In this document: positions 1-64,000 of the stretch, in pieces
Numbering within the stretch: position 1 is the stretch's first letter
How the letters are laid out: every line of letters starts with the position of its first letter
Assembly (NCBI RefSeq): GCF_004323735.1
Contig: NZ_CP036455.1
Coordinates: 553,101-617,100, forward strand
Reading direction: 5' to 3'
Length of the DNA stretch: 64,000 bases
DNA from: Streptomonospora litoralis
GTDB taxonomy: Bacteria > Actinomycetota > Actinomycetes > Streptosporangiales > Streptosporangiaceae
Notes under the pieces: generated by a model
Databases searched by the model: none
The model's input: the letters and a program-made list of their open reading frames with translations, nothing else
What the model was told of the DNA's origin: nothing
Made by a program: the position numbers and the translations under genes

Positions 1-905
1 CGGGTAAGCGACTCCCAGGTTTCGTTGGGCAGGCCGAACGCGCCGAACGCCTCGCGGGTGGCGTGGTCGCCCGCGGAGAGCATGAGCCGCTTGGGGCCGC
101 TGTAGGCCGAGTAGAAGTCGGTGAGGTGGCCCGGCGGGAAGATCCCGTCGTTCCAGGCGTGGCCGATCATGATGGCCGGACCGCTGGCGTTGAGGGCGTC
201 CAGCTTGGTGGCGACCGAGCGTTCCGGCGAGAGTTCCAGCGCGGGCTGGACGTTGCCCTTGCGGTACTCCTCCTCCATCTCCTGCAGGGCGTCGCCGGGG
301 CGGCCGGTGATTTTCGCGGAGGTGAGCAGCAGTTCCACGGCCTGGTAGCTGATGGTCCCGTTGGCGTAGATGGACTCGGCAAGGTCGGCCCAGCCGCTCA
401 TGGCCCCGACGGCGCGGACGCGGTCGTCGGCGGCGGCGGTCAGCAGGCTGATCCCGGCTCCGTAGGAGATGCCGGCCATGCCCACGCGCTCGGGGTCGGC
501 GTCGGTCTCGCGCAGCGCCCAGTCGATGACCGCGCGGGCGTCGGCGACGTCCTCGGGGCCGGCCACCTCCACCTCGCCGCCGGAGTCCCAGAATCCGCGG
601 GAGGTGTAGCTGATGACCTGGTAGCCGGACTCGTAGGCCAGGCGGTGCGCGGCGCCGACGTAGAGGAGATTGCTGGTGGACCAGGCGGCGGGCATCACCA
701 GCAGCGGACGGGGGCCGTCGTAGCCGGTGGGGGTGATGACCATGGCCGCCAGGTCCGCGCCGCCGTGGCCGGGAATGGTGCGGTAGGCGATTTCGGCGCC
801 GGTCCCGGTGTCGTCGCCGGGCGCGGCGGATGCGGGAAGTGGTGCGCAGAATACGAGGAGTATCGAGGCGAGGGCGGTCGCCGCGAGGGTGCGGGGTGTG
901 TTCAT
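1..905 (-). CDS. Secreted S15/CocE-like alpha/beta hydrolase (3' end outside window)
   Basis: The reading frame is open from an ATG at 905 to the window edge, giving 301 residues with no stop, so the C-terminus is missing. Residues 1-28 form a Sec signal peptide (basic start, hydrophobic core, ASA-A cleavage site). The mature part is an alpha/beta hydrolase: nucleophile elbow GISYGA with Ser147, acid Asp253 in HAWND and His281 in GDHA, in the order expected for the X-Pro dipeptidyl-peptidase (S15)/CocE family. It probably cleaves an ester or amide bond outside the cell; the substrate cannot be read from sequence. The gene is divergent from the TetR gene, which may control it. The antisense frame over this region is a GC-driven shadow. 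Family call is firm, substrate unknown. Confidence 0.85.
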   Translation of the reverse strand, partial: MNTPRTLAATALASILLVFCAPLPASAAPGDDTGTGAEIAYRTIPGHGGADLAAMVITPTGYDGPRPLLVMPAAWSTSNLLYVGAAHRLAYESGYQVISYTSRGFWDSGGEVEVAGPEDVADARAVIDWALRETDADPERVGMAGISYGAGISLLTAAADDRVRAVGAMSGWADLAESIYANGTISYQAVELLLTSAKITGRPGDALQEMEEEYRKGNVQPALELSPERSVATKLDALNASGPAIMIGHAWNDGIFPPGHLTDFYSAYSGPKRLMLSAGDHATREAFGAFGLPNETWESLT

Positions 906-1031
906 GCTGACCTCGGACGCGACGTCCGGCCGCGGGGCCGGAGAGGGCGGGGGATCGAAGGGGGGAGGGAGTCGGGGCTCGTGCAGCGCGGCGGCGGCGC
1001 GCCTCCGCTCGGCCGCGCGTCTTTACTCGGC

Positions 1032-1042
1032 GGTAAGTTACC
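1032..1042. promoter_or_regulatory. Candidate operator between hydrolase and TetR genes
   Basis: An 11-bp palindrome GGTAAGTTACC lies in the 279-bp divergent gap, inside a short AT-richer patch. TetR proteins often bind such sites in their own divergent promoter. The assignment rests on position and symmetry only. Confidence 0.3.
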
Positions 1043-1184
1043 TCGGGGTTAAATTAGACCGTGCGGTGTGCCGTGTAAAGGGGAGTAGCGCAATCCACCG
1101 GAGCACCGCGCGTCCGCTCGCCGTCAGCGCGCGAGGCCGGTGCCGACCTCGGCTCGGCAGGCGGACCGTGCCTAGCATTGGGCC

Positions 1185-1766
1185 ATGCCTCCAGACTCAG
1201 ACGCCAGCAAGGCCCGCATCCTGCGGGCGGCGGCGGCCGAGTTCGCCGAGCACGGCATCTCCGGAGCCCGCGTCAACCGGATCGCGCAGCGGGCGAATGC
1301 GAACAAGCAGCTCATCTACGCCTACTTCGGCGACAAGGAGACGCTGTTCGACATCGTGCTGCGGGACCGGCTCGCCGCCCTCGCCGAAGATGTCCCGCTC
1401 GATCCCGCGGACCTGCCCGGCTATGCCGGGGAGGTCTTCGACTACATCCTCGAACACCCCGAGCTGGCACGGCTGTCGGGGTGGGAGCTGCTGGAGCGCG
1501 ACGGGGCGTGCGACACCGGCGACCGCCGCGCGGCCTCCTATCGCGCCAAGGTCGCGGCGGTGGCCGAGGCGCAGCGCCGGGGCCTGGCGGACCCGCACAC
1601 CGATCCGGTGCACCTGCTCGCCCTACTGCTGGCGCTGGCGGCGACGTGGCTGCACTCCCCCTACGCGGTGCGCGCCCTGGACGAGGACGGCGCCGAGGCC
1701 ACCCGCCGGCGCCGGCGCGAAGTCGTCGTCGAGGCGGCCCGGCGGGTGGTCGCCCCGCCCGCGTAG
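1185..1766 (+). CDS. TetR/AcrR family transcriptional regulator
   Basis: 193 residues, the usual TetR length. The N-terminus (about residues 8-55) is a TetR DNA-binding domain: helix 1 SKARILRAAAAEFAEHG, then the helix-turn-helix region ending in QLIYAYFGDKETLF, which matches the family signature. The remainder is an alpha-helical ligand domain of no recognisable subgroup. The gene is divergent from the secreted hydrolase and may repress it and itself through the palindrome in the shared gap. It is followed closely by the convergent aldo/keto reductase gene. Ligand unknown. Confidence 0.9.
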   Translation: MPPDSDASKARILRAAAAEFAEHGISGARVNRIAQRANANKQLIYAYFGDKETLFDIVLRDRLAALAEDVPLDPADLPGYAGEVFDYILEHPELARLSGWELLERDGACDTGDRRAASYRAKVAAVAEAQRRGLADPHTDPVHLLALLLALAATWLHSPYAVRALDEDGAEATRRRRREVVVEAARRVVAPPA

Positions 1767-1816
1767 CCCGGCCTGAAGGCGCCGGCGACGCGGATCGGGG
1801 CGGTGGCGAAAGGGGG

Positions 1817-2833
1817 TCAGCGGCGCCGCGCGGCCGCCTGCAGAGCCGGCGGGGTCCAGCCGGCGTCGGCGGGGTTGAGGTTGGAGCCGGGCGGGACGAT
1901 CTCGTCGATCCGGTCCAGGACCTCGGTGGAGAGCCGGATGTCGGCGGCGCTGAGCTGCGACTCCAGCTGTTCCATCGTCCGCGGTCCGATGATCGCCGAG
2001 CTGACGGCGGGATGCTCCAGCACGAAGGCCAGCGCCAGTTCGACGAGCGTGAGGCCGTTGTCCTCCGCCAGCCGCACGAGCTGCTCGACGGCCTCCAGCT
2101 TGGCGGCGTTCTGCGGGCGGTCCGGATCGTAGCGGTCGGGCAGCCTGTCCATCCGCGGGCTTTCCACCTTCGCGCCCTTGCGGTACTTGCCCGAGAGCCA
2201 CCCGCCGGCGAGCGGACTCCAGGGCAGCACGCCCATGCCGTAGCTTCGGGTAACGGGCAGCACGTCGGCCTCGATGCCGCGGGCGAGGATGGAGTAGGGC
2301 GGCTGCTCGGTGACGAAACGCTCCCGGCCGCGCCGTTCGGCGACCCAGTGCGCCTCCACGATCTCGTGTGCGGGGAAGGTCGAGCATCCGGCGTAGCGGA
2401 TCTTGCCGTCCCGCACGAGGTCGGTCAGCGCGCCCAGCGTCTCGTCGATGTCGCAATCGGGGTCGGGCCGGTGGATCTGGTAAAGGTCGATGTGGTCGGT
2501 GTTCAGCCGGCGCAGGCTGTTCTCCACCTCGCGCACCAGCCAGCGGCGCGAGTTGCCCGCCATGTTGGGGCTCTCGCCCATGGGCATGTGCGCCTTCGTC
2601 GCGAGGACGACGTCGTCGCGGCGTCCGGCGAGGGCCTTGCCGACGATCTCCTCGGATTCCCCGGCGGAGTAGACGTCGGCGGTGTCGATGACGTTGATGC
2701 CGGCGTCGAGTGCGCGGTGGATGATACGCACGCCGTCGTCGTGGTCGGTGTTCGCCCAGGAGCCGAAGTTCATCGCGCCCAGGGTCAGCGGACTGACCCG
2801 GACGCCGGTGCGGCCCAATGGTGCGTAATCCAT
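1817..2833 (-). CDS. Aldo/keto reductase
   Basis: 338 residues with the complete AKR catalytic tetrad: Asp50 and Tyr55 in IDTADVY, Lys80 in LATK and His121 in QIHR. It is an NADP(H)-dependent (beta/alpha)8-barrel oxidoreductase acting on carbonyl compounds in the cytoplasm. The sequence is of the YajO/YghZ-like stand-alone type rather than the potassium-channel beta type. It is divergent from an MDR reductase gene, and a palindromic operator lies between the two starts. This suggests common control by a regulator responding to quinones or reactive aldehydes (inference). Confidence 0.9.
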   Translation of the reverse strand: MDYAPLGRTGVRVSPLTLGAMNFGSWANTDHDDGVRIIHRALDAGINVIDTADVYSAGESEEIVGKALAGRRDDVVLATKAHMPMGESPNMAGNSRRWLVREVENSLRRLNTDHIDLYQIHRPDPDCDIDETLGALTDLVRDGKIRYAGCSTFPAHEIVEAHWVAERRGRERFVTEQPPYSILARGIEADVLPVTRSYGMGVLPWSPLAGGWLSGKYRKGAKVESPRMDRLPDRYDPDRPQNAAKLEAVEQLVRLAEDNGLTLVELALAFVLEHPAVSSAIIGPRTMEQLESQLSAADIRLSTEVLDRIDEIVPPGSNLNPADAGWTPPALQAAARRR

Positions 2834-2919
2834 GGCCGGCGGCCTTTCATGACGTCTGTGCGGCGGTCGGGGGCTCGACCGCCCCTGCGGTCAACCTATG
2901 CGAGGGATCCACCAGTCTC

Positions 2920-2935
2920 AACCATCCGGTTGGTT
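2920..2935. promoter_or_regulatory. Palindromic operator shared by AKR and MDR genes
   Basis: The 16-bp site AACCATCCGGTTGGTT is a perfect inverted repeat except for one pair (T against the A expected by symmetry). It lies 87 bp upstream of the aldo/keto reductase start and 55 bp upstream of the oxidoreductase start. AACCAACCGGTTGGTT-like sites are typical of TetR/MarR-type repressors of reductase genes. No matching regulator gene is adjacent. Confidence 0.45.
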
Positions 2936-2989
2936 ACTCTGGTCGTAGTGCGGTTATCTGTCCGCTGACCGTGATGAGGAGGATTACCC

Positions 2990-4003
2990 GTGACCACACC
3001 GGAAACCGCGCGCGCCGTCCACCTGGCCGCACGCCCCGAGGGAGAGCCCGGCCCGGAGAACTTCCGCGTCGTCGAGGAGCCGGTCGCGTCTCCCGCCCCG
3101 GGCGAGATCCTCGTGCGCAACCGCTACATGTCGGTCGATCCCTACATGCGCGGCCGCATGCGCGACGCGAAGTCCTATGTGCCTCCCTTCGAGCTGAACC
3201 GGCCGATGGAGGGCGCCGCCCTCGGCGAGGTCGTCGCCTCCCGGTCCGAGGCCGTCGCCGAAGGCAGTCTGGTCCAGCACAACCTCGGCTGGCGGGAGTA
3301 CGCGACCCTGCCCGCCGAGCAGGCGCAGGTGCTCGATCCCGACCGAGTGCCCTCCGTGACGGACTACCTGGGCGTCGCCGGCGGCACCGGGTTCACCGCA
3401 TGGACGGGGTTGTTCGAGATCGCGAACATGGCCGCCGGGGAGACGGTCTTCGTCTCCGGCGCCGCCGGGGCCGTGGGCAGCGCCGCGGGCCAGATGGCCA
3501 AGCTGAAGGGCGCCGCACGGGTCGTCGGCAGTGCGGGCAGCAAGGCCAAGGTCGACTACGTCCGTGACGAACTCGGATTCGACGCGGCCTTCGACTACCA
3601 CGACGGGCCTGTGGCCGACCGGTTGGCCGAGTCGGCGCCCGAGGGGGTGGACGTCTACTTCGACAACGTCGGCGGCGAGCACCTGGAGGCCGCCCTGCAC
3701 AACATGCGCAACCACGGGCGGATCGCCCTGTGCGGGATGATCTCCCAGTACAACGCGACCGAGCCCGCGCCGGGGCCGCGCGACATGTTCCAGGCGATCG
3801 CCCGCCGGGTGCGGATGCAGGGCTTCATCGTCTCCGACCACGGCGACCGCATGCCGGCGTTCCTGGACGACATCGGCACGTGGCTGAACGAGAGCGCGAT
3901 CCGGGCGGACGAGACCTTCGCCGACGGCATCGAGAACGCCCCCGACGCTTTCCTGGGCATGATGCGCGGACACAACACGGGCAAGATGATCGTGCGGCTC
4001 TAA
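2990..4003 (+). CDS. Zinc-independent NADP-dependent MDR oxidoreductase (CurA/prostaglandin reductase type)
   Basis: 337 residues. The start follows a GAGGA site. The N-terminal GroES-like domain contains NRYMSVDPYMRGRM, the signature of leukotriene B4 dehydrogenase/CurA reductases, and lacks the zinc-binding Cys and His residues of alcohol dehydrogenases. The Rossmann domain has VSGAAGAVGSAAGQMAK for NADPH. These enzymes reduce the double bond of alpha,beta-unsaturated ketones or aldehydes, a detoxification role. It is divergent from the aldo/keto reductase gene and shares its operator, so the pair may deal with reactive carbonyls. Confidence 0.9.
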   Translation: MTTPETARAVHLAARPEGEPGPENFRVVEEPVASPAPGEILVRNRYMSVDPYMRGRMRDAKSYVPPFELNRPMEGAALGEVVASRSEAVAEGSLVQHNLGWREYATLPAEQAQVLDPDRVPSVTDYLGVAGGTGFTAWTGLFEIANMAAGETVFVSGAAGAVGSAAGQMAKLKGAARVVGSAGSKAKVDYVRDELGFDAAFDYHDGPVADRLAESAPEGVDVYFDNVGGEHLEAALHNMRNHGRIALCGMISQYNATEPAPGPRDMFQAIARRVRMQGFIVSDHGDRMPAFLDDIGTWLNESAIRADETFADGIENAPDAFLGMMRGHNTGKMIVRL

Positions 4004-4064
4004 GACCCCGGGCCCACCGGGCCCACTGCCGGCGTCCGGTCGACGACGTCCGCGGCGCGGTGAG

Positions 4065-4093
4065 CCGGTGCCGGGCACCGGTCCCGGTGCCGG
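4065..4093. terminator. Overlapping hairpins between convergent genes
   Basis: CCGGTGCC-G-GGCACCGG is followed directly by another CCGGTGCC, giving two mutually exclusive 8-bp GC stems. There is no T-run. The position between convergent stop codons suggests a bidirectional terminator. Confidence 0.4.
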
Positions 4094-4132
4094 TCCGGGT
4101 GCCGCACTCCCGGATCCCGCGACTCGCCGGCC

Positions 4133-5296
4133 TCACCGGGCCGCGCGCGGCGGCAGGGCGAGCCCGATGTGCTCGCCGATCTCCTCGATGAGACCCAGGT
4201 CGGCCAGCCTGAAGCTGCCTCGGTTGCTGCGGCGGATCAGCGTCAGGGCACCGCGGACGCCGCGGCTGCCCTTGAGCGGGACGCACATCAACGAGCCCGC
4301 GCCGAGCGCGCTGAGCATCGGGGCGCCGCCGCCCCGGCCCAGGACGGTCTCGTCCTCGATGAGCTGGTTGAGCACCGAGTTGCCGTTCTTCAGCACATCG
4401 CGCGGGACCTCCGAGCGCAGCGGATCCAGCGACTCCACCAGGGCGCGCTGTTCGTCGTCGCCCGCAGGGCCGGCCACGACCGCGCGGCGGGCCTGATCGG
4501 CGCTGTCGGGCAGGTCGCACACGTCGACGATCACCCAGTCGGCGTAGGAGTCGGCCAGCAGCGCCGCGGCGTCGTCCAGCGCCAGCGGGCGTCCCGCGCC
4601 GCCGGGACCCGCGCTGGCCAGCAGCAGCCGCGTCATCCGCGTCAGCACGTCGAGCCGGCGCGCGGCCAATACCACCACCTGGTCCTCGACCTCGGGCTCC
4701 AGCGGCGGCGGGCCCTCGTCCTCCGCGCTCGCCAGCGGCGGAGACATCACCACGAGCACAAGCGGAGCGGCCTCGGTGGGGACCTCCAGGCGGGTCAGCG
4801 TCAGGTGCACGTCCTCGGCCCACCCGCGCTGCGCCAGCCGCGACTCGAAGGAGGCGGGCTCTCCGCTGCGCAGCACCGCCGCCAGGCGCGAGCGCATCGC
4901 AGCACGGCGCCGCAGGTCGACGAAGTTGGAGAACGGCTTGCCGGAGAGGTAGCCGCCGGAGCTGCCCATGCGGTCGGCGCCGATCGCGTTCACCCGGCGG
5001 ATGTAGCCCTCGTGGTCGAGCAGCACCACGGGCACGCTCAACTGGGTGAAGACGGCGCGCAGCACCGCGCGCTCGTCGTCGCCGTTGGACCTGCGCGGTG
5101 CGCTGGACTCCGCCGCCGCGGCGAGGTTCCGCCCGCAGTCCTGCAGCAACTGGTCGGCGAAGCCGAGTTCGGCGAGCGCCGCTTCGGCGGTGTCGGCGGA
5201 GTCGTCGGGATACATGGTGTGCGTGCTGCGCAGGGCCGCCGCGCGATCGCTCAGTTCGGCGATCTCGCGCTGCAGGTCGGCGAGGTTCTCCGGCAC
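4133..5296 (-). CDS. PAS-GAF sensory protein
   Basis: 387 residues from a GTG at 5296 preceded by AGGAG at a 7-base spacing; upstream in-frame ATGs give low-complexity Arg/Pro sequence and were discarded. Order: a short helical N-terminus (LADLQREIAELSDRAAALR), a PAS domain at about 85-190 (VPVVLLDHEGYIRRVNAIGADRMG... SGKPFSNFV), a linker and a C-terminal GAF domain at about 215-385 (VIVDVCDLPDSADQARRA ... LMCVPLKGSRGVRGALTLIR). There is no output domain (no kinase, PP2C or HTH), so it probably signals through a partner. It is divergent from a GAF-ANTAR gene. Ligand unknown. Confidence 0.8.
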   Translation of the reverse strand: MPENLADLQREIAELSDRAAALRSTHTMYPDDSADTAEAALAELGFADQLLQDCGRNLAAAAESSAPRRSNGDDERAVLRAVFTQLSVPVVLLDHEGYIRRVNAIGADRMGSSGGYLSGKPFSNFVDLRRRAAMRSRLAAVLRSGEPASFESRLAQRGWAEDVHLTLTRLEVPTEAAPLVLVVMSPPLASAEDEGPPPLEPEVEDQVVVLAARRLDVLTRMTRLLLASAGPGGAGRPLALDDAAALLADSYADWVIVDVCDLPDSADQARRAVVAGPAGDDEQRALVESLDPLRSEVPRDVLKNGNSVLNQLIEDETVLGRGGGAPMLSALGAGSLMCVPLKGSRGVRGALTLIRRSNRGSFRLADLGLIEEIGEHIGLALPPRAAR

Positions 5297-5490
5297 GCTG
5301 GGGCTCCTGTCGTGGGACGGGCGCGGGCACGCCGGGCGAGTGCGGGCCAAGCCCGGCCCCGCCATGACGCTAGCGCATGGGAGCCGCTGCGACGGGATCG
5401 CGGTTACCGTGGAGTTCACGGTCCGCCCGCCGCGCCCGTTCCGGCCGTCAGGCCTTTCCAGGGCACCGGACCGGAAAGGGGGACGTGCCC

Positions 5491-6243
5491 ATGTGGGTCG
5501 ACCGCCTCGCGCGCGAGATCGGCGCGCTGGGCCAGGCCGAGACCTCCAGCACCGAGCGCGCGCTGGACCGGATGAGCGCAGCGGCCGCCCGCGAGGTCCC
5601 GGGCTGCTCCGCGGCCCTGGTGGTCCTCTGGCACGATGTGGCACCCGGCGACGACCGCTCCGAGGAGTCGGAGGAAGTGGCCGGCCGCCACGTCGTGGTC
5701 GACTACGGCGCCTCCCACTCCGACCTGGCCACGGCCTTCGAGCACCAGTACACGACCGACGAAGGCCCCACGGTCGAGGCGGTCCGCGAGATGCGGCCGG
5801 TGACGGTCGGCGACGTGCTGCGGGAGGAGCGCTGGCCCGCCTACACCAGCATGGCCGTCCAATGCGGCGATCGCTCGTCGGTGACCTATCCCTGCGAGCT
5901 GGAGGGTGAAGCGGTGACCTTCGGCGTGCACGCCGGCCGCGCCGACGCCTTCGACGCCGCGGCGGCCACCCCGCTGCTGGCGCTGCTCGCCGAGCACGCG
6001 GCCGTCGCGCTGCACAGCGCCGACCGCTACACCGACGTGGCCCGCGAGGCCGCCCACATGCGCCGGGCGATGTCGGTGCGCGCCGTCATCGACCAGGCCA
6101 AGGGCATCATCATGCACGCCCGCGGCTGTGACGCGGAGGAGGCGTTCGAGGAGCTGCGCCGGGTCGCCCAGCGAAACCGGATGAAGGTCGCAGACGTGGC
6201 GCGCAGCCTCGTCGCCGAGCACGCCGAGAGCAGCGGCCGGTAG
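5491..6243 (+). CDS. GAF-ANTAR domain protein
   Basis: 250 residues from an ATG at 5491 with an AAAGGGGGA ribosome site. The N-terminal two thirds is a GAF-type sensor domain. The last 60 residues (AHMRRAMSVRAVIDQAKGIIMHARGCDAEEAFEELRRVAQ) form an ANTAR domain. ANTAR proteins bind paired hexanucleotide-loop RNA hairpins and prevent transcription termination; many actinobacterial ones control unlinked operons. It lies beside a PAS-GAF gene and a STAS gene, within a signalling cluster. The RNA target is not evident nearby. Confidence 0.85.
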   Translation: MWVDRLAREIGALGQAETSSTERALDRMSAAAAREVPGCSAALVVLWHDVAPGDDRSEESEEVAGRHVVVDYGASHSDLATAFEHQYTTDEGPTVEAVREMRPVTVGDVLREERWPAYTSMAVQCGDRSSVTYPCELEGEAVTFGVHAGRADAFDAAAATPLLALLAEHAAVALHSADRYTDVAREAAHMRRAMSVRAVIDQAKGIIMHARGCDAEEAFEELRRVAQRNRMKVADVARSLVAEHAESSGR

Positions 6244-6554
6244 TCGGCGGGCGGGGTCGGCGCCGGCACGGCGCGGCCACGGGTGAGCCGACAGGCCGGG
6301 ACTGCGGCGTATCAGTGTGATGACGCCCTGCAGTCGAGCCTGTATCGACTACTGTTGTGCCGCTAATGTTGGCGGCAGTGGGATCCGCACCGGAAGGCCG
6401 AAGGCGGCTCCGGGGGAACTGCGGCCCGCTTCCCCTCGTTGCGATGGCGACCGGCCACGACCGCGGCGCGCAGCGCCTTTCGTAGAGGATGGCGGGCGAG
6501 GGTGAGAGAGTCCGCGGCGCGCAGCGCCTCCAGCGGGAATCGAGGAACGTGACT

Positions 6555-6905
6555 GTGGCGACGGATATCCCTGTCCGATCGGAGGGCGATGTCGTGGTGG
6601 TCGCACCCGAGGGCGAACTCGACGCCGTCACCTCGCCCGGCCTCGCCGACGTCCTCGACAGGCTGCTGGCGGCGGACCCGCCGTGCCGGGGGATCGTGAT
6701 CGACCTCTCCCGGGTGGGCTTCTGCGACTCCCGCTGCATCGGCGTGCTCGTGTCGGCCTACCGCCAGGCTCGCGACCAGGGCGTCGGGCTCGCCGTCGCG
6801 GCGCCCCAGCGCAGCGTGCTCCGGCTGTTCGTCATCGCCGGCATCGACCAGGTGATGCGCATCGAGCAGGACACCGGCCACGCTGTGGAGACCGTGCTCG
6901 CCTGA
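6555..6905 (+). CDS. STAS-domain anti-sigma factor antagonist
   Basis: 116 residues from a GTG at 6555, which has GAGGA 8 bases upstream; the in-frame GTG at 6549 is too close to that site. It is a single STAS domain of the SpoIIAA/RsbV type: GELDAVTSPGLADVLDRLL, then VIDLSRVGFCDSRCIGVLV. The phosphoacceptor motif keeps Asp-Ser, but the next positions are Arg-Cys instead of the usual Ser/Thr-Gly. In the family, the unphosphorylated protein binds the anti-sigma kinase and frees the sigma factor. The MEDS-HATPase gene just downstream on the other strand is the obvious partner candidate. Confidence 0.85.
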   Translation: MATDIPVRSEGDVVVVAPEGELDAVTSPGLADVLDRLLAADPPCRGIVIDLSRVGFCDSRCIGVLVSAYRQARDQGVGLAVAAPQRSVLRLFVIAGIDQVMRIEQDTGHAVETVLA

Positions 6906-7005
6906 GTGTTTTCCGCGTTGATCTCGTATCCCCGGTCAGTCCCTGCCGGGGCCGGACATGGGCCCGGATCGCAGGGCTGCCCGCAGGCAGGTGCGCGGTC
7001 CACCC

Positions 7006-7968
7006 TCAGGCACGGAAGTGCAGCCGGATCACTGTCCCGTGCACGTCGCCGCTGATCTCCATGAAGTCGCACACCTGCCGGGTGATCCACAGGCCGTAGC
7101 CGCGCGGGCTCAACGGGTCGGCCGGGTGGTAGCCGCCCAGCGGGTCGGTCGGGCCGCCGCCGCGGTCCAGCACGTCGCAGACCACCCAACCGGGACTGCG
7201 CCAGAGCGAGACCGTGCCGGCGCCGCCGCCGTGCTCGACCACGTTCGCGGCCAGCTCGTTGACGGCGACCACCAGGTCCCCGCGGCGCTCCTCGCGGACC
7301 TCGGCCTTCTCGGCGAGTTCGGCGACCGCAGTGCGCAGCGCGGCGAGGTCACCGCCGATCTCCAGACTGCGGAGCTCCCCGGCGGGTGCGGGCAGCAGGC
7401 GGTCGATGTCCCGGGCGCTGAAGACCGCCGGTTCGACGTAGTCGGGGCTGCCGTGTTCGTCGCCGCTGCTCAGCAGCAGCGGGTGGGTCCGGCGGACGTC
7501 GCGCAGCACTGCCGGGGGCAGCACCCGGCTGTCGTGCAGGCACAGTAGCCGCATCCGGGTGTCGGAGAGCGCGCCGGCCAGCACCGAATCCAGCCGGTGC
7601 CACTCGCGCAGCCGCACCGGGTCCTCCGCCGGAAGCGGAGGCTCACCCACCATCAGTACGGGAAGAGGGTGTTCGGCCCGCGCACACCGGTGCAGCGCCG
7701 CCAGCGTGCGGCCCGGAGCGTCGTAGAGCACTGCCCGATCCACGGACTCCACGGCGGCGGCGTCGGCAGGGGACAGCCCGGCCAGGACCGCGGCGCGGGT
7801 GCGCGGCGCCACCGCGAGGACGGCGCGCTCGCCGTCCGCCAGGGCGGCGCGCACCCGCGGCGCCACCCGGCTGCTCAGATCCTGGTCACAGGAGTAGAAC
7901 ACCCCGCAGTGCGCGAACCCTCCGGTCCGTTCCGCTTCCGTTCCCGCCGACTTCGTGCGCGACGTCAT
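7006..7968 (-). CDS. MEDS domain-HATPase anti-sigma-type regulator
   Basis: 320 residues. The N-terminal ~170 residues (GVFYSCDQDLSSRVAPRVRAALADGERAVLAVA ... LLCLHDSRVLPPAVLRDVRRTHP) match the MEDS/DcmR sensory domain. The C-terminal ~120 residues are a GHKL ATPase of the RsbW type: N box NELAANVVEHGGG, G1 box DVLDRGGGP and G2 box GYGLWI. Such proteins phosphorylate STAS antagonists or hold a sigma factor. It converges on the STAS gene (100 bp apart), consistent with a partner-switching pair, but no sigma gene is adjacent. Confidence 0.88.
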   Translation of the reverse strand: MTSRTKSAGTEAERTGGFAHCGVFYSCDQDLSSRVAPRVRAALADGERAVLAVAPRTRAAVLAGLSPADAAAVESVDRAVLYDAPGRTLAALHRCARAEHPLPVLMVGEPPLPAEDPVRLREWHRLDSVLAGALSDTRMRLLCLHDSRVLPPAVLRDVRRTHPLLLSSGDEHGSPDYVEPAVFSARDIDRLLPAPAGELRSLEIGGDLAALRTAVAELAEKAEVREERRGDLVVAVNELAANVVEHGGGAGTVSLWRSPGWVVCDVLDRGGGPTDPLGGYHPADPLSPRGYGLWITRQVCDFMEISGDVHGTVIRLHFRA

Positions 7969-8046
7969 GGCCTCATCCCGGCGGCCCTACCGGCCGCAGC
8001 CGATGCCCTCCGTTCGACGCCGGGCGCCGAGGCGCCCGGACGTCCC

Positions 8047-9294
8047 TCAGTGTGCACCATCGCCCGCGGCGTGCTGCAGCTCGGCCTCGCCGCCGGGACA
8101 TGCCCGCTGGTAGACGCGCTCGGTTTCGGCGGCCACCCGCTGCCAGGTGAAGCGGGAGGCCGCGCGGTCGCTGCCGGCGATGCCGTAGGCGGTGGCCATC
8201 GTCGGCTCGGCGGCGAGCGAGCGAACCGCGCGGGCCAGCGCGTCCGGGCGTGCCGTGCGCAGCAGCGTCCCGGTGGTCCCGTGTAGCACCGCCTCGTTTA
8301 CGCTCCCGACGCCGCGGGCCACCACCGGTAGGCCGCAGGCCATGGCCTCCAGCACGGCGCCCCCGCTTGGCTCGTATGGGGAGCCGGACACGAAGACGTC
8401 GGCGGAGCGCAGCAGGCGCGGCAGCTCCTTGCGGTCGAGCGGGCCGGTGAGGCTGAGCCGGTCGTCGACGCCGAGCTCCTTGGCGAGCAGCTCCAGGCGC
8501 CGCGCGTCGTCGTCGAGGGGCAGCTCCGCATGCGCCGGCCCCGCCGCGATGGTCAGCTCGGCGTCGGGCAGCCTGCGCAGGGTGTGCAGGAGCGCGTCGG
8601 CGCCGCCGCCGGCCAGGTCGGTCACCGCAACCAGCCGGGTGCAGCCGCTCTTGCGCGGACTCCACGTCTCGGCCGAGGTGGCGCCCTCGACACTGAAGTG
8701 GTCGGTGTCGACGCCGAACGGCACGACGCTCACTCGGTCGCGCTGCAGGCCCATCCGCGCCAGTTCGAAGCGCTGGTCGGAGGAGTTCACCGAAACGTGG
8801 TCGGCTCGGCCGGCGACCGCGGCCTCGATGCGGGCGCGGTGGGCCCGCTCGGAAAGGCCCGCACGCTGCTCGGCGGCGTTGAGGGAGTGGAACGTCTGCA
8901 CGATGGGCAGGGGTTCGCTGTCTGCGGCGGCGTCCTGCGCGGCCGAGACGGCCGCGAGTCCGCTGGTCCAGCCGAAGGCGTGCAGCACATCGGGGGACTC
9001 CTCGGCGAGCCGCGGGCCCAGTTCGCGGGCGAAGTCGCCGGTGTGGTCGGCGGCTGCGCTTTCCTCCAGCGGGCGCTCGGGCCCGGCTGCGAGGTGCTCG
9101 ACGGTCACGCCGCGGCCCATGCGGGAGCGTTCGGCCAGGGCGGGGGAGTGGCGGCGGGCGTAGACGGTCACGCGGTGGCCGAGTTTGGCGAGCTGGCGGG
9201 AAAGGGCGGCGATGTGGACGCTGTCGCCGCAGGCGGGCTCTCCCTTGTGCGCGGCGAGGGGGTTGGTGTGCTCGGCGACCATGGCGATCTTCAC
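8047..9294 (-). CDS. GT4-family glycosyltransferase
   Basis: 415 residues from a GTG at 9294 preceded by AGGAG at 7 bases; this start gives MKIAMVAEHTNPL, the typical GT-B N-terminus. The N-terminal acceptor domain has GDSVHIAALSRQLAKLGHRVTVYAR. The C-terminal domain has VVPFGVDTDHF, the EX7E motif in EPSGGAVLEAMACG, and NEAVLHGTTG for nucleotide-sugar binding. It is a retaining, cytoplasmic GDP- or UDP-sugar-dependent enzyme; donor and acceptor are unknown. Its long 5' leader contains an attenuator-like structure. It is not in an operon. Confidence 0.88.
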   Translation of the reverse strand: MKIAMVAEHTNPLAAHKGEPACGDSVHIAALSRQLAKLGHRVTVYARRHSPALAERSRMGRGVTVEHLAAGPERPLEESAAADHTGDFARELGPRLAEESPDVLHAFGWTSGLAAVSAAQDAAADSEPLPIVQTFHSLNAAEQRAGLSERAHRARIEAAVAGRADHVSVNSSDQRFELARMGLQRDRVSVVPFGVDTDHFSVEGATSAETWSPRKSGCTRLVAVTDLAGGGADALLHTLRRLPDAELTIAAGPAHAELPLDDDARRLELLAKELGVDDRLSLTGPLDRKELPRLLRSADVFVSGSPYEPSGGAVLEAMACGLPVVARGVGSVNEAVLHGTTGTLLRTARPDALARAVRSLAAEPTMATAYGIAGSDRAASRFTWQRVAAETERVYQRACPGGEAELQHAAGDGAH

Positions 9295-9535
9295 GTGTGG
9301 CTCCTCAGGGCGAGACGACGACCCGATGCGAAAGCGGTGGCCGGGCCGCAGGGTTGCGGTGCCGCGGGGAACGCGGCGCCGCCGGGCGCGCGGCATCGCC
9401 GCGCCGGCGGCCGCACGGGGCGGCGGCGGGCGCGGAGCGGTCCGGGCACGCGGCGGGAACGAATCCAGGGAAAAGGATCGGAAAAGCAGTGGAGACTGGG
9501 CAGACGCATGGAGATCACACCTTCGAGCGTTCGCG

Positions 9536-9596
9536 GAAAAAGAAAAGCGCTCGCTTGAAGGCAGGCGCTGTGCGAGAACAGCGCCGCGGCGAGCGC
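9536..9596 (-). promoter_or_regulatory. Attenuator-like terminator in the glycosyltransferase leader
   Basis: Read on the minus strand, an 8-bp outer stem (9589-9596 with 9547-9554) encloses a perfect 8-bp inner hairpin (9578-9585 with 9564-9571, loop of 6). It is followed at once by a T-rich tract TTTTCTTTTT (9546-9537). A second copy of the outer-stem hexamer at 9524-9529 can pair with 9548-9553 instead, which would dissolve the terminator stem. It lies about 240 bases upstream of the glycosyltransferase start and downstream of a good promoter. Known riboswitch families were not recognised. Confidence 0.5.
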
Positions 9597-9639
9597 GCGA
9601 ACGTCGGTGTGTCTGCGTCTTAGACACCCAACAAAGTAA

Positions 9640-9668
9640 AGTATGCCAGACCTTCGCCCCCGGAACAA
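9640..9668 (-). promoter_or_regulatory. Promoter for the glycosyltransferase leader
   Basis: On the minus strand TTGTTC (9668-9663) and CATACT (9645-9640) are 17 bases apart. A TG one base before the -10 box makes an extended -10. Transcription would begin near 9633 and give a leader of about 340 bases. A small hairpin GTGTCT/AGACAC (9609-9627) lies at the start of the transcript. Confidence 0.45.
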
Positions 9669-9802
9669 GGCGGCGCTGACCTGCGGTGCTGCACTCACGA
9701 TGCGGGTGGACGCTGGTGGCGCGCGTTTGACCGGTGATCCCGCGGGCACGGTTGGCGGCGTAGGTGTAGGTGTCGCCTGTGACGTGAAAGAGCGAGGAAC
9801 CC

Positions 9803-10618
9803 ATGATTGCGCGGCCACCCCGGCGTACCGCTGCGGCGGAGGCACGGCAGGGGAGGCCGGCGGTTCCACGGGACCCGCTGCCGGGCTACACGCCGCGCGG
9901 TGCGCTGCGCGGTCGGCGTGCGCTGCTCATGGGCGGCCTGGCCGACGGCGGCCCCGGGCGCGCCGTCGCAGCCGCGCTGGCCAAGGAGGGCGCCGCCGTC
10001 GCGCTGGCCGACACCACGGGGCTGCCCGGTCTGCCGCCGGGCGCCCAGCCGGTGCCCCGGCAGCGCTTGGGCGACGACCCGGTGCTGCTGGCGGCGGGGC
10101 TCGTTTCGGCTCTGGGAGCGTGGTCGCTGGCCATCCACTGCGATCCGGCCAGCGCGGCACAGGGCCGCGCGGCGGTGGCCCACACCGCGCTGGAGTTCGG
10201 CGCTGTGGACCTGCTCGTGGTCCACGGTGGAGCGGCGGGCGCGGTGCGCGACGAGGGGCGCATGGGCGGTCCGGGCGTCGCCGTCGGGGCGGCCGCGCCG
10301 GCACCGCGCACGCGTCGCGGCGCACGACTGACGGGAGCGCTGCGCGTCGCGCGCGAGGCGCGGCCTTTTCTGGGCGAAGGCGCCGCTGCGGTGCTGCTGG
10401 TCCGGCGCAGCGAGCCGGAGGTTTCCGCGGCGCCGCTGCGGGCGGAGCTGCGGACGCTGGCGGGAGCGATGCACGGGCGACGGGCCAGGCTGAACTGCCT
10501 GATTCCGCGCGCCGCCGACACAGACGCGGGCATCGCGGCCGCGGTCGCGGAGCTGGCCGCCGGCGGAGGACGCAGCGGAGAAGTGGTAGGAGTGGCGCAG
10601 GTTGCGCATCCGCGGTGA
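9803..10618 (+). CDS. Degenerate SDR-fold protein (probable pseudoenzyme)
   Basis: 271 residues. The N-terminal layout (PLPGYTPRGALRGRRALLMGGLADGGPGRAVAAALAKEGAAVALAD) is that of the long-N-terminus SDRs related to general stress protein 39, where TGGDSGIGRAVA is normal. Here the cofactor loop reads MGGLADGGPGRAVA and the NNAG motif is replaced by VVHGGAA. No catalytic YxxxK or Ser can be aligned in the middle region. The frame is intact with normal codon use, so this looks like a maintained non-catalytic SDR rather than a pseudogene. It is divergent from the glycosyltransferase and upstream of PP2C; its function is unknown. Confidence 0.6.
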   Translation: MIARPPRRTAAAEARQGRPAVPRDPLPGYTPRGALRGRRALLMGGLADGGPGRAVAAALAKEGAAVALADTTGLPGLPPGAQPVPRQRLGDDPVLLAAGLVSALGAWSLAIHCDPASAAQGRAAVAHTALEFGAVDLLVVHGGAAGAVRDEGRMGGPGVAVGAAAPAPRTRRGARLTGALRVAREARPFLGEGAAAVLLVRRSEPEVSAAPLRAELRTLAGAMHGRRARLNCLIPRAADTDAGIAAAVAELAAGGGRSGEVVGVAQVAHPR

Positions 10619-10881
10619 CAGGAGCGGAGGTTTTCGCCGCTTTCGGGGGTACGTGGGTGACGGATGCTCGCCCAAGGTCGGGTACGGCTCTACGTTGGGT
10701 GCGATGAACCGAGCGGGAACTGCGTATGAGGGCGATTTCCGCCATGATGTACGCGGATTTTGACCACGATCAGCGGTCCCCCGATACGGTTGCATGATCA
10801 ACGCGCCGCGGCCTCCCGTTCGGCCAGGCGCCGCTTGGGACTGTTCGGCAGGAACTGCCGTCGAAACAGGAGGTTGGGCGT

Positions 10882-11643
10882 ATGGGTGTCGCTGGTGGGG
10901 AAGTCTCGGTCACGGCTCTCACACACCGGGGCGCCGTACGCTCGGCCAACGAGGACGCCGTGGTCATGGGTGCGCTCACCGTCGCCAGCGCCAACATGAC
11001 GCTCCCGGTGCGCTGCGTGCTGCCCGTCAGCGAACCGGTGATCCTCGCTGTCGCCGACGGCCTGGGCGGCCACGCGGCGGGGGAGATCGCCTCCGAGCAC
11101 GCCGTGCACCGCATGGCCGAGATGAGTACGCGGCTGGCCGGCCCGGACGACGTCGACGTGCTGCTGAAGAACATCGACGAGGAGATCAAGGACCACGCCA
11201 CCCAGCACACCGAGTTCTCCGGGATGGGCACGACGGTGGCCGGGCTGCTCCTCAACAACGATGGCAATTTCTGGTTCAACGTGGGCGACTCCCGCACGTA
11301 CCGCTTGGAGGGCACGCGCCTGCGGCAGCTTTCCCAGGACGACTCGCCGCCGCTGCCCCCCTCCGACGACGGCAAGCCCGTCACGACGAACTTCATCACC
11401 CAGTCGCTGGGCGGCAGCGGAAGCACCGCGATGGTGCCGCACGTGGGGCGCGACCACGAGCCCGACCCCGGTACCTGGCTGATGTGCAGCGACGGCCTCT
11501 CCGACCTCGTGCCGGTGGAGGAGATGGAGCGCATCATCGCCGAGGCGGGCAGCGACGAAGGCGCGGTGCACGGGCTGTGGCAGGCCGCCATGGAGGGCTC
11601 GGGCCGCGACAACATCAGCATCCTGCTGGCCCGCCGCGTCTGA
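10882..11643 (+). CDS. PP2C-family protein serine/threonine phosphatase
   Basis: 253 residues from an ATG with AGGAGG 8 bases upstream. The metal-binding PP2C motifs are all present: RSANEDAVV, VADGLGGHAAGE, MGTTV, NVGDSRTYR, CSDGLSD and GRDNIS. It is a single cytoplasmic catalytic domain of the PrpC/PppA type. It would dephosphorylate Ser/Thr residues on proteins, possibly the STAS protein at 6.5 kb or substrates of the kinase at 60.7 kb (inference). The stop codon touches the terminal inverted repeat of the downstream repeat element. Confidence 0.9.
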   Translation: MGVAGGEVSVTALTHRGAVRSANEDAVVMGALTVASANMTLPVRCVLPVSEPVILAVADGLGGHAAGEIASEHAVHRMAEMSTRLAGPDDVDVLLKNIDEEIKDHATQHTEFSGMGTTVAGLLLNNDGNFWFNVGDSRTYRLEGTRLRQLSQDDSPPLPPSDDGKPVTTNFITQSLGGSGSTAMVPHVGRDHEPDPGTWLMCSDGLSDLVPVEEMERIIAEAGSDEGAVHGLWQAAMEGSGRDNISILLARRV

Positions 11644-12270
11644 GATGAGTGAGTCCGATGTCTTCGGTCGCCGGAGGCGGCTCGGGTCTGCAGGGCGGCC
11701 TTGCGGGTCTGCCGGGCGGCGGGCGGTCTGCAGGAGAAGCGGCGGCGACGGCGGCAGTGGGGCGGGCCCGCGCCCACCGGGCCGGGTGCCCGCCGGTTGG
11801 GCGCCCGGCGCCGCGCCGAGCCTGGCTCTAGGGACGTCTCGGCGCCGAAAGTGTCCCTGAAGTAAGGCTCGGTGAGGATCGGGTGCCCGCGTGTCCGTTG
11901 TGCCGGGGTTCGCGGGGGCCGAGCCGGACCAGAGCGCTGCGGTGCGGGATCGGGCACGGCCGGGCGCGCGTATCCATCGAGTGCGCGGAAATCACCACAC
12001 ACAGGCCCGGATGTGGTGATTTCCGCGCGCTCGATGCAGCGGAAACCGGCATAGCCGACATTGCGACATCTGTTCCGTCGTCGGGCGCACCACCGGCGCC
12101 CACCGGCACCGGTGGGCGCGGGCCCGGCCGTCCGCCGCCGTCGCCGCTTTTCGGTTCAGGCGGCCCGACACCCGCCCGGTGCCAAGGCCGTACAGCAGAC
12201 CCGGGGCGCTCCCAGGCGCTACCGAGCCGACCGTCTGGGCAACCTGCTCAGACATCGGACTCACTCATCT
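11643..12270. repeat. Repeat element 1: inverted arms around a hairpin
   Basis: A perfect 21-bp inverted repeat bounds the segment (11643-11663 and 12250-12270). Inside each end is one diverged copy of the ~137-bp repeat seen again at 27.5-29.2 and 53.5-54.5 kb, in plus orientation at about 11670-11815 and minus orientation at about 12090-12230. In the centre is a 25-bp-arm hairpin. The element fills the gap between convergent PP2C and CopC genes. No convincing gene lies inside. No target-site duplication is visible at the ends. Confidence 0.65.
11975..12036. repeat. Central hairpin, family A copy 1
   Basis: Arms 11975-11999 and 12012-12036 pair over 25 bp with one G-T type mismatch; the loop is 12 bases. 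The stem contains GCGCGGAAATCACCA. The same stem core recurs at 13259-13317 with a different loop. Possible roles are a REP-like palindrome, bidirectional terminator or cruciform. Confidence 0.7.
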
Positions 12271-12342
12271 GAGGCGTCCGACGCGGCGCACACCGTCGGA
12301 ACCCGGACAACCCCGTCGGCCGGAGACCGGGCCGGAGCCGCG

Positions 12343-13032
12343 TCAGTCTCCGCCGCCCTCGCCGTTTCCGCCGCCGGGGCGGTTGCGCATCCGGATGATC
12401 AGGATGGCGATCAGCGCGATGACGGCGATCGCGCCGATCACGCCGCCGATCGGACCCAGCGAGGACATCGGGTCGGCCGGCGTCTCGGCCGCGGGGGACT
12501 CCTCGGCCGACGCCTCCCCGGCGTCCCCGGCGCCGCCGACGGGCGAGGCCTCCTCGGGGCTGGGCGAGGGACTCGGCTCGGGCACGGCCTCCTCGGTGAT
12601 GGAGAAGGCCAGTTCGTCCTCCAGCGCGTGGCCGTCGGAGGAGACCATCCGATAGGCGACGGTGTACTCGCCGGCGGTCGGCAGCTCCTGCAGCGGGACG
12701 GTCGCCTCGGGCCCGTCGATCGCGACCTCGCCGTCCTGGTGCTGCTCGCCGCCGGGCCCGGTGACCACGATCGCGTTGCCGCCGTCGCCGATGTCGCCGC
12801 TGAAGGTCAGCACCACCTCACCGGGCGCGGTGTCGAGCTCGGCACCGTCCTGCGGCGAGGAGGAGAGGAGGGTGTCATGGGCCAGCGCAACGGGTGCCGT
12901 CGCGGTCGCGAGGAGCAGTGATCCCAGGAGTCCGGCGGCGACCGCCGCCGCGCGCCGCAGCGGCGGGGCGTGCCGTGCGGCAGGCGCCGACGTGGTGGGG
13001 ACGGGCGCGGTGGCGGATGTGTCGTGCTTCAT
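12343..13032 (-). CDS. CopC-domain copper-resistance-type protein
   Basis: 229 residues from an ATG at 13032 (upstream in-frame ATG gives a basic low-complexity extension). Order: cytoplasmic leader, signal peptide ending ...PVALAH, a CopC domain (HDTLLSSSPQDGAELDTAPGEVVLTFSGDI ... VAYRMVSSDGHALEDELAFSI), a Pro/Ser/Glu-rich linker and a C-terminal membrane helix (IGGVIGAIAVIALIAILII). The mature N-terminal His and the later SDGH His are the usual copper ligands. It would bind copper on the outer face of the membrane. The partner CopD is not fused or adjacent. Confidence 0.88.
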   Translation of the reverse strand: MKHDTSATAPVPTTSAPAARHAPPLRRAAAVAAGLLGSLLLATATAPVALAHDTLLSSSPQDGAELDTAPGEVVLTFSGDIGDGGNAIVVTGPGGEQHQDGEVAIDGPEATVPLQELPTAGEYTVAYRMVSSDGHALEDELAFSITEEAVPEPSPSPSPEEASPVGGAGDAGEASAEESPAAETPADPMSSLGPIGGVIGAIAVIALIAILIIRMRNRPGGGNGEGGGD

Positions 13033-13258
13033 CGGCGGGATCCCTTCGCGGGTGGGGGATGATCGGCGTGCGGGAGCGGCGGTTGCGGCCTGCGGCCCGG
13101 TCGGCGGACGTCGCCGCAACGGCGGGACGCCGGCGCCGGGCGTCCGGGGCGGATCCGCATGCTCGCAGGGGTCGCACGGCTTCCGAATCTAGCCGAATGC
13201 GGCCGGGGGCGTCCCTTCGACAGAAGCGCCTCGTTGCGGCGATGAGGCCCGGTCAGCA

Positions 13259-13317
13259 TCCATTGCGCGGAAATCACCACGTCCAAGGCCGTTCCTTGGC
13301 GATTTCCGCACAATGGA
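13259..13317. repeat. Hairpin, family A copy 2 (solo)
   Basis: Arms 13259-13279 and 13297-13317 pair over 21 bp with two mismatches. The stem core is the same as in repeat element 1, but without the flanking 137-bp repeats. The loop can itself form CCAAGG/CCTTGG. It lies in the 438-bp gap between the CopC start and the WhiB stop; nothing else was recognised in that gap. Confidence 0.65.
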
Positions 13318-13470
13318 CGCCGCGAAGCCCGACGCCCGGGCGCTCGACCATCACTTGATGTCAATCGGTGGTTGCCACGAGGTGCTCGTCGAGGGCCTCA
13401 GCGGGCCCGAGCCGCCTTGTCCGGGACGCCCCCGCCTACCGCCACCAGCGACGCACGTGACGAAGTACTG

Positions 13471-13737
13471 CTAGGACGCCATCGGCAGCGGCTGGCGGCG
13501 CATGTAGCGGCGGTCTTCCGGGGTGGTCCCGCCCCAGACGCCGTGGGGTTCGCCGGCGCGCAGCGCCCAGTTCAGGCATTCCGCACGCACCGCACATGTG
13601 CGGCAGATGGCCTTGGCCAGCTCCGCGTCGCTCTGGCCGGGGCCCGTCGTGCTGACGGGGAAGAAGAGTTCGGGGTCGTACTGGCGGCATGCGCCCTGCG
13701 CGACCCAGTCTTCGCTGTCGTGGTAAAGCCGGTTCAC
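13471..13737 (-). CDS. WhiB-family iron-sulfur regulator
   Basis: 88 residues from a GTG at 13737 with GGAGG 6 bases upstream. The four cluster cysteines are Cys17, Cys45, Cys48 and Cys54 (C-x27-C-x2-C-x5-C), followed by the GVWGG turn. The C-terminus RRYMRRQPLP is short and basic. WhiB-like proteins carry a 4Fe-4S cluster and bind the primary sigma factor to redirect transcription during development or stress. The small size does not identify a specific Wbl class. An inverted repeat 121 bp upstream may be its operator. Confidence 0.93.
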   Translation of the reverse strand: MNRLYHDSEDWVAQGACRQYDPELFFPVSTTGPGQSDAELAKAICRTCAVRAECLNWALRAGEPHGVWGGTTPEDRRYMRRQPLPMAS

Positions 13738-13857
13738 CAGGAGCCTCCGTTCCCTGGCCGGATCCCCGCGCGGGGCGGACGCCCGGGTGCCGCGCGGCGG
13801 ACGTGTCTGGTCGCGAGACGGAGGACTCCGGTCGCCGCTCCATCGCGATGCGACCCA

Positions 13858-13886
13858 TCGTAGTACTACGTGCGGTCGTACTACGA
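13858..13886. promoter_or_regulatory. Inverted repeat upstream of whiB-like gene
   Basis: Nine-base arms TCGTAGTAC and GTACTACGA are separated by 11 bases; the left arm also forms the palindrome CGTAGTACTACG. It lies in the whiB-like promoter region. The rest of the 715-bp gap up to ectA has only small hairpins such as GCCTG-GTAA-CAGGC near 14200 and no gene. Confidence 0.4.
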
Positions 13887-14452
13887 AAAGTCTGCCAAAA
13901 TTCTGCGCGGCGCTTCAAGCCCCGCTGCGGGGAGGCGCCATCCGCCCCTGCGGTCGACTCGTGCCACACCGGCCGCCGCGCGTACCACCGGCCGCTACCC
14001 CGGATCCGTGCCGCATCCCGCAATCGCGGTCGCGATCACCGCCATGCGGTGTGTCCTCCCCGGTGCGGCCTCGCGCGCCCCCGGCGGGCGGGCAAGCGGG
14101 CGGCCCGTGGCGGCCGACGTGGTCTGTCGCGAGGATTCATCCGAATTCGTGTGACTTAACGCACGCTTAAAATTCGGTGCGACTCCCCCTATGTTTGCCT
14201 GGTAACAGGCACAATCGCGTCGGGCGCATCCCGCCGGACGCTCTCCGCGCGGCTCCCGGGTGCCACTCCGAACCTCCTGGTGAGCTTGGCGTGCACGGCA
14301 GTCTCCCGGAGGCCCCGCGACTCCCCTCGATGACGACGGAAAGTGACGATCGGGGCAAAATAGACGTGTCATACCCGGCGAAACGCGGCTGAAACATACG
14401 GCGTTCGGAGCCGGGAAACGCTGCTCAGGAACGTTCGCTATGTTCCATCGAC

Positions 14453-15085
14453 GTGCCTGACCAACAGACCGACGACGACACCAGCGCCGCGCTCGGCTCC
14501 GGCGATCACCCCGCTGTAGTCGGCGACCCGGCCGCATCCGACGGCATCAGCATGCGGGAGCCGGCTCTCGCCGACGGACCGGAACTGTGGCGGCTAGCCC
14601 GCGACTCCGGGCTCGACATCAACTCGCCCTACGCCTACACGCTGTGGAGCAGGGACTTCGCCGCCACCAGCGTGATCGCTCGCGACGCAGACGGGCGCCC
14701 GCGCGGTTTCGTCACCGGTTTCGTCCGCCCCTCGGCACCGGACACCTACTTCCTGTGGCAGGTGGGGGTGGACCCGGGATTCCGCGGACGGCGGCTGGCG
14801 CGCCGCATGCTCGACCACATCGGCGACCGGATCGCCGAGCGCGGGCTGACCTACCTGGAGGCGACGGTGACGCCGGACAACACGGCCTCCCGTGCCCTGT
14901 TCTCGTCCTTTGCCCGGGACCGGGATTGCGAGGCGGTGTGGAGTCCGTTGTTCGAGCGTGAGCACTTCCCCGCGGACGAAAGCGAGGGGCACGAACCCGA
15001 AGACCTCGTCCGGATCGGTCCGCTGGGCCGGCCGGACTCCGACCGAAGTACCGCCGCCGACACCACACCCGACACCCGATCCTGA
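14453..15085 (+). CDS. ectA: L-2,4-diaminobutyrate acetyltransferase
   Basis: 210 residues from a GTG at 14453. GNAT fold with the EctA signature DINSPYAYTLWSRDFAATSVIA and acetyl-CoA loop VDPGFRGRRLARRM. It transfers an acetyl group from acetyl-CoA to L-2,4-diaminobutyrate, the second step of ectoine synthesis. The first ~30 residues are a non-conserved acidic extension, so a later start is possible but lacks a clear ribosome site. It is the first gene of ectABCD, with a 67-bp gap to ectB. Confidence 0.95.
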   Translation: MPDQQTDDDTSAALGSGDHPAVVGDPAASDGISMREPALADGPELWRLARDSGLDINSPYAYTLWSRDFAATSVIARDADGRPRGFVTGFVRPSAPDTYFLWQVGVDPGFRGRRLARRMLDHIGDRIAERGLTYLEATVTPDNTASRALFSSFARDRDCEAVWSPLFEREHFPADESEGHEPEDLVRIGPLGRPDSDRSTAADTTPDTRS

Positions 15086-15152
15086 CCGACCCGCCCCCCA
15101 CGCGTCACAGCCGTGACCCCGAAACACGGGGAAAGGACTCAAGGAACTCACG

Positions 15153-16418
15153 ATGGAGATCTTCGAACGCCTCGAATCCGAAGTCCGCAGCTACTGCCGT
15201 AGCTGGCCGGTCGTCTTCAACGAGGCGCGGGGCAGCTACATCTACGACGAGTCGGGGCGACCGTACCTCGACTTCTTCGCCGGTGCCGGTTCGCTCAACT
15301 ACGGGCACAATCACCCGGAGCTGAAATCCAAACTCATCGACTACCTGATGAGCGACGCGATCGTGCACAGCCTCGACGCGTACTCCAGCGCCAAACGCGA
15401 CTTCCTGGCGACCTTCGGCGAAACGATCCTGGGGCCGCGCGGACTCGACTACAAGGTCCAGTTCCCCGGCCCCGCGGGCAACAACGCCGTCGAGGCGGCG
15501 CTCAAGCTCGCCCGCAAGTACACCGGTCGCGAGACCGTCATCAGCTTCACCAACGGCTTCCACGGCATGACGCTGGGGGCGCTCGCGGTCACCGGCAACT
15601 CCATGAAGCGCGGCGGGGCGGGCGTTCCGCTGAGCCACTCGGCCACCATGCCCTTCGACAAGTACATGGACGGCCAGACGCCCGACTTCCTCTGGCTCCG
15701 CAGCCTGCTTGAGGACAGCGGCAGCGGACTGGACGCACCCGCGGCGGTGATCGTGGAGACCGTGCAGGGCGAGGGCGGCATCAACGTCGCCAGCGCCGAA
15801 TGGCTGCGCGGCCTCCAAGAGGTGTGCCACGAGTACGACATGCTGCTCATCGTGGACGACATCCAGATGGGTTGCGGCCGTACCGGCCCGTTCTTCAGCT
15901 TCGAGCAGGCCGGGATCACGCCCGACGTCGTCACCATGTCCAAGTCCATCAGCGGCTACGGGATCCCGATGGCGCTGACGCTGATCAAACGCGAGCTCGA
16001 CGTCTGGGACCCGGGCGAGCACAACGGGACCTTCCGCGGCCCCAACCCGGCGTTCGTGACCGGCGCCGAGGCGATGCGCCTCTTCTGGAGCGACGACTCC
16101 CTGCAGAAGGCCACCGAGGCCAAGGGGCAGCTCATCGACCGCCACCTGCGGGCGATCGCCGAGGAGCTCGGGTCCGAGGAGGCCAGTGTGCGCGGCCGCG
16201 GCATGGCCCGGGGCCTGGTCCTGGAGCGCGAGGGCGCGGCGAAGGTCCTCAGCCGCGAGGCCTTCGAGCGCGGCCTGCTGCTGGAGACCTCCGGTCCCGA
16301 GGACGAGGTGGCGAAGCTGCTGCCGGCGCTGACCACCACCGAGCAGGAGCTGGAGCAGGGGCTGGAGATCCTGGCGGACGCCGCCCGGGCCGCGATGAAG
16401 GCCCCGCAGCACGCCTGA
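15153..16418 (+). CDS. ectB: L-2,4-diaminobutyrate transaminase
   Basis: 421 residues, normal EctB length. Class III PLP-dependent aminotransferase: SLNYGHNHPELK, NAVEAALKLARKYTGR, the PLP-contacting IVDDIQMGCGRTGPFF, and PLP lysine Lys264 in TMSKSISGYG. It converts aspartate semialdehyde plus glutamate to 2,4-diaminobutyrate and 2-oxoglutarate, the committed step of the pathway. The gene is followed by a strong hairpin before ectC. Confidence 0.97.
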   Translation: MEIFERLESEVRSYCRSWPVVFNEARGSYIYDESGRPYLDFFAGAGSLNYGHNHPELKSKLIDYLMSDAIVHSLDAYSSAKRDFLATFGETILGPRGLDYKVQFPGPAGNNAVEAALKLARKYTGRETVISFTNGFHGMTLGALAVTGNSMKRGGAGVPLSHSATMPFDKYMDGQTPDFLWLRSLLEDSGSGLDAPAAVIVETVQGEGGINVASAEWLRGLQEVCHEYDMLLIVDDIQMGCGRTGPFFSFEQAGITPDVVTMSKSISGYGIPMALTLIKRELDVWDPGEHNGTFRGPNPAFVTGAEAMRLFWSDDSLQKATEAKGQLIDRHLRAIAEELGSEEASVRGRGMARGLVLEREGAAKVLSREAFERGLLLETSGPEDEVAKLLPALTTTEQELEQGLEILADAARAAMKAPQHA

Positions 16419-16477
16419 CTTCCATCAGCACCGGGACACGGGGGATTTCCGGGCCCCACAATTGGCTGTGAAGGCGC

Positions 16478-16510
16478 GCGGGGTCCCGGGCGGCCCGCCC
16501 GGGACCCCGC
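16478..16510 (+). promoter_or_regulatory. Perfect intercistronic hairpin between ectB and ectC
   Basis: Arms 16478-16491 and 16497-16510 form a perfect 14-bp GC stem with a 5-base loop. It is 37 bases before the ectC start. No T-run follows, so full termination is doubtful; mRNA stabilisation or partial attenuation of ectCD is likely. Confidence 0.65.
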
Positions 16511-16547
16511 CTTCGGCCAAAGCGAGTAAGCAAGAGGAGTATGCACC

Positions 16548-16964
16548 TTGATCGTGCGCAGCCTGACTGACGTCGACGGCACCGACGCCGACATCAGGAC
16601 CGAGACGTGGCGCAGCCGCCGCGTCGTTCTGGCCAAGGACAAGGTCGGGTTCTCGTTCCACGAGACCGTCCTCTACGCGGGCACCGAGACCAGGATGTGG
16701 TACGCGAACCACATCGAACTCGTGCACTGCATCGAGGGCGAGGCCGAGGTCACCGACGAGGAGACCGGCGAGACCCATCTCATCACCCCGGGCACGCTGT
16801 ACCTCCTCGACGGCCACGAGCACCACACGGTGCGGCCGAAGACGGACTTCCGGGTGCTGTGCGTGTTCAACCCGCCCGTCACCGGCCGCGAGGTCCACGA
16901 CGAGCACGGTGTATACCCCCTCCTGTCCGAAACCGGGGAAAGGCTGGACACCCCGGGTCAGTAA
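16548..16964 (+). CDS. ectC: L-ectoine synthase
   Basis: 138 residues from a TTG at 16548, chosen because AGAGGAG lies 8 bases upstream and the product then begins MIVRSL, the conserved EctC N-terminus. Cupin fold: [43 protein letters not shown] with the metal-binding and substrate residues in place. It cyclises N-gamma-acetyl-diaminobutyrate to ectoine. Set apart by hairpins on both sides within the operon. Confidence 0.97.
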
Positions 16965-16970
16965 GGCACG

Positions 16971-17038
16971 GGCGGGGTGCGGCCGCGACCGCGCCCCGCC
17001 TGCCGGGGACCGGCGTCCGCAGCGCCGGCCCCGGACCG
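16971..17038 (+). promoter_or_regulatory. Tandem hairpins between ectC and ectD
   Basis: A 12-bp stem with one wobble (16971-16982 with 16989-17000, loop CCGCGA) is followed at once by a second imperfect GC stem (about 17002-17038). There is no T-run. They may reduce read-through from ectC into ectD or protect the upstream mRNA. Confidence 0.5.
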
Positions 17039-17181
17039 CGGACCGCGGCGCGTGCGCCCGCGGCGACAGGGCGCTACGGCGCCGCGGAACCGGGAAGTCG
17101 CAATCAGCAAGGAGACGAAGGCGCGGCCTACCGCACGCCGCGCGAACACGAAAAAGGAGCGAATCCCTCAGGGGTATGGCC

Positions 17182-18090
17182 ATGACTGCGTTGACGACCC
17201 ATATCGAGCAGCCGACCATGGACGACTACCCGACCCGCAAGGACCACACGCCGGCCCTGCTGTACCGCAAGGACCCCACGTTCTGGGGGGACCGCGGGAG
17301 CGGGCCGCTGGACGCCGCGACGGCCGAGTCCTACGAGGCGAACGGCTATCTGCAGATCGAGTCCCTGATCACCGCGGACGAGCTGGAGTCCTGCCGCGGC
17401 GAGCTCGACCGGCTCAGCGGCGACGAGGAGCTGAAGAACGACGAGCGCGTCGTCGTGGAGCGTTCCTGCGACGAGGTGCGCTCCATCTTCGAGGTGCACG
17501 AGATCAGCGGCGTCTTCGGCGAGCTGGTGCGCGATCCGCGCATCGTCGACCGGGCCCGCCAGATCCTGGGCTCCGACGTCTACATCCACCAGAGCCGAGT
17601 CAACTCCAAGCCCGGATTCTCCGGCACCGACTTCTTCTGGCACTCCGACTTCGAGACCTGGCACGCCGAGGACGGGATGCCGCGGATGCGCGCGGTGAGC
17701 ATCTCCATCGCGCTCAGCGACAACTACGAGCACAACGGCTCGCTGATGATCATGCCGGGCTCGCACAAGACGTTCGTCTCCTGCGTGGGCGAGACCCCCG
17801 ACGACCACTACCGCGAGTCGCTCAAGAAGCAGCAGATCGGCACGCCCGACCAGTCGAGCCTGTCCATCCTGGCCGACCAGAACGGCATCGACGTGATGAC
17901 CGGGCCGGCCGGCGGGGCCATCATGTTCGACTCCAACTGCATGCACGGCTCCAACGGCAACATCACGCCGTTCCCCCGCGCGAACGTGTTCGTCGTCTAC
18001 AACAGCGTCGAGAACACCTGCGAGACCCCGTTCGCGGCGCCGCAGCGGCGGCCGTACTTCCTGGGCGCCCGCGACTTCACACCGGTGTGA
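17182..18090 (+). CDS. ectD: Ectoine 5-hydroxylase
   Basis: 302 residues from an ATG at 17182 (CAGGGG 7 bases upstream; the in-frame ATG at 17176 is an alternative). PhyH-type Fe(II)/2-oxoglutarate dioxygenase with the EctD signature FFWHSDFETWHAEDGMPRMR, which supplies the iron-binding HxD, and a later NCMHGSNGN His. It hydroxylates ectoine to 5-hydroxyectoine, a better desiccation and heat protectant. Its presence means that the strain can make both solutes. Confidence 0.96.
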   Translation: MTALTTHIEQPTMDDYPTRKDHTPALLYRKDPTFWGDRGSGPLDAATAESYEANGYLQIESLITADELESCRGELDRLSGDEELKNDERVVVERSCDEVRSIFEVHEISGVFGELVRDPRIVDRARQILGSDVYIHQSRVNSKPGFSGTDFFWHSDFETWHAEDGMPRMRAVSISIALSDNYEHNGSLMIMPGSHKTFVSCVGETPDDHYRESLKKQQIGTPDQSSLSILADQNGIDVMTGPAGGAIMFDSNCMHGSNGNITPFPRANVFVVYNSVENTCETPFAAPQRRPYFLGARDFTPV

Positions 18091-18354
18091 TCGCCGGATG
18101 ACAAGCTGACAACGAGGCGAAGCTAGGACATTCGTGACTCGATCGGTACGGGGCCGGAGTCGGCCATGTACCCGGGTAACCAGTGCATAACGTGCTATTC
18201 CGCCCCCGTTAGCCCTGAGCGATCATGGGCACGGAGTTGTGCACAGGCGCCGGTTGGTGCCGGGCGACCCGCGTGACCGGGGGTACTGAGACGACCCGAT
18301 CCCTGCTTTCGACCGGGGCTTGTCTCAGGGCCACGCATGTCCGTACCACCGCAC

Positions 18355-18385
18355 GGCGCTTCCTCCCCGCGAGGGAGGGAGCGCC
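18355..18385 (+). promoter_or_regulatory. Hairpin upstream of ehuB
   Basis: Arms 18355-18367 and 18373-18385 form a 13-bp stem with one wobble and loop CGCGA, ending 41 bases before the ehuB start. It lies in the 336-bp gap after ectD and may be a terminator for ectABCD or a leader element for the transporter genes. The rest of the gap shows no gene. Confidence 0.5.
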
Positions 18386-18426
18386 GCGCTGTTCCCCCCT
18401 TAGTTTCGCGACGAGGAGATAGAGCA

Positions 18427-19341
18427 ATGAGCAACAGCAGTCCCCTGGGTCACCTCGGCCGCCGCGATGTTCTGCGCGCGGGCGGCATCACCGCCGCCGC
18501 GCTGGCCGCGGGTCCAGGGCTGGCCGCGTGCTCCCGCACCGAGCCCGCACAAGGGCAGACGCTGCTGGAGAGCCTGCGCGAGAAGGGCTCGATCAAGGCG
18601 GCGATCAACAACGAGCCCCCCTTCGGCTACATCGACGACAACGGCAAGGTCACGGGCGAGGCGCCCGAGCTGCTGCGGGCGATCGTCAAGGAGATGGGCA
18701 TCGACAAGATCGAGGCCGAGACGGTCAGCTGGGACGGCCTGATCCCCGGCCTGAAGGCGGGCCGCTACGACGTCGTCGCGGCCGGCATGTACATCACACC
18801 GGAGCGCTGCCAGGAGGTGGCCTTCGCCGAGCCGGACTACAAGGTGCTCGAAGCGTTCATGGTGAAGAAGGGCAACCCGAAGAACCTGGAGACCTACCAC
18901 TCCGTCGCGGAGCAGCCCGACGTGCAGATCGCCGTGCTCAACGCCTCGGTCGAGCAGAACTACGCCGAGGGCGCGGGCGTCAAGAAGGACCAGATGACGC
19001 TCGGCGACAACGCCGTGCAGATGCTCGACCTGCTGGAGAACGGCCGTGTCGACGCGGTCGGCCTGAGCACCTTCTCGCTGAACTACCAGATGGAGCAGCG
19101 CGGCATGCAGGGCGGCTACGAGGTGACCGAGGGCTTCACTCCCGTGGTCGACGGCGAGGAGGTCAAGCCCGCCGGCGGCTTCGCCTTCCGCAAGGAGAAC
19201 CAGGACTTCCTGGACAGGTTCAACGAGGTCCTGGCCGACTTCAAGCAGAGCGGTCGACTGACCGAGATCGGCAAGGAGTTCGGCTTCGACGAGGCGGCCC
19301 ACCCGGGCGACCTGACCACCGAAGAACTCTGCTCGCAGTAG
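18427..19341 (+). CDS. ehuB: Ectoine/hydroxyectoine ABC transporter substrate-binding lipoprotein
   Basis: 304 residues from an ATG with GAGGAG 9 bases upstream. Twin-arginine-like leader (GRRDVLRAGGITAAALAAGPGLAAC) with a lipobox at Cys35. Family 3 solute-binding fold: LREKGSIKAAINNEPPFGYIDDNGKVTGEAPELLRAIVKEMG, AGMYITPERCQEVAFAEPDY. Adjacency to ectABCD and to two permeases and an ATPase gives the Ehu assignment. It captures external ectoines for reuse as osmoprotectant. Confidence 0.93.
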   Translation: MSNSSPLGHLGRRDVLRAGGITAAALAAGPGLAACSRTEPAQGQTLLESLREKGSIKAAINNEPPFGYIDDNGKVTGEAPELLRAIVKEMGIDKIEAETVSWDGLIPGLKAGRYDVVAAGMYITPERCQEVAFAEPDYKVLEAFMVKKGNPKNLETYHSVAEQPDVQIAVLNASVEQNYAEGAGVKKDQMTLGDNAVQMLDLLENGRVDAVGLSTFSLNYQMEQRGMQGGYEVTEGFTPVVDGEEVKPAGGFAFRKENQDFLDRFNEVLADFKQSGRLTEIGKEFGFDEAAHPGDLTTEELCSQ

Positions 19342-19363
19342 CGGCTAGGTCGAGGGTTCTTCC

Positions 19364-20089
19364 GTGGATTTCTTCCTCAACAGGTTCCCGGCCTATCTGG
19401 ACGGGGCCCTGACAACACTGATGCTGACCCTGCTGGGCTCGCTGCTGGCGTTCATCCTGGCGATGGTGATCGGCATCCTCGGCACGCTGCGCAACCCGCT
19501 GGCCCGCGGGATCGCCACGGTATACACCGAGGCGTTCCGCGGTGTCGCGGCGCTGATCCTGCTGTTCTGGTTCGCCTACGCGGTCCCGCAGATCACGCCG
19601 TATCAGCTCTCACCGATCTTCGCGGGCGTGCTCGCGCTCGGGCTGAACGTCGGTGCCTACGGCGCCGAGGTGGTGCGTGCGGCGATCAACGCGGTGCCCA
19701 GGGCGCAGACCGAGGCCACGATCGCGCTGAACATGTCGTGGGCGCGGCGGATGTGGCTGGTGCTGCTGCCGCAGGCGTGGGCGCAGATGCTGCCGACCTT
19801 CGGCAACCTGATCATCGAGTTGATGAAGGCGTCGGCGATCGTATCGCTGATCAACGTCGCCGATCTCACCGACGTCGCCGGCACTCTGCGGCAGAGCACC
19901 GGGGAGACGATCCCAGCCTTCGTCAGCGCCCTGATCATGTACTTCGTCATCGCCCAGGTGCTGATCCTCGGGATGCGCATGCTGGAGCGCCAGGCCAACC
20001 GGCGGCTGGGCAGGGCGCCGACCGGCGGTGGCCTGCTGTCCCTGCTGCGTCCGCCGACACCCGGAACGAGAGTGGGGGCGGCCAAGTGA
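19364..20089 (+). CDS. ehuC: Ectoine ABC transporter permease EhuC
   Basis: 241 residues from a GTG. Polar amino-acid (HisM) type permease with several membrane helices (TLMLTLLGSLLAFILAMVIGILG) and the EAA loop NAVPRAQTEATIALNMSWARRMWLVLLPQAWAQMLP. It forms the channel with EhuD. Its stop overlaps the ehuD start as GTGA, indicating translational coupling. Confidence 0.93.
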   Translation: MDFFLNRFPAYLDGALTTLMLTLLGSLLAFILAMVIGILGTLRNPLARGIATVYTEAFRGVAALILLFWFAYAVPQITPYQLSPIFAGVLALGLNVGAYGAEVVRAAINAVPRAQTEATIALNMSWARRMWLVLLPQAWAQMLPTFGNLIIELMKASAIVSLINVADLTDVAGTLRQSTGETIPAFVSALIMYFVIAQVLILGMRMLERQANRRLGRAPTGGGLLSLLRPPTPGTRVGAAK

Positions 20090-20724
20090 CCTGGGACACC
20101 GAGTTCGCGATCAGCATCATCCCGCAACTGCTGCAAGGGTTGGTCGTCACCGTCCAAGCGGTGGTGATCGGCTATGCGGTGGCCCTCGTCCTGGGCCTGT
20201 TCGTGGCGGTCCTGCGCATGGTCCGGGGCGTCGGTCCGGTGGTGTTCGCCGTCTTCGAGTTCATCCGGACCACCCCGATCCTGGTGCAGCTGCTGTTCGT
20301 GTTCGCCCTGGCACCGCCGAGCATCACGCCGCTGACGATCGGCGTCTCGGTCCTGGGCGTGCACTACGCGGCCTACACCGCCGAGGTCTACCGCTCGGGG
20401 ATCGAAGGTGTGGCCAAGGGCCAGTGGGAGGCCTGCCGCGCGCTGAGCCTGCCACCGGTGCGGACATGGGGCGCCGTCGTGCTGCCTCAGGCCATCCGCA
20501 AGGTCGTGCCCGCCCTGGGCAACTACCTCATCTCCATGTTCAAGGACACGCCGTACCTGTTCGCCATCACCGTGCCCGAGATGATGTTCGTGGCCAAGGC
20601 GATCGGCACCGAGTCCTTCCGCAGTATGGAGGCCTACACCCTCGCAGGGTTGTTCTTCCTGGCCGTGAGCGTGCCCTCCGCGGTCATCATCCGACGTCTG
20701 GAGCGCCGATATGCAGCAGTCTGA
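20086..20724 (+). CDS. ehuD: Ectoine ABC transporter permease EhuD
   Basis: 212 residues from a GTG that overlaps the ehuC stop by 4 bases. HisM-type permease: GLVVTVQAVVIGYAVALVLGLFVAVLRMV at the N-terminus and EAA loop GIEGVAKGQWEACRALSLPPVRTWGAVVLPQAIRKVVP. It overlaps the ehuA start by 14 bases. The gene order BCDA differs from the ABCD order described in Sinorhizobium. Confidence 0.93.
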   Translation: MTWDTEFAISIIPQLLQGLVVTVQAVVIGYAVALVLGLFVAVLRMVRGVGPVVFAVFEFIRTTPILVQLLFVFALAPPSITPLTIGVSVLGVHYAAYTAEVYRSGIEGVAKGQWEACRALSLPPVRTWGAVVLPQAIRKVVPALGNYLISMFKDTPYLFAITVPEMMFVAKAIGTESFRSMEAYTLAGLFFLAVSVPSAVIIRRLERRYAAV

Positions 20725-21547
20725 CAGTACGCGGAGTACGGAGACCGCCGGCGTGCAGTCCGCTCAGGAGGCACCCGGCGGCGAGATCATCAACTTCGAC
20801 AAGGTCGTCAAGCGCTACGGCAGCAACGTGGTGCTCGACGAGCTGGACTTCTCGGTCGCCCCCGGTGAGCGGGTAACGCTCATCGGGCCCAGCGGGTCGG
20901 GCAAGACGACGATCCTGCGCCTGCTGATGACCCTGGAGCCCATCGACGGCGGCGTCATCTGGGTCAACGGCGAGCCGCTGTCGCACATGCGCCGCGGAGG
21001 GCGCCTGGTCAAGGCCAACGAGGCCCACCTGCGCCGCGCGCGCAAGAGCATCGGCATGGTCTTCCAGCAGTTCAACCTCTTCCCGAACATGAGCGTGCGC
21101 AAGAACGTCACCGAGGGTCCCGTGCACAGCCTGGGCGTGGCCAAGGACGAGGCCAACCGGCGCGCCGAGGAGCTGCTGGACATGGTCGGGCTGAGCGACA
21201 AGATCGACGCCCACCCCACCCAACTGTCCGGCGGGCAGCAGCAGCGCGTGGCGATCGCGCGGGCGCTGGCCATGCAGCCGCAGATCCTGCTGCTGGACGA
21301 GGTCACCTCGGCGCTCGACCCCGAACTGGTCGCCGGGGTGCTGGACGTGCTGCGGGAGATCGCGCAGAGCACCGACATCACCATGCTGTGCGTGACCCAC
21401 GAGATGAGCTTCGCCCGGGACGTGTCGCACCGGGTGCTGATGTTCGACGAAGGCCAGGTCGCCGAGGAGGGTTCTCCCGAGCGGATCTTCGGCGACCCGC
21501 AGGAGGAGCGCACCAAGACGTTCCTCAAGGCGGTGCTCGAAAGCTGA
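20711..21547 (+). CDS. ehuA: Ectoine ABC transporter ATPase
   Basis: 278 residues. A 25-residue non-conserved N-terminus precedes the ATPase domain: Walker A GPSGSGKTT, Q-loop VFQQFNLFPNMSV, signature LSGGQQQRVAIARAL, Walker B ILLLDEVTSALD and switch His in THEMSFARD. It is the polar amino-acid transporter ATPase type and powers ectoine import. It is the last gene of the ehuBCDA unit and is followed by a terminator. Confidence 0.95.
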   Translation: MQQSDSTRSTETAGVQSAQEAPGGEIINFDKVVKRYGSNVVLDELDFSVAPGERVTLIGPSGSGKTTILRLLMTLEPIDGGVIWVNGEPLSHMRRGGRLVKANEAHLRRARKSIGMVFQQFNLFPNMSVRKNVTEGPVHSLGVAKDEANRRAEELLDMVGLSDKIDAHPTQLSGGQQQRVAIARALAMQPQILLLDEVTSALDPELVAGVLDVLREIAQSTDITMLCVTHEMSFARDVSHRVLMFDEGQVAEEGSPERIFGDPQEERTKTFLKAVLES

Positions 21548-21607
21548 CGCCGGCTGCCGGTGCGGTCCCCCTTTTCGCCGGGGTCGGCGCCGGTCCGATT
21601 CACAGTG

Positions 21608-21645
21608 CGGGAGGGTGCTCCGACGGGGCGCCCTCCCGTCGCTTT
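21608..21645 (+). terminator. Terminator after ehuA
   Basis: An 11-bp stem (21608-21618 with 21628-21638, one wobble) with a 9-base loop is followed by TCGCTTT. It lies 60 bases after the ehuA stop. Confidence 0.6.
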
Positions 21646-21837
21646 GCCCGCGGCCCGCGGCCCGTGCCCGGCGGGTGACGGCTTCCGTGACGCCCCGACG
21701 GGCGCGCGGCGCCGCATCGCCAACTCGACTTTCCTCTGCGGAAAGTAAAAAAACGGAGAGTAACGACATACCGTTTCCATTGCGTCACCTTTCCCTGCGT
21801 ACAGGAGAGACTGAGGCCCTGAGCTGGGGGGAGGCCG

Positions 21838-22752
21838 GTGACGAGAACATCCGGACGGTTACTGAAGTGGGGCGCCGCCGCGGCGGTGACGGCCTTGGCC
21901 GTGGTGCTGGTGCTGCACCCCGTGGTGCCGACGAGTGCGCTCGGGGGGCGGGCGCCGAGCCACGGCGCCCTGCTGATGCCCATGGCCGCCGGCCTGGTGC
22001 TGATCGCCGTCGTCACCGACCGGCATCGGAGCCGGGAGCTGGACCGGCGGGCGCGCGCCGCGCTGGAGGGCCACTCGATGCCCTACGAGTTGACATGCCT
22101 CATGCTGCTGTTAGCGGTGTTCCTGCTGGCGACGGTGGGGGTCTCCTTTCTCGGGCAGACGTTCCTTCCCACGGTGAGCTGGGAGGTGCTGATGCCTCCC
22201 ATCCGCATCCTGCTGCTGTTCGTGCTCCCCCTCGTCGTGGTCGACATGGGCGGGTTCACCGTCGCCGGATACAGCACGGTGATGCCGCTGCTGGCCATGC
22301 GGGTCACCGAGGGCTGGCGGTGGGCCGGCGCCGTTCCGGTGTGCGTGACGCTGGCGCTGATGGCGCTGGCCGTCTTCCCGGCGCCGATGCCCGATCCCGC
22401 GCTCGTGATCGCGGCGGCGATCGCCATCGTCGCGGCCGTGGCCGTACCGGAGGAGCTGTTCTTCCGCGCCCTGGTGCAGACGCGGCTGGAGCGCGTGGCC
22501 GGGCGCTGGCCCGGCATACTGCTCGCAACGGCGCTGTTCACCGTGGTCAGCGTCTACCTGTCGGAGTACGGCGAGCTCAGCACCGAGGCCGAGGTCCTGG
22601 AGTTCGGTGTCTGGCAGGCGGGCGTGTTCTACGCCATGGTCGGCCTGCTGCACGGCCTCCTGTGGAGCGCCTACCGCAACTTCTGGCTGAACGTGCTCAT
22701 GCGTTCCGGCGCCCTGCTGATACGGGTGGCTCCGGCGCTTCAGGTCCTGTAG
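21838..22752 (+). CDS. CPBP-family membrane protein (incomplete protease motifs)
   Basis: 304 residues from a GTG with GGGGGGAGG just upstream. Seven or eight hydrophobic helices. CPBP/CAAX motif 1 is present (PEELFFRALVQTRLER), and the family's late GLLHGLLWSAYRNFW helix can be seen. The FxxxH motif reads FTVVS and the final His-containing motif reads VLMRSGALL, so two metal-ligand histidines appear to be missing. It may be a non-catalytic CPBP protein. It precedes the GOLPH3-like gene by 140 bp. Function unknown. Confidence 0.75.
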   Translation: MTRTSGRLLKWGAAAAVTALAVVLVLHPVVPTSALGGRAPSHGALLMPMAAGLVLIAVVTDRHRSRELDRRARAALEGHSMPYELTCLMLLLAVFLLATVGVSFLGQTFLPTVSWEVLMPPIRILLLFVLPLVVVDMGGFTVAGYSTVMPLLAMRVTEGWRWAGAVPVCVTLALMALAVFPAPMPDPALVIAAAIAIVAAVAVPEELFFRALVQTRLERVAGRWPGILLATALFTVVSVYLSEYGELSTEAEVLEFGVWQAGVFYAMVGLLHGLLWSAYRNFWLNVLMRSGALLIRVAPALQVL

Positions 22753-22892
22753 CGGCGCCGCGCGGATCCGGGCGTGCGCGCCGCCCGGTGCCCCCTTTCG
22801 GCACGCGCCGGTGCCCCCTTTCGGCAGTGGTGGACGGACACTCCGGCTTGGGATACTCACCGCATACGTGGCACCGAGCAGCAGGAGACCTC

Positions 22893-23564
22893 GTGACCCG
22901 GCAGATCCTCACCGACGAACTGCTCCTCCTCGCGCACCGGCCTGATACCGGGCGCCCGCTCGTCGACGCCAACCGGCTGCAGTGCGGTCTGGTCGGAGCG
23001 CTGGTCGCCGATCTGGTGCTGGCGGGCCGCGCCCGGCTCGCAGACGACCGCGTCTACGCCGCCGGCTATTCGCACACCGGCGACCCGGACCTGGACGGCA
23101 CCGCCTGGCGGATCGCCTCCGAACAGCGCCCGCGCAAGGTCAAATGGTGGGTGCAGAAGATGAACAAGAATGCGCTGCGGCAGCGGCTGCTCGGCCGGGC
23201 CGTATCCGACGGTGTGCTCGCCTACTCCCAGGGGCGCATCATGGGGATCTTCCCCTCGAACGACTACCGGCCGGCCGTCCCGGGCAGCCGCGAGACGAGC
23301 GCGAACGGGCTGCGGTCGGTGCTGCTGGGTTACGACGTGCCCGATCCGCGCTCGGCCGCCCTGCTGGCCCTGGTCGGCGCGGTCGGGCTGGACGGCAAGC
23401 TGTTCGGCGACGTGCCGGGCGGCGAGCGGCGCAAGCGGATCAAGGCGGTCGTGGCGCGCGACGACATCGGCCAGGCGGTGCGCGCGGTGATCCAGTCCAT
23501 CGAGGGAGCCGTCGCCGCGGCAGCCGCCGCCGGGGCCGCCGGAGCCGCCGGGGGCGGCAGTTGA
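22893..23564 (+). CDS. GOLPH3/VPS74 (GPP34)-like protein
   Basis: 223 residues from a GTG with GCAGGAGA upstream. It begins QILTDELLLLAHRPDTGRPLVDANRLQCGLVGALVADLVLAGRARL, the typical GPP34 N-terminus, and carries the internal GLDGKLFGD motif. Actinobacterial members are cytoplasmic and may bind acidic phospholipids as the eukaryotic family does. An Ala/Gly-rich tail ends the protein. It is often found near stress genes; its role is not established. Confidence 0.85.
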   Translation: MTRQILTDELLLLAHRPDTGRPLVDANRLQCGLVGALVADLVLAGRARLADDRVYAAGYSHTGDPDLDGTAWRIASEQRPRKVKWWVQKMNKNALRQRLLGRAVSDGVLAYSQGRIMGIFPSNDYRPAVPGSRETSANGLRSVLLGYDVPDPRSAALLALVGAVGLDGKLFGDVPGGERRKRIKAVVARDDIGQAVRAVIQSIEGAVAAAAAAGAAGAAGGGS

Positions 23565-23774
23565 TCGCGGGGATTCCCGGCGGCTGAGGGGCCGAGTCGG
23601 CGGCAGTGGGACTTCCGCGATCTTCGTGTTCTATGTCCGAATTCGGACGGCACCGCGAGGGAACATCTCCATCAGGCGAACGGGCACGGGCACGGCACTC
23701 GGGTGCCTCCTGCGGCGGCGCCCTGCGCATGCGTAACCGCGTGGACACCACGGCGCCGATGCCCGTTCAAGCAG

Positions 23775-25880
23775 ATGGGAGACTCTGCGACCGTGACTGC
23801 GGAATCGGTGATTACGGGACAAACCAGTGGCGAACTTCCTGCTGACCGCTTCCTGGACCGCGAGGAGGGCTGGCTGCGCTTCAACCAGCGCGTGTTGGAG
23901 CTCGCTGAAGACGCCGACGTACCGCTGCTGGAGCGCGCCCGCTACCTCTCCATCTTCGCCGGCAATCTGGACGAGTTCTTCATGGTGCGCGTCGCCGGAC
24001 TGAAGCGTCGGATCGCCACCGGCGTGGCCGTCACCTCCGCAACCCGCCACCACCCCGACGACCTGCTGCAGCACATCTCCGACTTCTCCCGCGAGCTGAT
24101 GCTGCGGCAGGCGCGGTGCTTCCACGAGTCGGTGGCCCCCGCCCTGGCCGAAGCCGGAATCCGCATCGTGCGCTGGGACGAACTCGACGCAGCCGAGCGC
24201 GCGAGAATGCACGAGTTCTTCCACGGCTCGGTCTACCCGCTGCTCACCCCCTTCGCGGTCGACCCCGCACACCCGTTCCCCTACATCTCGGGTCGTTCGC
24301 TCAACCTGGCGGTCACCGTCCGCGACCCGCAGACCGGCCGGACCATGTTCGCCCGCGTGAAGATGCCCTCCGCCCTGCCGCGCTTCATCGACCTGGGCGC
24401 AGACCGCTTCGTGCCGACCGAGGACGTCGTCGCCGGCCACCTGCAGGTGCTGTTCGAGGGGATGGAGGTGCTGGAGCGCCACGCTTTCCGGGTCACCCGC
24501 AACGCCGACCTGGAGGTCGACGAGGACGAGACCGACGACCTGGTGCAGTCGCTGGAGAACGAGCTGCGCCGGCGCCGCTTCGGACCGCTGGTGCGCCTGG
24601 AGGTCGAGGAGACCATCTCCGAGGACGCGGTGGCCATCCTGCGCCGCGAACTGGGCGCCGAGGACCGCGAGATCTACGCGGTCCCGGGGCCGCTCAGCCT
24701 CGCGGGGCTCGACCGGATCGCGAACCTGCCGCGTCCGGAGCTGCGCTTCTCGCCGATGGTGCCCGTCGAACCGCAGGACCTGGCCCACGACGACTTCTTC
24801 GACGCGGTGCGAAGACGGGAACTGCTGGTCCACCACCCCTACGAGTCCTTCACCACCACGACCGAGCGCTTCCTGGCCCTCGCCGCGGCCGACCCGCGAG
24901 TGGTCGCCGTCAAGCAGACGCTGTACCGGACCAGCGGCGACTCCCCGATCGTCGAGTCGCTCATCGACGCCGCCCGCGCCGGCAAGGAGGTCGTCGTCCT
25001 CGTCGAGATCAAGGCGCGCTTCGACGAGCAGAACAACATCCTGTGGGCCCGCAAACTCGAAGAGGCCGGGTGCCACGTCGTCTACGGCGTCGTCGGCCTG
25101 AAGACCCACTGCAAGCTGGCCCTGGTGGTGCGCCAGGACGACGACGGAGTCCTGCGGCGCTACTGCCACGTCGGCACCGGCAACTACAACCCCAGCACCG
25201 CCCGCATCTACGAGGACTTCGGCCTGCTCAGCGCCGACCCCGAGGTCGGCGAGGACCTCAGCGACCTCTTCAACCACCTCACCGGTTTCTCCCGCAAGGC
25301 CGAGTACCGCCGGCTGCTGGTCGCACCCTCGGCGCTGCGCGACGGCCTGATGCGCTGTGTCCAGCAGGAGATGGACAACCACCGGCGCGGTCTGCCCGCG
25401 CGCATCCGCATCAAGGTGAACTCGCTGGTCGACGAGGACATCATCGACGCCCTCTACGAGGCCTCCCGGGTCGGCGTGCCCGTCGACCTGTGGGTGCGGG
25501 GCAGTTGCGTGCTTCGCCCCGGGCTGGAGGGGGTGTCCGAAACGATCCGGGTGCGCAGTATCCTCGGACGGTTCCTGGAACACTCCAGAATCTTCGTCTT
25601 CGAGAATGGAGGGGAACCGCAGGTGTGGCTCGGCAGCGCCGACCTCATGCCGCGGAACCTGGACCGGCGGGTCGAGGCGCTGATCAGGATCGAGGAGTCC
25701 GCGCAGCGGGCCCGCCTGGTGGGGCTGATGGACTTGGCGATGGCCGACAGCACGGCGTCGTGGCGCATGGAGCCCGACGGCGGTTGGCACCGGGTCACCC
25801 GCGACGATGCCGGTGAGCGGCTGCTCGAACTGCAGAGCGCCTTGCGCAGCGACCGCCACCTGCGGGCCGTCGATGGCTGA
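23775..25880 (+). CDS. ppk: Polyphosphate kinase 1
   Basis: 701 residues from ATG 23775; a GTG at 23793 with GGGAGA upstream is an alternative start. All four Ppk1 domains are visible: N-terminal [27 protein letters not shown], the head domain, then catalytic C1/C2 with [22 protein letters not shown], the autophosphorylated-His region [16 protein letters not shown] and [16 protein letters not shown]. It makes inorganic polyphosphate from ATP at the membrane or in granules. It overlaps the next gene by 8 bases, so the two are coupled. Confidence 0.96.
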
Positions 25881-26850
25881 ACACCCGGACGAACCCGTAA
25901 CGATCACCAGCGCCTTCCCGCCCCGCGACACCGCCCCCAGCGGCTATCTGGAGCCCATCCGCGCGGCCGGTGCTGTCTTGTGGCGCGGTGATCCCCAGGC
26001 GTGCGAGGTCGCGCTGGTGCACCGCCCCGACCGCGACGACTGGAGCCTGCCCAAGGGCAAAGTGAAGAACAGCGAGCACCTGCTCACCGCCGCGGTGCGC
26101 GAGGTGACCGAGGAGACCGGGCTGCTGCCGGTGCTCGGCCGCCGGGTCCCGCCCCAGCGCTACCTGAAGAACGGCTGGCCCAAGCAGGTCGAGTGGTGGG
26201 CGGCCACCGCCTCGGGCGAGTCCTCCTTCGCGCCCAACGACGAGATCGACCGGCTGGAGTGGCTGCCCGTCGCCGAGGCCCGCCGCCGGGCCACCTACGG
26301 CCACGACATCCAGGTGCTGGACAACTTCGCCACCGGGCCCGCCGAGACCTTCCCGCTGATCCTGCTCCGCCACGCATCGGCCGGCGACAAGAACAGCTGG
26401 GACGACGACGACCTGCTGCGCCCGCTGGACTCGGTGGGCCGCGGCGACGCCGGCGAGCTCTCCCGGGTACTGACCGCCCTGGGCACTCCGCGCGTCGTCA
26501 GCTCCGCGGCTGCGCGGTGCACCGAGACGATGCTGTCCTACGCCGTGGCCAACGGCGCCGAGATGCGCACCGAACGGGCCTTCACCGCGCGGACCTCGGG
26601 TTCGGACACGGTCTTCGACACCGAAGGGGCGCACGCTGCCTTCGCCCGGCTCATCGACGAAGGGCTGCCGACCGTGGTGTGCACTCACGGAGAACTGGTT
26701 CCCGGCCTGATGCGTGAGGCGCTGGACCGGCTGGACGCCCCCGTCTCCCAGCAGCTGTCCCTGCGCAAGGGCACTTTCTGGGTGCTGCACCTGTCGTCGG
26801 CCGACCGGCAGCTCGCCGCGGTCGAACGCCACAGCGTCCGCGGCGGGTGA
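25873..26850 (+). CDS. Nudix hydrolase-SixA phosphatase fusion (MutT1-like)
   Basis: 325 residues from an ATG overlapping the ppk stop. Residues ~20-155 hold a perfect Nudix box ([24 protein letters not shown]). Residues ~165-310 are a histidine phosphatase with [10 protein letters not shown] and the distal THGE. The same two-domain protein beside ppk is mycobacterial MutT1, which hydrolyses 8-oxo-GTP/dGTP and diadenosine polyphosphates. Coupling with ppk suggests shared control of nucleotide and polyphosphate pools. Confidence 0.92.
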
Positions 26851-26936
26851 GCCCGGCGAGGCCCGCGCCCGCGCCCGCGCCGGGCAGCGATTCCACCCCG
26901 GCGGCCGATGCCGGATGCGGCTGAGAGGATGCCGCT

Positions 26937-27401
26937 ATGGCCAAGCATCAGGTATCGCGCAGTGTTGTGATCGACGCACCCGCCGAACGGATCTTCGACA
27001 TCCTCCGTACACCGGGCCGCCACCACGAGTTCGACGGCTCCGGCACGGTCCAGCGGGCCAGTGGCGGCGACGAGCGCCTCGGCCCCGGCTCCCGCTTCGG
27101 CATGGACATGCGAATGGGCCTGCCCTACCGGATCGCGAACCGGGTCGTGGAGTACGAGGAGGACCGCCTGCTCGCGTGGCGGCACTTCGGCCCGCACATC
27201 TGGCGCTGGACGCTGGAACCCCTGGAGGACGGCACCACGCGCGTGACCGAGACCTTCGACTACCGGCGCGGCGCGCCCGCCTACATCCTCCTCGGCTATC
27301 CTGCCCGAAACGCCCGCGGCATCGAGCAGACCCTGCCCCGGCTCAAGCGCCTGGCCGAGGAGGGCGTGCCGGACAAGGACACCGCCGAAGGAGCCGAGTA
27401 G
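26937..27401 (+). CDS. SRPBCC-family (polyketide cyclase/dehydrase-like) protein
   Basis: 154 residues. It begins HQVSRSVVIDAPAERIFDILRTPGRHHEFDGSGTVQ, the typical START/SRPBCC N-terminus, and has the LEPLEDGTTRVTETFDY strand and a long C-terminal helix. It is a cytoplasmic hydrophobic-ligand-binding fold; the ligand is unknown. It is the last gene before repeat element 2. Confidence 0.85.
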   Translation: MAKHQVSRSVVIDAPAERIFDILRTPGRHHEFDGSGTVQRASGGDERLGPGSRFGMDMRMGLPYRIANRVVEYEEDRLLAWRHFGPHIWRWTLEPLEDGTTRVTETFDYRRGAPAYILLGYPARNARGIEQTLPRLKRLAEEGVPDKDTAEGAE

Positions 27402-27539
27402 GGCGTTCGTCGGCCTGCCGCGAGTTCCTCGACCGCCCTCGCGGGTGCGCCACGGGCCGCCGAGCCCCCGACCCGTCGGCGCGGCGCATCGGGGCCGCGG
27501 TCGACAAACCGGGGGCTCGGCGATTATGTGTACGGCGCG

Positions 27540-27950
27540 GCGGTGATTCGCTGTGCGGCCTTGTTGGTCGGCCGGGTGGCGGGTGGTCTTGGCTGAAAAG
27601 CGGCGCCGAGGTCGGCGGATGGCCGGGTCTGCGGTTGACGGGCCGGGTGCTCGCCGGTTGGGCGTGCGGCGGGGCGGCTCGGGTCTGCTGGGCGGCCTTG
27701 TGGTCGGCCGGGTGGCGGGTGGTCTTGGCTGAAGAGCGGCGGCGAGGTCGGGGGATGGCCGGGTCTGCGGTTGACGGGCCGGGTGCTCGCCGGTTGGGCG
27801 TGCGGCGGGGCGGCTCGGGTCTGCTGTGCGGCCTTGTGGTCGGCCGGGTGGCGGGTGGTCTTGGCTGAAGAGCGGCGGCGAGGTCGGGGGATGGCCGGGC
27901 CTGCGCCCAACGGGCCGGGTGCTCGCCGGTTGGGCGTGCGGCGGGGCGGC
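27540..27950 (+). repeat. Left tandem array, three 136-bp units
   Basis: The marker GTGCTCGCC recurs at 27647, 27783 and 27919, exactly 136 bp apart, and GGCCTT at 27558, 27694 and 27830. Units are over 90% alike by eye. Each carries the sequence GGCTGAA(A/G)AGCGGCG near its middle. Confidence 0.85.
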
Positions 27951-28090
27951 GACGGCGGCGGGGCCGGGCCTGCGGTGGGCGGGGCGGCGGTCGGGCAGCC
28001 GGGTCGGGGCCACGAGATGCACATACGTGCGGCGGCATCCGCCTCGGTGTCGCCCCGAGGTGCCACCGCGGAGCTCCCGTCGGCGACGCC

Positions 28091-28476
28091 CGGGCGCCAC
28101 GAGCGACGTGTCGTCGCCACCTCGGCCCCCGATCCGGCGCACCACCGGGGCCGTGCGGGCGCCCGCGACCGCACCCCGCCGCGCGGCCTCCGCCCGGTGC
28201 GGGTCCGGCCACAACACGGCGGTACCACGTCGGCCAACCGGCGCCGGTATGTCCGGTATGCCGGTTCACCCGGCGTCTATCGCGAACTTATGGCCGCGGA
28301 ATGCGCTTTCCTGCGACCATAAGTTCGCGATAGACGGGCCAAGCCGCGCCGCGTCTGTCTGCAGGGACGCGGGTTCAGGGGGTGAGTGCAACACCGGCTC
28401 CGCACGGAGGTGTTGTGATGAATACCCACCCCCGGGGGGGCGGCCCCCGCTGGCCGCCGCCACCGGCGAGCACCCG
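28091..28476. repeat. Duplicated 386-bp core (copy a)
   Basis: This segment matches 54035-54420 without gaps. I found only two differences, both in the loop of the central hairpin. It contains that hairpin, a second small inverted repeat CAACACC/GGTGTTG (28389-28415), and a conserved GGAGG-N7-ATG at 28406-28420. Confidence 0.85.
28274..28336. repeat. Central hairpin, family B copy 1
   Basis: Perfect 20-bp arms at 28274-28293 and 28317-28336 contain ATCGCGAACTTATGG and its complement; the loop is 23 bases. The AT content of the stem stands out against the surrounding sequence. Copy 2 is at 54218-54280. Confidence 0.85.
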
Positions 28477-29150
28477 GCCCGTCGATCGCGGGCCGGACCC
28501 CGCGCCGTCCTCGGTGCCCGTCGTTCTCCGTCAGGTGACCCGCCGCCCGGCAGACCACAGGGCCGCCCAGCGGACCCGACCCGCCCCGCTGCAACCGCCA
28601 CCGGCGAGCATCCGACCCGTCGACCGCAGGCCCGGCCCCGCTGCCACCGTCGCCGCCGCTTTTCCGGCAAGACCACCCGCCGCCCGGCAGACCACAGGGC
28701 CGCACAGCGGACCCGACCCGCCCCGCTGCAACCGCCACCGGCGAGCACCCGGCCCGTCGACCGCAGGCCCGGCCCCGCTGCCACCGTCGCCGCCGCTTTT
28801 CCGGCAAGTCCACCCGCCGCCCGGCAGATCAGCAAGGCCGCCCAGCGGACCCGACCCGCCCCGCTGCAATCGCCACCGGCGAGCACCCGGCCCGTCGACC
28901 GCAGGCCCGGCCCCGCTGTCACCGTCGCCGCCGCTTTTCCGGCAAGTCCACCCGCCGCCCGGCAGACCACAGGGCCGCCCAGCGGACCCGACCCGCCCCG
29001 CTGCAATCGCCACCGGCGAGCACCCGGCCCGTCGACCGCAGGCCCGGCCCCGCTGTCACCGTCGCCGCCGCTTTTCCGGCAAGTCCACCCGCCGCCCGGC
29101 AGACCACAGGGCCGCCCAGCGGACCCGACCCGCCCCACCGCACGCGCCAC
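28446..29150 (-). repeat. Right tandem array, five 137-bp units
   Basis: GGCGAG of the unit recurs at 28465, 28603, 28740, 28878 and 29015, and CGGCAG at 28548, 28685, 28822, 28960 and 29097, so the spacing is 137-138 bp. The reverse complement aligns with the left-array unit. The first unit is the most diverged; the last three are nearly identical. Confidence 0.85.
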
Positions 29151-29227
29151 CTACGAACCCCCGACCCACCACCGCCCCCCGCGCCGCACGCGCCCCCGGG
29201 CACGGCACCCGTGCCAGACTTGAGGGC

Positions 29228-30367
29228 ATGCCATCCTCGTTCGCCGAAGCGCGCGTCGACCTGGGCGCCATCAGTGAGAACGTCGCCGCCCTGGCGCGTC
29301 GCGCCCGCGGCGCGGCGGTCATGGGCGTCGTCAAGGCCGACGGCTACGGCCACGGCATGCTGCCCGCCACCCGCGCCATGCTCGCCGGCGGCGCCACCTG
29401 GCTGGGCACCGCCTTCATCGAGGAGGCGCTGGAGTTGCGCGGCGCCGGCATCACGTGCCCTGTCGTCGCCTGGATCCTGCCGCCCCACGCGCCCCTGGCC
29501 GCCGCGGTGGCGGCCGACATCGACCTGGGGGTCAGCGCTCCTCCGCTCATCGACGACATCGCCGCCGCGGCGCGCGAGACCGGGCGCCCCGCCCGCGTGC
29601 ACCTCAAGGCAGACACCGGACTGAACCGCGGCGGCCTCACCACCGAACAGTGGCCCGAGACCGTGGCCGCGGCGGCGCGGGCGGAGGCCGAAGGGCTGAT
29701 CCGGGTCACCGGCCTGTTCTCCCACTTCGCCTGCGCCGACGAGCCCGGCCACCCCTCCATCGCCGCCCAGACGAGCGCCTTCCACGAAGCGCTGGAAATC
29801 GCCGCCAAGGCCGGGCTGGCCCCCGAGGTGCGCCACCTGGCGAACTCGGCGGCCACCCTCACCCTGCCCGAGAGCCACTTCGACCTGGTACGCCCCGGCA
29901 TCGCGAGCTACGGCCTCAGCCCCATCCCCGGCCTGGCGGGCACCGGGCTGCGCCCGGCGATGACCCTGCGCACCTCCGTCGCCCTGGTCAAGCGCGTGCC
30001 CGGCGGCAGCGGGGTCTCCTACGGGCATCGCTACACCACCGACGCGCCGACCAATCTCGCGCTCATCCCGCTCGGCTACGGCGACGGTATCCCCCGGGCG
30101 GCGACGAACACCGGGCCGGTCTTCGTGGCGGGCAAGCGCCGGACCGTCTCCGGCACAGTCTGCATGGACCAGTTCATGGTCGACATCGGCGACGACGCGA
30201 GCACCGCCAAAGCCGCCGGGGACGGACCCGAGGCCGTGCTGTTCGGCCCCGGCGATTACGGCGAGCCCACCGCCCAGGACTGGGCGGACGTGCTGGGCAC
30301 CATCCCCTACGAGATCGTCACGCGGATCTCCGCGCGTGTTCCGCGGGTCTACGACGGCGCCGACTGA
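29228..30367 (+). CDS. alr: Alanine racemase
   Basis: 379 residues from ATG 29228. PLP-dependent: FAEARVDLGAISENVAAL, PLP lysine in VMGVVKADGYGHG, the catalytic Tyr region SGVSYGHRYTT, and GTVCMDQFMVDIGD. It interconverts L- and D-alanine for peptidoglycan. The ribosome site is poor (GAGGG is only one base from the ATG); a leaderless transcript or an upstream start is possible. The frame stays open upstream through the whole right repeat array to a good ribosome site and ATG at 28418. Next come the t6A genes, the usual actinobacterial order. Confidence 0.95.
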   Translation: MPSSFAEARVDLGAISENVAALARRARGAAVMGVVKADGYGHGMLPATRAMLAGGATWLGTAFIEEALELRGAGITCPVVAWILPPHAPLAAAVAADIDLGVSAPPLIDDIAAAARETGRPARVHLKADTGLNRGGLTTEQWPETVAAAARAEAEGLIRVTGLFSHFACADEPGHPSIAAQTSAFHEALEIAAKAGLAPEVRHLANSAATLTLPESHFDLVRPGIASYGLSPIPGLAGTGLRPAMTLRTSVALVKRVPGGSGVSYGHRYTTDAPTNLALIPLGYGDGIPRAATNTGPVFVAGKRRTVSGTVCMDQFMVDIGDDASTAKAAGDGPEAVLFGPGDYGEPTAQDWADVLGTIPYEIVTRISARVPRVYDGAD

Positions 30368-30546
30368 TAACCACCGGCCCCAGGGGCCGCCCGGTCCGCG
30401 CCGCGCGGGGCCTGACCGCCGCCCGCACGGCACACCGGTCGGCGAGCGCCCGGTGCCCGGCCGTGCGCCCCGGTGCCCGCGCGCGCCTACCCTGGTTACG
30501 TGGACGGAACCGCCGCCGCACCCGACCGAGACACCGCTGCGAGCCC

Positions 30547-31077
30547 ATGACCGAGACCACCCGCGCCGCCGCACCGGCGCCTTCCCACGCCCCGGGCGGT
30601 ACCGGCGGCGACACCCGCACCGCCTTCCGCACCGCCGCGACGGATGCCGAGATGCGCGCGCTCGGCCGCCGCATCGCGGCCGAGTTGCGCCCCGGCGACC
30701 TGCTGATCCTCAGCGGGCCCCTGGGCGCCGGTAAGACGACCCTGACCCAGGGCATCGGCGAAGGGCTGGACGTGCGCGGGCCCATCACCTCGCCCACCTT
30801 CGTCATCGCCCGTGTGCATCCCCCGCTGTCGGGCGGCCCCGCGCTCGTACACGCCGACGCCTACCGCCTCGGCGGCCCGGACGAGCTCGACGACCTCGAC
30901 CTCGACACCGGCCTCGGCGAGTCCGTCACCGTCGTCGAATGGGGCGAGGGCATCGCCGAGGACCTCACCGACGAGCGGCTGGAGATCACCATCGCCCGCC
31001 GGGCCGACGACATCCGCGGCATCACCCTGACCGGCATCGGCGCGCGCTGGGCCGGCGCCGCCCTGTACGCGGACTAG
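30547..31077 (+). CDS. tsaE: tRNA t6A biosynthesis ATPase TsaE
   Basis: 176 residues from an ATG. P-loop LILSGPLGAGKTTLTQGIGEGL and ITSPTFVIARVHPPL with HADAYRLGGPDEL identify TsaE. It hydrolyses ATP to reset the TsaB-TsaD complex during threonylcarbamoylation of tRNA A37. An N-terminal ~25-residue Ala/Pro extension is not conserved. It is 11 bp upstream of tsaB. Confidence 0.95.
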   Translation: MTETTRAAAPAPSHAPGGTGGDTRTAFRTAATDAEMRALGRRIAAELRPGDLLILSGPLGAGKTTLTQGIGEGLDVRGPITSPTFVIARVHPPLSGGPALVHADAYRLGGPDELDDLDLDTGLGESVTVVEWGEGIAEDLTDERLEITIARRADDIRGITLTGIGARWAGAALYAD

Positions 31078-31088
31078 GCTGGCTCACC

Positions 31089-31772
31089 GTGCTCCTCCTG
31101 GCTTTCGATACCGCAACCCCGGCTGTCACCAGCGCCGTCTGCGAAGCCGACGACGGCGGCGGCAGCGGCAGCGTTAGTGTCCGCGCCGCCGCCTCCACCG
31201 TCGACGCCCGGCACCACGGCGAACTGCTGAGCCCCCAGATCGCCGACGTGCTGTCGCGCGCGGGCGCGGAGGTCACCGATCTCACCCATATCGCGGTGGG
31301 CATCGGGCCCGGCCCCTACACCGGCCTGCGCGTGGGGCTGGCCACCGCGCACGCCCTGGCCGAGGCCCTGAACGTCCCCTGCCACGGCATCCCCACCCTC
31401 GATGCGCTCGCGTTCGCCTCCGGCCGCGAGGAACCGTTCGTCGCCGCCACCGACGCGCGGCGCAAGGAGGTCTTCTGGGCGCGCTTCGCCGACGCGCGCA
31501 CCCGTACCTCCGACATCGCCGTCGACCGCCCGTCGGCGGTGGACACCGCGGGGCTGCCCGTCATCGGGCACGGCGCGCACCTCTACGCCGACGTGCTCGG
31601 CCCGGCGGCCGGCGCCGAGCCGCACTATCCCACGGCCGAGGCGCTCGGCGAGGTCGCGCTGCGCCGCCTGGCCGCCGGCGCGGAACTCGACGAACCCCGC
31701 CCGCTCTACCTGCGCCGGCCCGACGCCGCCGAGCCCACCGCGCCGAAGAAGGTGAGCCAGTGGCAGGTATGA
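31089..31772 (+). CDS. tsaB: tRNA t6A biosynthesis protein TsaB
   Basis: 227 residues from a GTG at 31089. ASKHA fold: LLLAFDTATPAVTSAVCE, RHHGELLSPQIADVLSRAG, and IGPGPYTGLRVGLATAHALAEAL. It is the non-catalytic scaffold that pairs with TsaD. The stop overlaps the rimI ATG (ATGA). Confidence 0.95.
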   Translation: MLLLAFDTATPAVTSAVCEADDGGGSGSVSVRAAASTVDARHHGELLSPQIADVLSRAGAEVTDLTHIAVGIGPGPYTGLRVGLATAHALAEALNVPCHGIPTLDALAFASGREEPFVAATDARRKEVFWARFADARTRTSDIAVDRPSAVDTAGLPVIGHGAHLYADVLGPAAGAEPHYPTAEALGEVALRRLAAGAELDEPRPLYLRRPDAAEPTAPKKVSQWQV

Positions 31773-32335
31773 GCCCCGGCTACCGGGTGCGGCCGATGAG
31801 CGAGTTCGACCTCCCGGCCGTGATGGAACTGGAGCGCGCGCTGTTCCCCGGCGACGCGTGGAGCGAGGACATGATGCGCTCGGAGCTCGCCGAGTCCACG
31901 CGGCACTACTACGTCGCCTGCCGCAGCGGCGGCGCTGCGGGCGAGGACGGACCGGTCATGGCCTACGCGGGCCTGCGCGCCGTCCCGCCGGACGGTGACG
32001 TGCAGACCATCGCCGTCGACCGGTCCTGGTGGGGCCGGGGGGTCGCCTCCGCGCTGCTGACCGAGCTGCTCGGCGCGGCCTATACACGCGGTGTGCGCGA
32101 AGTGCTCCTGGAGGTGCGCTCGGACAACCCGCGCGCCAAGGAGCTCTACCGCAGGTTCATGTTCACCGAGATCGGTGTGCGGCGCGGCTACTACCGCGAC
32201 GGCGTCGACGCCATCGTGATGCGCTGCTCCGCGCCGGCGGCGGCGATAGCCCGCACCCGGGGCGGCGAGCCGAGTGAGGCCCTGGAGTTCGGCGAGCCCG
32301 TCGAAGGGGCCGGCGAGGACGAGGAGAAGGCGTGA
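31769..32335 (+). CDS. rimI: Ribosomal protein S18-alanine N-acetyltransferase
   Basis: 188 residues from an ATG overlapping the tsaB stop; an in-frame GTG at 31760 is an alternative. GNAT fold with the RimI pattern [22 protein letters not shown] and [50 protein letters not shown]. It acetylates the N-terminal Ala of S18 in E. coli; actinobacterial RimI may have more targets. The last ~35 residues are an acidic extension. Confidence 0.93.
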
Positions 32336-33375
32336 TGAGTGCTGGGGACCTGCCCCTGATCCTGGGCATCGAGACCTCTTGCGACGAGACCGGCGTCGGG
32401 CTGGTGCGCGGTTGCGAGCTGCTCAGCGACGAGGTCGCATCCAGCGTCGACCAGCACGCCCGCTTCGGCGGGGTCGTGCCCGAGGTCGCCAGCCGGGCGC
32501 ACCTGGAGGCGATGACCCCGACGGTGCGCCGCGCCCTCGACAAGGCGGGGGTAACCCTGGCCGACGTCGACGCCGTCGCGGTGACCGCCGGTCCGGGCCT
32601 GGCCGGTGCGCTGCTGGTGGGCGTCTCGGCGGCGAAGGCGTACGCGATGGCGCTGGGGAAGCCGCTGTACGGCGTCAACCACCTGGTCGGCCACGTCGCC
32701 GTCGACCAGCTGGAGCACGGGCCGCTGCCCAAGCCCTCGATCGCCCTGCTCGTCTCCGGCGGACACACGTCTCTGCTGCTGGTGCGCGACCTGGCCACCG
32801 GCGTCCAGTCGCTGGGCGACACCGTCGACGACGCGGCCGGCGAGGCCTACGACAAGGTGGCCCGCCTGCTCGGTCTGCCCTACCCCGGCGGCCCGCCGAT
32901 CGACCGTGCGGCCCGTGAGGGCAGCGCGAAGGCGATCCGCTTCCCGCGCGGCAAGTGGGGCGACGGCACCTACGACTTCTCCTTCTCCGGGCTGAAGACC
33001 GCGGTCGCCCGCTGGGTGGAGGACAGCGCCCGCGACGGGCGCAGCCTTCCGGTGTCCGATATCGCCGCCGGCTTTCAGGAGTCGGTGGTCGACGTGCTCA
33101 CCCGCAAGGCCGTCGACGCCTGCTTGGAGCACGGCGTGGAGCACTTGGTGATCAGCGGCGGAGTGGCGGCCAACTCCCGCCTGCGCGCCCTCGCCGAGGA
33201 GCGCTGCGCCGACGCCGGTGTCACCCTGCGCGTGCCCCGTCCCCGACTGTGCACCGACAACGGCGCCATGATCGCCGCCCTCGGAGCAGAGGTGGTGGCC
33301 GCCGACCTGCCCCCGTCCACCCTGCGCCTGGCCACCGACACCTCACTGCCGGTGGACCGCACACTGGCGGCTTGA
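32335..33375 (+). CDS. tsaD: tRNA N6-adenosine threonylcarbamoyltransferase
   Basis: 346 residues from an ATG at 32335 with AGGAGA 7 bases upstream. ASKHA ATPase: [16 protein letters not shown], metal ligands in [22 protein letters not shown], and [10 protein letters not shown] near the C-terminus with the final Asp in CTDNGAMIA. It transfers threonylcarbamoyl from TC-AMP to tRNA A37. Last gene of the alr-tsaE-tsaB-rimI-tsaD run. Confidence 0.96.
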
Positions 33376-33469
33376 GCCGTCCGCGCACCGGCGCGGATCG
33401 TCCTGCCCGAACGCGTCGGCTACAGCGACCGAGTGTTCTCGGGGTCGGCGCTGGTATGTGGTCCGCTGC

Positions 33470-33783
33470 TTAAACAAGAAGCACGATCGCGAAGACCACA
33501 CTGCTCAAGGCCGGCACCAGCATGAGAGGCGCGAAACCACGCTGCTGGGAAGGGCTCCGTCCGTTGCGCGCATGCCAGACCAGCCAAGCCGACACGCATA
33601 TGCCAAGAGCCAGCTCCCACCACGCAAACGCAACGACCGCATCCACGGCATTCTCCGTAATTCTTGGCAGATGTACTGAGCGATCAACGCGGACACTCCG
33701 CTACCAGCTCCCAGCACTGTGGAGAATGCCCCAGCGGCAGCGGGGCGGACGACCAACGCTCGCGCGGCCGTGTACCCGGTCAA
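33470..33783 (-). pseudogene. Possible frameshifted small membrane protein
   Basis: Two hydrophobic pieces lie in different frames on the minus strand. The first runs from a TTG at 33783 with AGGA upstream: TGYTAARALVVRPAAAGAFSTVLGAGSGVSALIAQYIC. The second follows after a one-base shift near 33660: RITENAVDAVVAFAWWELALGICVSAWLVWHARNG and a last helix ending LSSVVFAIVLLV. Joined, they make a plausible ~104-residue protein with about four membrane segments. The second piece could alternatively be its own 58-residue gene from GTG 33646. The local GC content is lower than that of neighbouring genes, suggesting acquired DNA. Confidence 0.35.
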
Positions 33784-33824
33784 CGTCTGATCCTGAGAAC
33801 CGTCGACCCGCGCCCACCGGCTGC

Positions 33825-34409
33825 TCAGTCGTAGGTACGGAAGCCGGAGGTGTCGATACGCATGCCCGCCAAGGGAGCGGGCAGTTCGACTGTGTCGCCG
33901 AAGCGGGTGGAGTGCGTCGTGCGATAACCCCCGTCGACGGGATCGGAGTACACGAACACGTCGCCCTTTCGCGGATCGATCAGCAGATAGATCGGGATCC
34001 GCCACTCGGCGTAGGAGTCCAGTTTCTCGGTCGAGTCGATGGCCGCGTTACTGGGTGACGCGACCTCGACGACGAGATCGACGACGTCGGGGTCGAGCAG
34101 CCACCCTGACTCGTCCTCGAGACTGCGTGGCACCACGACCAGGTCAGGCGAGCAGTAATCGTCCTCGTCATCGAGGGACGCCACCGAGAACGCCTGCTGA
34201 GGCCACCTGGACGGATCGATCTGAGCGAAGATCTGCTGCTGAATACGGGTGATGATGCCGCCGTGTTTGAACGACGGCGTTGGGGACATCACGATTTTTC
34301 CCCTGATGATCTCGACCCGGAAGCCCTTGGGCTGCGGGGATGCCTCAACATGTCGCCGTAGCGCTCCGCCTTGGGGTTCGCGATCGGGGAGTCTCATCAG
34401 CATGCCCAC
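33825..34409 (-). CDS. Uma2-family (DUF820) endonuclease-like protein
   Basis: 194 residues. The Uma2 pattern is clear: RVEIIRGKIVMSPTPSFKHGGIITRIQQQI, then YCSPDLVVVPRS and DLVVEVASPSNAAIDSTEKLDSYAEWRIPIYLLIDPRKGDVFVYS. These supply the Asp, Glu and Lys of a PD-(D/E)XK nuclease fold. Such proteins are abundant in actinobacteria and cyanobacteria, often in mobile or defence contexts, but no biochemical role is established. It sits in a lower-GC insert in an otherwise conserved region. Confidence 0.88.
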   Translation of the reverse strand: MGMLMRLPDREPQGGALRRHVEASPQPKGFRVEIIRGKIVMSPTPSFKHGGIITRIQQQIFAQIDPSRWPQQAFSVASLDDEDDYCSPDLVVVPRSLEDESGWLLDPDVVDLVVEVASPSNAAIDSTEKLDSYAEWRIPIYLLIDPRKGDVFVYSDPVDGGYRTTHSTRFGDTVELPAPLAGMRIDTSGFRTYD

Positions 34410-34545
34410 TCCTCAGCGTCGGACTCGGTGACAGGTATACCCGCTCCTGCAAGGCGTGCCATCGTCTTCGTTCGCAGGGACCACGACAGAGGGGGACGAG
34501 CGGCACCCGTCGTGGATGCCGCTCGTCTTGATCCCGGTCCGACCG

Positions 34546-36774
34546 CTACTCGTCGTCGTCCTCGTCGTCGTGGCGGCGGCGCTTCTTCTTGCCGTCCTGG
34601 CCGGGGCGCAGCAGGGCCTCGGCCAGGGCGAGCATGGTCTCCTCAAGGGCGGCCAGGCGCTTGGTGATGTCGTCGTGCGAGGTCTCCACCGCCTCGGTGA
34701 TGGCCTCGTCGAACTCGTGGCGGTCCGGGCGCGCCTGAACCTCGCGCAGCAGCGGGTCCAGGCCCTCCTTGAGGTGGCCGTCCAGCTTCTCCAGCCGGTC
34801 GGTGGGGTCGACCACCGGGCGCTCCAGCAGTTCGGTGAGGCGGCGGTGCACCTCGCTGAACTCCAGGGTGGCGGGAAGCTGGGCCAGGCGCTGGTTGAGA
34901 GCCTCCAGGCGGTCGTCCACGGCCTCCAGCCGGCCGTCGACGCCGTCGATGTGCCCGTTGACGCCTTCGAACTGGCCCTCGACGCCGTTCACGCGGCCCT
35001 CTATGCCGTCGAGGCGCCCGTTGACCCCGTCGATCTTGCCTTCGACGCCCTCGAAGTTGCCTTCGAAGTGGCCCTCGAAGGTGTCGAACCGGTCGGTGAG
35101 GCGGCCCAGGCCGTGCTCGACCTGGCCCTTGACGAGCTCCAGGTGGCGGTCCACGCGTTCGGTCAGCTCCTGGCGGCTCTGCTCCAGGCGGGCGTCGACG
35201 GTCGCGCGCTGCTCCTCCAGCGTGGTGGTGAGCGAACCGTGGCGGTCGTCGCTCTGCTGCGCCAGGGCGGTGATGCGCTCGTCGACCGCACCCCGCAGTT
35301 CGCCGATGCGCGTGTCGACGGACTCGCGCAGCTCGGCGGCGCGCTCGTCGACGGTGCCGCGCAGCTCGCCCAGCGCGGCGGTGGTGGCGGCCAGGTCCGC
35401 CTCGGTCTTGGCGCGCAGCCCTTCCGCGGTCTCGTCGAGCTTGCCGGCGAGTTCGCTGCGGTTCTGGTCGTCGCGCTCGCGCAGCTCGGCCCGGTGCAGC
35501 TCCAGCTGCTCGTGCAGCTCGGTGAGCCGGTCGCGCACGTGGGTGCGGATGTCGCCGAGGCGCTCCTCGGTGGACTCGGCCAGCTTGACCACGGCGCTGT
35601 TGGCATCCGCCACCGCCGCCGCGGTCTCGGCGTGGTTCTCCTCGGCCTGGCCGCTGAGCCGGGAGACGCCCTCGCCGAGCTGGGAGGTGACGGCGGTGTG
35701 GTTCTCGGCGGCCTGGGTGTCGAGCCGCTGGATGCCTTCGGTAAGGGCGGTGTGGCGCTCTTGGGCGCCGGTGTCGAGGCGGTCGATGCCTTCGCGCAGC
35801 GCGCCGTGGTCCTCCTCGGCCCGGCTGCCGAGGCGCTCGATGCTTTCGCTCAGGGCGGTGTGGCGTTCCTGTGCCTGCGTGCTGAGGCGGTCGGCGCTCT
35901 CCGACAGCGCGCCGGTCACCGCGTCGCGGCTCTGCTCGGTGGCGCCGCGCAGCGACTCGGCGGTGCTGTCGAGCTTGCCGCTGAGCGCCGTGTGCTGATC
36001 GCGCAGGGTGGATTCGAGCGTGTCGTGGCTCTCGCCGATGGAGGTCACCAGGCTCTCGCGGCCCTCGGCAACCGCGTTCTCGACGGAGGAGCGGCCCTGC
36101 TCCACGGCCGCGGCCAGCGCCTCGCGGCCCTCGTCGATAGCGGCCTTCACGGCCTCGTGCCGCTCGGTGGCCGCGCCCATGGCGCTGTCGTGCTGGGCCT
36201 CCAGGCGCTCGGTGACGGCGGCCAGGGAATCGCGCAGTTCCTGTGTGTCGGTGTTCAGCCCCGACACCGCCTCGTCGAGGCGGCCGAAGCGGGCCTCGGC
36301 GTCGGCGGTCAGCCCCTCGACGCGCTCGGCCAGCGCGTCGATGCGGCCGGAGATCTGCTCACCGGAGCCCGCCAGGTCGGACAGCCGCGAGAGCGCGGTG
36401 TCGAGGTGACCGGTGATGGTGCGGATGTCCGCGCGCAGCGCCGACATCTCCGCGAGCGGCTTGACGCGTTCTCCGACCAGCGAGATGTGCTCGGCGAGGG
36501 TCTCCGCCCACTCGGGTGGGCGCGAGGAGAGTTCGTCGACGCGGGCCTGGACGTTGGTGACCGACTCCGCGAGTGTGGCGAACTCGCGTTCGCGGAACTC
36601 GCGCAGCAGCCACTCCATGCCTTCCAGGCGCTGGCGCATCTCCTCGTTGACCGCACCCTGCGACTTCTGCTCGGACATCTGGTCCTGCGCGGCCCGCGAG
36701 AGGAGGTCCCGCATGCGGTCGGAGATCCCGGTCTGACCTCCCCCGTTGAGGAAGTTGTGGTTGGTCTGTTCCAC
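34546..36774 (-). CDS. Long coiled-coil repeat protein
   Basis: 742 residues from a GTG at 36774 with AGGAG 7 bases upstream. No enzymatic domain. The N-terminal ~70 residues are a polar head (EQTNHNFLNGGGQTG). Most of the protein is alpha-helical coiled coil with Ser/Thr/Glu/Arg-rich repeats of the type QERHTALSESIERL-GSRAEEDHGALREGIDRL. Residues ~566-623 are strict seven-residue repeats with Gly at a fixed place (EGKIDGV NGRLDGI EGRVNGV). The C-terminus is KKKRRRHDDEDDDE, basic then acidic. It resembles cytoskeletal or polarity coiled-coil proteins such as Scy/FilP in general design only. Confidence 0.8.
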   Translation of the reverse strand: MEQTNHNFLNGGGQTGISDRMRDLLSRAAQDQMSEQKSQGAVNEEMRQRLEGMEWLLREFREREFATLAESVTNVQARVDELSSRPPEWAETLAEHISLVGERVKPLAEMSALRADIRTITGHLDTALSRLSDLAGSGEQISGRIDALAERVEGLTADAEARFGRLDEAVSGLNTDTQELRDSLAAVTERLEAQHDSAMGAATERHEAVKAAIDEGREALAAAVEQGRSSVENAVAEGRESLVTSIGESHDTLESTLRDQHTALSGKLDSTAESLRGATEQSRDAVTGALSESADRLSTQAQERHTALSESIERLGSRAEEDHGALREGIDRLDTGAQERHTALTEGIQRLDTQAAENHTAVTSQLGEGVSRLSGQAEENHAETAAAVADANSAVVKLAESTEERLGDIRTHVRDRLTELHEQLELHRAELRERDDQNRSELAGKLDETAEGLRAKTEADLAATTAALGELRGTVDERAAELRESVDTRIGELRGAVDERITALAQQSDDRHGSLTTTLEEQRATVDARLEQSRQELTERVDRHLELVKGQVEHGLGRLTDRFDTFEGHFEGNFEGVEGKIDGVNGRLDGIEGRVNGVEGQFEGVNGHIDGVDGRLEAVDDRLEALNQRLAQLPATLEFSEVHRRLTELLERPVVDPTDRLEKLDGHLKEGLDPLLREVQARPDRHEFDEAITEAVETSHDDITKRLAALEETMLALAEALLRPGQDGKKKRRRHDDEDDDE

Positions 36775-37157
36775 CGAGGTGCTCCTTACGATCTGGCGCC
36801 CCCACCCGCTTCGGCCGTGGATGGGCGGTGTGCTCCTGGGTTGCCGCGCGACGCCGGGGGCGGACACGACACCGCGGCGACCGCGGTGACTTTCGGAGGC
36901 GCTGCGGTCACGCGCGGTGATATGCGGTGCCACGGTGGGAGAGCGGGCAGGTTGGCGGCCGCCGACCACCCTGGTGCGTCGCCGGAGGAATCCAGGACGG
37001 AAGAGAAGGGATTCAGCGGGATCAGTTTAACGACATGAGCCTCGTTCACCGTGTGCAGTGGCAAAGAAGGGGGATTGCGGCTTTAGCGGTCTGTTGCGTC
37101 ACGCTAGTACTGATCGCGACCTTAGTCACGCGTGAGCTCGCAGTTCCGGAATGCCTC

Positions 37158-38447
37158 TTATGTCCCCGATGTCTCCGGTGGGGCTGTGACCTCGGAACAC
37201 AGTAGGCACAGCGGCCGTTCGCGCACGCGCGTGAGAACCACGACAACGGATTCCGGGCCGCTCGGGCGGAGATCGCGCCGGAGCTTCTCGACGTCCACGG
37301 CGGATCCGCGTTTCTTAATCGTTACCGTACCCGCGTTCCGCTTCCGGACGGCCGCCCGCAGCCGCTTGAGGGAGAACGGCATGGCCTCGTGGATCTCGTA
37401 GGCCCGGCAGAACGGGGTGGGCACGAGGCGTTCGGCGGTGATGTAGGCGATATCGGGGTCGAGCAGCGCGCCGCCGACGAGCGAGGCCGCCTCCGCCACC
37501 AGGTGCGCGCGCACTACGGCGTTGTCCGGCTCGTAGAGGTAGCGCGCCGGCGGGCCGGTGGGGGCGGGCTCCCGAGCGGGGTCGGCCTCCAGCACGGACG
37601 GTTCGGACACCGCGCTGCTCAGCAGGGTGGCACGCCGCCGTGCCGGAGCCGGGGCGCCCTGCCACAGCGCCGTCTCCTTCAGTTCGCCGTCCACCGAAAT
37701 CCATTCGGCCCCGGCGCCCTCGGGGATCCGCTCGTGCGGGATGCCCGGCGCCGCCTTGACGCAGGAGGCCGGTGCGCGCGCGGCCAGGTCCAGCACGGTG
37801 TCCCAGGGCGGGGAGTAGGCGTCGGGGTCGAACACCCGGCCGCGGCCCGTGCGGCGGGCGGGGTCGCAGAAGACCGCGTCGTAGTCGGCGGGCGCGACGG
37901 CGGCGGCGTCGCCCTCGCGTACGCGCGCCCGGTCGGCCACGCCGAGCGCGGTGACGTTGGCCGCGGCGACGGCGGACGTCAGCGGATCGGCCTCGATTCC
38001 CTCCACCGCGAGGCCGGCCTCGGCCATGCCCAGGGTGTCGGCCCCGATCCCGCAGCCCAGGTCGGCCACGCGGGCCCCGGTCCCCAGCGCGGCGGCCAGC
38101 CGTGCAGCGCGGTAGCCGGTGACACGGCCCCGGGTGGCCTGCTCCAGGCCGGGGGCGGTGAAGAACATCCGGTCGGCCCGCCCGCCGAACTTCTCGCGCC
38201 CCCGCGCGCGCAGCCGCGCCTGGGTCAGTGCCGCGCCGGCCAGGTCGGCGGGGGAGACCCCGGCGGCGGCTTCGTCGCCGGATGCGGCCAGCGCCCGCTC
38301 GGCGTCGCGGCGCAGTCGGGTGGCGGCCTTCAGCGGGTCCTCGACTACCAGTTCCGCGGCGGCCGCGAGAACCCGTTGCCCGGCGGTTGTGTGCAGTGCC
38401 GCGAACACCGTCGTCGCGTCGGATGCGGTTTGTCCGCTAGTCACCAC
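37158..38447 (-). CDS. SAM-dependent methyltransferase with THUMP-like C-terminal domain
   Basis: 429 residues from a GTG at 38447 (GGAGA upstream). N-terminal helical part, then a class I methyltransferase core: VADLGCGIGADTLGMAEAGLAVEGIEADP and DAVFCDPARRTGRGRVFDP, the latter a variant of the DPP(Y/F) motif of nucleic-acid base methylases. The C-terminus (PFCRAYEIHEAMPFSLKRLRAAVRKRNAGTVTIKKRGSAVDVEKLRRDL) is the THUMP-like domain, so RNA is the likely target. It is divergent from groES. A conserved actinobacterial gene without known product. Confidence 0.85.
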   Translation of the reverse strand: MVTSGQTASDATTVFAALHTTAGQRVLAAAAELVVEDPLKAATRLRRDAERALAASGDEAAAGVSPADLAGAALTQARLRARGREKFGGRADRMFFTAPGLEQATRGRVTGYRAARLAAALGTGARVADLGCGIGADTLGMAEAGLAVEGIEADPLTSAVAAANVTALGVADRARVREGDAAAVAPADYDAVFCDPARRTGRGRVFDPDAYSPPWDTVLDLAARAPASCVKAAPGIPHERIPEGAGAEWISVDGELKETALWQGAPAPARRRATLLSSAVSEPSVLEADPAREPAPTGPPARYLYEPDNAVVRAHLVAEAASLVGGALLDPDIAYITAERLVPTPFCRAYEIHEAMPFSLKRLRAAVRKRNAGTVTIKKRGSAVDVEKLRRDLRPSGPESVVVVLTRVRERPLCLLCSEVTAPPETSGT

Positions 38448-38477
38448 GGTGTTCTCCGTTCCCCTGTGACCTGTTGT

Positions 38478-38506
38478 TTGACGCGCCCCATGGGTCGGGC
38501 TAATGT
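38478..38506 (+). promoter_or_regulatory. groES-groEL heat-shock promoter
   Basis: TTGACG (38478-38483) and TAATGT (38501-38506) are 17 bases apart, a near-consensus vegetative promoter, immediately followed by the CIRCE element. This is the standard layout for HrcA control. Confidence 0.8.
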
Positions 38507-38512
38507 TCCATA

Positions 38513-38539
38513 CTGGCACTCTCAAAGGTAGAGTGCTAA
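38513..38539 (+). promoter_or_regulatory. CIRCE element (HrcA operator)
   Basis: CTGGCACTC-N9-GAGTGCTAA. The right arm is a perfect match to the consensus TTAGCACTC-N9-GAGTGCTAA; the left arm departs at two or three outer positions. HrcA binds here and blocks groESL transcription until heat shock titrates GroEL. Confidence 0.92.
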
Positions 38540-38644
38540 TCGCGACGAGGCCGGTCTGGCACCCGCGACGGCAGGCCGCCGTGGTCGCCCCTTTGCAAAG
38601 CATGCCGTTTCGAATTCTCGAACCCGAAGGGGGAGGTCACAACC

Positions 38645-38956
38645 GTGTCGACCGCCACCAAGACTGTGCTCAAGCCGCTTGAGGACCGCGTCGTCGTCAA
38701 GACGCTGGAGGCCGAGCAGACCACCGCCTCCGGCCTTGTCATTCCCGACACCGCCAAGGAGAAGCCCCAGGAGGGTGAGGTCCTCGCCGTGGGCCCCGGC
38801 CGCTGGGACGACGAGGGCGACAAGCGCATCCCGCTGGACGTGAACGTCGGCGACGTCGTCCTGTACAGCAAGTACGGCGGCACCGAGGTCAAGTACGACA
38901 ACGAGGAGTACCTCGTCCTCTCCGCCCGCGACATCCTCGCGGTCGTCGAGAAGTAG
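38645..38956 (+). CDS. groES: Co-chaperonin GroES
   Basis: 103 residues from a GTG with GGGGGAGGT upstream. [43 protein letters not shown] includes the mobile loop that contacts Gro[38 protein letters not shown] closes the protein. Seven subunits cap the GroEL cage. Transcribed with groEL from the CIRCE promoter. Confidence 0.98.
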
Positions 38957-39053
38957 GGCCTCGGTTCTCCCATGCATCCCGCCCCGGCCGGCACGCTGCC
39001 GGGCGGGGCGGTTCTCATGTTCGCCGTACGTGTACGGATAGAGGAAGCTCACC

Positions 39054-40667
<1,614 letters not shown>

Positions 40668-40731
40668 GTCGGCGCCTCCCGGCCCCGGCACCCGCCCGGC
40701 ACCGCGCCCGCGCGCCCGGCCGGACGGCCTG

Positions 40732-40771
40732 GACCCCGTGTCCGCACACGCTGCGGGCGCGGGGTCTTTTA
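40732..40771 (+). terminator. Terminator after groEL
   Basis: A 14-bp stem (40732-40745 with 40753-40766, two wobbles) with a 7-base loop is followed by TTTTA, a classical intrinsic terminator. Confidence 0.85.
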
Positions 40772-40885
40772 TCATTGCAGGCCGGGATTCGGAGTGCGGC
40801 ACGCGTCACTTACCGGGCTTTTCTCCCAAACGTGATCATTCTGTAGCCGCGCTCCGTGAGGTGTAAGTCCGCACAGCGGGGCATG

Positions 40886-41518
40886 ATGCGATACGTGACG
40901 GATCTACGCGCAGCGGGGGGCGCGCTCGCGAGCCGAGGCGATGCCCCGCGCAGAGCGAACGAGACGGAACTGAACGACCTGACCTCGCTGGCGGTGCAGG
41001 GGGACGACGGCGCGGTGGACTCGCTGATCCGCGAGGTCCGCCCCATGGTGCTCCGCTACTGCCGGGCCAAGCTCTCCCGGGTCTCCGGGTACGTCCACTA
41101 CTCCGACGACGTCGCCCAGGAGGTCTGCATCGCCCTGATCGCGGCGCTGCCCCGCTACGAGGACAAGGGGCGGCCGTTCGCGGCCTTCGTCTTCGGAATC
41201 GCCGCGCACAAGGTCGCCGACGCGCTGCGCCGCTCCACCCGCGCCGACCTGCCGACCGACGCGGTTCCCGACCGCCCCGACGAGGACCCCGGGCCCGAGG
41301 AGTCGGTTGTGCGTACGGTCGAGACCGAGCGCGCCAAGGCCCTGCTGGACGAGCTGCCCGAACAGCAGCGCCGCCTGCTGGTGATGCGCGTCATCGCCGG
41401 GCTCTCGGCCGACGAGACCGGGCACGCGCTGAACATGTCGCCGGGTGCGGTGCGGGTGGCCCAGCACCGCGCTCTGGCCCGCCTGCGCAAGGTCGCGGCG
41501 GCCAACCGGCTCATCTGA
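40886..41518 (+). CDS. shbA: ShbA-type ECF RNA polymerase sigma factor
   Basis: 210 residues from ATG 40886 (ATG 40883 and GTG 40895 are alternatives). Sigma region 2: [46 protein letters not shown]. Sigma region 4: [50 protein letters not shown]. In Streptomyces griseus ShbA drives transcription of the principal sigma gene hrdB and lies directly upstream of guaB, as here. No anti-sigma gene is adjacent. The bldM and whiB-like genes that separate groEL from shbA in Streptomyces are absent. Confidence 0.92.
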
Positions 41519-41618
41519 GCGCGCCCGCCTCGCCCGGTCGGCCCGTCGCCGTTCTCCCCGACGACCCGCTCCGCTTTCCCGGCACACTGTCAAGGATCGC
41601 CGCGTATCGGTGCCACAG

Positions 41619-41642
41619 TGTCAAGCTGTCAACCTGTCAACT
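41619..41642. repeat. Three 8-bp direct repeats upstream of guaB
   Basis: TGTCAAGC, TGTCAACC and TGTCAACT follow one another without a gap; a fourth TGTCAAGG is at 41588. On the minus strand each contains TTGACA. They are in the 309-bp shbA-guaB gap, otherwise without visible features, and may be a regulator-binding array. Confidence 0.5.
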
Positions 41643-41797
41643 TCGCGCTCCTGCGCGGTTGACCGGCTCCCGCCGAGCCCGTTCGCCGGCGCAGCCCGCC
41701 GGGCCTGACCGGCCTCCCGCGCGCCTGTGAATCCCGCCACCGGCCTCGGGGATGTCGGCGCATCCGCCCACCGCGCCCCTGTGCGGACCTAGGATGA

Positions 41798-43321
<1,524 letters not shown>

Positions 43322-43493
43322 TCCCGACGGGCTGTCGGGCGGGTCCCGCCGTGCCGGGAGGCGCCGGGGCGCCGGTCGGCCGTGCCCGGCGCGGGGCGGC
43401 CGCAGGGTGGAGCGCCGGCGCGGCGGTAAACTCGCCGCGGCAGTAACCGCCGGCGGGCTGTGCCGGTGAAGCACGTGAGAGGGGATCGAAGCG

Positions 43494-44609
43494 TTGGCTC
43501 AGCTGGAGATCGGGCTCGGCAAGAACGGGCGCCGCGCCTACGAACTCGAGGAGATCGGGATCGTGCCGGCCCGCCGCACCCGTGACCCCGAGGAGGTGTC
43601 GATCACCTGGCAGATCGACGCCTACCGCTTCGACACGCCGCTGATGGGCAGCCCGATGGACAGCATCGCCTCGCCCGAGACGGTCATCGCCATGGGTCGG
43701 CAGGGCGCGCTGGGCGTGCTCGACCTCGAAGGGCTGTGGACGCGCTACGAGTCCCCCCAGCCGCTGCTCGACGAGATCCGCGAGCTCGACGACGAGGCCG
43801 CGACGCAGCGGCTTCAGGAGATCTACGCCGAGCCCGTGAAGGAGGAGCTGATCGGCCGGCGTATCGAGGAGATCCGCCAGGCCGGTGTGGTCACGGCCGC
43901 GCGCCTCTCGCCCCAGCACACCGCGCAGTACCACAAGGCGGTCATCGACGCCGGTGTCGACATCTTCGTGATCCGCGGGACCACCGTCTCCGCCGAGCAC
44001 GTCTCGGGCCGTGCGGAGCCGCTGAACCTCAAGCAGTTCATCTACGAACTGGACGTGCCCGTGGTCGTGGGCGGCTGCGCCACCTACACCGCTGCGCTGC
44101 ACCTGATGCGCACCGGCGCCGCCGGCGTGCTCGTCGGCTTCGGCGGCGGCTCCGGCCACACCACCCGCTCGGTGCTGGGGGTGGCGGTGCCCATGGCCAG
44201 CGCGATCGGCGACGTGGCCGCGGCCCGCCGGGACTACCTCGACGAGTCGGGCGGCCGGTATGTGCACGTCATCGCCGACGGCGGCATGACCCGCAGCGGC
44301 GACATCGCCAAGGCGCTGGCGTGCGGTTCCGACGCCGTGATGATCGGTTCGCCGCTGGCGCGCGCCGCCGAAGCCCCCGGCGGCGGGTTCCACTGGGGGA
44401 GCGAGGCCCACCACGGCGAGCTTCCGCGCGGCGAGCGGCTGAACGTGGGCACCATCGGCTCGCTGTCGTCGATCCTGCACGGCCCCTCCTCCATCAGCGA
44501 CGGGTCCATGAACCTGATGGGGGCCCTGCGGCGCACCATGGCGACCTCCGGCTACAGCGACCTCAAGGAGTTCCAGCGCGTGGAGGTCGTGGTCAACCCG
44601 CACCGGTGA
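43494..44609 (+). CDS. guaB3: GuaB3-family IMPDH-related protein
   Basis: 371 residues from a TTG with GAGAGGGGA upstream. IMPDH/GMPR barrel without CBS domains. The nucleotide-binding loops remain ([55 protein letters not shown]), but the loop that carries the catalytic Cys in GuaB reads GFGGGSGHTTRSVLGV, with His instead of Cys. I believe this is shared by many actinobacterial GuaB3 proteins. It is therefore probably not a classical IMP dehydrogenase; GMP reductase or a regulatory role is possible. Confidence 0.9.
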   Translation: MAQLEIGLGKNGRRAYELEEIGIVPARRTRDPEEVSITWQIDAYRFDTPLMGSPMDSIASPETVIAMGRQGALGVLDLEGLWTRYESPQPLLDEIRELDDEAATQRLQEIYAEPVKEELIGRRIEEIRQAGVVTAARLSPQHTAQYHKAVIDAGVDIFVIRGTTVSAEHVSGRAEPLNLKQFIYELDVPVVVGGCATYTAALHLMRTGAAGVLVGFGGGSGHTTRSVLGVAVPMASAIGDVAAARRDYLDESGGRYVHVIADGGMTRSGDIAKALACGSDAVMIGSPLARAAEAPGGGFHWGSEAHHGELPRGERLNVGTIGSLSSILHGPSSISDGSMNLMGALRRTMATSGYSDLKEFQRVEVVVNPHR

Positions 44610-44838
44610 GCGCAGTCCCCGGCACGGCACGGCCGCTTCGGCCGCGGCCGCCGTCGGAGTGGCCGGGTGGCCCGGCGGGCGCGCCGAGATCGCCGATACA
44701 CCCCCCGCTGACCGGCTGAAACGGGTAGGTTGTTGACTCGGTCGCGCCGAATGGGGTGCACTATCACGTCGGCGCCGACCGCGCCCAGCCGACACGCTTC
44801 CCCCGGCTGATCGTGTCCGAGACGTGAATGAGGTGTCC

Positions 44839-45705
44839 GTGAGCGGTCCCCCCGTCACCGATCCCGAGGCCCCCGCCTCATCCGGTAGTACGCCCCACCC
44901 GGGCCGCTGGAAGCGGGGCGCCGCGGCCGCGGCCGCGGTCGTTTCCACCCTCGGGCTGGCCGCGGCCGTCGCCGGGATAGCCGGGACGTTCCAGCCCGAC
45001 CGGCCGCCCGAGCTGCCGCCCGGCGCCGACCGCGCCGGGGGCAGCATCGACACGGTCCCCGAATCGGCGTCGCCGGAGGGTTCGGAGCCGACAGCCGACG
45101 AGCGGCGCTCGCCCGCCCCGGGAGCGGCCGTCGCCGACCCGAGCCCGCAGTGGCTCGACACGGTGTCGGAGGCCACCGGCGTACCGCGCCGGGCGCTGGA
45201 GGGTTACGCGCGCGCCCAGCTCGTGCTGATGGCCGAGCAGCCCGACTGCCTGGTCTCGTGGCCGACGCTGGCGGGCATCGGCAAGATCGAGTCGAGGCAC
45301 GGCACGATCCACGGCGGCGAGATCGGCTCCGACGGACGCACCACCGAGCGGATCATCGGCATCCCGCTCGACGGCACCGACAACACCGCCGCGATCTCCG
45401 ACTCCGACGGCGGCGCCCTCGACGGCGACACCCGCTGGGACCGCGCGGTCGGCCCGATGCAGTTCATCCCCACGACGTGGCAGGACTGGGGCGCCGACGC
45501 CGACTCCACCCGCGGCGCGGACCCGCACGACATCGACGACGCGGCACTGGCCGCGGCGCGCTACCTGTGCGCCGACAGCCGGGTCCTCACCAGCGACACC
45601 GGCTGGTGGGAGGCGGTCCTCTCCTACAACGAGTCCCGCAGTTACGGCGAGGACGTGATGGCCGCCGCCGACGACTACGCCACCTCCGCCGACGAGGCGC
45701 TGTAG
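44839..45705 (+). CDS. MltB/SLT-2 type lytic transglycosylase
   Basis: 288 residues from GTG 44839 (TGAGG 5 bases upstream; GTG 44824 also in frame). One N-terminal membrane anchor (GAAAAAAVVSTLGLAAAVAGIAG), then a ~65-residue disordered Pro/Ala/Ser linker. The catalytic domain has Glu in LAGIGKIESRHG, followed by VGPMQFIPTTWQDWGADAD and the late LSYNESRSY. It cleaves the peptidoglycan MurNAc-GlcNAc bond with anhydro-ring formation outside the membrane. Its 5' region showed no recognisable c-di-AMP riboswitch. Confidence 0.92.
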   Translation: MSGPPVTDPEAPASSGSTPHPGRWKRGAAAAAAVVSTLGLAAAVAGIAGTFQPDRPPELPPGADRAGGSIDTVPESASPEGSEPTADERRSPAPGAAVADPSPQWLDTVSEATGVPRRALEGYARAQLVLMAEQPDCLVSWPTLAGIGKIESRHGTIHGGEIGSDGRTTERIIGIPLDGTDNTAAISDSDGGALDGDTRWDRAVGPMQFIPTTWQDWGADADSTRGADPHDIDDAALAAARYLCADSRVLTSDTGWWEAVLSYNESRSYGEDVMAAADDYATSADEAL

Positions 45706-45855
45706 GTCCGGCGGGGCGCGGCGACCGCTGTCAGCGGGGTGGGCCGTGCGCGAGGCGTGCCACCCGATTGCGCCGGGCGTGTCGGGTTAGCCTGGCCGAT
45801 GGGGCGTCCGGGCGGCGCGCCCGGGCACAGCACCTCTCCCAAGGAAGGGCTTGAC

Positions 45856-47580
45856 ATGACAGCAGCGCGGATGGGGCCCGAGGAGCGAACCGAGGCGCTG
45901 GCGGCGATGGGCAGCGGCGAACTCGACGTCCTGGTCGTCGGCGGCGGCATCGTCGGAGCCGGTGTCGCGCTGGACGCCGTCTCGCGCGGGCTCTCCGTCG
46001 GGCTGATCGAGGCCCGCGACTTCGCGTCGGGGACCTCCAGCCGCTCCAGCAAGCTCATCCACGGCGGCCTGCGCTATCTGGAGCAGCTCGATTTCGAACT
46101 GGTCCGCGAGGCGCTGGTCGAACGCGGGCTGCTGCTGCACCAGATCGCCCCGCACCTGGTGCGGCCGGTGCCGTTCCTCTACCCGCTGACCAAGCACTGG
46201 GAGCGGCCTTACATCGGTGCCGGCGTCACCCTCTACGACACGCTCGCGATGTCCATGGGAACCGCGCGGGGACTGCCGCACCACCGCCACCTCACCCGCG
46301 GCAGCGCCTTGCGGGTCTTCCCTGGCCTGCGCCGCGACGCGCTGGTGGGGGCGGTGCAGTACTGGGACGCTCAGGTCGACGACGCCCGATACGTCCTCAC
46401 CGTGCTGCGTACGGCCGCGACCTACGGCGCGCACGTCGCCTCGCGCGTGCAGGCTGTGGGCTTCCTGCGCGAAGGAGAGCACGTCACCGGGGCGCAGGCC
46501 CAGGACCTGGAGACCGGGGAGCGGATCGACATCCGCGCCAAGCAGGTGGTCAACTCCGGCGGCGTGTGGACCGACGACATCCAGGAGATGGTCGGCGGAC
46601 GCGGCCAGATCCACGTGCGGCCGTCGAAGGGCATCCACCTGGTGGTGCCGCGCGACCGGGTCCAGGCGTCGTCGGGGCTGATCCTGCGCACCGAGAAGAG
46701 CGTGCTGTTCGTCATCCCGTGGGGCCGGCACTGGATCATCGGCACCACCGACACCGACTGGAACCTGGACAAGGCGCACCCGGCGGCGAGCCGGCGCGAC
46801 ATCGACTACGTTCTCGACCACGTCAACTCCGTCCTCCGTGTCCCGCTGACCAGGGACGACGTCGAAGGTGTGTACGCGGGGCTGCGCCCGTTGCTGACCG
46901 GGGAGTCCGACGAGAGCTCCAAGCTGTCGCGCGAGCACACCGTGGCCCATCCGGTGCCGGGGCTGGTGCTGATCGCGGGCGGCAAGTACACCACCTACCG
47001 GGTGATGGCCAAGGACGCCGTGGACGCCGTCGCCCACGGTCTCGACGGCCGCATCCCGCAGTCGGTGACCCACCGGCTGCCACTCTCCGGCGCCGAAGGC
47101 TACTCCGCGATGTGGAACCAGCGCCGCAAGCTCGCCCACGAGTCGGGCCTGCACCGCGCCCGGATCACCCACCTGCTGCGCCGCTACGGCACCATGATCG
47201 ACGAGGTGCTGGCGCTGATGAAGGAGCGTCCCGACCTCAAGGAGCCGCTGACCGGCGCCGACGACTACCTGCGCGCCGAGGTCGTCTACGCCGCGGCCTA
47301 CGAGGGGGCGCGCCACCTCAACGACGTCCTCGCCCGGCGCACCCGCATCTCCATCGAGACCTGGGACCGCGGCATCGCGGTCGCGGAGGAGGCGGCGCAC
47401 CTGATGGCCGAACCGCTGGGGTGGAGCCAGGAGCACATCGACCGCGAGGTCGCCTACTACCGCAAGCGCATCGAGGTGGAGCGCTCCGCCCAGGAGCAGG
47501 ACAACGACAACGAGGCCAACGCGGTCCAGCACGGCGCCCCCGAGATCGTGCCGGCGGCCGCATCGGTCGACGGGGTCTGA
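45856..47580 (+). CDS. glpD: FAD-dependent glycerol-3-phosphate dehydrogenase
   Basis: 574 residues from an ATG with AAGGAAG upstream. FAD-binding LDVLVVGGGIVGAGVALDAVSRGLSVGLIEARDFASGTSSRSSKLIHGGLRYL is the GlpD signature. VIPWGRHWIIGTTDTDW and LIAGGKYTTYRVMAKDAVD are also present, with the C-terminal GlpD domain. It oxidises sn-glycerol-3-phosphate to dihydroxyacetone phosphate at the membrane and passes electrons to quinone. There are no glpF/glpK neighbours. An acidic tail of ~30 residues is not conserved. Confidence 0.96.
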   Translation: MTAARMGPEERTEALAAMGSGELDVLVVGGGIVGAGVALDAVSRGLSVGLIEARDFASGTSSRSSKLIHGGLRYLEQLDFELVREALVERGLLLHQIAPHLVRPVPFLYPLTKHWERPYIGAGVTLYDTLAMSMGTARGLPHHRHLTRGSALRVFPGLRRDALVGAVQYWDAQVDDARYVLTVLRTAATYGAHVASRVQAVGFLREGEHVTGAQAQDLETGERIDIRAKQVVNSGGVWTDDIQEMVGGRGQIHVRPSKGIHLVVPRDRVQASSGLILRTEKSVLFVIPWGRHWIIGTTDTDWNLDKAHPAASRRDIDYVLDHVNSVLRVPLTRDDVEGVYAGLRPLLTGESDESSKLSREHTVAHPVPGLVLIAGGKYTTYRVMAKDAVDAVAHGLDGRIPQSVTHRLPLSGAEGYSAMWNQRRKLAHESGLHRARITHLLRRYGTMIDEVLALMKERPDLKEPLTGADDYLRAEVVYAAAYEGARHLNDVLARRTRISIETWDRGIAVAEEAAHLMAEPLGWSQEHIDREVAYYRKRIEVERSAQEQDNDNEANAVQHGAPEIVPAAASVDGV

Positions 47581-47697
47581 CGGCCGCCGGGCCGTCCGAG
47601 GCACTGGAGCAGGTGCGGGGATCGGCCGGCGCCGGTCGTCCACAGGGCCGCAAAAAGGTGTCGAATCGGGGCGGCCGGGTGCCCCACACTCGGACTT

Positions 47698-49152
47698 GTG
47701 CTGCTGACGATCACCACCACCCGCGAACCGGCGACCGACCTCGGCTTCCTCCTGCACAAGCACCCCGACCGCATCCAGCGGTTCACCCAGTCCTACGGCA
47801 CGGCCCACGTGTTCTACCCCGAGGCCGAGGCGGCACGCTGCACCGCAGCGCTGCTGCTGGAAGTGGAACCGGCGGAGCTGCTGCGTACCCGCAAGGCGGG
47901 GGCGGGCTCCGCGGACTTCTCGCTGGCGCGCTACGTCAACGACCGCCCCTACGCTGCTTCGTCGCTGTTCGCGGTCGCGGTGGGCGACGTCTTCCGCAGC
48001 GCGCTCCGGGGAACCTGCAAGGCGCGGCCCGAGCTGGCGGCCGCGCCGCTGCCGCTGACCCTGAGCCTGCCCGCCGTCCCGTGTCCCGGCGGGCCCGATC
48101 GGGCCCACCGCCTGTTCGAGCCGCTGGGCTGGCAGGTCGACGCGCGGCCCGCGGAGCTCGACCCCGGGCTGCCCGGTTGGGGCGACTCCCGCTATGTCGG
48201 CCTCACCCTCACCGGCGAGCTCCGGCTGGCCGACGCGCTGAGCCACCTGTACGTGCTGCTGCCGGTGCTGGACGGCGCAAAGCACTACTGGGTCGGCCCG
48301 GACGAGATCGACAAGCTGCTGCGGGCAGGCGAGAGGTGGCTGCCCGGCCATCCCGAACGCACCTGGATCACCCGGCGCTACCTCGCCCGCCAGGCGGGGC
48401 TGGTGCGCACGGCCGTCGCGCGGCTGAGCGAGCTGGACGACCGTTCGGCCGACGTGCCCGACGACGCGGCGGTAGCCACCGACCCCGGCGAGGAGGAGCC
48501 GCCCCCGCCCGGGGTACCGTCCCCGGCGGGCACCGAGGCCGCCGAGCACGAACCCTCTCAGGCGGACCGCCGTGCGGGCGCGGTGCTGTCCGTCCTCGAA
48601 GCCGAGGGCGTGCGCTCGGTGCTCGACATCGGCTGCGGTTCGGGCAAGCTGCTCGCGCGGCTGCTGGACGACCCCGGCTTCACCGCCGTCGTGGGCGCCG
48701 ACGTCTCCGCCGCCACCCTGGAGCAGGCCCGCCGGCGGCTGCGCGTCGACCGCCTGCCCGAGCGCGACCGGCGGCGGCTGGACCTCTTCACGGCCTCGGC
48801 GCTCTACAGCGACCCGCGCTTCCGCGGCTACGACGCCGCCGTGCTGATGGAAGTCGTCGAACACATCGACCCGGCGCGGCTGCCCGTCGCCGCCGAGGTG
48901 GTGTTCGGCCGCACCGCGCCGCGCACGGTCGTGGTCACCACGCCCAACGCCGAATACAACCGGCGCTACGAATGGCTGCCCGAGGGCGCGTTCCGACACA
49001 CCGACCACCGCTTCGAGTGGACTCGCGCCGAGTTCCGCGCCTGGGCCGGCTCCGTCGCCGACACCTACGGCTACCGGGTGCGCCACCTGCCCGTCGGCCC
49101 CGAGGACCCCGAGTTCGGGGCATCCACCCAGATGGGAGTCTTCACGAAGTGA
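47698..49152 (+). CDS. hen1: 3'-terminal RNA ribose 2'-O-methyltransferase Hen1
   Basis: 484 residues from a GTG. N-terminal ~240 residues are the bacterial Hen1 N domain (LLTITTTREPATDLGFLLHKHPDRIQRF ... HYWVGPDEIDKLLRAGERWLPGHPERTWITRRYL). After a Pro/Glu-rich linker comes the methyltransferase: VLDIGCGSGKLLARLL, and the manganese ligands in MEVVEHIDP and HTDHRFEW. It methylates the 2'-OH of a cleaved RNA's 3' end before ligation, making the repaired junction resistant to re-cleavage. It is coupled to pnkp by a 4-base overlap. Confidence 0.95.
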   Translation: MLLTITTTREPATDLGFLLHKHPDRIQRFTQSYGTAHVFYPEAEAARCTAALLLEVEPAELLRTRKAGAGSADFSLARYVNDRPYAASSLFAVAVGDVFRSALRGTCKARPELAAAPLPLTLSLPAVPCPGGPDRAHRLFEPLGWQVDARPAELDPGLPGWGDSRYVGLTLTGELRLADALSHLYVLLPVLDGAKHYWVGPDEIDKLLRAGERWLPGHPERTWITRRYLARQAGLVRTAVARLSELDDRSADVPDDAAVATDPGEEEPPPPGVPSPAGTEAAEHEPSQADRRAGAVLSVLEAEGVRSVLDIGCGSGKLLARLLDDPGFTAVVGADVSAATLEQARRRLRVDRLPERDRRRLDLFTASALYSDPRFRGYDAAVLMEVVEHIDPARLPVAAEVVFGRTAPRTVVVTTPNAEYNRRYEWLPEGAFRHTDHRFEWTRAEFRAWAGSVADTYGYRVRHLPVGPEDPEFGASTQMGVFTK

Positions 49153-51599
49153 GCGCCTTCGAACCGACCGGGCCCGCGGCCGACACGGCCGGGGGCGATT
49201 CCGCCGACGACCGCGGGGCCGACTCCGCGGGCCGTGTGCTGCCGGTGCCCGAGATGGGCCTGGTAGTGCTCATCGGCGTCTCCGGCTCCGGCAAGTCCAC
49301 CTTCGCCGCGCACAACTTCCGGCCCACTCAGGTGATCTCCTCCGACTCCTGCCGGGGCCTGGTCAGCGACGACGAGAACGACCAGGCGGCCACCGGCGAC
49401 GCGTTCGAGCTGCTGCACCACATCGTCGGTACCCGGCTGCGGCGCGGACTGCTGACCGTCGTCGACGCCACCAATGTGCAGCAGCGCGCCCGCGCCGAGC
49501 TGGTGCGCATCGCCAAGAACCACGACGTCATCCCCACCGCCGTCGTGCTGGACGTCCCCGAGTCGCTCGCCCGCGAGCGCAACGCCGCCCGCCCCGACCG
49601 CGACTTCGGCGCGCACGTCGTCTCCCGGCAGCGCCGCGAACTGCGGCGCGGACTCTCCCGGCTGAACAAGGAGGGATTCCGCCGGGTCTACGTCCTCGAC
49701 GGCGCCGCCGAGATCGACGCGGCGACCGTGGCCACCGAGCGCGGCTGGAGCGACAAGCGCGACCTGAGGGGCCCGTTCGACATCATCGGCGACGTGCACG
49801 GGTGCCGGGCCGAGCTGGAGGAGCTGCTGGGGACGCTCGGCTACGCCGTGGAGCGCGACGGCGGGGGACGCGCCGTTGGCGCCCACCACCCCGACGGGCG
49901 CACTGCCGTGTTCGTCGGCGACCTCGTCGACCGCGGCCCCGACACCCCCGGCGTGCTGCGCCTGGCGATGGGCATGGTCGGTGCCGGGAACGCGCTGTGC
50001 GTGTGCGGCAACCACGAGGACAAGCTGGTGCGCGCGCTCAAGGGGCGCAAGGTCCAGGTACGCCACGGGCTCGCCGAGTCCCTGGAGCAGCTCGGCGCCG
50101 AACCGGAGGACTTCCGCGACCGCGTCGTCGGTTTCTGCGACGGCCTGCTCAGCCACTACGTACTCGACGACGGCGGGCTCGTGGTCGCCCACGCCGGGCT
50201 GAAGGAGGAGTACCAGGGGCGGGCGTCGGGCCGGGTGCGCTCCTTCGCCCTCTATGGCGAGACCACCGGGGAGACCGACGAGTTCGGCCTGCCCGTCCGC
50301 CACCCCTGGGCGCGGGAGTACCGCGGCCGGGCATCGGTCGTCTACGGCCACGTGCCCACGCCGCGGCCGGAGTGGATCAACAACACCATCTGCCTGGACA
50401 CCGGCTGCGTTTTCGGTGGACGGCTCACCGCGCTGCGCTACCCCGAGCGCGAGCTCGTCGGCGTCGCGGCGCACCGCACCCACTTCGAGCCCGCCCGGCC
50501 GTTTCCGGCCGAAGGCGAGGACACCCCCGAGCACGCGGGCGCGAACGAGGCCGGTGACGCCGGCGGGACCGCGGACATCGGCGTCGGCGACGTTCTCCCC
50601 GAGGGCCCGGCCGGGCACATCGGCACCGGTTTCGGCAACGTCGCCGTGCCCCGCGACAACGCCCTCGCCGCACTGGAGGCGATGAGCCGCTTCGCCGTGG
50701 ACCCGCGGTGGCTGCTGTACCTGCCGCCCACCATGCCGCCCGCGCCGACCGCGGCCGAGGCCGACGTGCTCGCTGAACTGCGCGCGGGCATCACCGCGGC
50801 CGGGCTGTGGGAAAAGCTGGACACCGACTGGATCGCCCTGGACGGCGAGATGCTGCCCTGGTCCGCCAAGGCCGAAGGGCTGATCCGCGCGCAGTACGCG
50901 TCGGTCGGCGCGGCCGCCCGCGCCGCCCTGCCCGCCGCCCGGCGCGCGCTCGCCGCCGCGGGAAACCGCGGCCTGGACGTCGCCGACCTGGCCGAGCGGA
51001 CCGAGCGCCGCGAGCGCGACATCGAGGCGTTCAGCGCGGTTTACCGGAACCACGCCTGGCCCACCGACGGTACGGCCGGGTTGCGCTACGCCCCGTTCGC
51101 AATCCTGGCCGCCGAAGGGCGGGAGTTCACCGGAGCGGACCACCTGTGGCACATGAGCGTGGCGGAGCAGCTGGCCGAACACTGCCCACTGGTGCTCACC
51201 ACCCGCTATCGGGTGGTCGACACCACCGACCCCGACGCCACGGCCGCCGCGGCCGCCTGGTGGCGCGAACTGGTGTCCGCGGGCGGCGAGGGCATGGTCG
51301 TCAAACCCGCGGACGGCGCCCGGGCCGCCGACGCCCGCGGCCTGGCCCAGCCGGGGCTCAAGGTGCGCGGCCCGGAGTACCTGCGCATCGTCTACGGTCC
51401 CGACTACCTGGCTCCCGAGCGCCTGACGGCCCTGCGCGACCGGCGGCTCGGCCGCAAGAACCGCATGGCCCTCAACGAACACAAACTGGGCCTGGAGTCC
51501 CTCGCGCGCCACGCCGCCGGCGAACCACGCTGGCGCGTCCACCAGCCGGTGTTCGGAGTCCTCGCCCTGGAGTCCGAAACGGTAGACCCGCGCCTGTGA
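49149..51599 (+). CDS. pnkp: Pnkp polynucleotide kinase-phosphatase with incomplete ligase domain
   Basis: 816 residues. Kinase domain: P-loop LIGVSGSGKSTFAAHNF. Phosphatase domain: FDIIGDVHGC, VGDLVDRGPDT, CGNHEDKL, VVAHAGLKEE and YGHVPTP, all metal ligands present. The ligase domain starts with MSRFAVDPRWLLYLPPTMPP, then jumps to LRAGITAAGLWEKLDTDWIALDGEMLPWSAKAEGL, GGEGMVVKP and QPGLKVRGPEYLRIVYGP. The ~70-80 residues that should hold motif I (EEKHMGSRA-like, with the AMP-accepting Lys) are missing. 5'-kinase and 3'-phosphatase healing should work; self-sealing should not. It is followed by a strong terminator. Confidence 0.93.
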   Translation: MSAFEPTGPAADTAGGDSADDRGADSAGRVLPVPEMGLVVLIGVSGSGKSTFAAHNFRPTQVISSDSCRGLVSDDENDQAATGDAFELLHHIVGTRLRRGLLTVVDATNVQQRARAELVRIAKNHDVIPTAVVLDVPESLARERNAARPDRDFGAHVVSRQRRELRRGLSRLNKEGFRRVYVLDGAAEIDAATVATERGWSDKRDLRGPFDIIGDVHGCRAELEELLGTLGYAVERDGGGRAVGAHHPDGRTAVFVGDLVDRGPDTPGVLRLAMGMVGAGNALCVCGNHEDKLVRALKGRKVQVRHGLAESLEQLGAEPEDFRDRVVGFCDGLLSHYVLDDGGLVVAHAGLKEEYQGRASGRVRSFALYGETTGETDEFGLPVRHPWAREYRGRASVVYGHVPTPRPEWINNTICLDTGCVFGGRLTALRYPERELVGVAAHRTHFEPARPFPAEGEDTPEHAGANEAGDAGGTADIGVGDVLPEGPAGHIGTGFGNVAVPRDNALAALEAMSRFAVDPRWLLYLPPTMPPAPTAAEADVLAELRAGITAAGLWEKLDTDWIALDGEMLPWSAKAEGLIRAQYASVGAAARAALPAARRALAAAGNRGLDVADLAERTERRERDIEAFSAVYRNHAWPTDGTAGLRYAPFAILAAEGREFTGADHLWHMSVAEQLAEHCPLVLTTRYRVVDTTDPDATAAAAAWWRELVSAGGEGMVVKPADGARAADARGLAQPGLKVRGPEYLRIVYGPDYLAPERLTALRDRRLGRKNRMALNEHKLGLESLARHAAGEPRWRVHQPVFGVLALESETVDPRL

Positions 51600-51644
51600 C
51601 CGGCAACGGGGTCCGGTTCCGTCGAGCGGTGCCGTTACAGAGGA

Positions 51645-51691
51645 GCGCCGGGGAACGGTCTCGCGGACGGGACGAGACCGGTCCCCGGCGC
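51645..51691. terminator. Terminator between pnkp and convergent SDR gene
   Basis: A 19-bp stem (51645-51663 with 51673-51691) has a single mismatch and a 9-base loop. It lies 45 bases after the pnkp stop and faces the SDR stop, so it may act in both directions. Nothing else was seen in this 294-bp gap. Confidence 0.65.
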
Positions 51692-51893
51692 GTTCGGGGG
51701 TGGCGGCGACGCCTGTCGGATCGGGCCGGCGGGCGCCTGATGACGTGGGCGGACAGGACGGATGGACCGCGGACCGGCGAGGAGCGACTGCTCCCTTCGG
51801 GCTGAAAGGAGTGGCGCGGCTGCCGGTTTCGACGTGTGCGGTCGACCTACCCAGATATCCGCGGGTATAGCAGAGATGTCCATCGAAGTGGTC

Positions 51894-52643
51894 CTACCGC
51901 AGGTAGGAGGCGCCGTTGACGTCCAACACCGCACCCGAGCTCCATACCGCCTCCGGTGAGGCGAGGTAGGCCACCGCCGAGGCGACCTCCCCCGGCTCGG
52001 CGACCCGGCCCAACGGGCTCTGTTCGCGCACGGTGTCGGAGAGCATGTCCGCCACCCGCTCCGTGGCCGTGAATCCGGGCGCCACAGAAGCGACGCCGAT
52101 GCCGTAAGGCCCCAACGACACGGCCAGCGACTGGCCCAGCGAGTGCAGCGCCGCCTTGCTCGCCCCGTAGGCCGGCATGCCGGGCTCGCCGCGGTAGGCG
52201 CCGCGCGAGCCGACGTTGACGATCCGCCCGGCCTTGCCGTGCTCGATCATGTGCCGCGCCGCGCAGTAGGCGACGTTGGCCGCGCCGAAGACGTTCACCC
52301 CGATGACGCGCTGCCACGCGGCCTGCCAGTCGGCGTAGGAGGTCTCCGGCAGCGGGTGGCGGGCGATGTGCGCGGCGTTGTTCACCACCACGTCGAGGCC
52401 GCCGAGTCCGTCCACGGCCGCCGCGACGACGGTCGCCGCGGCGTCCGGATCGGCGATATCGCCCTCGACGAGCACGTGCCCCGAGCCCTCCAGGGACTCC
52501 AGGGTGGCCGCGGCCGCGTCCTTGCGTGACGCGTAGTGCACCGCCACCCGATCACCGCCGGACGCGAACCGCTGGGCGATCGCCCGGCCGATGCCGCCCG
52601 AAGCCCCGGTGACGAGGACGCCGCGGGCCCGCTCGTCGCTCAT
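51894..52643 (-). CDS. SDR-family oxidoreductase
   Basis: 249 residues. Classical SDR: cofactor loop VTGASGGIGRAIA, acidic EGDIADP, VVNNAAHIARH, active-site Ser in VNVGSRGAY, and catalytic Tyr and Lys in YGASKAALH. An Ala/Ser/Arg pattern after beta-2 (HYASRKDA) suggests NADP(H). FabG-like, but the substrate is unknown. It is divergent from a GntR gene with a palindromic operator between them, so it is likely that regulator's target. Confidence 0.92.
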   Translation of the reverse strand: MSDERARGVLVTGASGGIGRAIAQRFASGGDRVAVHYASRKDAAAATLESLEGSGHVLVEGDIADPDAAATVVAAAVDGLGGLDVVVNNAAHIARHPLPETSYADWQAAWQRVIGVNVFGAANVAYCAARHMIEHGKAGRIVNVGSRGAYRGEPGMPAYGASKAALHSLGQSLAVSLGPYGIGVASVAPGFTATERVADMLSDTVREQSPLGRVAEPGEVASAVAYLASPEAVWSSGAVLDVNGASYLR

Positions 52644-52752
52644 GGGGCGGGCATGCGTTGATCGTGGGTGGTCGCGGCCATGTGCCGTCCCTCCATCCGC
52701 GCGAAACGGCGTTCTCCGGGCGTGCAGCGACCATCGTTGACCCGGTGGTGTC

Positions 52753-52768
52753 CGAATGTCAACATTCG
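52753..52768. promoter_or_regulatory. Palindromic GntR-type operator
   Basis: CGAATGT-CA-ACATTCG is a perfect inverted repeat, 4 bp before the GntR start and 110 bp before the SDR start. FCD-type GntR proteins bind short palindromes of this kind; autoregulation is likely. Confidence 0.5.
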
Positions 52769-52771
52769 AAC

Positions 52772-53470
52772 ATGTCCGATTCCGGAGGGGAGTTGCGCAA
52801 GGCGCAGCGTCGCAGCCTCGGCCAGGAGGCCGCGGACCGCGTGCGCGACGCCGTCTTCGCGGGTTACTTCGCGCCCGGCGCGCCGCTGCGGGAGGTGGAA
52901 CTGGCCGCGAGCCTGGAGATCAGCCGCGGTTCGGTGCGCGAGGGCCTCGCCCGGCTGGAGCAGGAAGGGCTGGTGCGGAGCGTCTGGCACCGCGGCACCC
53001 GGGTGATCGAACTCTCCGCCGCGGACGTCGACGAGGTGTACACCGTGCGGGCCGCCCTGGAGCGGCTGGCCTTCGCAACCGCGGCGGGGCGGATCGACGC
53101 CTCCGCGCTTGCCGGTCTGGACGGCGTGGTCGACGGGATGGCCCGCAGTCTCGCCGAGGGCGCCGACGGCCCCGCCCTGCTCGCCCTCGACATGGATTTC
53201 CACGACCGCGTGTACGAGGCGGCGGCCAACCGGCGCCTCCTGGACGCCTGGCACGCGGTGCGCTCGCAGGTCTACCTGTTCCAACTCACCCGAATCGCCC
53301 GCGACGACGCCGAGTACCGCGGCATCCTCGTCGGCGAACACCGCGAACTCGCCGGGCTGCTGCGCCGCGGCGACACCGCGTGCCTGGCCGTGGCCGCCGA
53401 AGAGCACGTCGACTCGGCGCGCCGCCGACTGGTGCGCATCCTCGCCGACACCGGCACGACGGAAGCCTAG
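52772..53470 (+). CDS. GntR-family regulator (FCD subfamily)
   Basis: 232 residues from an ATG at 52772. Winged helix at ~12-75 (LGQEAADRVRDAVFAGYFAPGAPLREVELAASLEISRGSVREGLARLEQEGLV). FCD ligand domain follows: VYTVRAALERLAFATAAGRI, DMDFHDRVYEAAANRRLLDAW and the metal-binding His in GEHRELAGLL and EEHVDSARRR. It probably senses an organic acid or amino-acid-derived metabolite and controls the divergent SDR gene. Confidence 0.92.
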   Translation: MSDSGGELRKAQRRSLGQEAADRVRDAVFAGYFAPGAPLREVELAASLEISRGSVREGLARLEQEGLVRSVWHRGTRVIELSAADVDEVYTVRAALERLAFATAAGRIDASALAGLDGVVDGMARSLAEGADGPALLALDMDFHDRVYEAAANRRLLDAWHAVRSQVYLFQLTRIARDDAEYRGILVGEHRELAGLLRRGDTACLAVAAEEHVDSARRRLVRILADTGTTEA

Positions 53471-54034
53471 GAACAGCAGCGCGGGAAAGGTGGGCCTCGG
53501 TCGCCGGTGGAACGTGCGGCGGGGTGGGTCGGGTCTGCTGGGCGGCCTTGTGGTCTGCCGGGTGGCGGGTGGTCTTGGCTGAAAAGCGGCGCCGAGGTCG
53601 GCGGATGGCCGGGCCTGCGGTTGACGGGCCGGGTGCCCGCCGGTTGGGCGTGCGGCGGGGCGGCGACGGCGGCGGCGGGGCCGGGCCTGCGGTGGGCGGG
53701 GCGGCGGTCGGGCAGCCGGGTCGGGGCCACGAGATGCACATACGTGCGGCGGCATCCGCCTCGGTGTCGCCCCGAGGTGCTGTCCTCACATTGTCACTCC
53801 GCGATACGAAACAACGGGGGGTGTTTTGCCCACTGATGCCCGAGTTCCCGGTGGGCTCGCAGCCGCGCTGCGGCGGCGAGGGCGCACGAGGCGCACCGAA
53901 TGGCACAAAGAACGCCCCTGACGTCGACTTTTCGTGCACCTCGTCGCCACCGCGCCCGCCGAGGCCACCCGCAAAACGGGCATAGCCCCCCAAAAGTCCA
54001 CCCCATCGGGGGTGGGGCACCCGGAGGCCGCGCT

Positions 54035-54420
54035 CGGGCGCCACGAGCGACGTGTCGTCGCCACCTCGGCCCCCGATCCGGCGCACCACCGGGGCCGTGC
54101 GGGCGCCCGCGACCGCACCCCGCCGCGCGGCCTCCGCCCGGTGCGGGTCCGGCCACAACACGGCGGTACCACGTCGGCCAACCGGCGCCGGTATGTCCGG
54201 TATGCCGGTTCACCCGGCGTCTATCGCGAACTTATGGCCGCGGAATACGCTTACCTGCGACCATAAGTTCGCGATAGACGGGCCAAGCCGCGCCGCGTCT
54301 GTCTGCAGGGACGCGGGTTCAGGGGGTGAGTGCAACACCGGCTCCGCACGGAGGTGTTGTGATGAATACCCACCCCCGGGGGGGCGGCCCCCGCTGGCCG
54401 CCGCCACCGGCGAGCACCCG
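54035..54420. repeat. Duplicated 386-bp core (copy b)
   Basis: Matches 28091-28476 base for base except two loop positions of the hairpin. The identity is far higher than that of the flanking 137-bp units, pointing to recent duplication, gene conversion or strong selection. Confidence 0.85.
54218..54280. repeat. Central hairpin, family B copy 2
   Basis: Perfect 20-bp arms at 54218-54237 and 54261-54280, identical to those of copy 1. The 23-base loop differs by G to A and T to A changes. Confidence 0.85.
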
Positions 54421-54708
54421 AACCGCCGACCGCAGGCCCGGCCATCCGCGGCCGTCGCCGCTGCATCTCCGAGGCCGCCCGTTACCCGGCCGACCAGCAA
54501 GACCGCCCAGCAGACCCGACCCGCCCCCGCTCCGCTGCCCGACACGCCGGGCCGTACCGCGCCGGGCGCCGACCGCGCGGGCCCGCGGCGCTTTGGAAAG
54601 AAGTTGCGGAAAGGGGCCTGGATCGCCCAGACCTCGTGTTTTACCGTGGTCGGACCTCCCATGACCAGTAGTACTGATGAGGCCACTACTTGAGGAGGTC
54701 TTGGCCCC

Positions 54709-55275
54709 ATGCCACATATCCGCGTAACCGTCGACGGCGTCCGCTACGACGACCAGGTCGAAGCGCGCCGGCTCCTCGTCCACTACCTACGCGAGCAACT
54801 GGGCAAGGTCGGCACCCCCGTCGGGTGCGACACCACCAACTGCGGCGCCTGCACTGTTCTGATGGACGGCCGGTCCGTGAAGAGCTGCTCGGTGCTCGCC
54901 TGCCAGTCCGACGGCCACGAGATCACCACTGTCGAAGGGCTCGCCGCAGACGGCGACCTGCATCCCGTACAGCGGGCCTTCCACGAGAGCCACGCCCTGC
55001 AGTGCGGCTACTGCACCCCGGGCATGATCATGGCGGCGCTGGATCTGCTGCGGGACAATCCCGATCCGTCCGAGCAGGAGGTCCGCGAGGGCCTCGAAGG
55101 CAACCTGTGCCGGTGCACCGGCTACGTCAACATCGTGCGGGCGGTGCGCGAGGCCGCCTCCGCGATGCGCTCCGAGACCTCCGAGCAGGAACCGGTCACC
55201 CAAGGGGTGCCGCAGCAGATGACCGGCGAGCAGGAACCGGCGCCGCGCGCAGCGAGCGGGGGTGCTTCGTCATGA
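54709..55275 (+). CDS. Form II CO-dehydrogenase-like small (2Fe-2S) subunit
   Basis: 188 residues with a GAGGAGG ribosome site. Plant-type 2Fe-2S ligands in [23 protein letters not shown] and the second cluster in [14 protein letters not shown] ... [12 protein letters not shown]. It is the electron-transfer subunit of a xanthine-dehydrogenase-family molybdoenzyme. The last ~35 residues are a Gln/Glu-rich extension. The stop overlaps the next ATG (ATGA). Confidence 0.95.
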
Positions 55276-57674
55276 CCATGGCACCCCAGTCGCCTGCTCC
55301 CGACCAGGTCGGCAGCCCGCGCCTGCGCAAAGAGGACGCCCGGCTTATCACCGGGCAGACCAATTGGACCGACAACATCCAGCAGACGGGCATGCTGCAC
55401 GTGGCGTTCCTGCGCAGCCCGCACGCCCACGCCCGCATCGCGGCCGTGGACACCTCGGCCGCGAAGCAGCAACCCGGGGTGGTGGCCGCCTTCAGCGGGG
55501 CCGACTTCGCCGGCGAGCAGGGCAGTCTGCCGTGCGCGTGGCCGGTCACCGAGGACATGGCTCTGCCCGAGCACCCGCCCATGGCCGTGGACGAGGTGCG
55601 CTACGTCGGCGAGGCCGTGGCCTGCGTGGTCGCGCGCGACGCCTACGCCGCCGCCGACGCGCTGGAGGCGATCGACGTCGAGTTCGAGCCGCTGCCGGCC
55701 GTGGTCGACATGGAGGCGGCGCTGGCCGAGGACTCCGATCCCGTGCACGCGGGTTCGGGGCAGGGCCAGGGCAGCAACAAGGCGTTCGTCTGGCCGTTCT
55801 CGGCCGGCGACGTCGACTCCGCGTTCGACGGTGCCGACGTCGTGGTGACCCGCCGCTACCACCAGCAGCGGCTGATCCCCGCGGCGATGGAGCCCCGGTC
55901 GGTGGTGTGCCGCCCCGACGGCGACGCGTTCACGATGTGGTCGGCTACGCAGGTCCCGCACATCCTGCGGCTGATGCTGGCCATGACCACCGGCGTCCCC
56001 GAGCACAAGATCCGCGTCATCGCGCCCGACGTGGGCGGCGGCTTCGGCTCGAAGCTGCAGGTGACCGCGGAGGAGGTGCTGGCGCTGCTGCTGGCCCGGC
56101 GACTGCGCAAGCCGGTGAAGTGGACAGAGACCCGCACGGAGGGGTTCCAGACCACCCACCACGGTCGCGACCAGATCCAGGACGTCTCGATCGCCGCGGA
56201 CGCCGACGGACGCATCCGCGGACTCAAGGTGGACCTGCTCGCCGACATGGGCGCCTACATGATGCTGGTGACGCCGGGCGTGCCGGTGCTCGGCGCGCTG
56301 ATGTTCCCCGGCATCTACAAGATGGACGCCTACGCGTTCAGCTGCACCGGGGTGTTCACGACCAAGATGCCCACCGACGCCTACCGCGGCGCGGGCCGTC
56401 CCGAGGCGACCTACGCGATCGAGCGGATCGTGAGCGAGCTCGCCGACGAGATCGGGATGGACCCGATGGAGCTGCGGCGGCGCAACTGGATCCGGCACGA
56501 GGAGTTCCCGTACACCACCATCGCCGGGCTGACCTACGACTCCGGCGACTACGAGTCGGCGACCGACAAGGCCATGCGGCTGTTCGGCTACGACGAGCTG
56601 CGCGCCGAGCAGCGCCGGCGGCGCGAGAGCGGCGACCCGCTCCAACTGGGAATCGGCATCTCCACCTTCACCGAGATGTGCGGGCTGGCGCCGTCGCGGG
56701 TGCTGGGGTCGCTGTCCTACAGCGCCGGGGGCTGGGAGAACGCCTCGGTGCGGATGCTGCCCACCGGCAAGGTCGAGGTGGTCACGGGCTCGTGCGCGCA
56801 CGGGCAGGGCCACGCCACGGCCTGGAGCCAGATCGTCGCCGACCGCCTCGGGGTGCCGTTCGAGGACGTCGAGGTGCTGCACGGCGACACCCGGGTCTCG
56901 CCCAAGGGCATGGACACCTACGGGTCGCGCTCCCTCGTGGTCGGCGGCACGGCCGTCGTCGAGGCGTGCGACCGGGTGCTGGAGAAGGCGCGGCGGCTGG
57001 CCGCGCACATGATGGAGGCCGACGAGAACGACCTGGAGTTCTCCGGCGGGCGGTTCACCGTGCGCGGCACGGAGCGGCCCGCCACGAGCATGCAGGAGGT
57101 GGCGCTCGCGGCGTTCGCGGCCCACGACCTGCCGGAGGGCGCCGAGGCGTCGCTGGACGCCGACTCCACATTCGACCCGGAGAACTTCTCGTTCCCGCAC
57201 GGCACCCACCTGTGCGCCGCCGAGGTCGACACCGAGACCGGTGCCGTGTGCATCCGCTCCTACGTGGCCGTGGACGACGTCGGCACCGTGGTCAATCCGC
57301 TCATCGTGGAGGGCCAGGTGCACGGCGGGCTGGCCCAGGGCATCGCGCAGGCGCTCTACGAGGAGGCCGTGCACGATGCCGACGGAAACCTCGTGACGTC
57401 GACGATGGCCGACTACCTCGTACCGACGGCCGCGGACCTGCCGGACTTCACCACCGACCGCACGGTCACGCCGTCGACGACCAACCCGCTGGGTGCCAAG
57501 GGCGTCGGCGAGGCCGGGACGATCGCTTCGACCCCGGCGGTGGTCGGGGCGGTCGTGGACGCGCTGCGGCCCTACGGGGTGCGGGACCTGCGCATGCCGT
57601 GTACGCCGCAGCGGGTGTGGCGGGCCATCGCCGACGCACGCAGCGCCGGCGCCAGCGAGGGAGGACAGCCATGA
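55272..57674 (+). CDS. Form II CO-dehydrogenase-like molybdenum subunit
   Basis: 800 residues. Mo-cofactor contacts: DVGGGFGSKLQVTAEE, the active-site loop TDAYRGAGRPEATYA, GSCAHGQGHATAWSQI and base Glu in GAKGVGEAGTIAS. The loop AYRGAGR marks form II; true CO-oxidising form I enzymes have AYRCSFR with a Cys bound to copper. The substrate is thus probably an aldehyde or N-heterocycle, not CO. Tightly overlapped with the small and medium subunits. Confidence 0.95.
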   Translation: MTMAPQSPAPDQVGSPRLRKEDARLITGQTNWTDNIQQTGMLHVAFLRSPHAHARIAAVDTSAAKQQPGVVAAFSGADFAGEQGSLPCAWPVTEDMALPEHPPMAVDEVRYVGEAVACVVARDAYAAADALEAIDVEFEPLPAVVDMEAALAEDSDPVHAGSGQGQGSNKAFVWPFSAGDVDSAFDGADVVVTRRYHQQRLIPAAMEPRSVVCRPDGDAFTMWSATQVPHILRLMLAMTTGVPEHKIRVIAPDVGGGFGSKLQVTAEEVLALLLARRLRKPVKWTETRTEGFQTTHHGRDQIQDVSIAADADGRIRGLKVDLLADMGAYMMLVTPGVPVLGALMFPGIYKMDAYAFSCTGVFTTKMPTDAYRGAGRPEATYAIERIVSELADEIGMDPMELRRRNWIRHEEFPYTTIAGLTYDSGDYESATDKAMRLFGYDELRAEQRRRRESGDPLQLGIGISTFTEMCGLAPSRVLGSLSYSAGGWENASVRMLPTGKVEVVTGSCAHGQGHATAWSQIVADRLGVPFEDVEVLHGDTRVSPKGMDTYGSRSLVVGGTAVVEACDRVLEKARRLAAHMMEADENDLEFSGGRFTVRGTERPATSMQEVALAAFAAHDLPEGAEASLDADSTFDPENFSFPHGTHLCAAEVDTETGAVCIRSYVAVDDVGTVVNPLIVEGQVHGGLAQGIAQALYEEAVHDADGNLVTSTMADYLVPTAADLPDFTTDRTVTPSTTNPLGAKGVGEAGTIASTPAVVGAVVDALRPYGVRDLRMPCTPQRVWRAIADARSAGASEGGQP

Positions 57675-58522
57675 TCCCGGCCCAGTTCGACTACGTGCGG
57701 CCCGGCGACGTCTCCGAGGCGGTGCGGGTCCTGTCCGAGAGCGAAGAGCCCAAGCTCCTGGCGGGCGGGCAGAGCCTGACTCCGCTGCTGCGGTTCCGGC
57801 TGGCCTATCCCGACGTCGTGATCGACCTGGCCGGGCTGACCGAGCTCCGCGGGGTGCAGGACGACGGCGACCGGCTCCGGATCGGCGCGATGACCACCCA
57901 CGACGAGGTGCTGCACGACCCGCTGATCGCCGCGCACTGCGGCCTGCTCGCACAGGCCACCCGCACGGTCGCCGACCCCGCGGTGCGCCACCGCGGGACG
58001 CTGGGCGGGTCGCTGGCGCACGCCGACCCGGCCGGGGACCTGCCCGCGGTCGCGCTGGCGCTGGACGCCGAGTTCGTGATCAGCGGCGAGGACGGCGAGC
58101 GGACGGTGCCGGCGTCGGAGTTCTTCCAGGACTACCTGACCACGGCGCTGGACATCGGCGACGTGCTGACGGCGGTGCGGTTCCCGAAGATGAGCGGCTG
58201 GTCGTTCCATTACGAGAAGTTCTCCCAGGCCGCGCAGGCGTGGGCGGTCGTCGGCGTCGCCGCCGCGGTGCGCCCGGACGGCGGCGGCATCGCGGAGGCC
58301 CGGGTGGGGCTGACGAACATGGGCAGCACACCCGTCCGCGCCCACGGGGTGGAGGCCGCCTGCCGGGGGATCCCAGCGCGGGCCGACGCCTTGCGGGACG
58401 CCGCTCGCACGGCCGACGCCGACACCGATCCGCCCAACGACCTCAGCGCGCAGGCCGACTACCGGCGCCATCTGGCCCGGGTGCTGACGGGCCGGGCGCT
58501 GGCTCGGGCAGCGGGTCTCTGA
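57671..58522 (+). CDS. Form II CO-dehydrogenase-like FAD subunit
   Basis: 283 residues, ATG overlapping the large-subunit stop. FAD-binding AGGQSLTPLLRFRLAYPDVVIDL and RHRGTLGGSLAHADPAGDLPAVALAL, then the CODH C-terminal domain. It accepts electrons from the 2Fe-2S subunit and passes them to an acceptor. The order small-large-medium differs from the usual medium-small-large coxMSL order. Confidence 0.95.
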   Translation: MIPAQFDYVRPGDVSEAVRVLSESEEPKLLAGGQSLTPLLRFRLAYPDVVIDLAGLTELRGVQDDGDRLRIGAMTTHDEVLHDPLIAAHCGLLAQATRTVADPAVRHRGTLGGSLAHADPAGDLPAVALALDAEFVISGEDGERTVPASEFFQDYLTTALDIGDVLTAVRFPKMSGWSFHYEKFSQAAQAWAVVGVAAAVRPDGGGIAEARVGLTNMGSTPVRAHGVEAACRGIPARADALRDAARTADADTDPPNDLSAQADYRRHLARVLTGRALARAAGL

Positions 58523-58757
58523 GGCGGGCGGCGGGCGCGCGCCCGCCGCCCGCCGGGGCGGGCCGGATGCGGCCGGTCCGCCCCGGCGCGGTACACGGTG
58601 ACCGGATCGACCGACCGCCGGAACGCAAGGCGCGGGGCTGGATGCGACCGCGCAGGGTAACAACCGGGCGCTGGACGGGTGACAGGCGCGCACCCGCGGG
58701 GCAGTACACAAGGGCGGAGCCGATGACGTCGAACGCGGCAGGAAGGCGGCGCTGCGA

Positions 58758-59591
58758 ATGAGCACGCGGTTGAACAACCGGTTCACGGTACCGGTGCCCG
58801 TGGACCGGGCATGGGACGTGCTGATGGACGTCGAGCGGATCGCACCGTGCATGCCGGGCGCAACCCTCGAATCGGTCGAGGGCGACACCATGACGGGCAA
58901 GGTCCGGGTGAAGGTCGGCCCGATCACCGTGACCTACCGGGGCGAGGCGCACTTCACCGAGGTGAACGAGGAGGAGCGCCGCGTCGAGCTGCACGCGGGC
59001 GGCAAGGAGGCGCGCGGCACCGGAACGGCGTCGGCGACGGTCACCGCCCAGTTGTTCGAGGACGGCGACGGGTCCACGGAGGTGGAGGTCGACACCGACT
59101 TCACCGTCACCGGCCGTGTCGCGCAGTTCGGGCGCGGCGTGATGGCCGACGTCAGCGCCAAGCTGGTGGCGAAGTTCGCCGAGAACCTCGCCGCCGAACT
59201 GCAGGGCGGCAGCCCGGAGGAGCCCCGGCGCGAGGAGGCGCGGACGGGAGCCGTCGGCGGCTCGGGGAGCTCGCAGTCGGCGAGCGGCTCCTCCGCGGGC
59301 ACGCACGCGGGCGAGCCGAAGCCGGCGACCGGGGAACAGCAGGAGTCGGCGGCAAGCGCCGAGTCCGCGGCGACCGCGTCGAGCGAAACGGGGCTGCACG
59401 CGGGCACGCATTCCCCGGTGCGGACGGACATGCGGTCGGACAGCCCCGGCATGCGGGCGAGGGACGACAGCATCGACCTCGTCTCGACCGTCGGCATGCC
59501 GCTGCTGAAGCGCGCTCTGCCGGTGCTCGGCGTGGCGGCGGTGCTCGCCGTCGTCTTCGGCTGGCTGCGCAGGCGCAGGCGCGACCGGTAA
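58758..59591 (+). CDS. CoxG-like SRPBCC protein with C-terminal membrane anchor
   Basis: 277 residues. Residues 1-155 are a CoxG domain (NNRFTVPVPVDRAWDVLMDVERIAPCMPGATLESVEGDTMTGKVRVKVGPITVTYRGEA). A ~90-residue Ser/Gly/Glu-rich linker follows, then a helix RALPVLGVAAVLAVVFGWL and a basic end RRRRRDR, so it is tail-anchored facing the cytoplasm. In Oligotropha, CoxG recruits CO dehydrogenase to the membrane; recent work on actinobacterial CoxG shows quinone transport. It likely docks the form II enzyme to the respiratory chain. Confidence 0.9.
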   Translation: MSTRLNNRFTVPVPVDRAWDVLMDVERIAPCMPGATLESVEGDTMTGKVRVKVGPITVTYRGEAHFTEVNEEERRVELHAGGKEARGTGTASATVTAQLFEDGDGSTEVEVDTDFTVTGRVAQFGRGVMADVSAKLVAKFAENLAAELQGGSPEEPRREEARTGAVGGSGSSQSASGSSAGTHAGEPKPATGEQQESAASAESAATASSETGLHAGTHSPVRTDMRSDSPGMRARDDSIDLVSTVGMPLLKRALPVLGVAAVLAVVFGWLRRRRRDR

Positions 59592-59868
59592 GTACCACCG
59601 TCCGGCGAGGGGCGCCGGAACCCGCCGATGCGCGAAGGCCGGCGCCTCCCGGGTCTGCGGAGCGGGCCGCGGGTCGCGAGGGCGGTGCGCCGGCTTGCCA
59701 CCGAGCGCACGCGGCCGTTGTGCCGGTACTGCCGCGCGGTTCCGCCGCGAGAACCTCCGGAACGCCCCTCGGTGGCCGGATCCGGCGGCCGGGGACCCTG
59801 TCGACACGGCCGGACCGCATACGAGATGCTGTCGCCCGAGGCCGCTCGATTCGGAAGGCAGCACTCGT

Positions 59869-60231
59869 ATGCGCAGAACCCTTCGCGCGACCGTCCTCGC
59901 CGCCGCAACCGCCGCCCTCGCAGCGGCGCCCCTGACCGCCACCGCAGACGACATGGGGGCGGCACCGCACTGTGAGCCGGGCATGATCTGCGGCTACACC
60001 GGCTACGACTACACCGGCGAAATGATCCCCCTCCCGGCAGGAGCGGGCTGCGTCACGACGAAGGCACCGCTCCGCTCGATCGCCAACACTTACGGCAGTC
60101 CCGGTATCCCGGCGGTGGCCGAACTGTACCCGGCCTCGGCGTGCAGGGGGCTGACCACCGGAAGCGTGGGCCCCGGTGACAGTGTCCAGAAACTGGATCC
60201 GGAGGTCCAGAGCGTCTTCCTGGCGTGGTGA
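59869..60231 (+). CDS. Small secreted peptidase-inhibitor (I36)-like protein
   Basis: 120 residues from an ATG with GGAAGG upstream. Signal peptide MRRTLRATVLAAATAALAAAPLTATA, then CEPGMICGYTGYDYTGEMIPLPAGAGCVT ... VAELYPASACRG. Four cysteines and the G-Y-x-G-Y pattern fit the peptidase-inhibitor I36/beta-gamma-crystallin-like small proteins of actinomycetes. It is exported; its target is unknown. The following 440 bp before the kinase gene show no other gene or strong structure. Confidence 0.75.
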   Translation: MRRTLRATVLAAATAALAAAPLTATADDMGAAPHCEPGMICGYTGYDYTGEMIPLPAGAGCVTTKAPLRSIANTYGSPGIPAVAELYPASACRGLTTGSVGPGDSVQKLDPEVQSVFLAW

Positions 60232-60671
60232 GGTAGCGCGTCCCGTACCACGTAGCCGCCGCCTCGGGCTGCCCGCGAGCGGTTCGGGGCGGCGGTGGGC
60301 ATCCCCGCATTCACGGGAACCGTCCGTAGACGGCGTTTCCGACCGGTCCGCGCGTCCTGCCACCGGATGCGGGCGGCAAGCTCCGGTGAGAGCGGAGGAC
60401 TGATGGTCCTCTTCTGCTCGACAAGCCACTCCCCGCTCGGGGGACGTCGGTCTTACGCGCGCTCTGGACACTCGGTATCGGCCGATCCCGGCCACCGGGC
60501 AACGGGTGGCCCGGACGGGTGCGCCGGGCTCGCGCGGCCCGCAGGCTGCGATGTTGCCGCCGGAATCCACTCGTGGACGCCGATTGCCGTTCTCCGGCTC
60601 GGGGAGTTGCGCATCATCCGGCCGAACTAGAATCACGCGCGTCCGGGTCGGCGACGAAGAGAGAACCCCCC

Positions 60672-62843
60672 ATGAGCGCGCAATCGGGGAGCACAGCGCC
60701 CCTTCCGCCGGAGCTGCGGCCGCTGGTCGCTGACGACCCGCGACGTATCGGTCCCTATACCGTTGTGGGGCGGCTCGGTGTCGGCGGCATGGGCACTGTT
60801 TACGGCGCACTCGGCGACGGCGGCGCGTGCATCGCGGTGAAGGTCGTGCACGAGCGCTACGCCGAGGACTCGGCGTTTCGGGAGGCGTTCGCCCGCGAGG
60901 TCGAGCTGATGCGGCGCATCGAGGGGATCTACGCGGTCGCCGTGCATGCGGCGGACACCGACGCCGCTCGGCCGTGGCTGGCGACCGACTTCGTCCCCGG
61001 CACTACCCTGCGCCGGCACGTCGAGACCGTGGGGCCGCTGGAACCGGACATGCTGTTCGCGTTCGCGGCCGGTACCGCGGAGGCGCTCACCGCCATTCAC
61101 GCCGCCGGTGTGGTGCACTGCGATGTGAAACCCGGAAACGTCATGCTGACACCGACCGGGCCGCGGATTCTGGACTTCGGCATCGCACGTCCGGTGAGCC
61201 GGAGCGCAGCGGAGCACTCCGGCGGCCGGGTGTTCGGGTCCCCGGGTTGGGTGAGTCCGGAACGCTACCGGGGCGCCGAGGCCGCACCGCCCGCCGACGT
61301 GTTCGCGTGGGCCTGCATGGTCGCCTACGCGGCGACCGGCCGCCCGCCCTACGGCAGGGGCGACGCCGTCGAGCTTCGCCACCGCGTTCTGGAGACCGCG
61401 CCGGATGTGCAGGGCGTGCCCGGCGAACTGCGGCCGATGATCGAATCGGCGCTCGCGGCGGACCCGGACTCGCGGCCCACCGCCGAGAGCGCCTACCGCG
61501 GGCTGATCGACTTCTCCACCGCCGAGGACACCTCGCGTATCCAGACGCGCGACCTCGGCGACCGGCTCCGCGGGCTCGTGGCGGGCAGTTGGCGCGGCAT
61601 CGACGTGAGCTGGCACAACCCGGCCCTGTGGATCGCCGCGGCACCGGTCGTGGGGGCAGCGGGCGCGATGACCGCGGCGATGGGGGCCGGCGGCGCGGGC
61701 GGAGCGGCGGCCGGCGCCGGCACGGGCGGAGCGGCCGCGGCCGGCGGAGCCGGTGCCGCCGGGGCGGGCGTCGGCGGAGCCGCAACCGCCGCCGGTGTGA
61801 CCGGCGGGGTCAAGGTCGCCGTCCTGTCCGCGTCGGCGGTGCTCGTCGCCGGCGCGATCGGCACCGGCGCGTACCTCGCCGCGGGTTCCCTCGCCGACTC
61901 CGCCGCCACCTCCGAACCCTCACCGAGCGCGTCCCCGTCGCCATCGCCGACGCTGGGCACGCCCGATGAGATCGTCGCCGGGATCGTCGACGGCCTGGAG
62001 GCGGCCGACAGCTATCGCGCCGTCCAAGAGAGGACCCCGAACGACGGTCTCCCCAGCTACGACGAGTATGTCCGCGCGACCGTAGGCGGGGAGCCGTTCT
62101 TCCATTCGGTGGCCGTTACCGGAAGCCTGGACTCGCCCGAGTACGCGACGGACCGCATCTACCGCCCCGATCAGGAGCGGCTGATCGAGCGGGCATGGAA
62201 CGGCAGCGACGCCGACGCCTCCTACACCGCGGCATCCGGGCCGATGGACGAGAGCATCCGGCTCATGCACACGCGCGAGGCGGTGCTTCACCCGTTCCAG
62301 AACCTCGCCGATTCCATGGAGGTGTCGGAGCGCACGGCGACCGACCTGGAGGGTACGCCGGCGGTGCGGATCACCGGGGCGTTCGACCTCGTCTATCCGG
62401 GCCGGTCGGTTCCCGTCGCGTCGGGTGTCGACTTCGGGTTGTGGACGGCGATGGACGGTCTGCCGCTGCGTCTGGAGTATGAGTTCGTCTCCGAGGACAA
62501 CCCGCTGGCGGGCGCGTCGCACACCTGGACCTACAGCGGGTTCGGCGGACTGGACCGGCGCCTGTGCGGCACGGTGGAGAACGTCCCGCGCGTCGGCCGC
62601 GCCCTGCTGGTGCCCACTGCCGGTTCGATCGCCTGCGACGATGCGCGCGCAGCGGTGGAGGCGTACCTGGCGATGCCCGACGAGGAGAAGGAGGGCAGCG
62701 GTCTTCTCGCCGAGGTGGACGGCTGGAACTGCGGCCTGAGCACCGCTTCGGAGGTCCTGGAGCGCACGGTCGAGGACGCGGGCGTCTGCTACGACGGCGA
62801 GCTGGGAGCCGAGGAGCGCGTCGACCTGATTCGGCTGGACTGA
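60672..62843 (+). CDS. Receptor-type Ser/Thr protein kinase
   Basis: 723 residues from an ATG. Kinase domain (~30-290): GRLGVGGMGTVYGA loop, Lys in IAVKVV, catalytic HCDVKPGN (Cys replaces the usual Arg, Asp kept), ILDFGIAR and WVSPERYRG. A ~100-residue Gly/Ala-rich segment leads to a membrane helix (VAVLSASAVLVAGAIGTGAYLAAG). An extracellular domain of ~260 residues begins after a Ser/Pro linker and has several cysteines (RRLCGTVEN, SIACDD, WNCGL, VCYDGE). The sensor domain is not a PASTA domain. A tandem pseudokinase follows. Confidence 0.93.
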   Translation: MSAQSGSTAPLPPELRPLVADDPRRIGPYTVVGRLGVGGMGTVYGALGDGGACIAVKVVHERYAEDSAFREAFAREVELMRRIEGIYAVAVHAADTDAARPWLATDFVPGTTLRRHVETVGPLEPDMLFAFAAGTAEALTAIHAAGVVHCDVKPGNVMLTPTGPRILDFGIARPVSRSAAEHSGGRVFGSPGWVSPERYRGAEAAPPADVFAWACMVAYAATGRPPYGRGDAVELRHRVLETAPDVQGVPGELRPMIESALAADPDSRPTAESAYRGLIDFSTAEDTSRIQTRDLGDRLRGLVAGSWRGIDVSWHNPALWIAAAPVVGAAGAMTAAMGAGGAGGAAAGAGTGGAAAAGGAGAAGAGVGGAATAAGVTGGVKVAVLSASAVLVAGAIGTGAYLAAGSLADSAATSEPSPSASPSPSPTLGTPDEIVAGIVDGLEAADSYRAVQERTPNDGLPSYDEYVRATVGGEPFFHSVAVTGSLDSPEYATDRIYRPDQERLIERAWNGSDADASYTAASGPMDESIRLMHTREAVLHPFQNLADSMEVSERTATDLEGTPAVRITGAFDLVYPGRSVPVASGVDFGLWTAMDGLPLRLEYEFVSEDNPLAGASHTWTYSGFGGLDRRLCGTVENVPRVGRALLVPTAGSIACDDARAAVEAYLAMPDEEKEGSGLLAEVDGWNCGLSTASEVLERTVEDAGVCYDGELGAEERVDLIRLD

Positions 62844-63090
62844 GGCGACGGCGGCCGGTCACCTGCCTGATGGCGGTCAGGTCCCATCCCGGCTCCCGGA
62901 AGGACGGGGTCCTCCCAGAACACCGAGCTTTGGGCGGTTTCCGCAGGGTCGCCGCCTGTCCGGCCGCTCTGACGTGTCGCCTCGGGCCCCGCGCACGCGC
63001 GGGCACCCCTGGGAACTCCTCGCGGGTCCCGCGGCGTCGGCCCATCGCGGCGCTACCGCAACGCCCCCCGTATGGGTCCGGCGGCGGGTA

Positions 63091-63143
63091 GCGTCACCCG
63101 GGGATCGTCCGGCCGTCCAGGCCGCGGCAGCCCCGGGTGACGC
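63091..63143 (+). terminator. Inverted repeat between the two kinase genes
   Basis: Perfect 13-bp arms (63091-63103 and 63131-63143) contain GCGTCACCCGGGG; the 27-base loop can form GGCC-N5-GGCC. No proper T-run follows. It is the only structure in the 474-bp gap, which has no convincing gene. Confidence 0.5.
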
Positions 63144-63317
63144 TTTCGGCGGGGTCCGGTGGAGAAGAGTGCCGGTCGAGCCTCCTCCCGGACTCCCCCG
63201 AGCCCCGGTGCCGATCCGCACTCTTGTTCCTAGCAGAATGCGGTTTTATGTCGGCGATGATCGGAATGCCGGAAAAGCAGTGCCGCATGCCGGCTCGTGA
63301 GCAGAAGGAAGCAGAGC

Positions 63318-64000
63318 ATGAGCGCGCAGTACGGGGCCGGTAACGCGCCCCATCCCCCGGAACTGCGGCCGCTGGAGGCGGGCGACCCGCAGCGGGTCGG
63401 GGACTTCACCCTTCTCGGCCGGCTGGCCGAGGATTCCGCCGGCGTCGTGTACGGCGCGCACGCTCCCCGCGGCGGCCATGCCGCCGTCCGCGTGGCCGCC
63501 GCGAGCCTGGCCGCCGATCCCGGTTTCCGCTCCGCGTTCGCGCGGCGCGCGTCCGCCATGCGCGGCGTTTCGGGCGTCTGCGTCCTTCCCCTGCTCGCCG
63601 CCGACCCCGACGCCGGCCCGCCCTGGCTCGCCACGGCGTATCCGGCCGGGCCGACGCTGCGCCGGCGGGTGGAGAGCGCGGGACCGCTGACCCGCGATGC
63701 CCTGTTCGCGCTGGCCACCGGCACCGCCGAAGCTCTCGCCGCCGCCCACGCCGCCGGGCTCGCCTACGGCCGCATCACCCCCGACGACGTCGTCCTCGCC
63801 GCGGACGGGCCCCGGATCCTCGGGCTCGACGCCGCAGGCGGCGCAGGCGGGTCGCTCTTCCCGCCGGAGGCGCAGGGCTCGGCCGGTGCCGAGTGGGCGA
63901 GCCCGGAGAGCGCCGCCGGCGCCGAGCCCGCACCCGGCGCCGACGTCTTCTCGTGGGGATGCCTCGTCGCCTACGCGGCGAGGCGGCGCCATCCCTTCGC
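63318..64000 (+). CDS. Pseudokinase paralogue of the upstream kinase (3' end outside window)
   Basis: Starts at ATG 63318 with AGAAGGAAG upstream and runs open to the window edge (227 residues). It aligns with the upstream kinase from its first residues (MSAQYGAGNAPHPPELRPLEAGDPQRVG against MSAQSGSTAPLPPELRPLVADDPRRIG). The catalytic residues are lost: the Gly loop reads GRLAEDSAGVVYGA, the Lys position reads AAVRVA, HCDVKPGN is AYGRITPDD and DFG is GLD. The fold residues are kept (DVFSWGCLVAYAA). It is probably a non-catalytic scaffold or regulator of the active kinase. Confidence 0.85.
   Translation, partial: MSAQYGAGNAPHPPELRPLEAGDPQRVGDFTLLGRLAEDSAGVVYGAHAPRGGHAAVRVAAASLAADPGFRSAFARRASAMRGVSGVCVLPLLAADPDAGPPWLATAYPAGPTLRRRVESAGPLTRDALFALATGTAEALAAAHAAGLAYGRITPDDVVLAADGPRILGLDAAGGAGGSLFPPEAQGSAGAEWASPESAAGAEPAPGADVFSWGCLVAYAARRRHPF

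Follow-up and report, generated by a model that had tools for sequence, protein, structure and literature searches.

The bacterial Pnkp-Hen1 system (TIGR04075, TIGR04074) is understood as an RNA repair machine in which sealing is the last step, and the insertion domain of its ligase is the docking surface for Hen1 in the known complex, according to PMC4411300. We analyzed a window of 64,000 nucleotides from Streptomonospora litoralis (NZ_CP036455.1, positions 553,101 to 617,100) that encodes a system like it in operon, domain order, and a kinase, phosphatase and Hen1 of intact sequence. It differs in that its ligase lacks the motif I segment, so that no ligase-AMP would be expected to form there.

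The hen1-pnkp operon and its ligase gap

The start codon of pnkp overlaps the stop codon of hen1, and the two genes constitute one operon. The Pnkp product scored 1145.6 bits against TIGR04075 (bacter_Pnkp, cut-off 750) and the hen1 product 652.7 bits against TIGR04074 (cut-off 340), with its methyltransferase motif residues present. A glpD-like gene marks the same locus in relatives, with synteny in G002, G005, G026, G557, and G719-G722. The features are, in window coordinates:

45856-47580, + strand: glpD-like gene upstream of hen1 (PF01266, PF16901)
47698-49152, + strand: hen1, 3'-terminal RNA ribose 2'-O-methyltransferase with N-terminal ligase-activating domain (TIGR04074; Hen1_L, PF12623, 1-243)
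49149-51599, + strand: pnkp without the ligase motif I segment (GTG start, 816 aa, TIGR04075)
49239-49724, + strand: 5'-OH polynucleotide kinase domain, residues 31-192 (phmmer versus 4gp6)
49275-49298, + strand: kinase P-loop GVSGSGKS, within the kinase domain
49746-50498, + strand: 2',3' metallophosphatase domain, residues 200-450 (phmmer versus 4j6o)
50637-51596, + strand: ligase domain remnant, residues 497-816 (PF16542 1-35 and 102-376)
50756/50757, + strand: junction lacking 71 residues or 213 nt (alignment to G004 and 24 other intact ligases)
50880-51053, + strand: two retained long helices, the inferred insertion domain (helices 82-110 and 116-139 in the model of residues 497-816)
51285-51371, + strand: retained ligase motifs GEGMVVKP (51285-51308) and KVRG (51360-51371), invariant in 25 intact ligases

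Matches of the PNKP_ligase profile (PF16542) to the window Pnkp stopped at position 35 and resumed at position 102, leaving positions 36-101 without a counterpart, while the reading frame runs uninterrupted across the junction. Alignment to G004, the closest intact relative and a member of the same genus, placed the loss at exactly 71 residues (213 nt), between A536 and E537. The gap takes away motif I with its nucleotidyl lysine (QEKHMGSRA), along with TRTGR; ligase motif I, a defining trait of bacterial Pnkp (TIGR04075), is thus lacking in the window protein. Sixteen of 79 ligase columns that are invariant among the 25 intact references fall in the gap and the other 63 (63/63) are unchanged, the number of invariant columns being reduced by one reference, L027, which itself has no insertion domain. 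DGEMLPWS, GEGMVVKP, and KVRG are all found in the protein. A sequence-only reading of this gene had described the absence of the nucleotidyl-lysine segment, some 70-80 residues, with ELMPWS-, EGMVVKP-, and KxRG-like motifs remaining, and these results bear it out on each point, its coordinates included.

The predicted structure of the truncated ligase found its best Foldseek matches in 4e6n and 4drf. At E ≤ 0.001 it returned 11 matches, all Pnkp or Rnl, compared to 54 for the intact model; as modeled, the truncated ligase no longer resembles DNA ligases. From the model, and from PMC4411300, we infer that the two retained long helices are the insertion domain.

Outside the ligase, the window kinase-phosphatase is unchanged at 132 of 132 invariant columns, including the P-loop and metallophosphatase residues, and Hen1 keeps 113 of 117 near-invariant positions (four unusual residues, compared to one in G004 and none in G002 or G005). 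Kinase, phosphatase, and Hen1 look intact by these counts, which agrees with the earlier reading.

The edges of the gap suggest how it may have arisen. In G004, an 8-bp repeat, CGTGCTGG, occurs in two copies exactly 213 bp apart, at both edges of the segment missing in the window, and slippage between such short direct repeats could have excised it. We consider it probable that a recent, natural, in-frame deletion of 213 nt produced a Pnkp that would heal RNA ends and might also methylate them yet could not join them, and that this change marks an early stage on the way to a healing-only Pnkp. It is unlikely that the ligase of this strain is instead intact, with 213 nt dropped during sequencing or assembly of a GC-rich stretch with short repeats. 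A clean deletion with everything else undecayed is also the expected look of an assembly error: the ligase shows no further decay (63/63 columns, and dN/dS of 0.20-0.25 versus intact congeners, an NG86 estimate that is rough for GC-rich genes and serves for comparison only), the flanking repeat could mislead a polymerase or an assembler, and one in three gaps is in frame by chance. However, repeats of 8 bp are far too short to be collapsed in a normal assembly, this one consists of two contigs (5.8 Mb, 99.99% complete), the gap is exactly in frame, and several relatives carry ligase damage by other lesions.

Ligase damage among relatives

The motif EKH[MS]GSR was present in every one of the 80 named loci retrieved by a protein search and in 110 of 116 extracted Pnkp frames, the exceptions being the window, G024 (a contig end), and the damaged relatives G001, G539, G689, and G023. 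The frame set leaves out five genomes with no frame passing the filter, which were read separately. The segment is retained in each of the other five species of the genus, with the motif changed to EKHAGTR in G001. The same 71-residue gap, which the sequence-only reading had proposed looking for in relatives, occurred in none of those examined; other ligase lesions were found instead. G004 and G001 cluster in the tree (ultrafast bootstrap 95) and adjoin the window Pnkp. Because both retain the segment, the gap was rejected as a clade marker, and the lesions of the window and of G001 are independent. As the deletion is known from a single genome, nothing indicates that the allele has become fixed.

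Independent ligase damage was found in G001, G490, G550, G558, G539, and G689, and lesions in the family range from replacement of the motif I lysine by Q or S, through loss of the insertion domain and large deletions, to complete loss of the ligase. Since a census based on PF16542 alone is biased toward ligase lesions, it was redone with a kinase-phosphatase profile, scoring five first-look candidates per genome, which makes the lesion counts lower bounds. Of the 282 genomes that carry the kinase-phosphatase, at least six (G023, G536, and G719-G722) have no ligase match, and Hen1 is absent from all six. The mirror image of a healing-only Pnkp was found in one genome, G557, where Hen1-N is fused to an intact-looking ligase. 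G689 has lost the phosphatase and half of the ligase from its Pnkp, yet its Hen1 is intact.

Four of the ligase-less genomes (G719-G722) belong to genus g325, where the Pnkp gene lies directly behind glpD, as at the window locus. Their kinase-phosphatase genes are free of stops in all four and the phosphatase is constrained (dN/dS 0.23-0.37, likewise a rough value for comparison). Kinase dN/dS, at 0.56-0.90, is elevated, so that even this 'healing-only' Pnkp may be decaying there.

These comparisons also bear on whether the window operon is simply a pseudogene in the making, with RNA repair unselected in this strain, the whole operon bound to decay, and healing not kept for its own sake. Several observations fit such general decay: RtcB is missing too, no kinase-phosphatase turned up among the five candidates scored per genome in 27 of the 315 genomes of the family, Pnkp frameshifts occur in G005, G026, and G687 (and in G632; single frameshifts may be sequencing errors), and the g325 kinase evolves at the elevated rate just given. 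In G550, with its frameshifted tail left out, and in G558, ligase decay did not significantly exceed kinase-phosphatase decay (p 0.12 and 0.13, respectively). Even so, we regard this explanation as improbable: the window kinase-phosphatase and Hen1 are intact by sequence, the altered conserved columns of G490 lie far more in its ligase (25/79) and Hen1 (41/117) than in its kinase-phosphatase (3/132), and the g325 genes are stop-free with a constrained phosphatase.

Predicted fate of cut RNAs

Under the favored explanation, a natural deletion would have taken motif I from the ligase together with three strands of its core. With the nucleotidyl lysine lost, the window Pnkp could presumably no longer form ligase-AMP and hence could not seal RNA. 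Its kinase and phosphatase should still convert 5'-OH and 2',3'-cyclic-phosphate ends to 5'-phosphate and 3'-OH, and Hen1 may likewise still bind the insertion domain, which is retained, and methylate the 2'-OH at the RNA terminus.

Replacement ligases were sought in three families, as PF16542, RtcB, and PF09414 matches. The window genome contains no RtcB, no PF09414 RNA ligase, and no second PF16542 piece at E ≤ 0.001; the last result led us to reject the idea that the missing ligase piece lies elsewhere in the genome. Full-length RtcB is present in four of the five other species of the genus. With neither RtcB nor a PF09414 ligase as replacement, cut RNAs would be healed but not rejoined.

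The sequence-only reading had proposed that another RNA ligase is needed for, and performs, sealing in trans. We consider this very improbable, given the absence of RtcB, PF09414, and other PF16542 matches in the window genome; moreover, RtcB acts on unhealed ends. In its favor, split systems are known (T4 Pnkp with Rnl1, and Capnocytophaga Pnkp1-Rnl-Hen1, the latter in PMC4411300). The same source gives Rnl as only ~20% identical to Pnkp ligases, and the genome scan used PF16542 rather than an Rnl-specific model. Of the earlier interpretation, segment loss and the intact healing domains and Hen1 therefore stand, whereas the need for another ligase has so far found no support, no separate RNA ligase gene having appeared among these matches. 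It is simpler to suppose that sealing was lost and not replaced, since relatives drop the ligase, often together with Hen1, yet keep the healing half.

Together, these lesions suggest a recurrent trend in the family: the sealing module decays and the healing module stays, Hen1 is lost in most of the advanced cases, and the likely endpoint is a healing-only Pnkp such as that of the four g325 genomes. It is possible, although we advance the idea only tentatively, that selection has repeatedly turned Pnkp-Hen1 from an RNA repair system into one for RNA end-processing, discarding sealing and keeping end-healing (and, for a time, 2'-O-methylation) so that cut RNAs receive processed ends. The window would then represent the first step, g325 the endpoint, and G557 the mirror image, in which the sealing module alone survives. 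If healing does persist without sealing in several lineages, end-healing would have a use of its own, perhaps readying cut RNAs for decay or tailing. The G557 fusion is a natural case in which to ask whether the minimal sealing unit consists of Hen1-N and the ligase. Among the literature matches listed, no title concerned a Pnkp lacking either motif I or its ligase.

Comparison with known systems

HD-Pnk and similar stand-alone healing enzymes also combine kinase and phosphatase with no ligase, but their phosphatase fold differs and they are not known to be derived from Pnkp-Hen1 via ligase loss. The Pnkp1-Rnl-Hen1 system of Capnocytophaga gingivalis, as described in PMC4411300, is like the window in that healing and sealing are separable and both work with Hen1. 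There, however, Pnkp1 is a homologue of T4 Pnkp, not a protein with a dead ligase, and a separate Rnl seals, whereas PF16542 matches nothing else in the window genome at E ≤ 0.001. Further counterparts are the ligase-less Pnkp of g325, G023, and G536, which share a kinase-phosphatase of the same family and the predicted lack of sealing, and in g325 also the glpD locus. In these, Hen1 and the entire ligase domain are missing; the window, which still carries Hen1 and most of the ligase, is not itself a healing-only Pnkp of the g325 type.

The pnkp-hen1 pair and its 213-nt gap

The window carries genes for Hen1 (a 3'-terminal RNA ribose 2'-O-methyltransferase with an N-terminal ligase-activating domain, Hen1-N) and Pnkp (kinase and phosphatase for healing, ligase for sealing):

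47698-49152, upstream of pnkp: hen1 (TIGR04074 Hen1, 652.7 bits; cut-off 340)
49149-51599, plus strand: pnkp, one open frame of 816 aa, its GTG start overlapping the hen1 stop

Pnkp scored 1145.6 bits against TIGR04075 (bacter_Pnkp; cut-off 750), and its kinase and phosphatase matched solved Pnkp domains (4gp6, residues 31-192; 4j6o, residues 200-450). The match of its ligase to solved 4drf and 3ty8 was split in two pieces with the middle absent, and PF16542 was matched at profile positions 1-35 and 102-376 only. Relative to the closest intact relative, congener G004, there is an in-frame gap of 71 codons (213 nt) at 50756/50757, where A536 now adjoins E537; the missing codons encode QEKHMGSRA, including the motif I lysine, plus TRTGR. 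The proposal of the sequence-only reading that the nucleotidyl-lysine segment is missing was thus borne out, and none of the relatives examined has the same gap. In G004, an 8-bp direct repeat, CGTGCTGG, stands at both edges of the segment, its copies exactly 213 bp apart, which suggests slippage or illegitimate recombination as the origin of the gap, the repeat being that of a relative rather than of the ancestor.

What surrounds the gap is well conserved. Among 79 invariant ligase columns, defined over 25 ligases having the segment, all 63 outside the gap are kept and the 16 inside it are lost, and none of 132 invariant kinase-phosphatase columns (30 references) is changed. Hen1 differs at four of 117 near-invariant positions (≥97% conserved in 86 references; D57E, L288Q, A397V, A406T) and keeps its methyltransferase motif; congener G004 has one such change, G002 and G005 none. 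The rest of the ligase shows dN/dS of 0.20-0.25 against congeners G002-G004, compared with 0.21 for the G002-G003 pair and 0.33-0.41 in pairs with the decayed congener G001. Judged by these columns, the healing and Hen1 parts are intact. Because the remaining ligase, the kinase-phosphatase and Hen1 are so clean, the gap may be a recent deletion, the ligase remnant may still be useful, or the assembly may be in error.

Our main reading is a probable natural deletion that would give healing without sealing. The genome encodes a single Pnkp, and neither a further PF16542 domain nor RtcB was found in it; PF09414 ligases were found in none of the six species of the genus. RtcB is full length in four of the five congeners, the fifth, G005, having a 42-position match only. 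These searches (PF16542, RtcB, PF09414) favour loss of sealing without replacement. Of the earlier interpretation, the loss of the nucleotidyl lysine beside healing domains and Hen1 that look intact has held up; the separate ligase proposed for sealing has so far gained no support from these searches. No tRNA genes were found within the window. In G005, Pnkp is broken by a frameshift in the phosphatase (L128).

Ligase lesions and healing-only loci in relatives

The comparative pattern across relatives is more interesting than the window's single deletion. Across a broader sample of the phylum, PF16542 matched 43 of 396 genomes. Ligase loss is the exception overall, since 35 of the 43 carry the domain as a single open stretch of almost full length. 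The other eight are the window's genome, G105 (an insertion), five with fragmented matches, and G278 (L141:4033-5124), in which an in-frame fusion joins Hen1 residues 1-120 to the C-terminal ligase part, all that lay between them being deleted.

Within the genus, the ligase of G001 (L154:2489-4903) reads EKHAGTR and has lost its insertion domain in frame, in a genome without Hen1 and with RtcB. G001 and G004 group together in the kinase-phosphatase tree (ultrafast bootstrap 95), and the clade that also holds the window protein has 100, so the two lesions are independent. Decay in G001 is clearly uneven (kinase-phosphatase 0/132 vs ligase 7/79 columns changed, p 9e-4), as it is, elsewhere in the family, in G490 (3/132, ligase 25/79, Hen1 41/117), whose full-length frame (L156) has serine for the motif I lysine. 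G558 (L157, full-length frame; EKHAGTR, GAG for GEG) shows no significant difference between ligase and kinase-phosphatase (10/79 vs 8/132, p 0.13), and its Hen1 is significantly worse (26/117, p 3e-4). G550 (L159, full-length frame) has glutamine for the lysine; its ligase excess (17/79 vs 3/132) comes mainly from a shifted C-terminal tail, without which the ligase stands at 5/66 (p 0.12), and Hen1 is near normal (4/117). The same tail shift occurs in its sister G534 (L158) and, being common to both, seems to have been inherited and not introduced by sequencing. Also in the family, G539 has a mostly deleted ligase and an internal deletion in Hen1, and an in-frame deletion in G689 (L150:2342-3604) fuses the kinase and phosphatase start to the C-terminal ligase part.

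Other genomes have healing domains only. A kinase-phosphatase profile matched 288 of 315 family genomes at E ≤ 0.001, leaving 282 after exclusion of six with E > 1e-14 as unrelated; PF16542 matched 277 of the 315. A ligase match is lacking in at least six of the 282 (G023, G536, G719-G722), and none of these six has Hen1 at E ≤ 1e-20. In G719-G722 (L177-L180; all four listed genomes of genus g325), frames of 491-513 aa end shortly past the phosphatase and stand directly behind glpD, with the window's lytic-transglycosylase-like gene in front of it here too (tblastn only). Because these neighbours match, the g325 gene occupies the orthologous locus, with hen1 and the ligase gone; neither neighbour was found in the stretches fetched from G023 (L155, 14 kb) and G536 (L182, 16 kb). 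In g325, dN/dS is 0.23-0.37 for the phosphatase (0.15-0.39 in pairs with intact ligase) and 0.56-0.90 for the kinase (0.22-0.58), so the kinase may be partly relaxed. Changes at the 132 kinase-phosphatase columns number 4-7 in g325, seven in G023 and one in G536, against 0-5 in leave-one-out comparisons among references.

By its gene content, G557 (L181:4124-6193) is the mirror case of these healing-only genomes: glpD is followed by Hen1-N (profile 1-246), which is altered at six near-invariant positions and continues in frame into a ligase that keeps 78 of 79 invariant columns, and methyltransferase, kinase and phosphatase are absent.

Hen1 and the ligase insertion domain

In the seven genomes searched whose insertion domain is gone (G001, G023, G536, G719-G722), Hen1 was not found either. 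Where the domain is kept (G000, the window's genome, and G490, G550, G558 and G557), Hen1 is at least partly kept, though the copies in G490 and G558 have decayed and G557 retains the N-terminal part alone. G689 is a contrary case, with Hen1 intact though its Pnkp lacks profile positions 261-687. Outside Actinobacteria, the Pnkp ligase of Candidatus Thiomargarita nelsonii (L027:6001-8283) has EKHSGSR and no insertion domain; a script found no Hen1-like frame in the L027 locus.

The intact G004 ligase was modelled with pLDDT 87.1 and pTM 0.86; its gap region (residues 42-112) comprises strands 63-68, 73-80 and 96-99, helices 49-58 and 83-89, and the beginning of a third helix. The window ligase model (pLDDT 79.4, pTM 0.73) still resembles Pnkp-C of Pnkp-C/Hen1-N structures (TMq 0.85). 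Its 11 structure matches at E ≤ 0.001 are all Pnkp or Rnl ligases (best DNA ligase, E 0.49); for the intact model the count is 54 and includes DNA ligases, the best of them at E 5.7e-6.

Hen1-N is described as touching the insertion domain both in the Pnkp1-Rnl-Hen1 structure and in the Pnkp-Hen1 ligase module compared with it, and in Rnl also the C-terminal ligase part (PMC4411300). Because the window ligase keeps the parts contacted by Hen1-N in those structures, a complex of its Pnkp and Hen1 that heals and methylates is conceivable.
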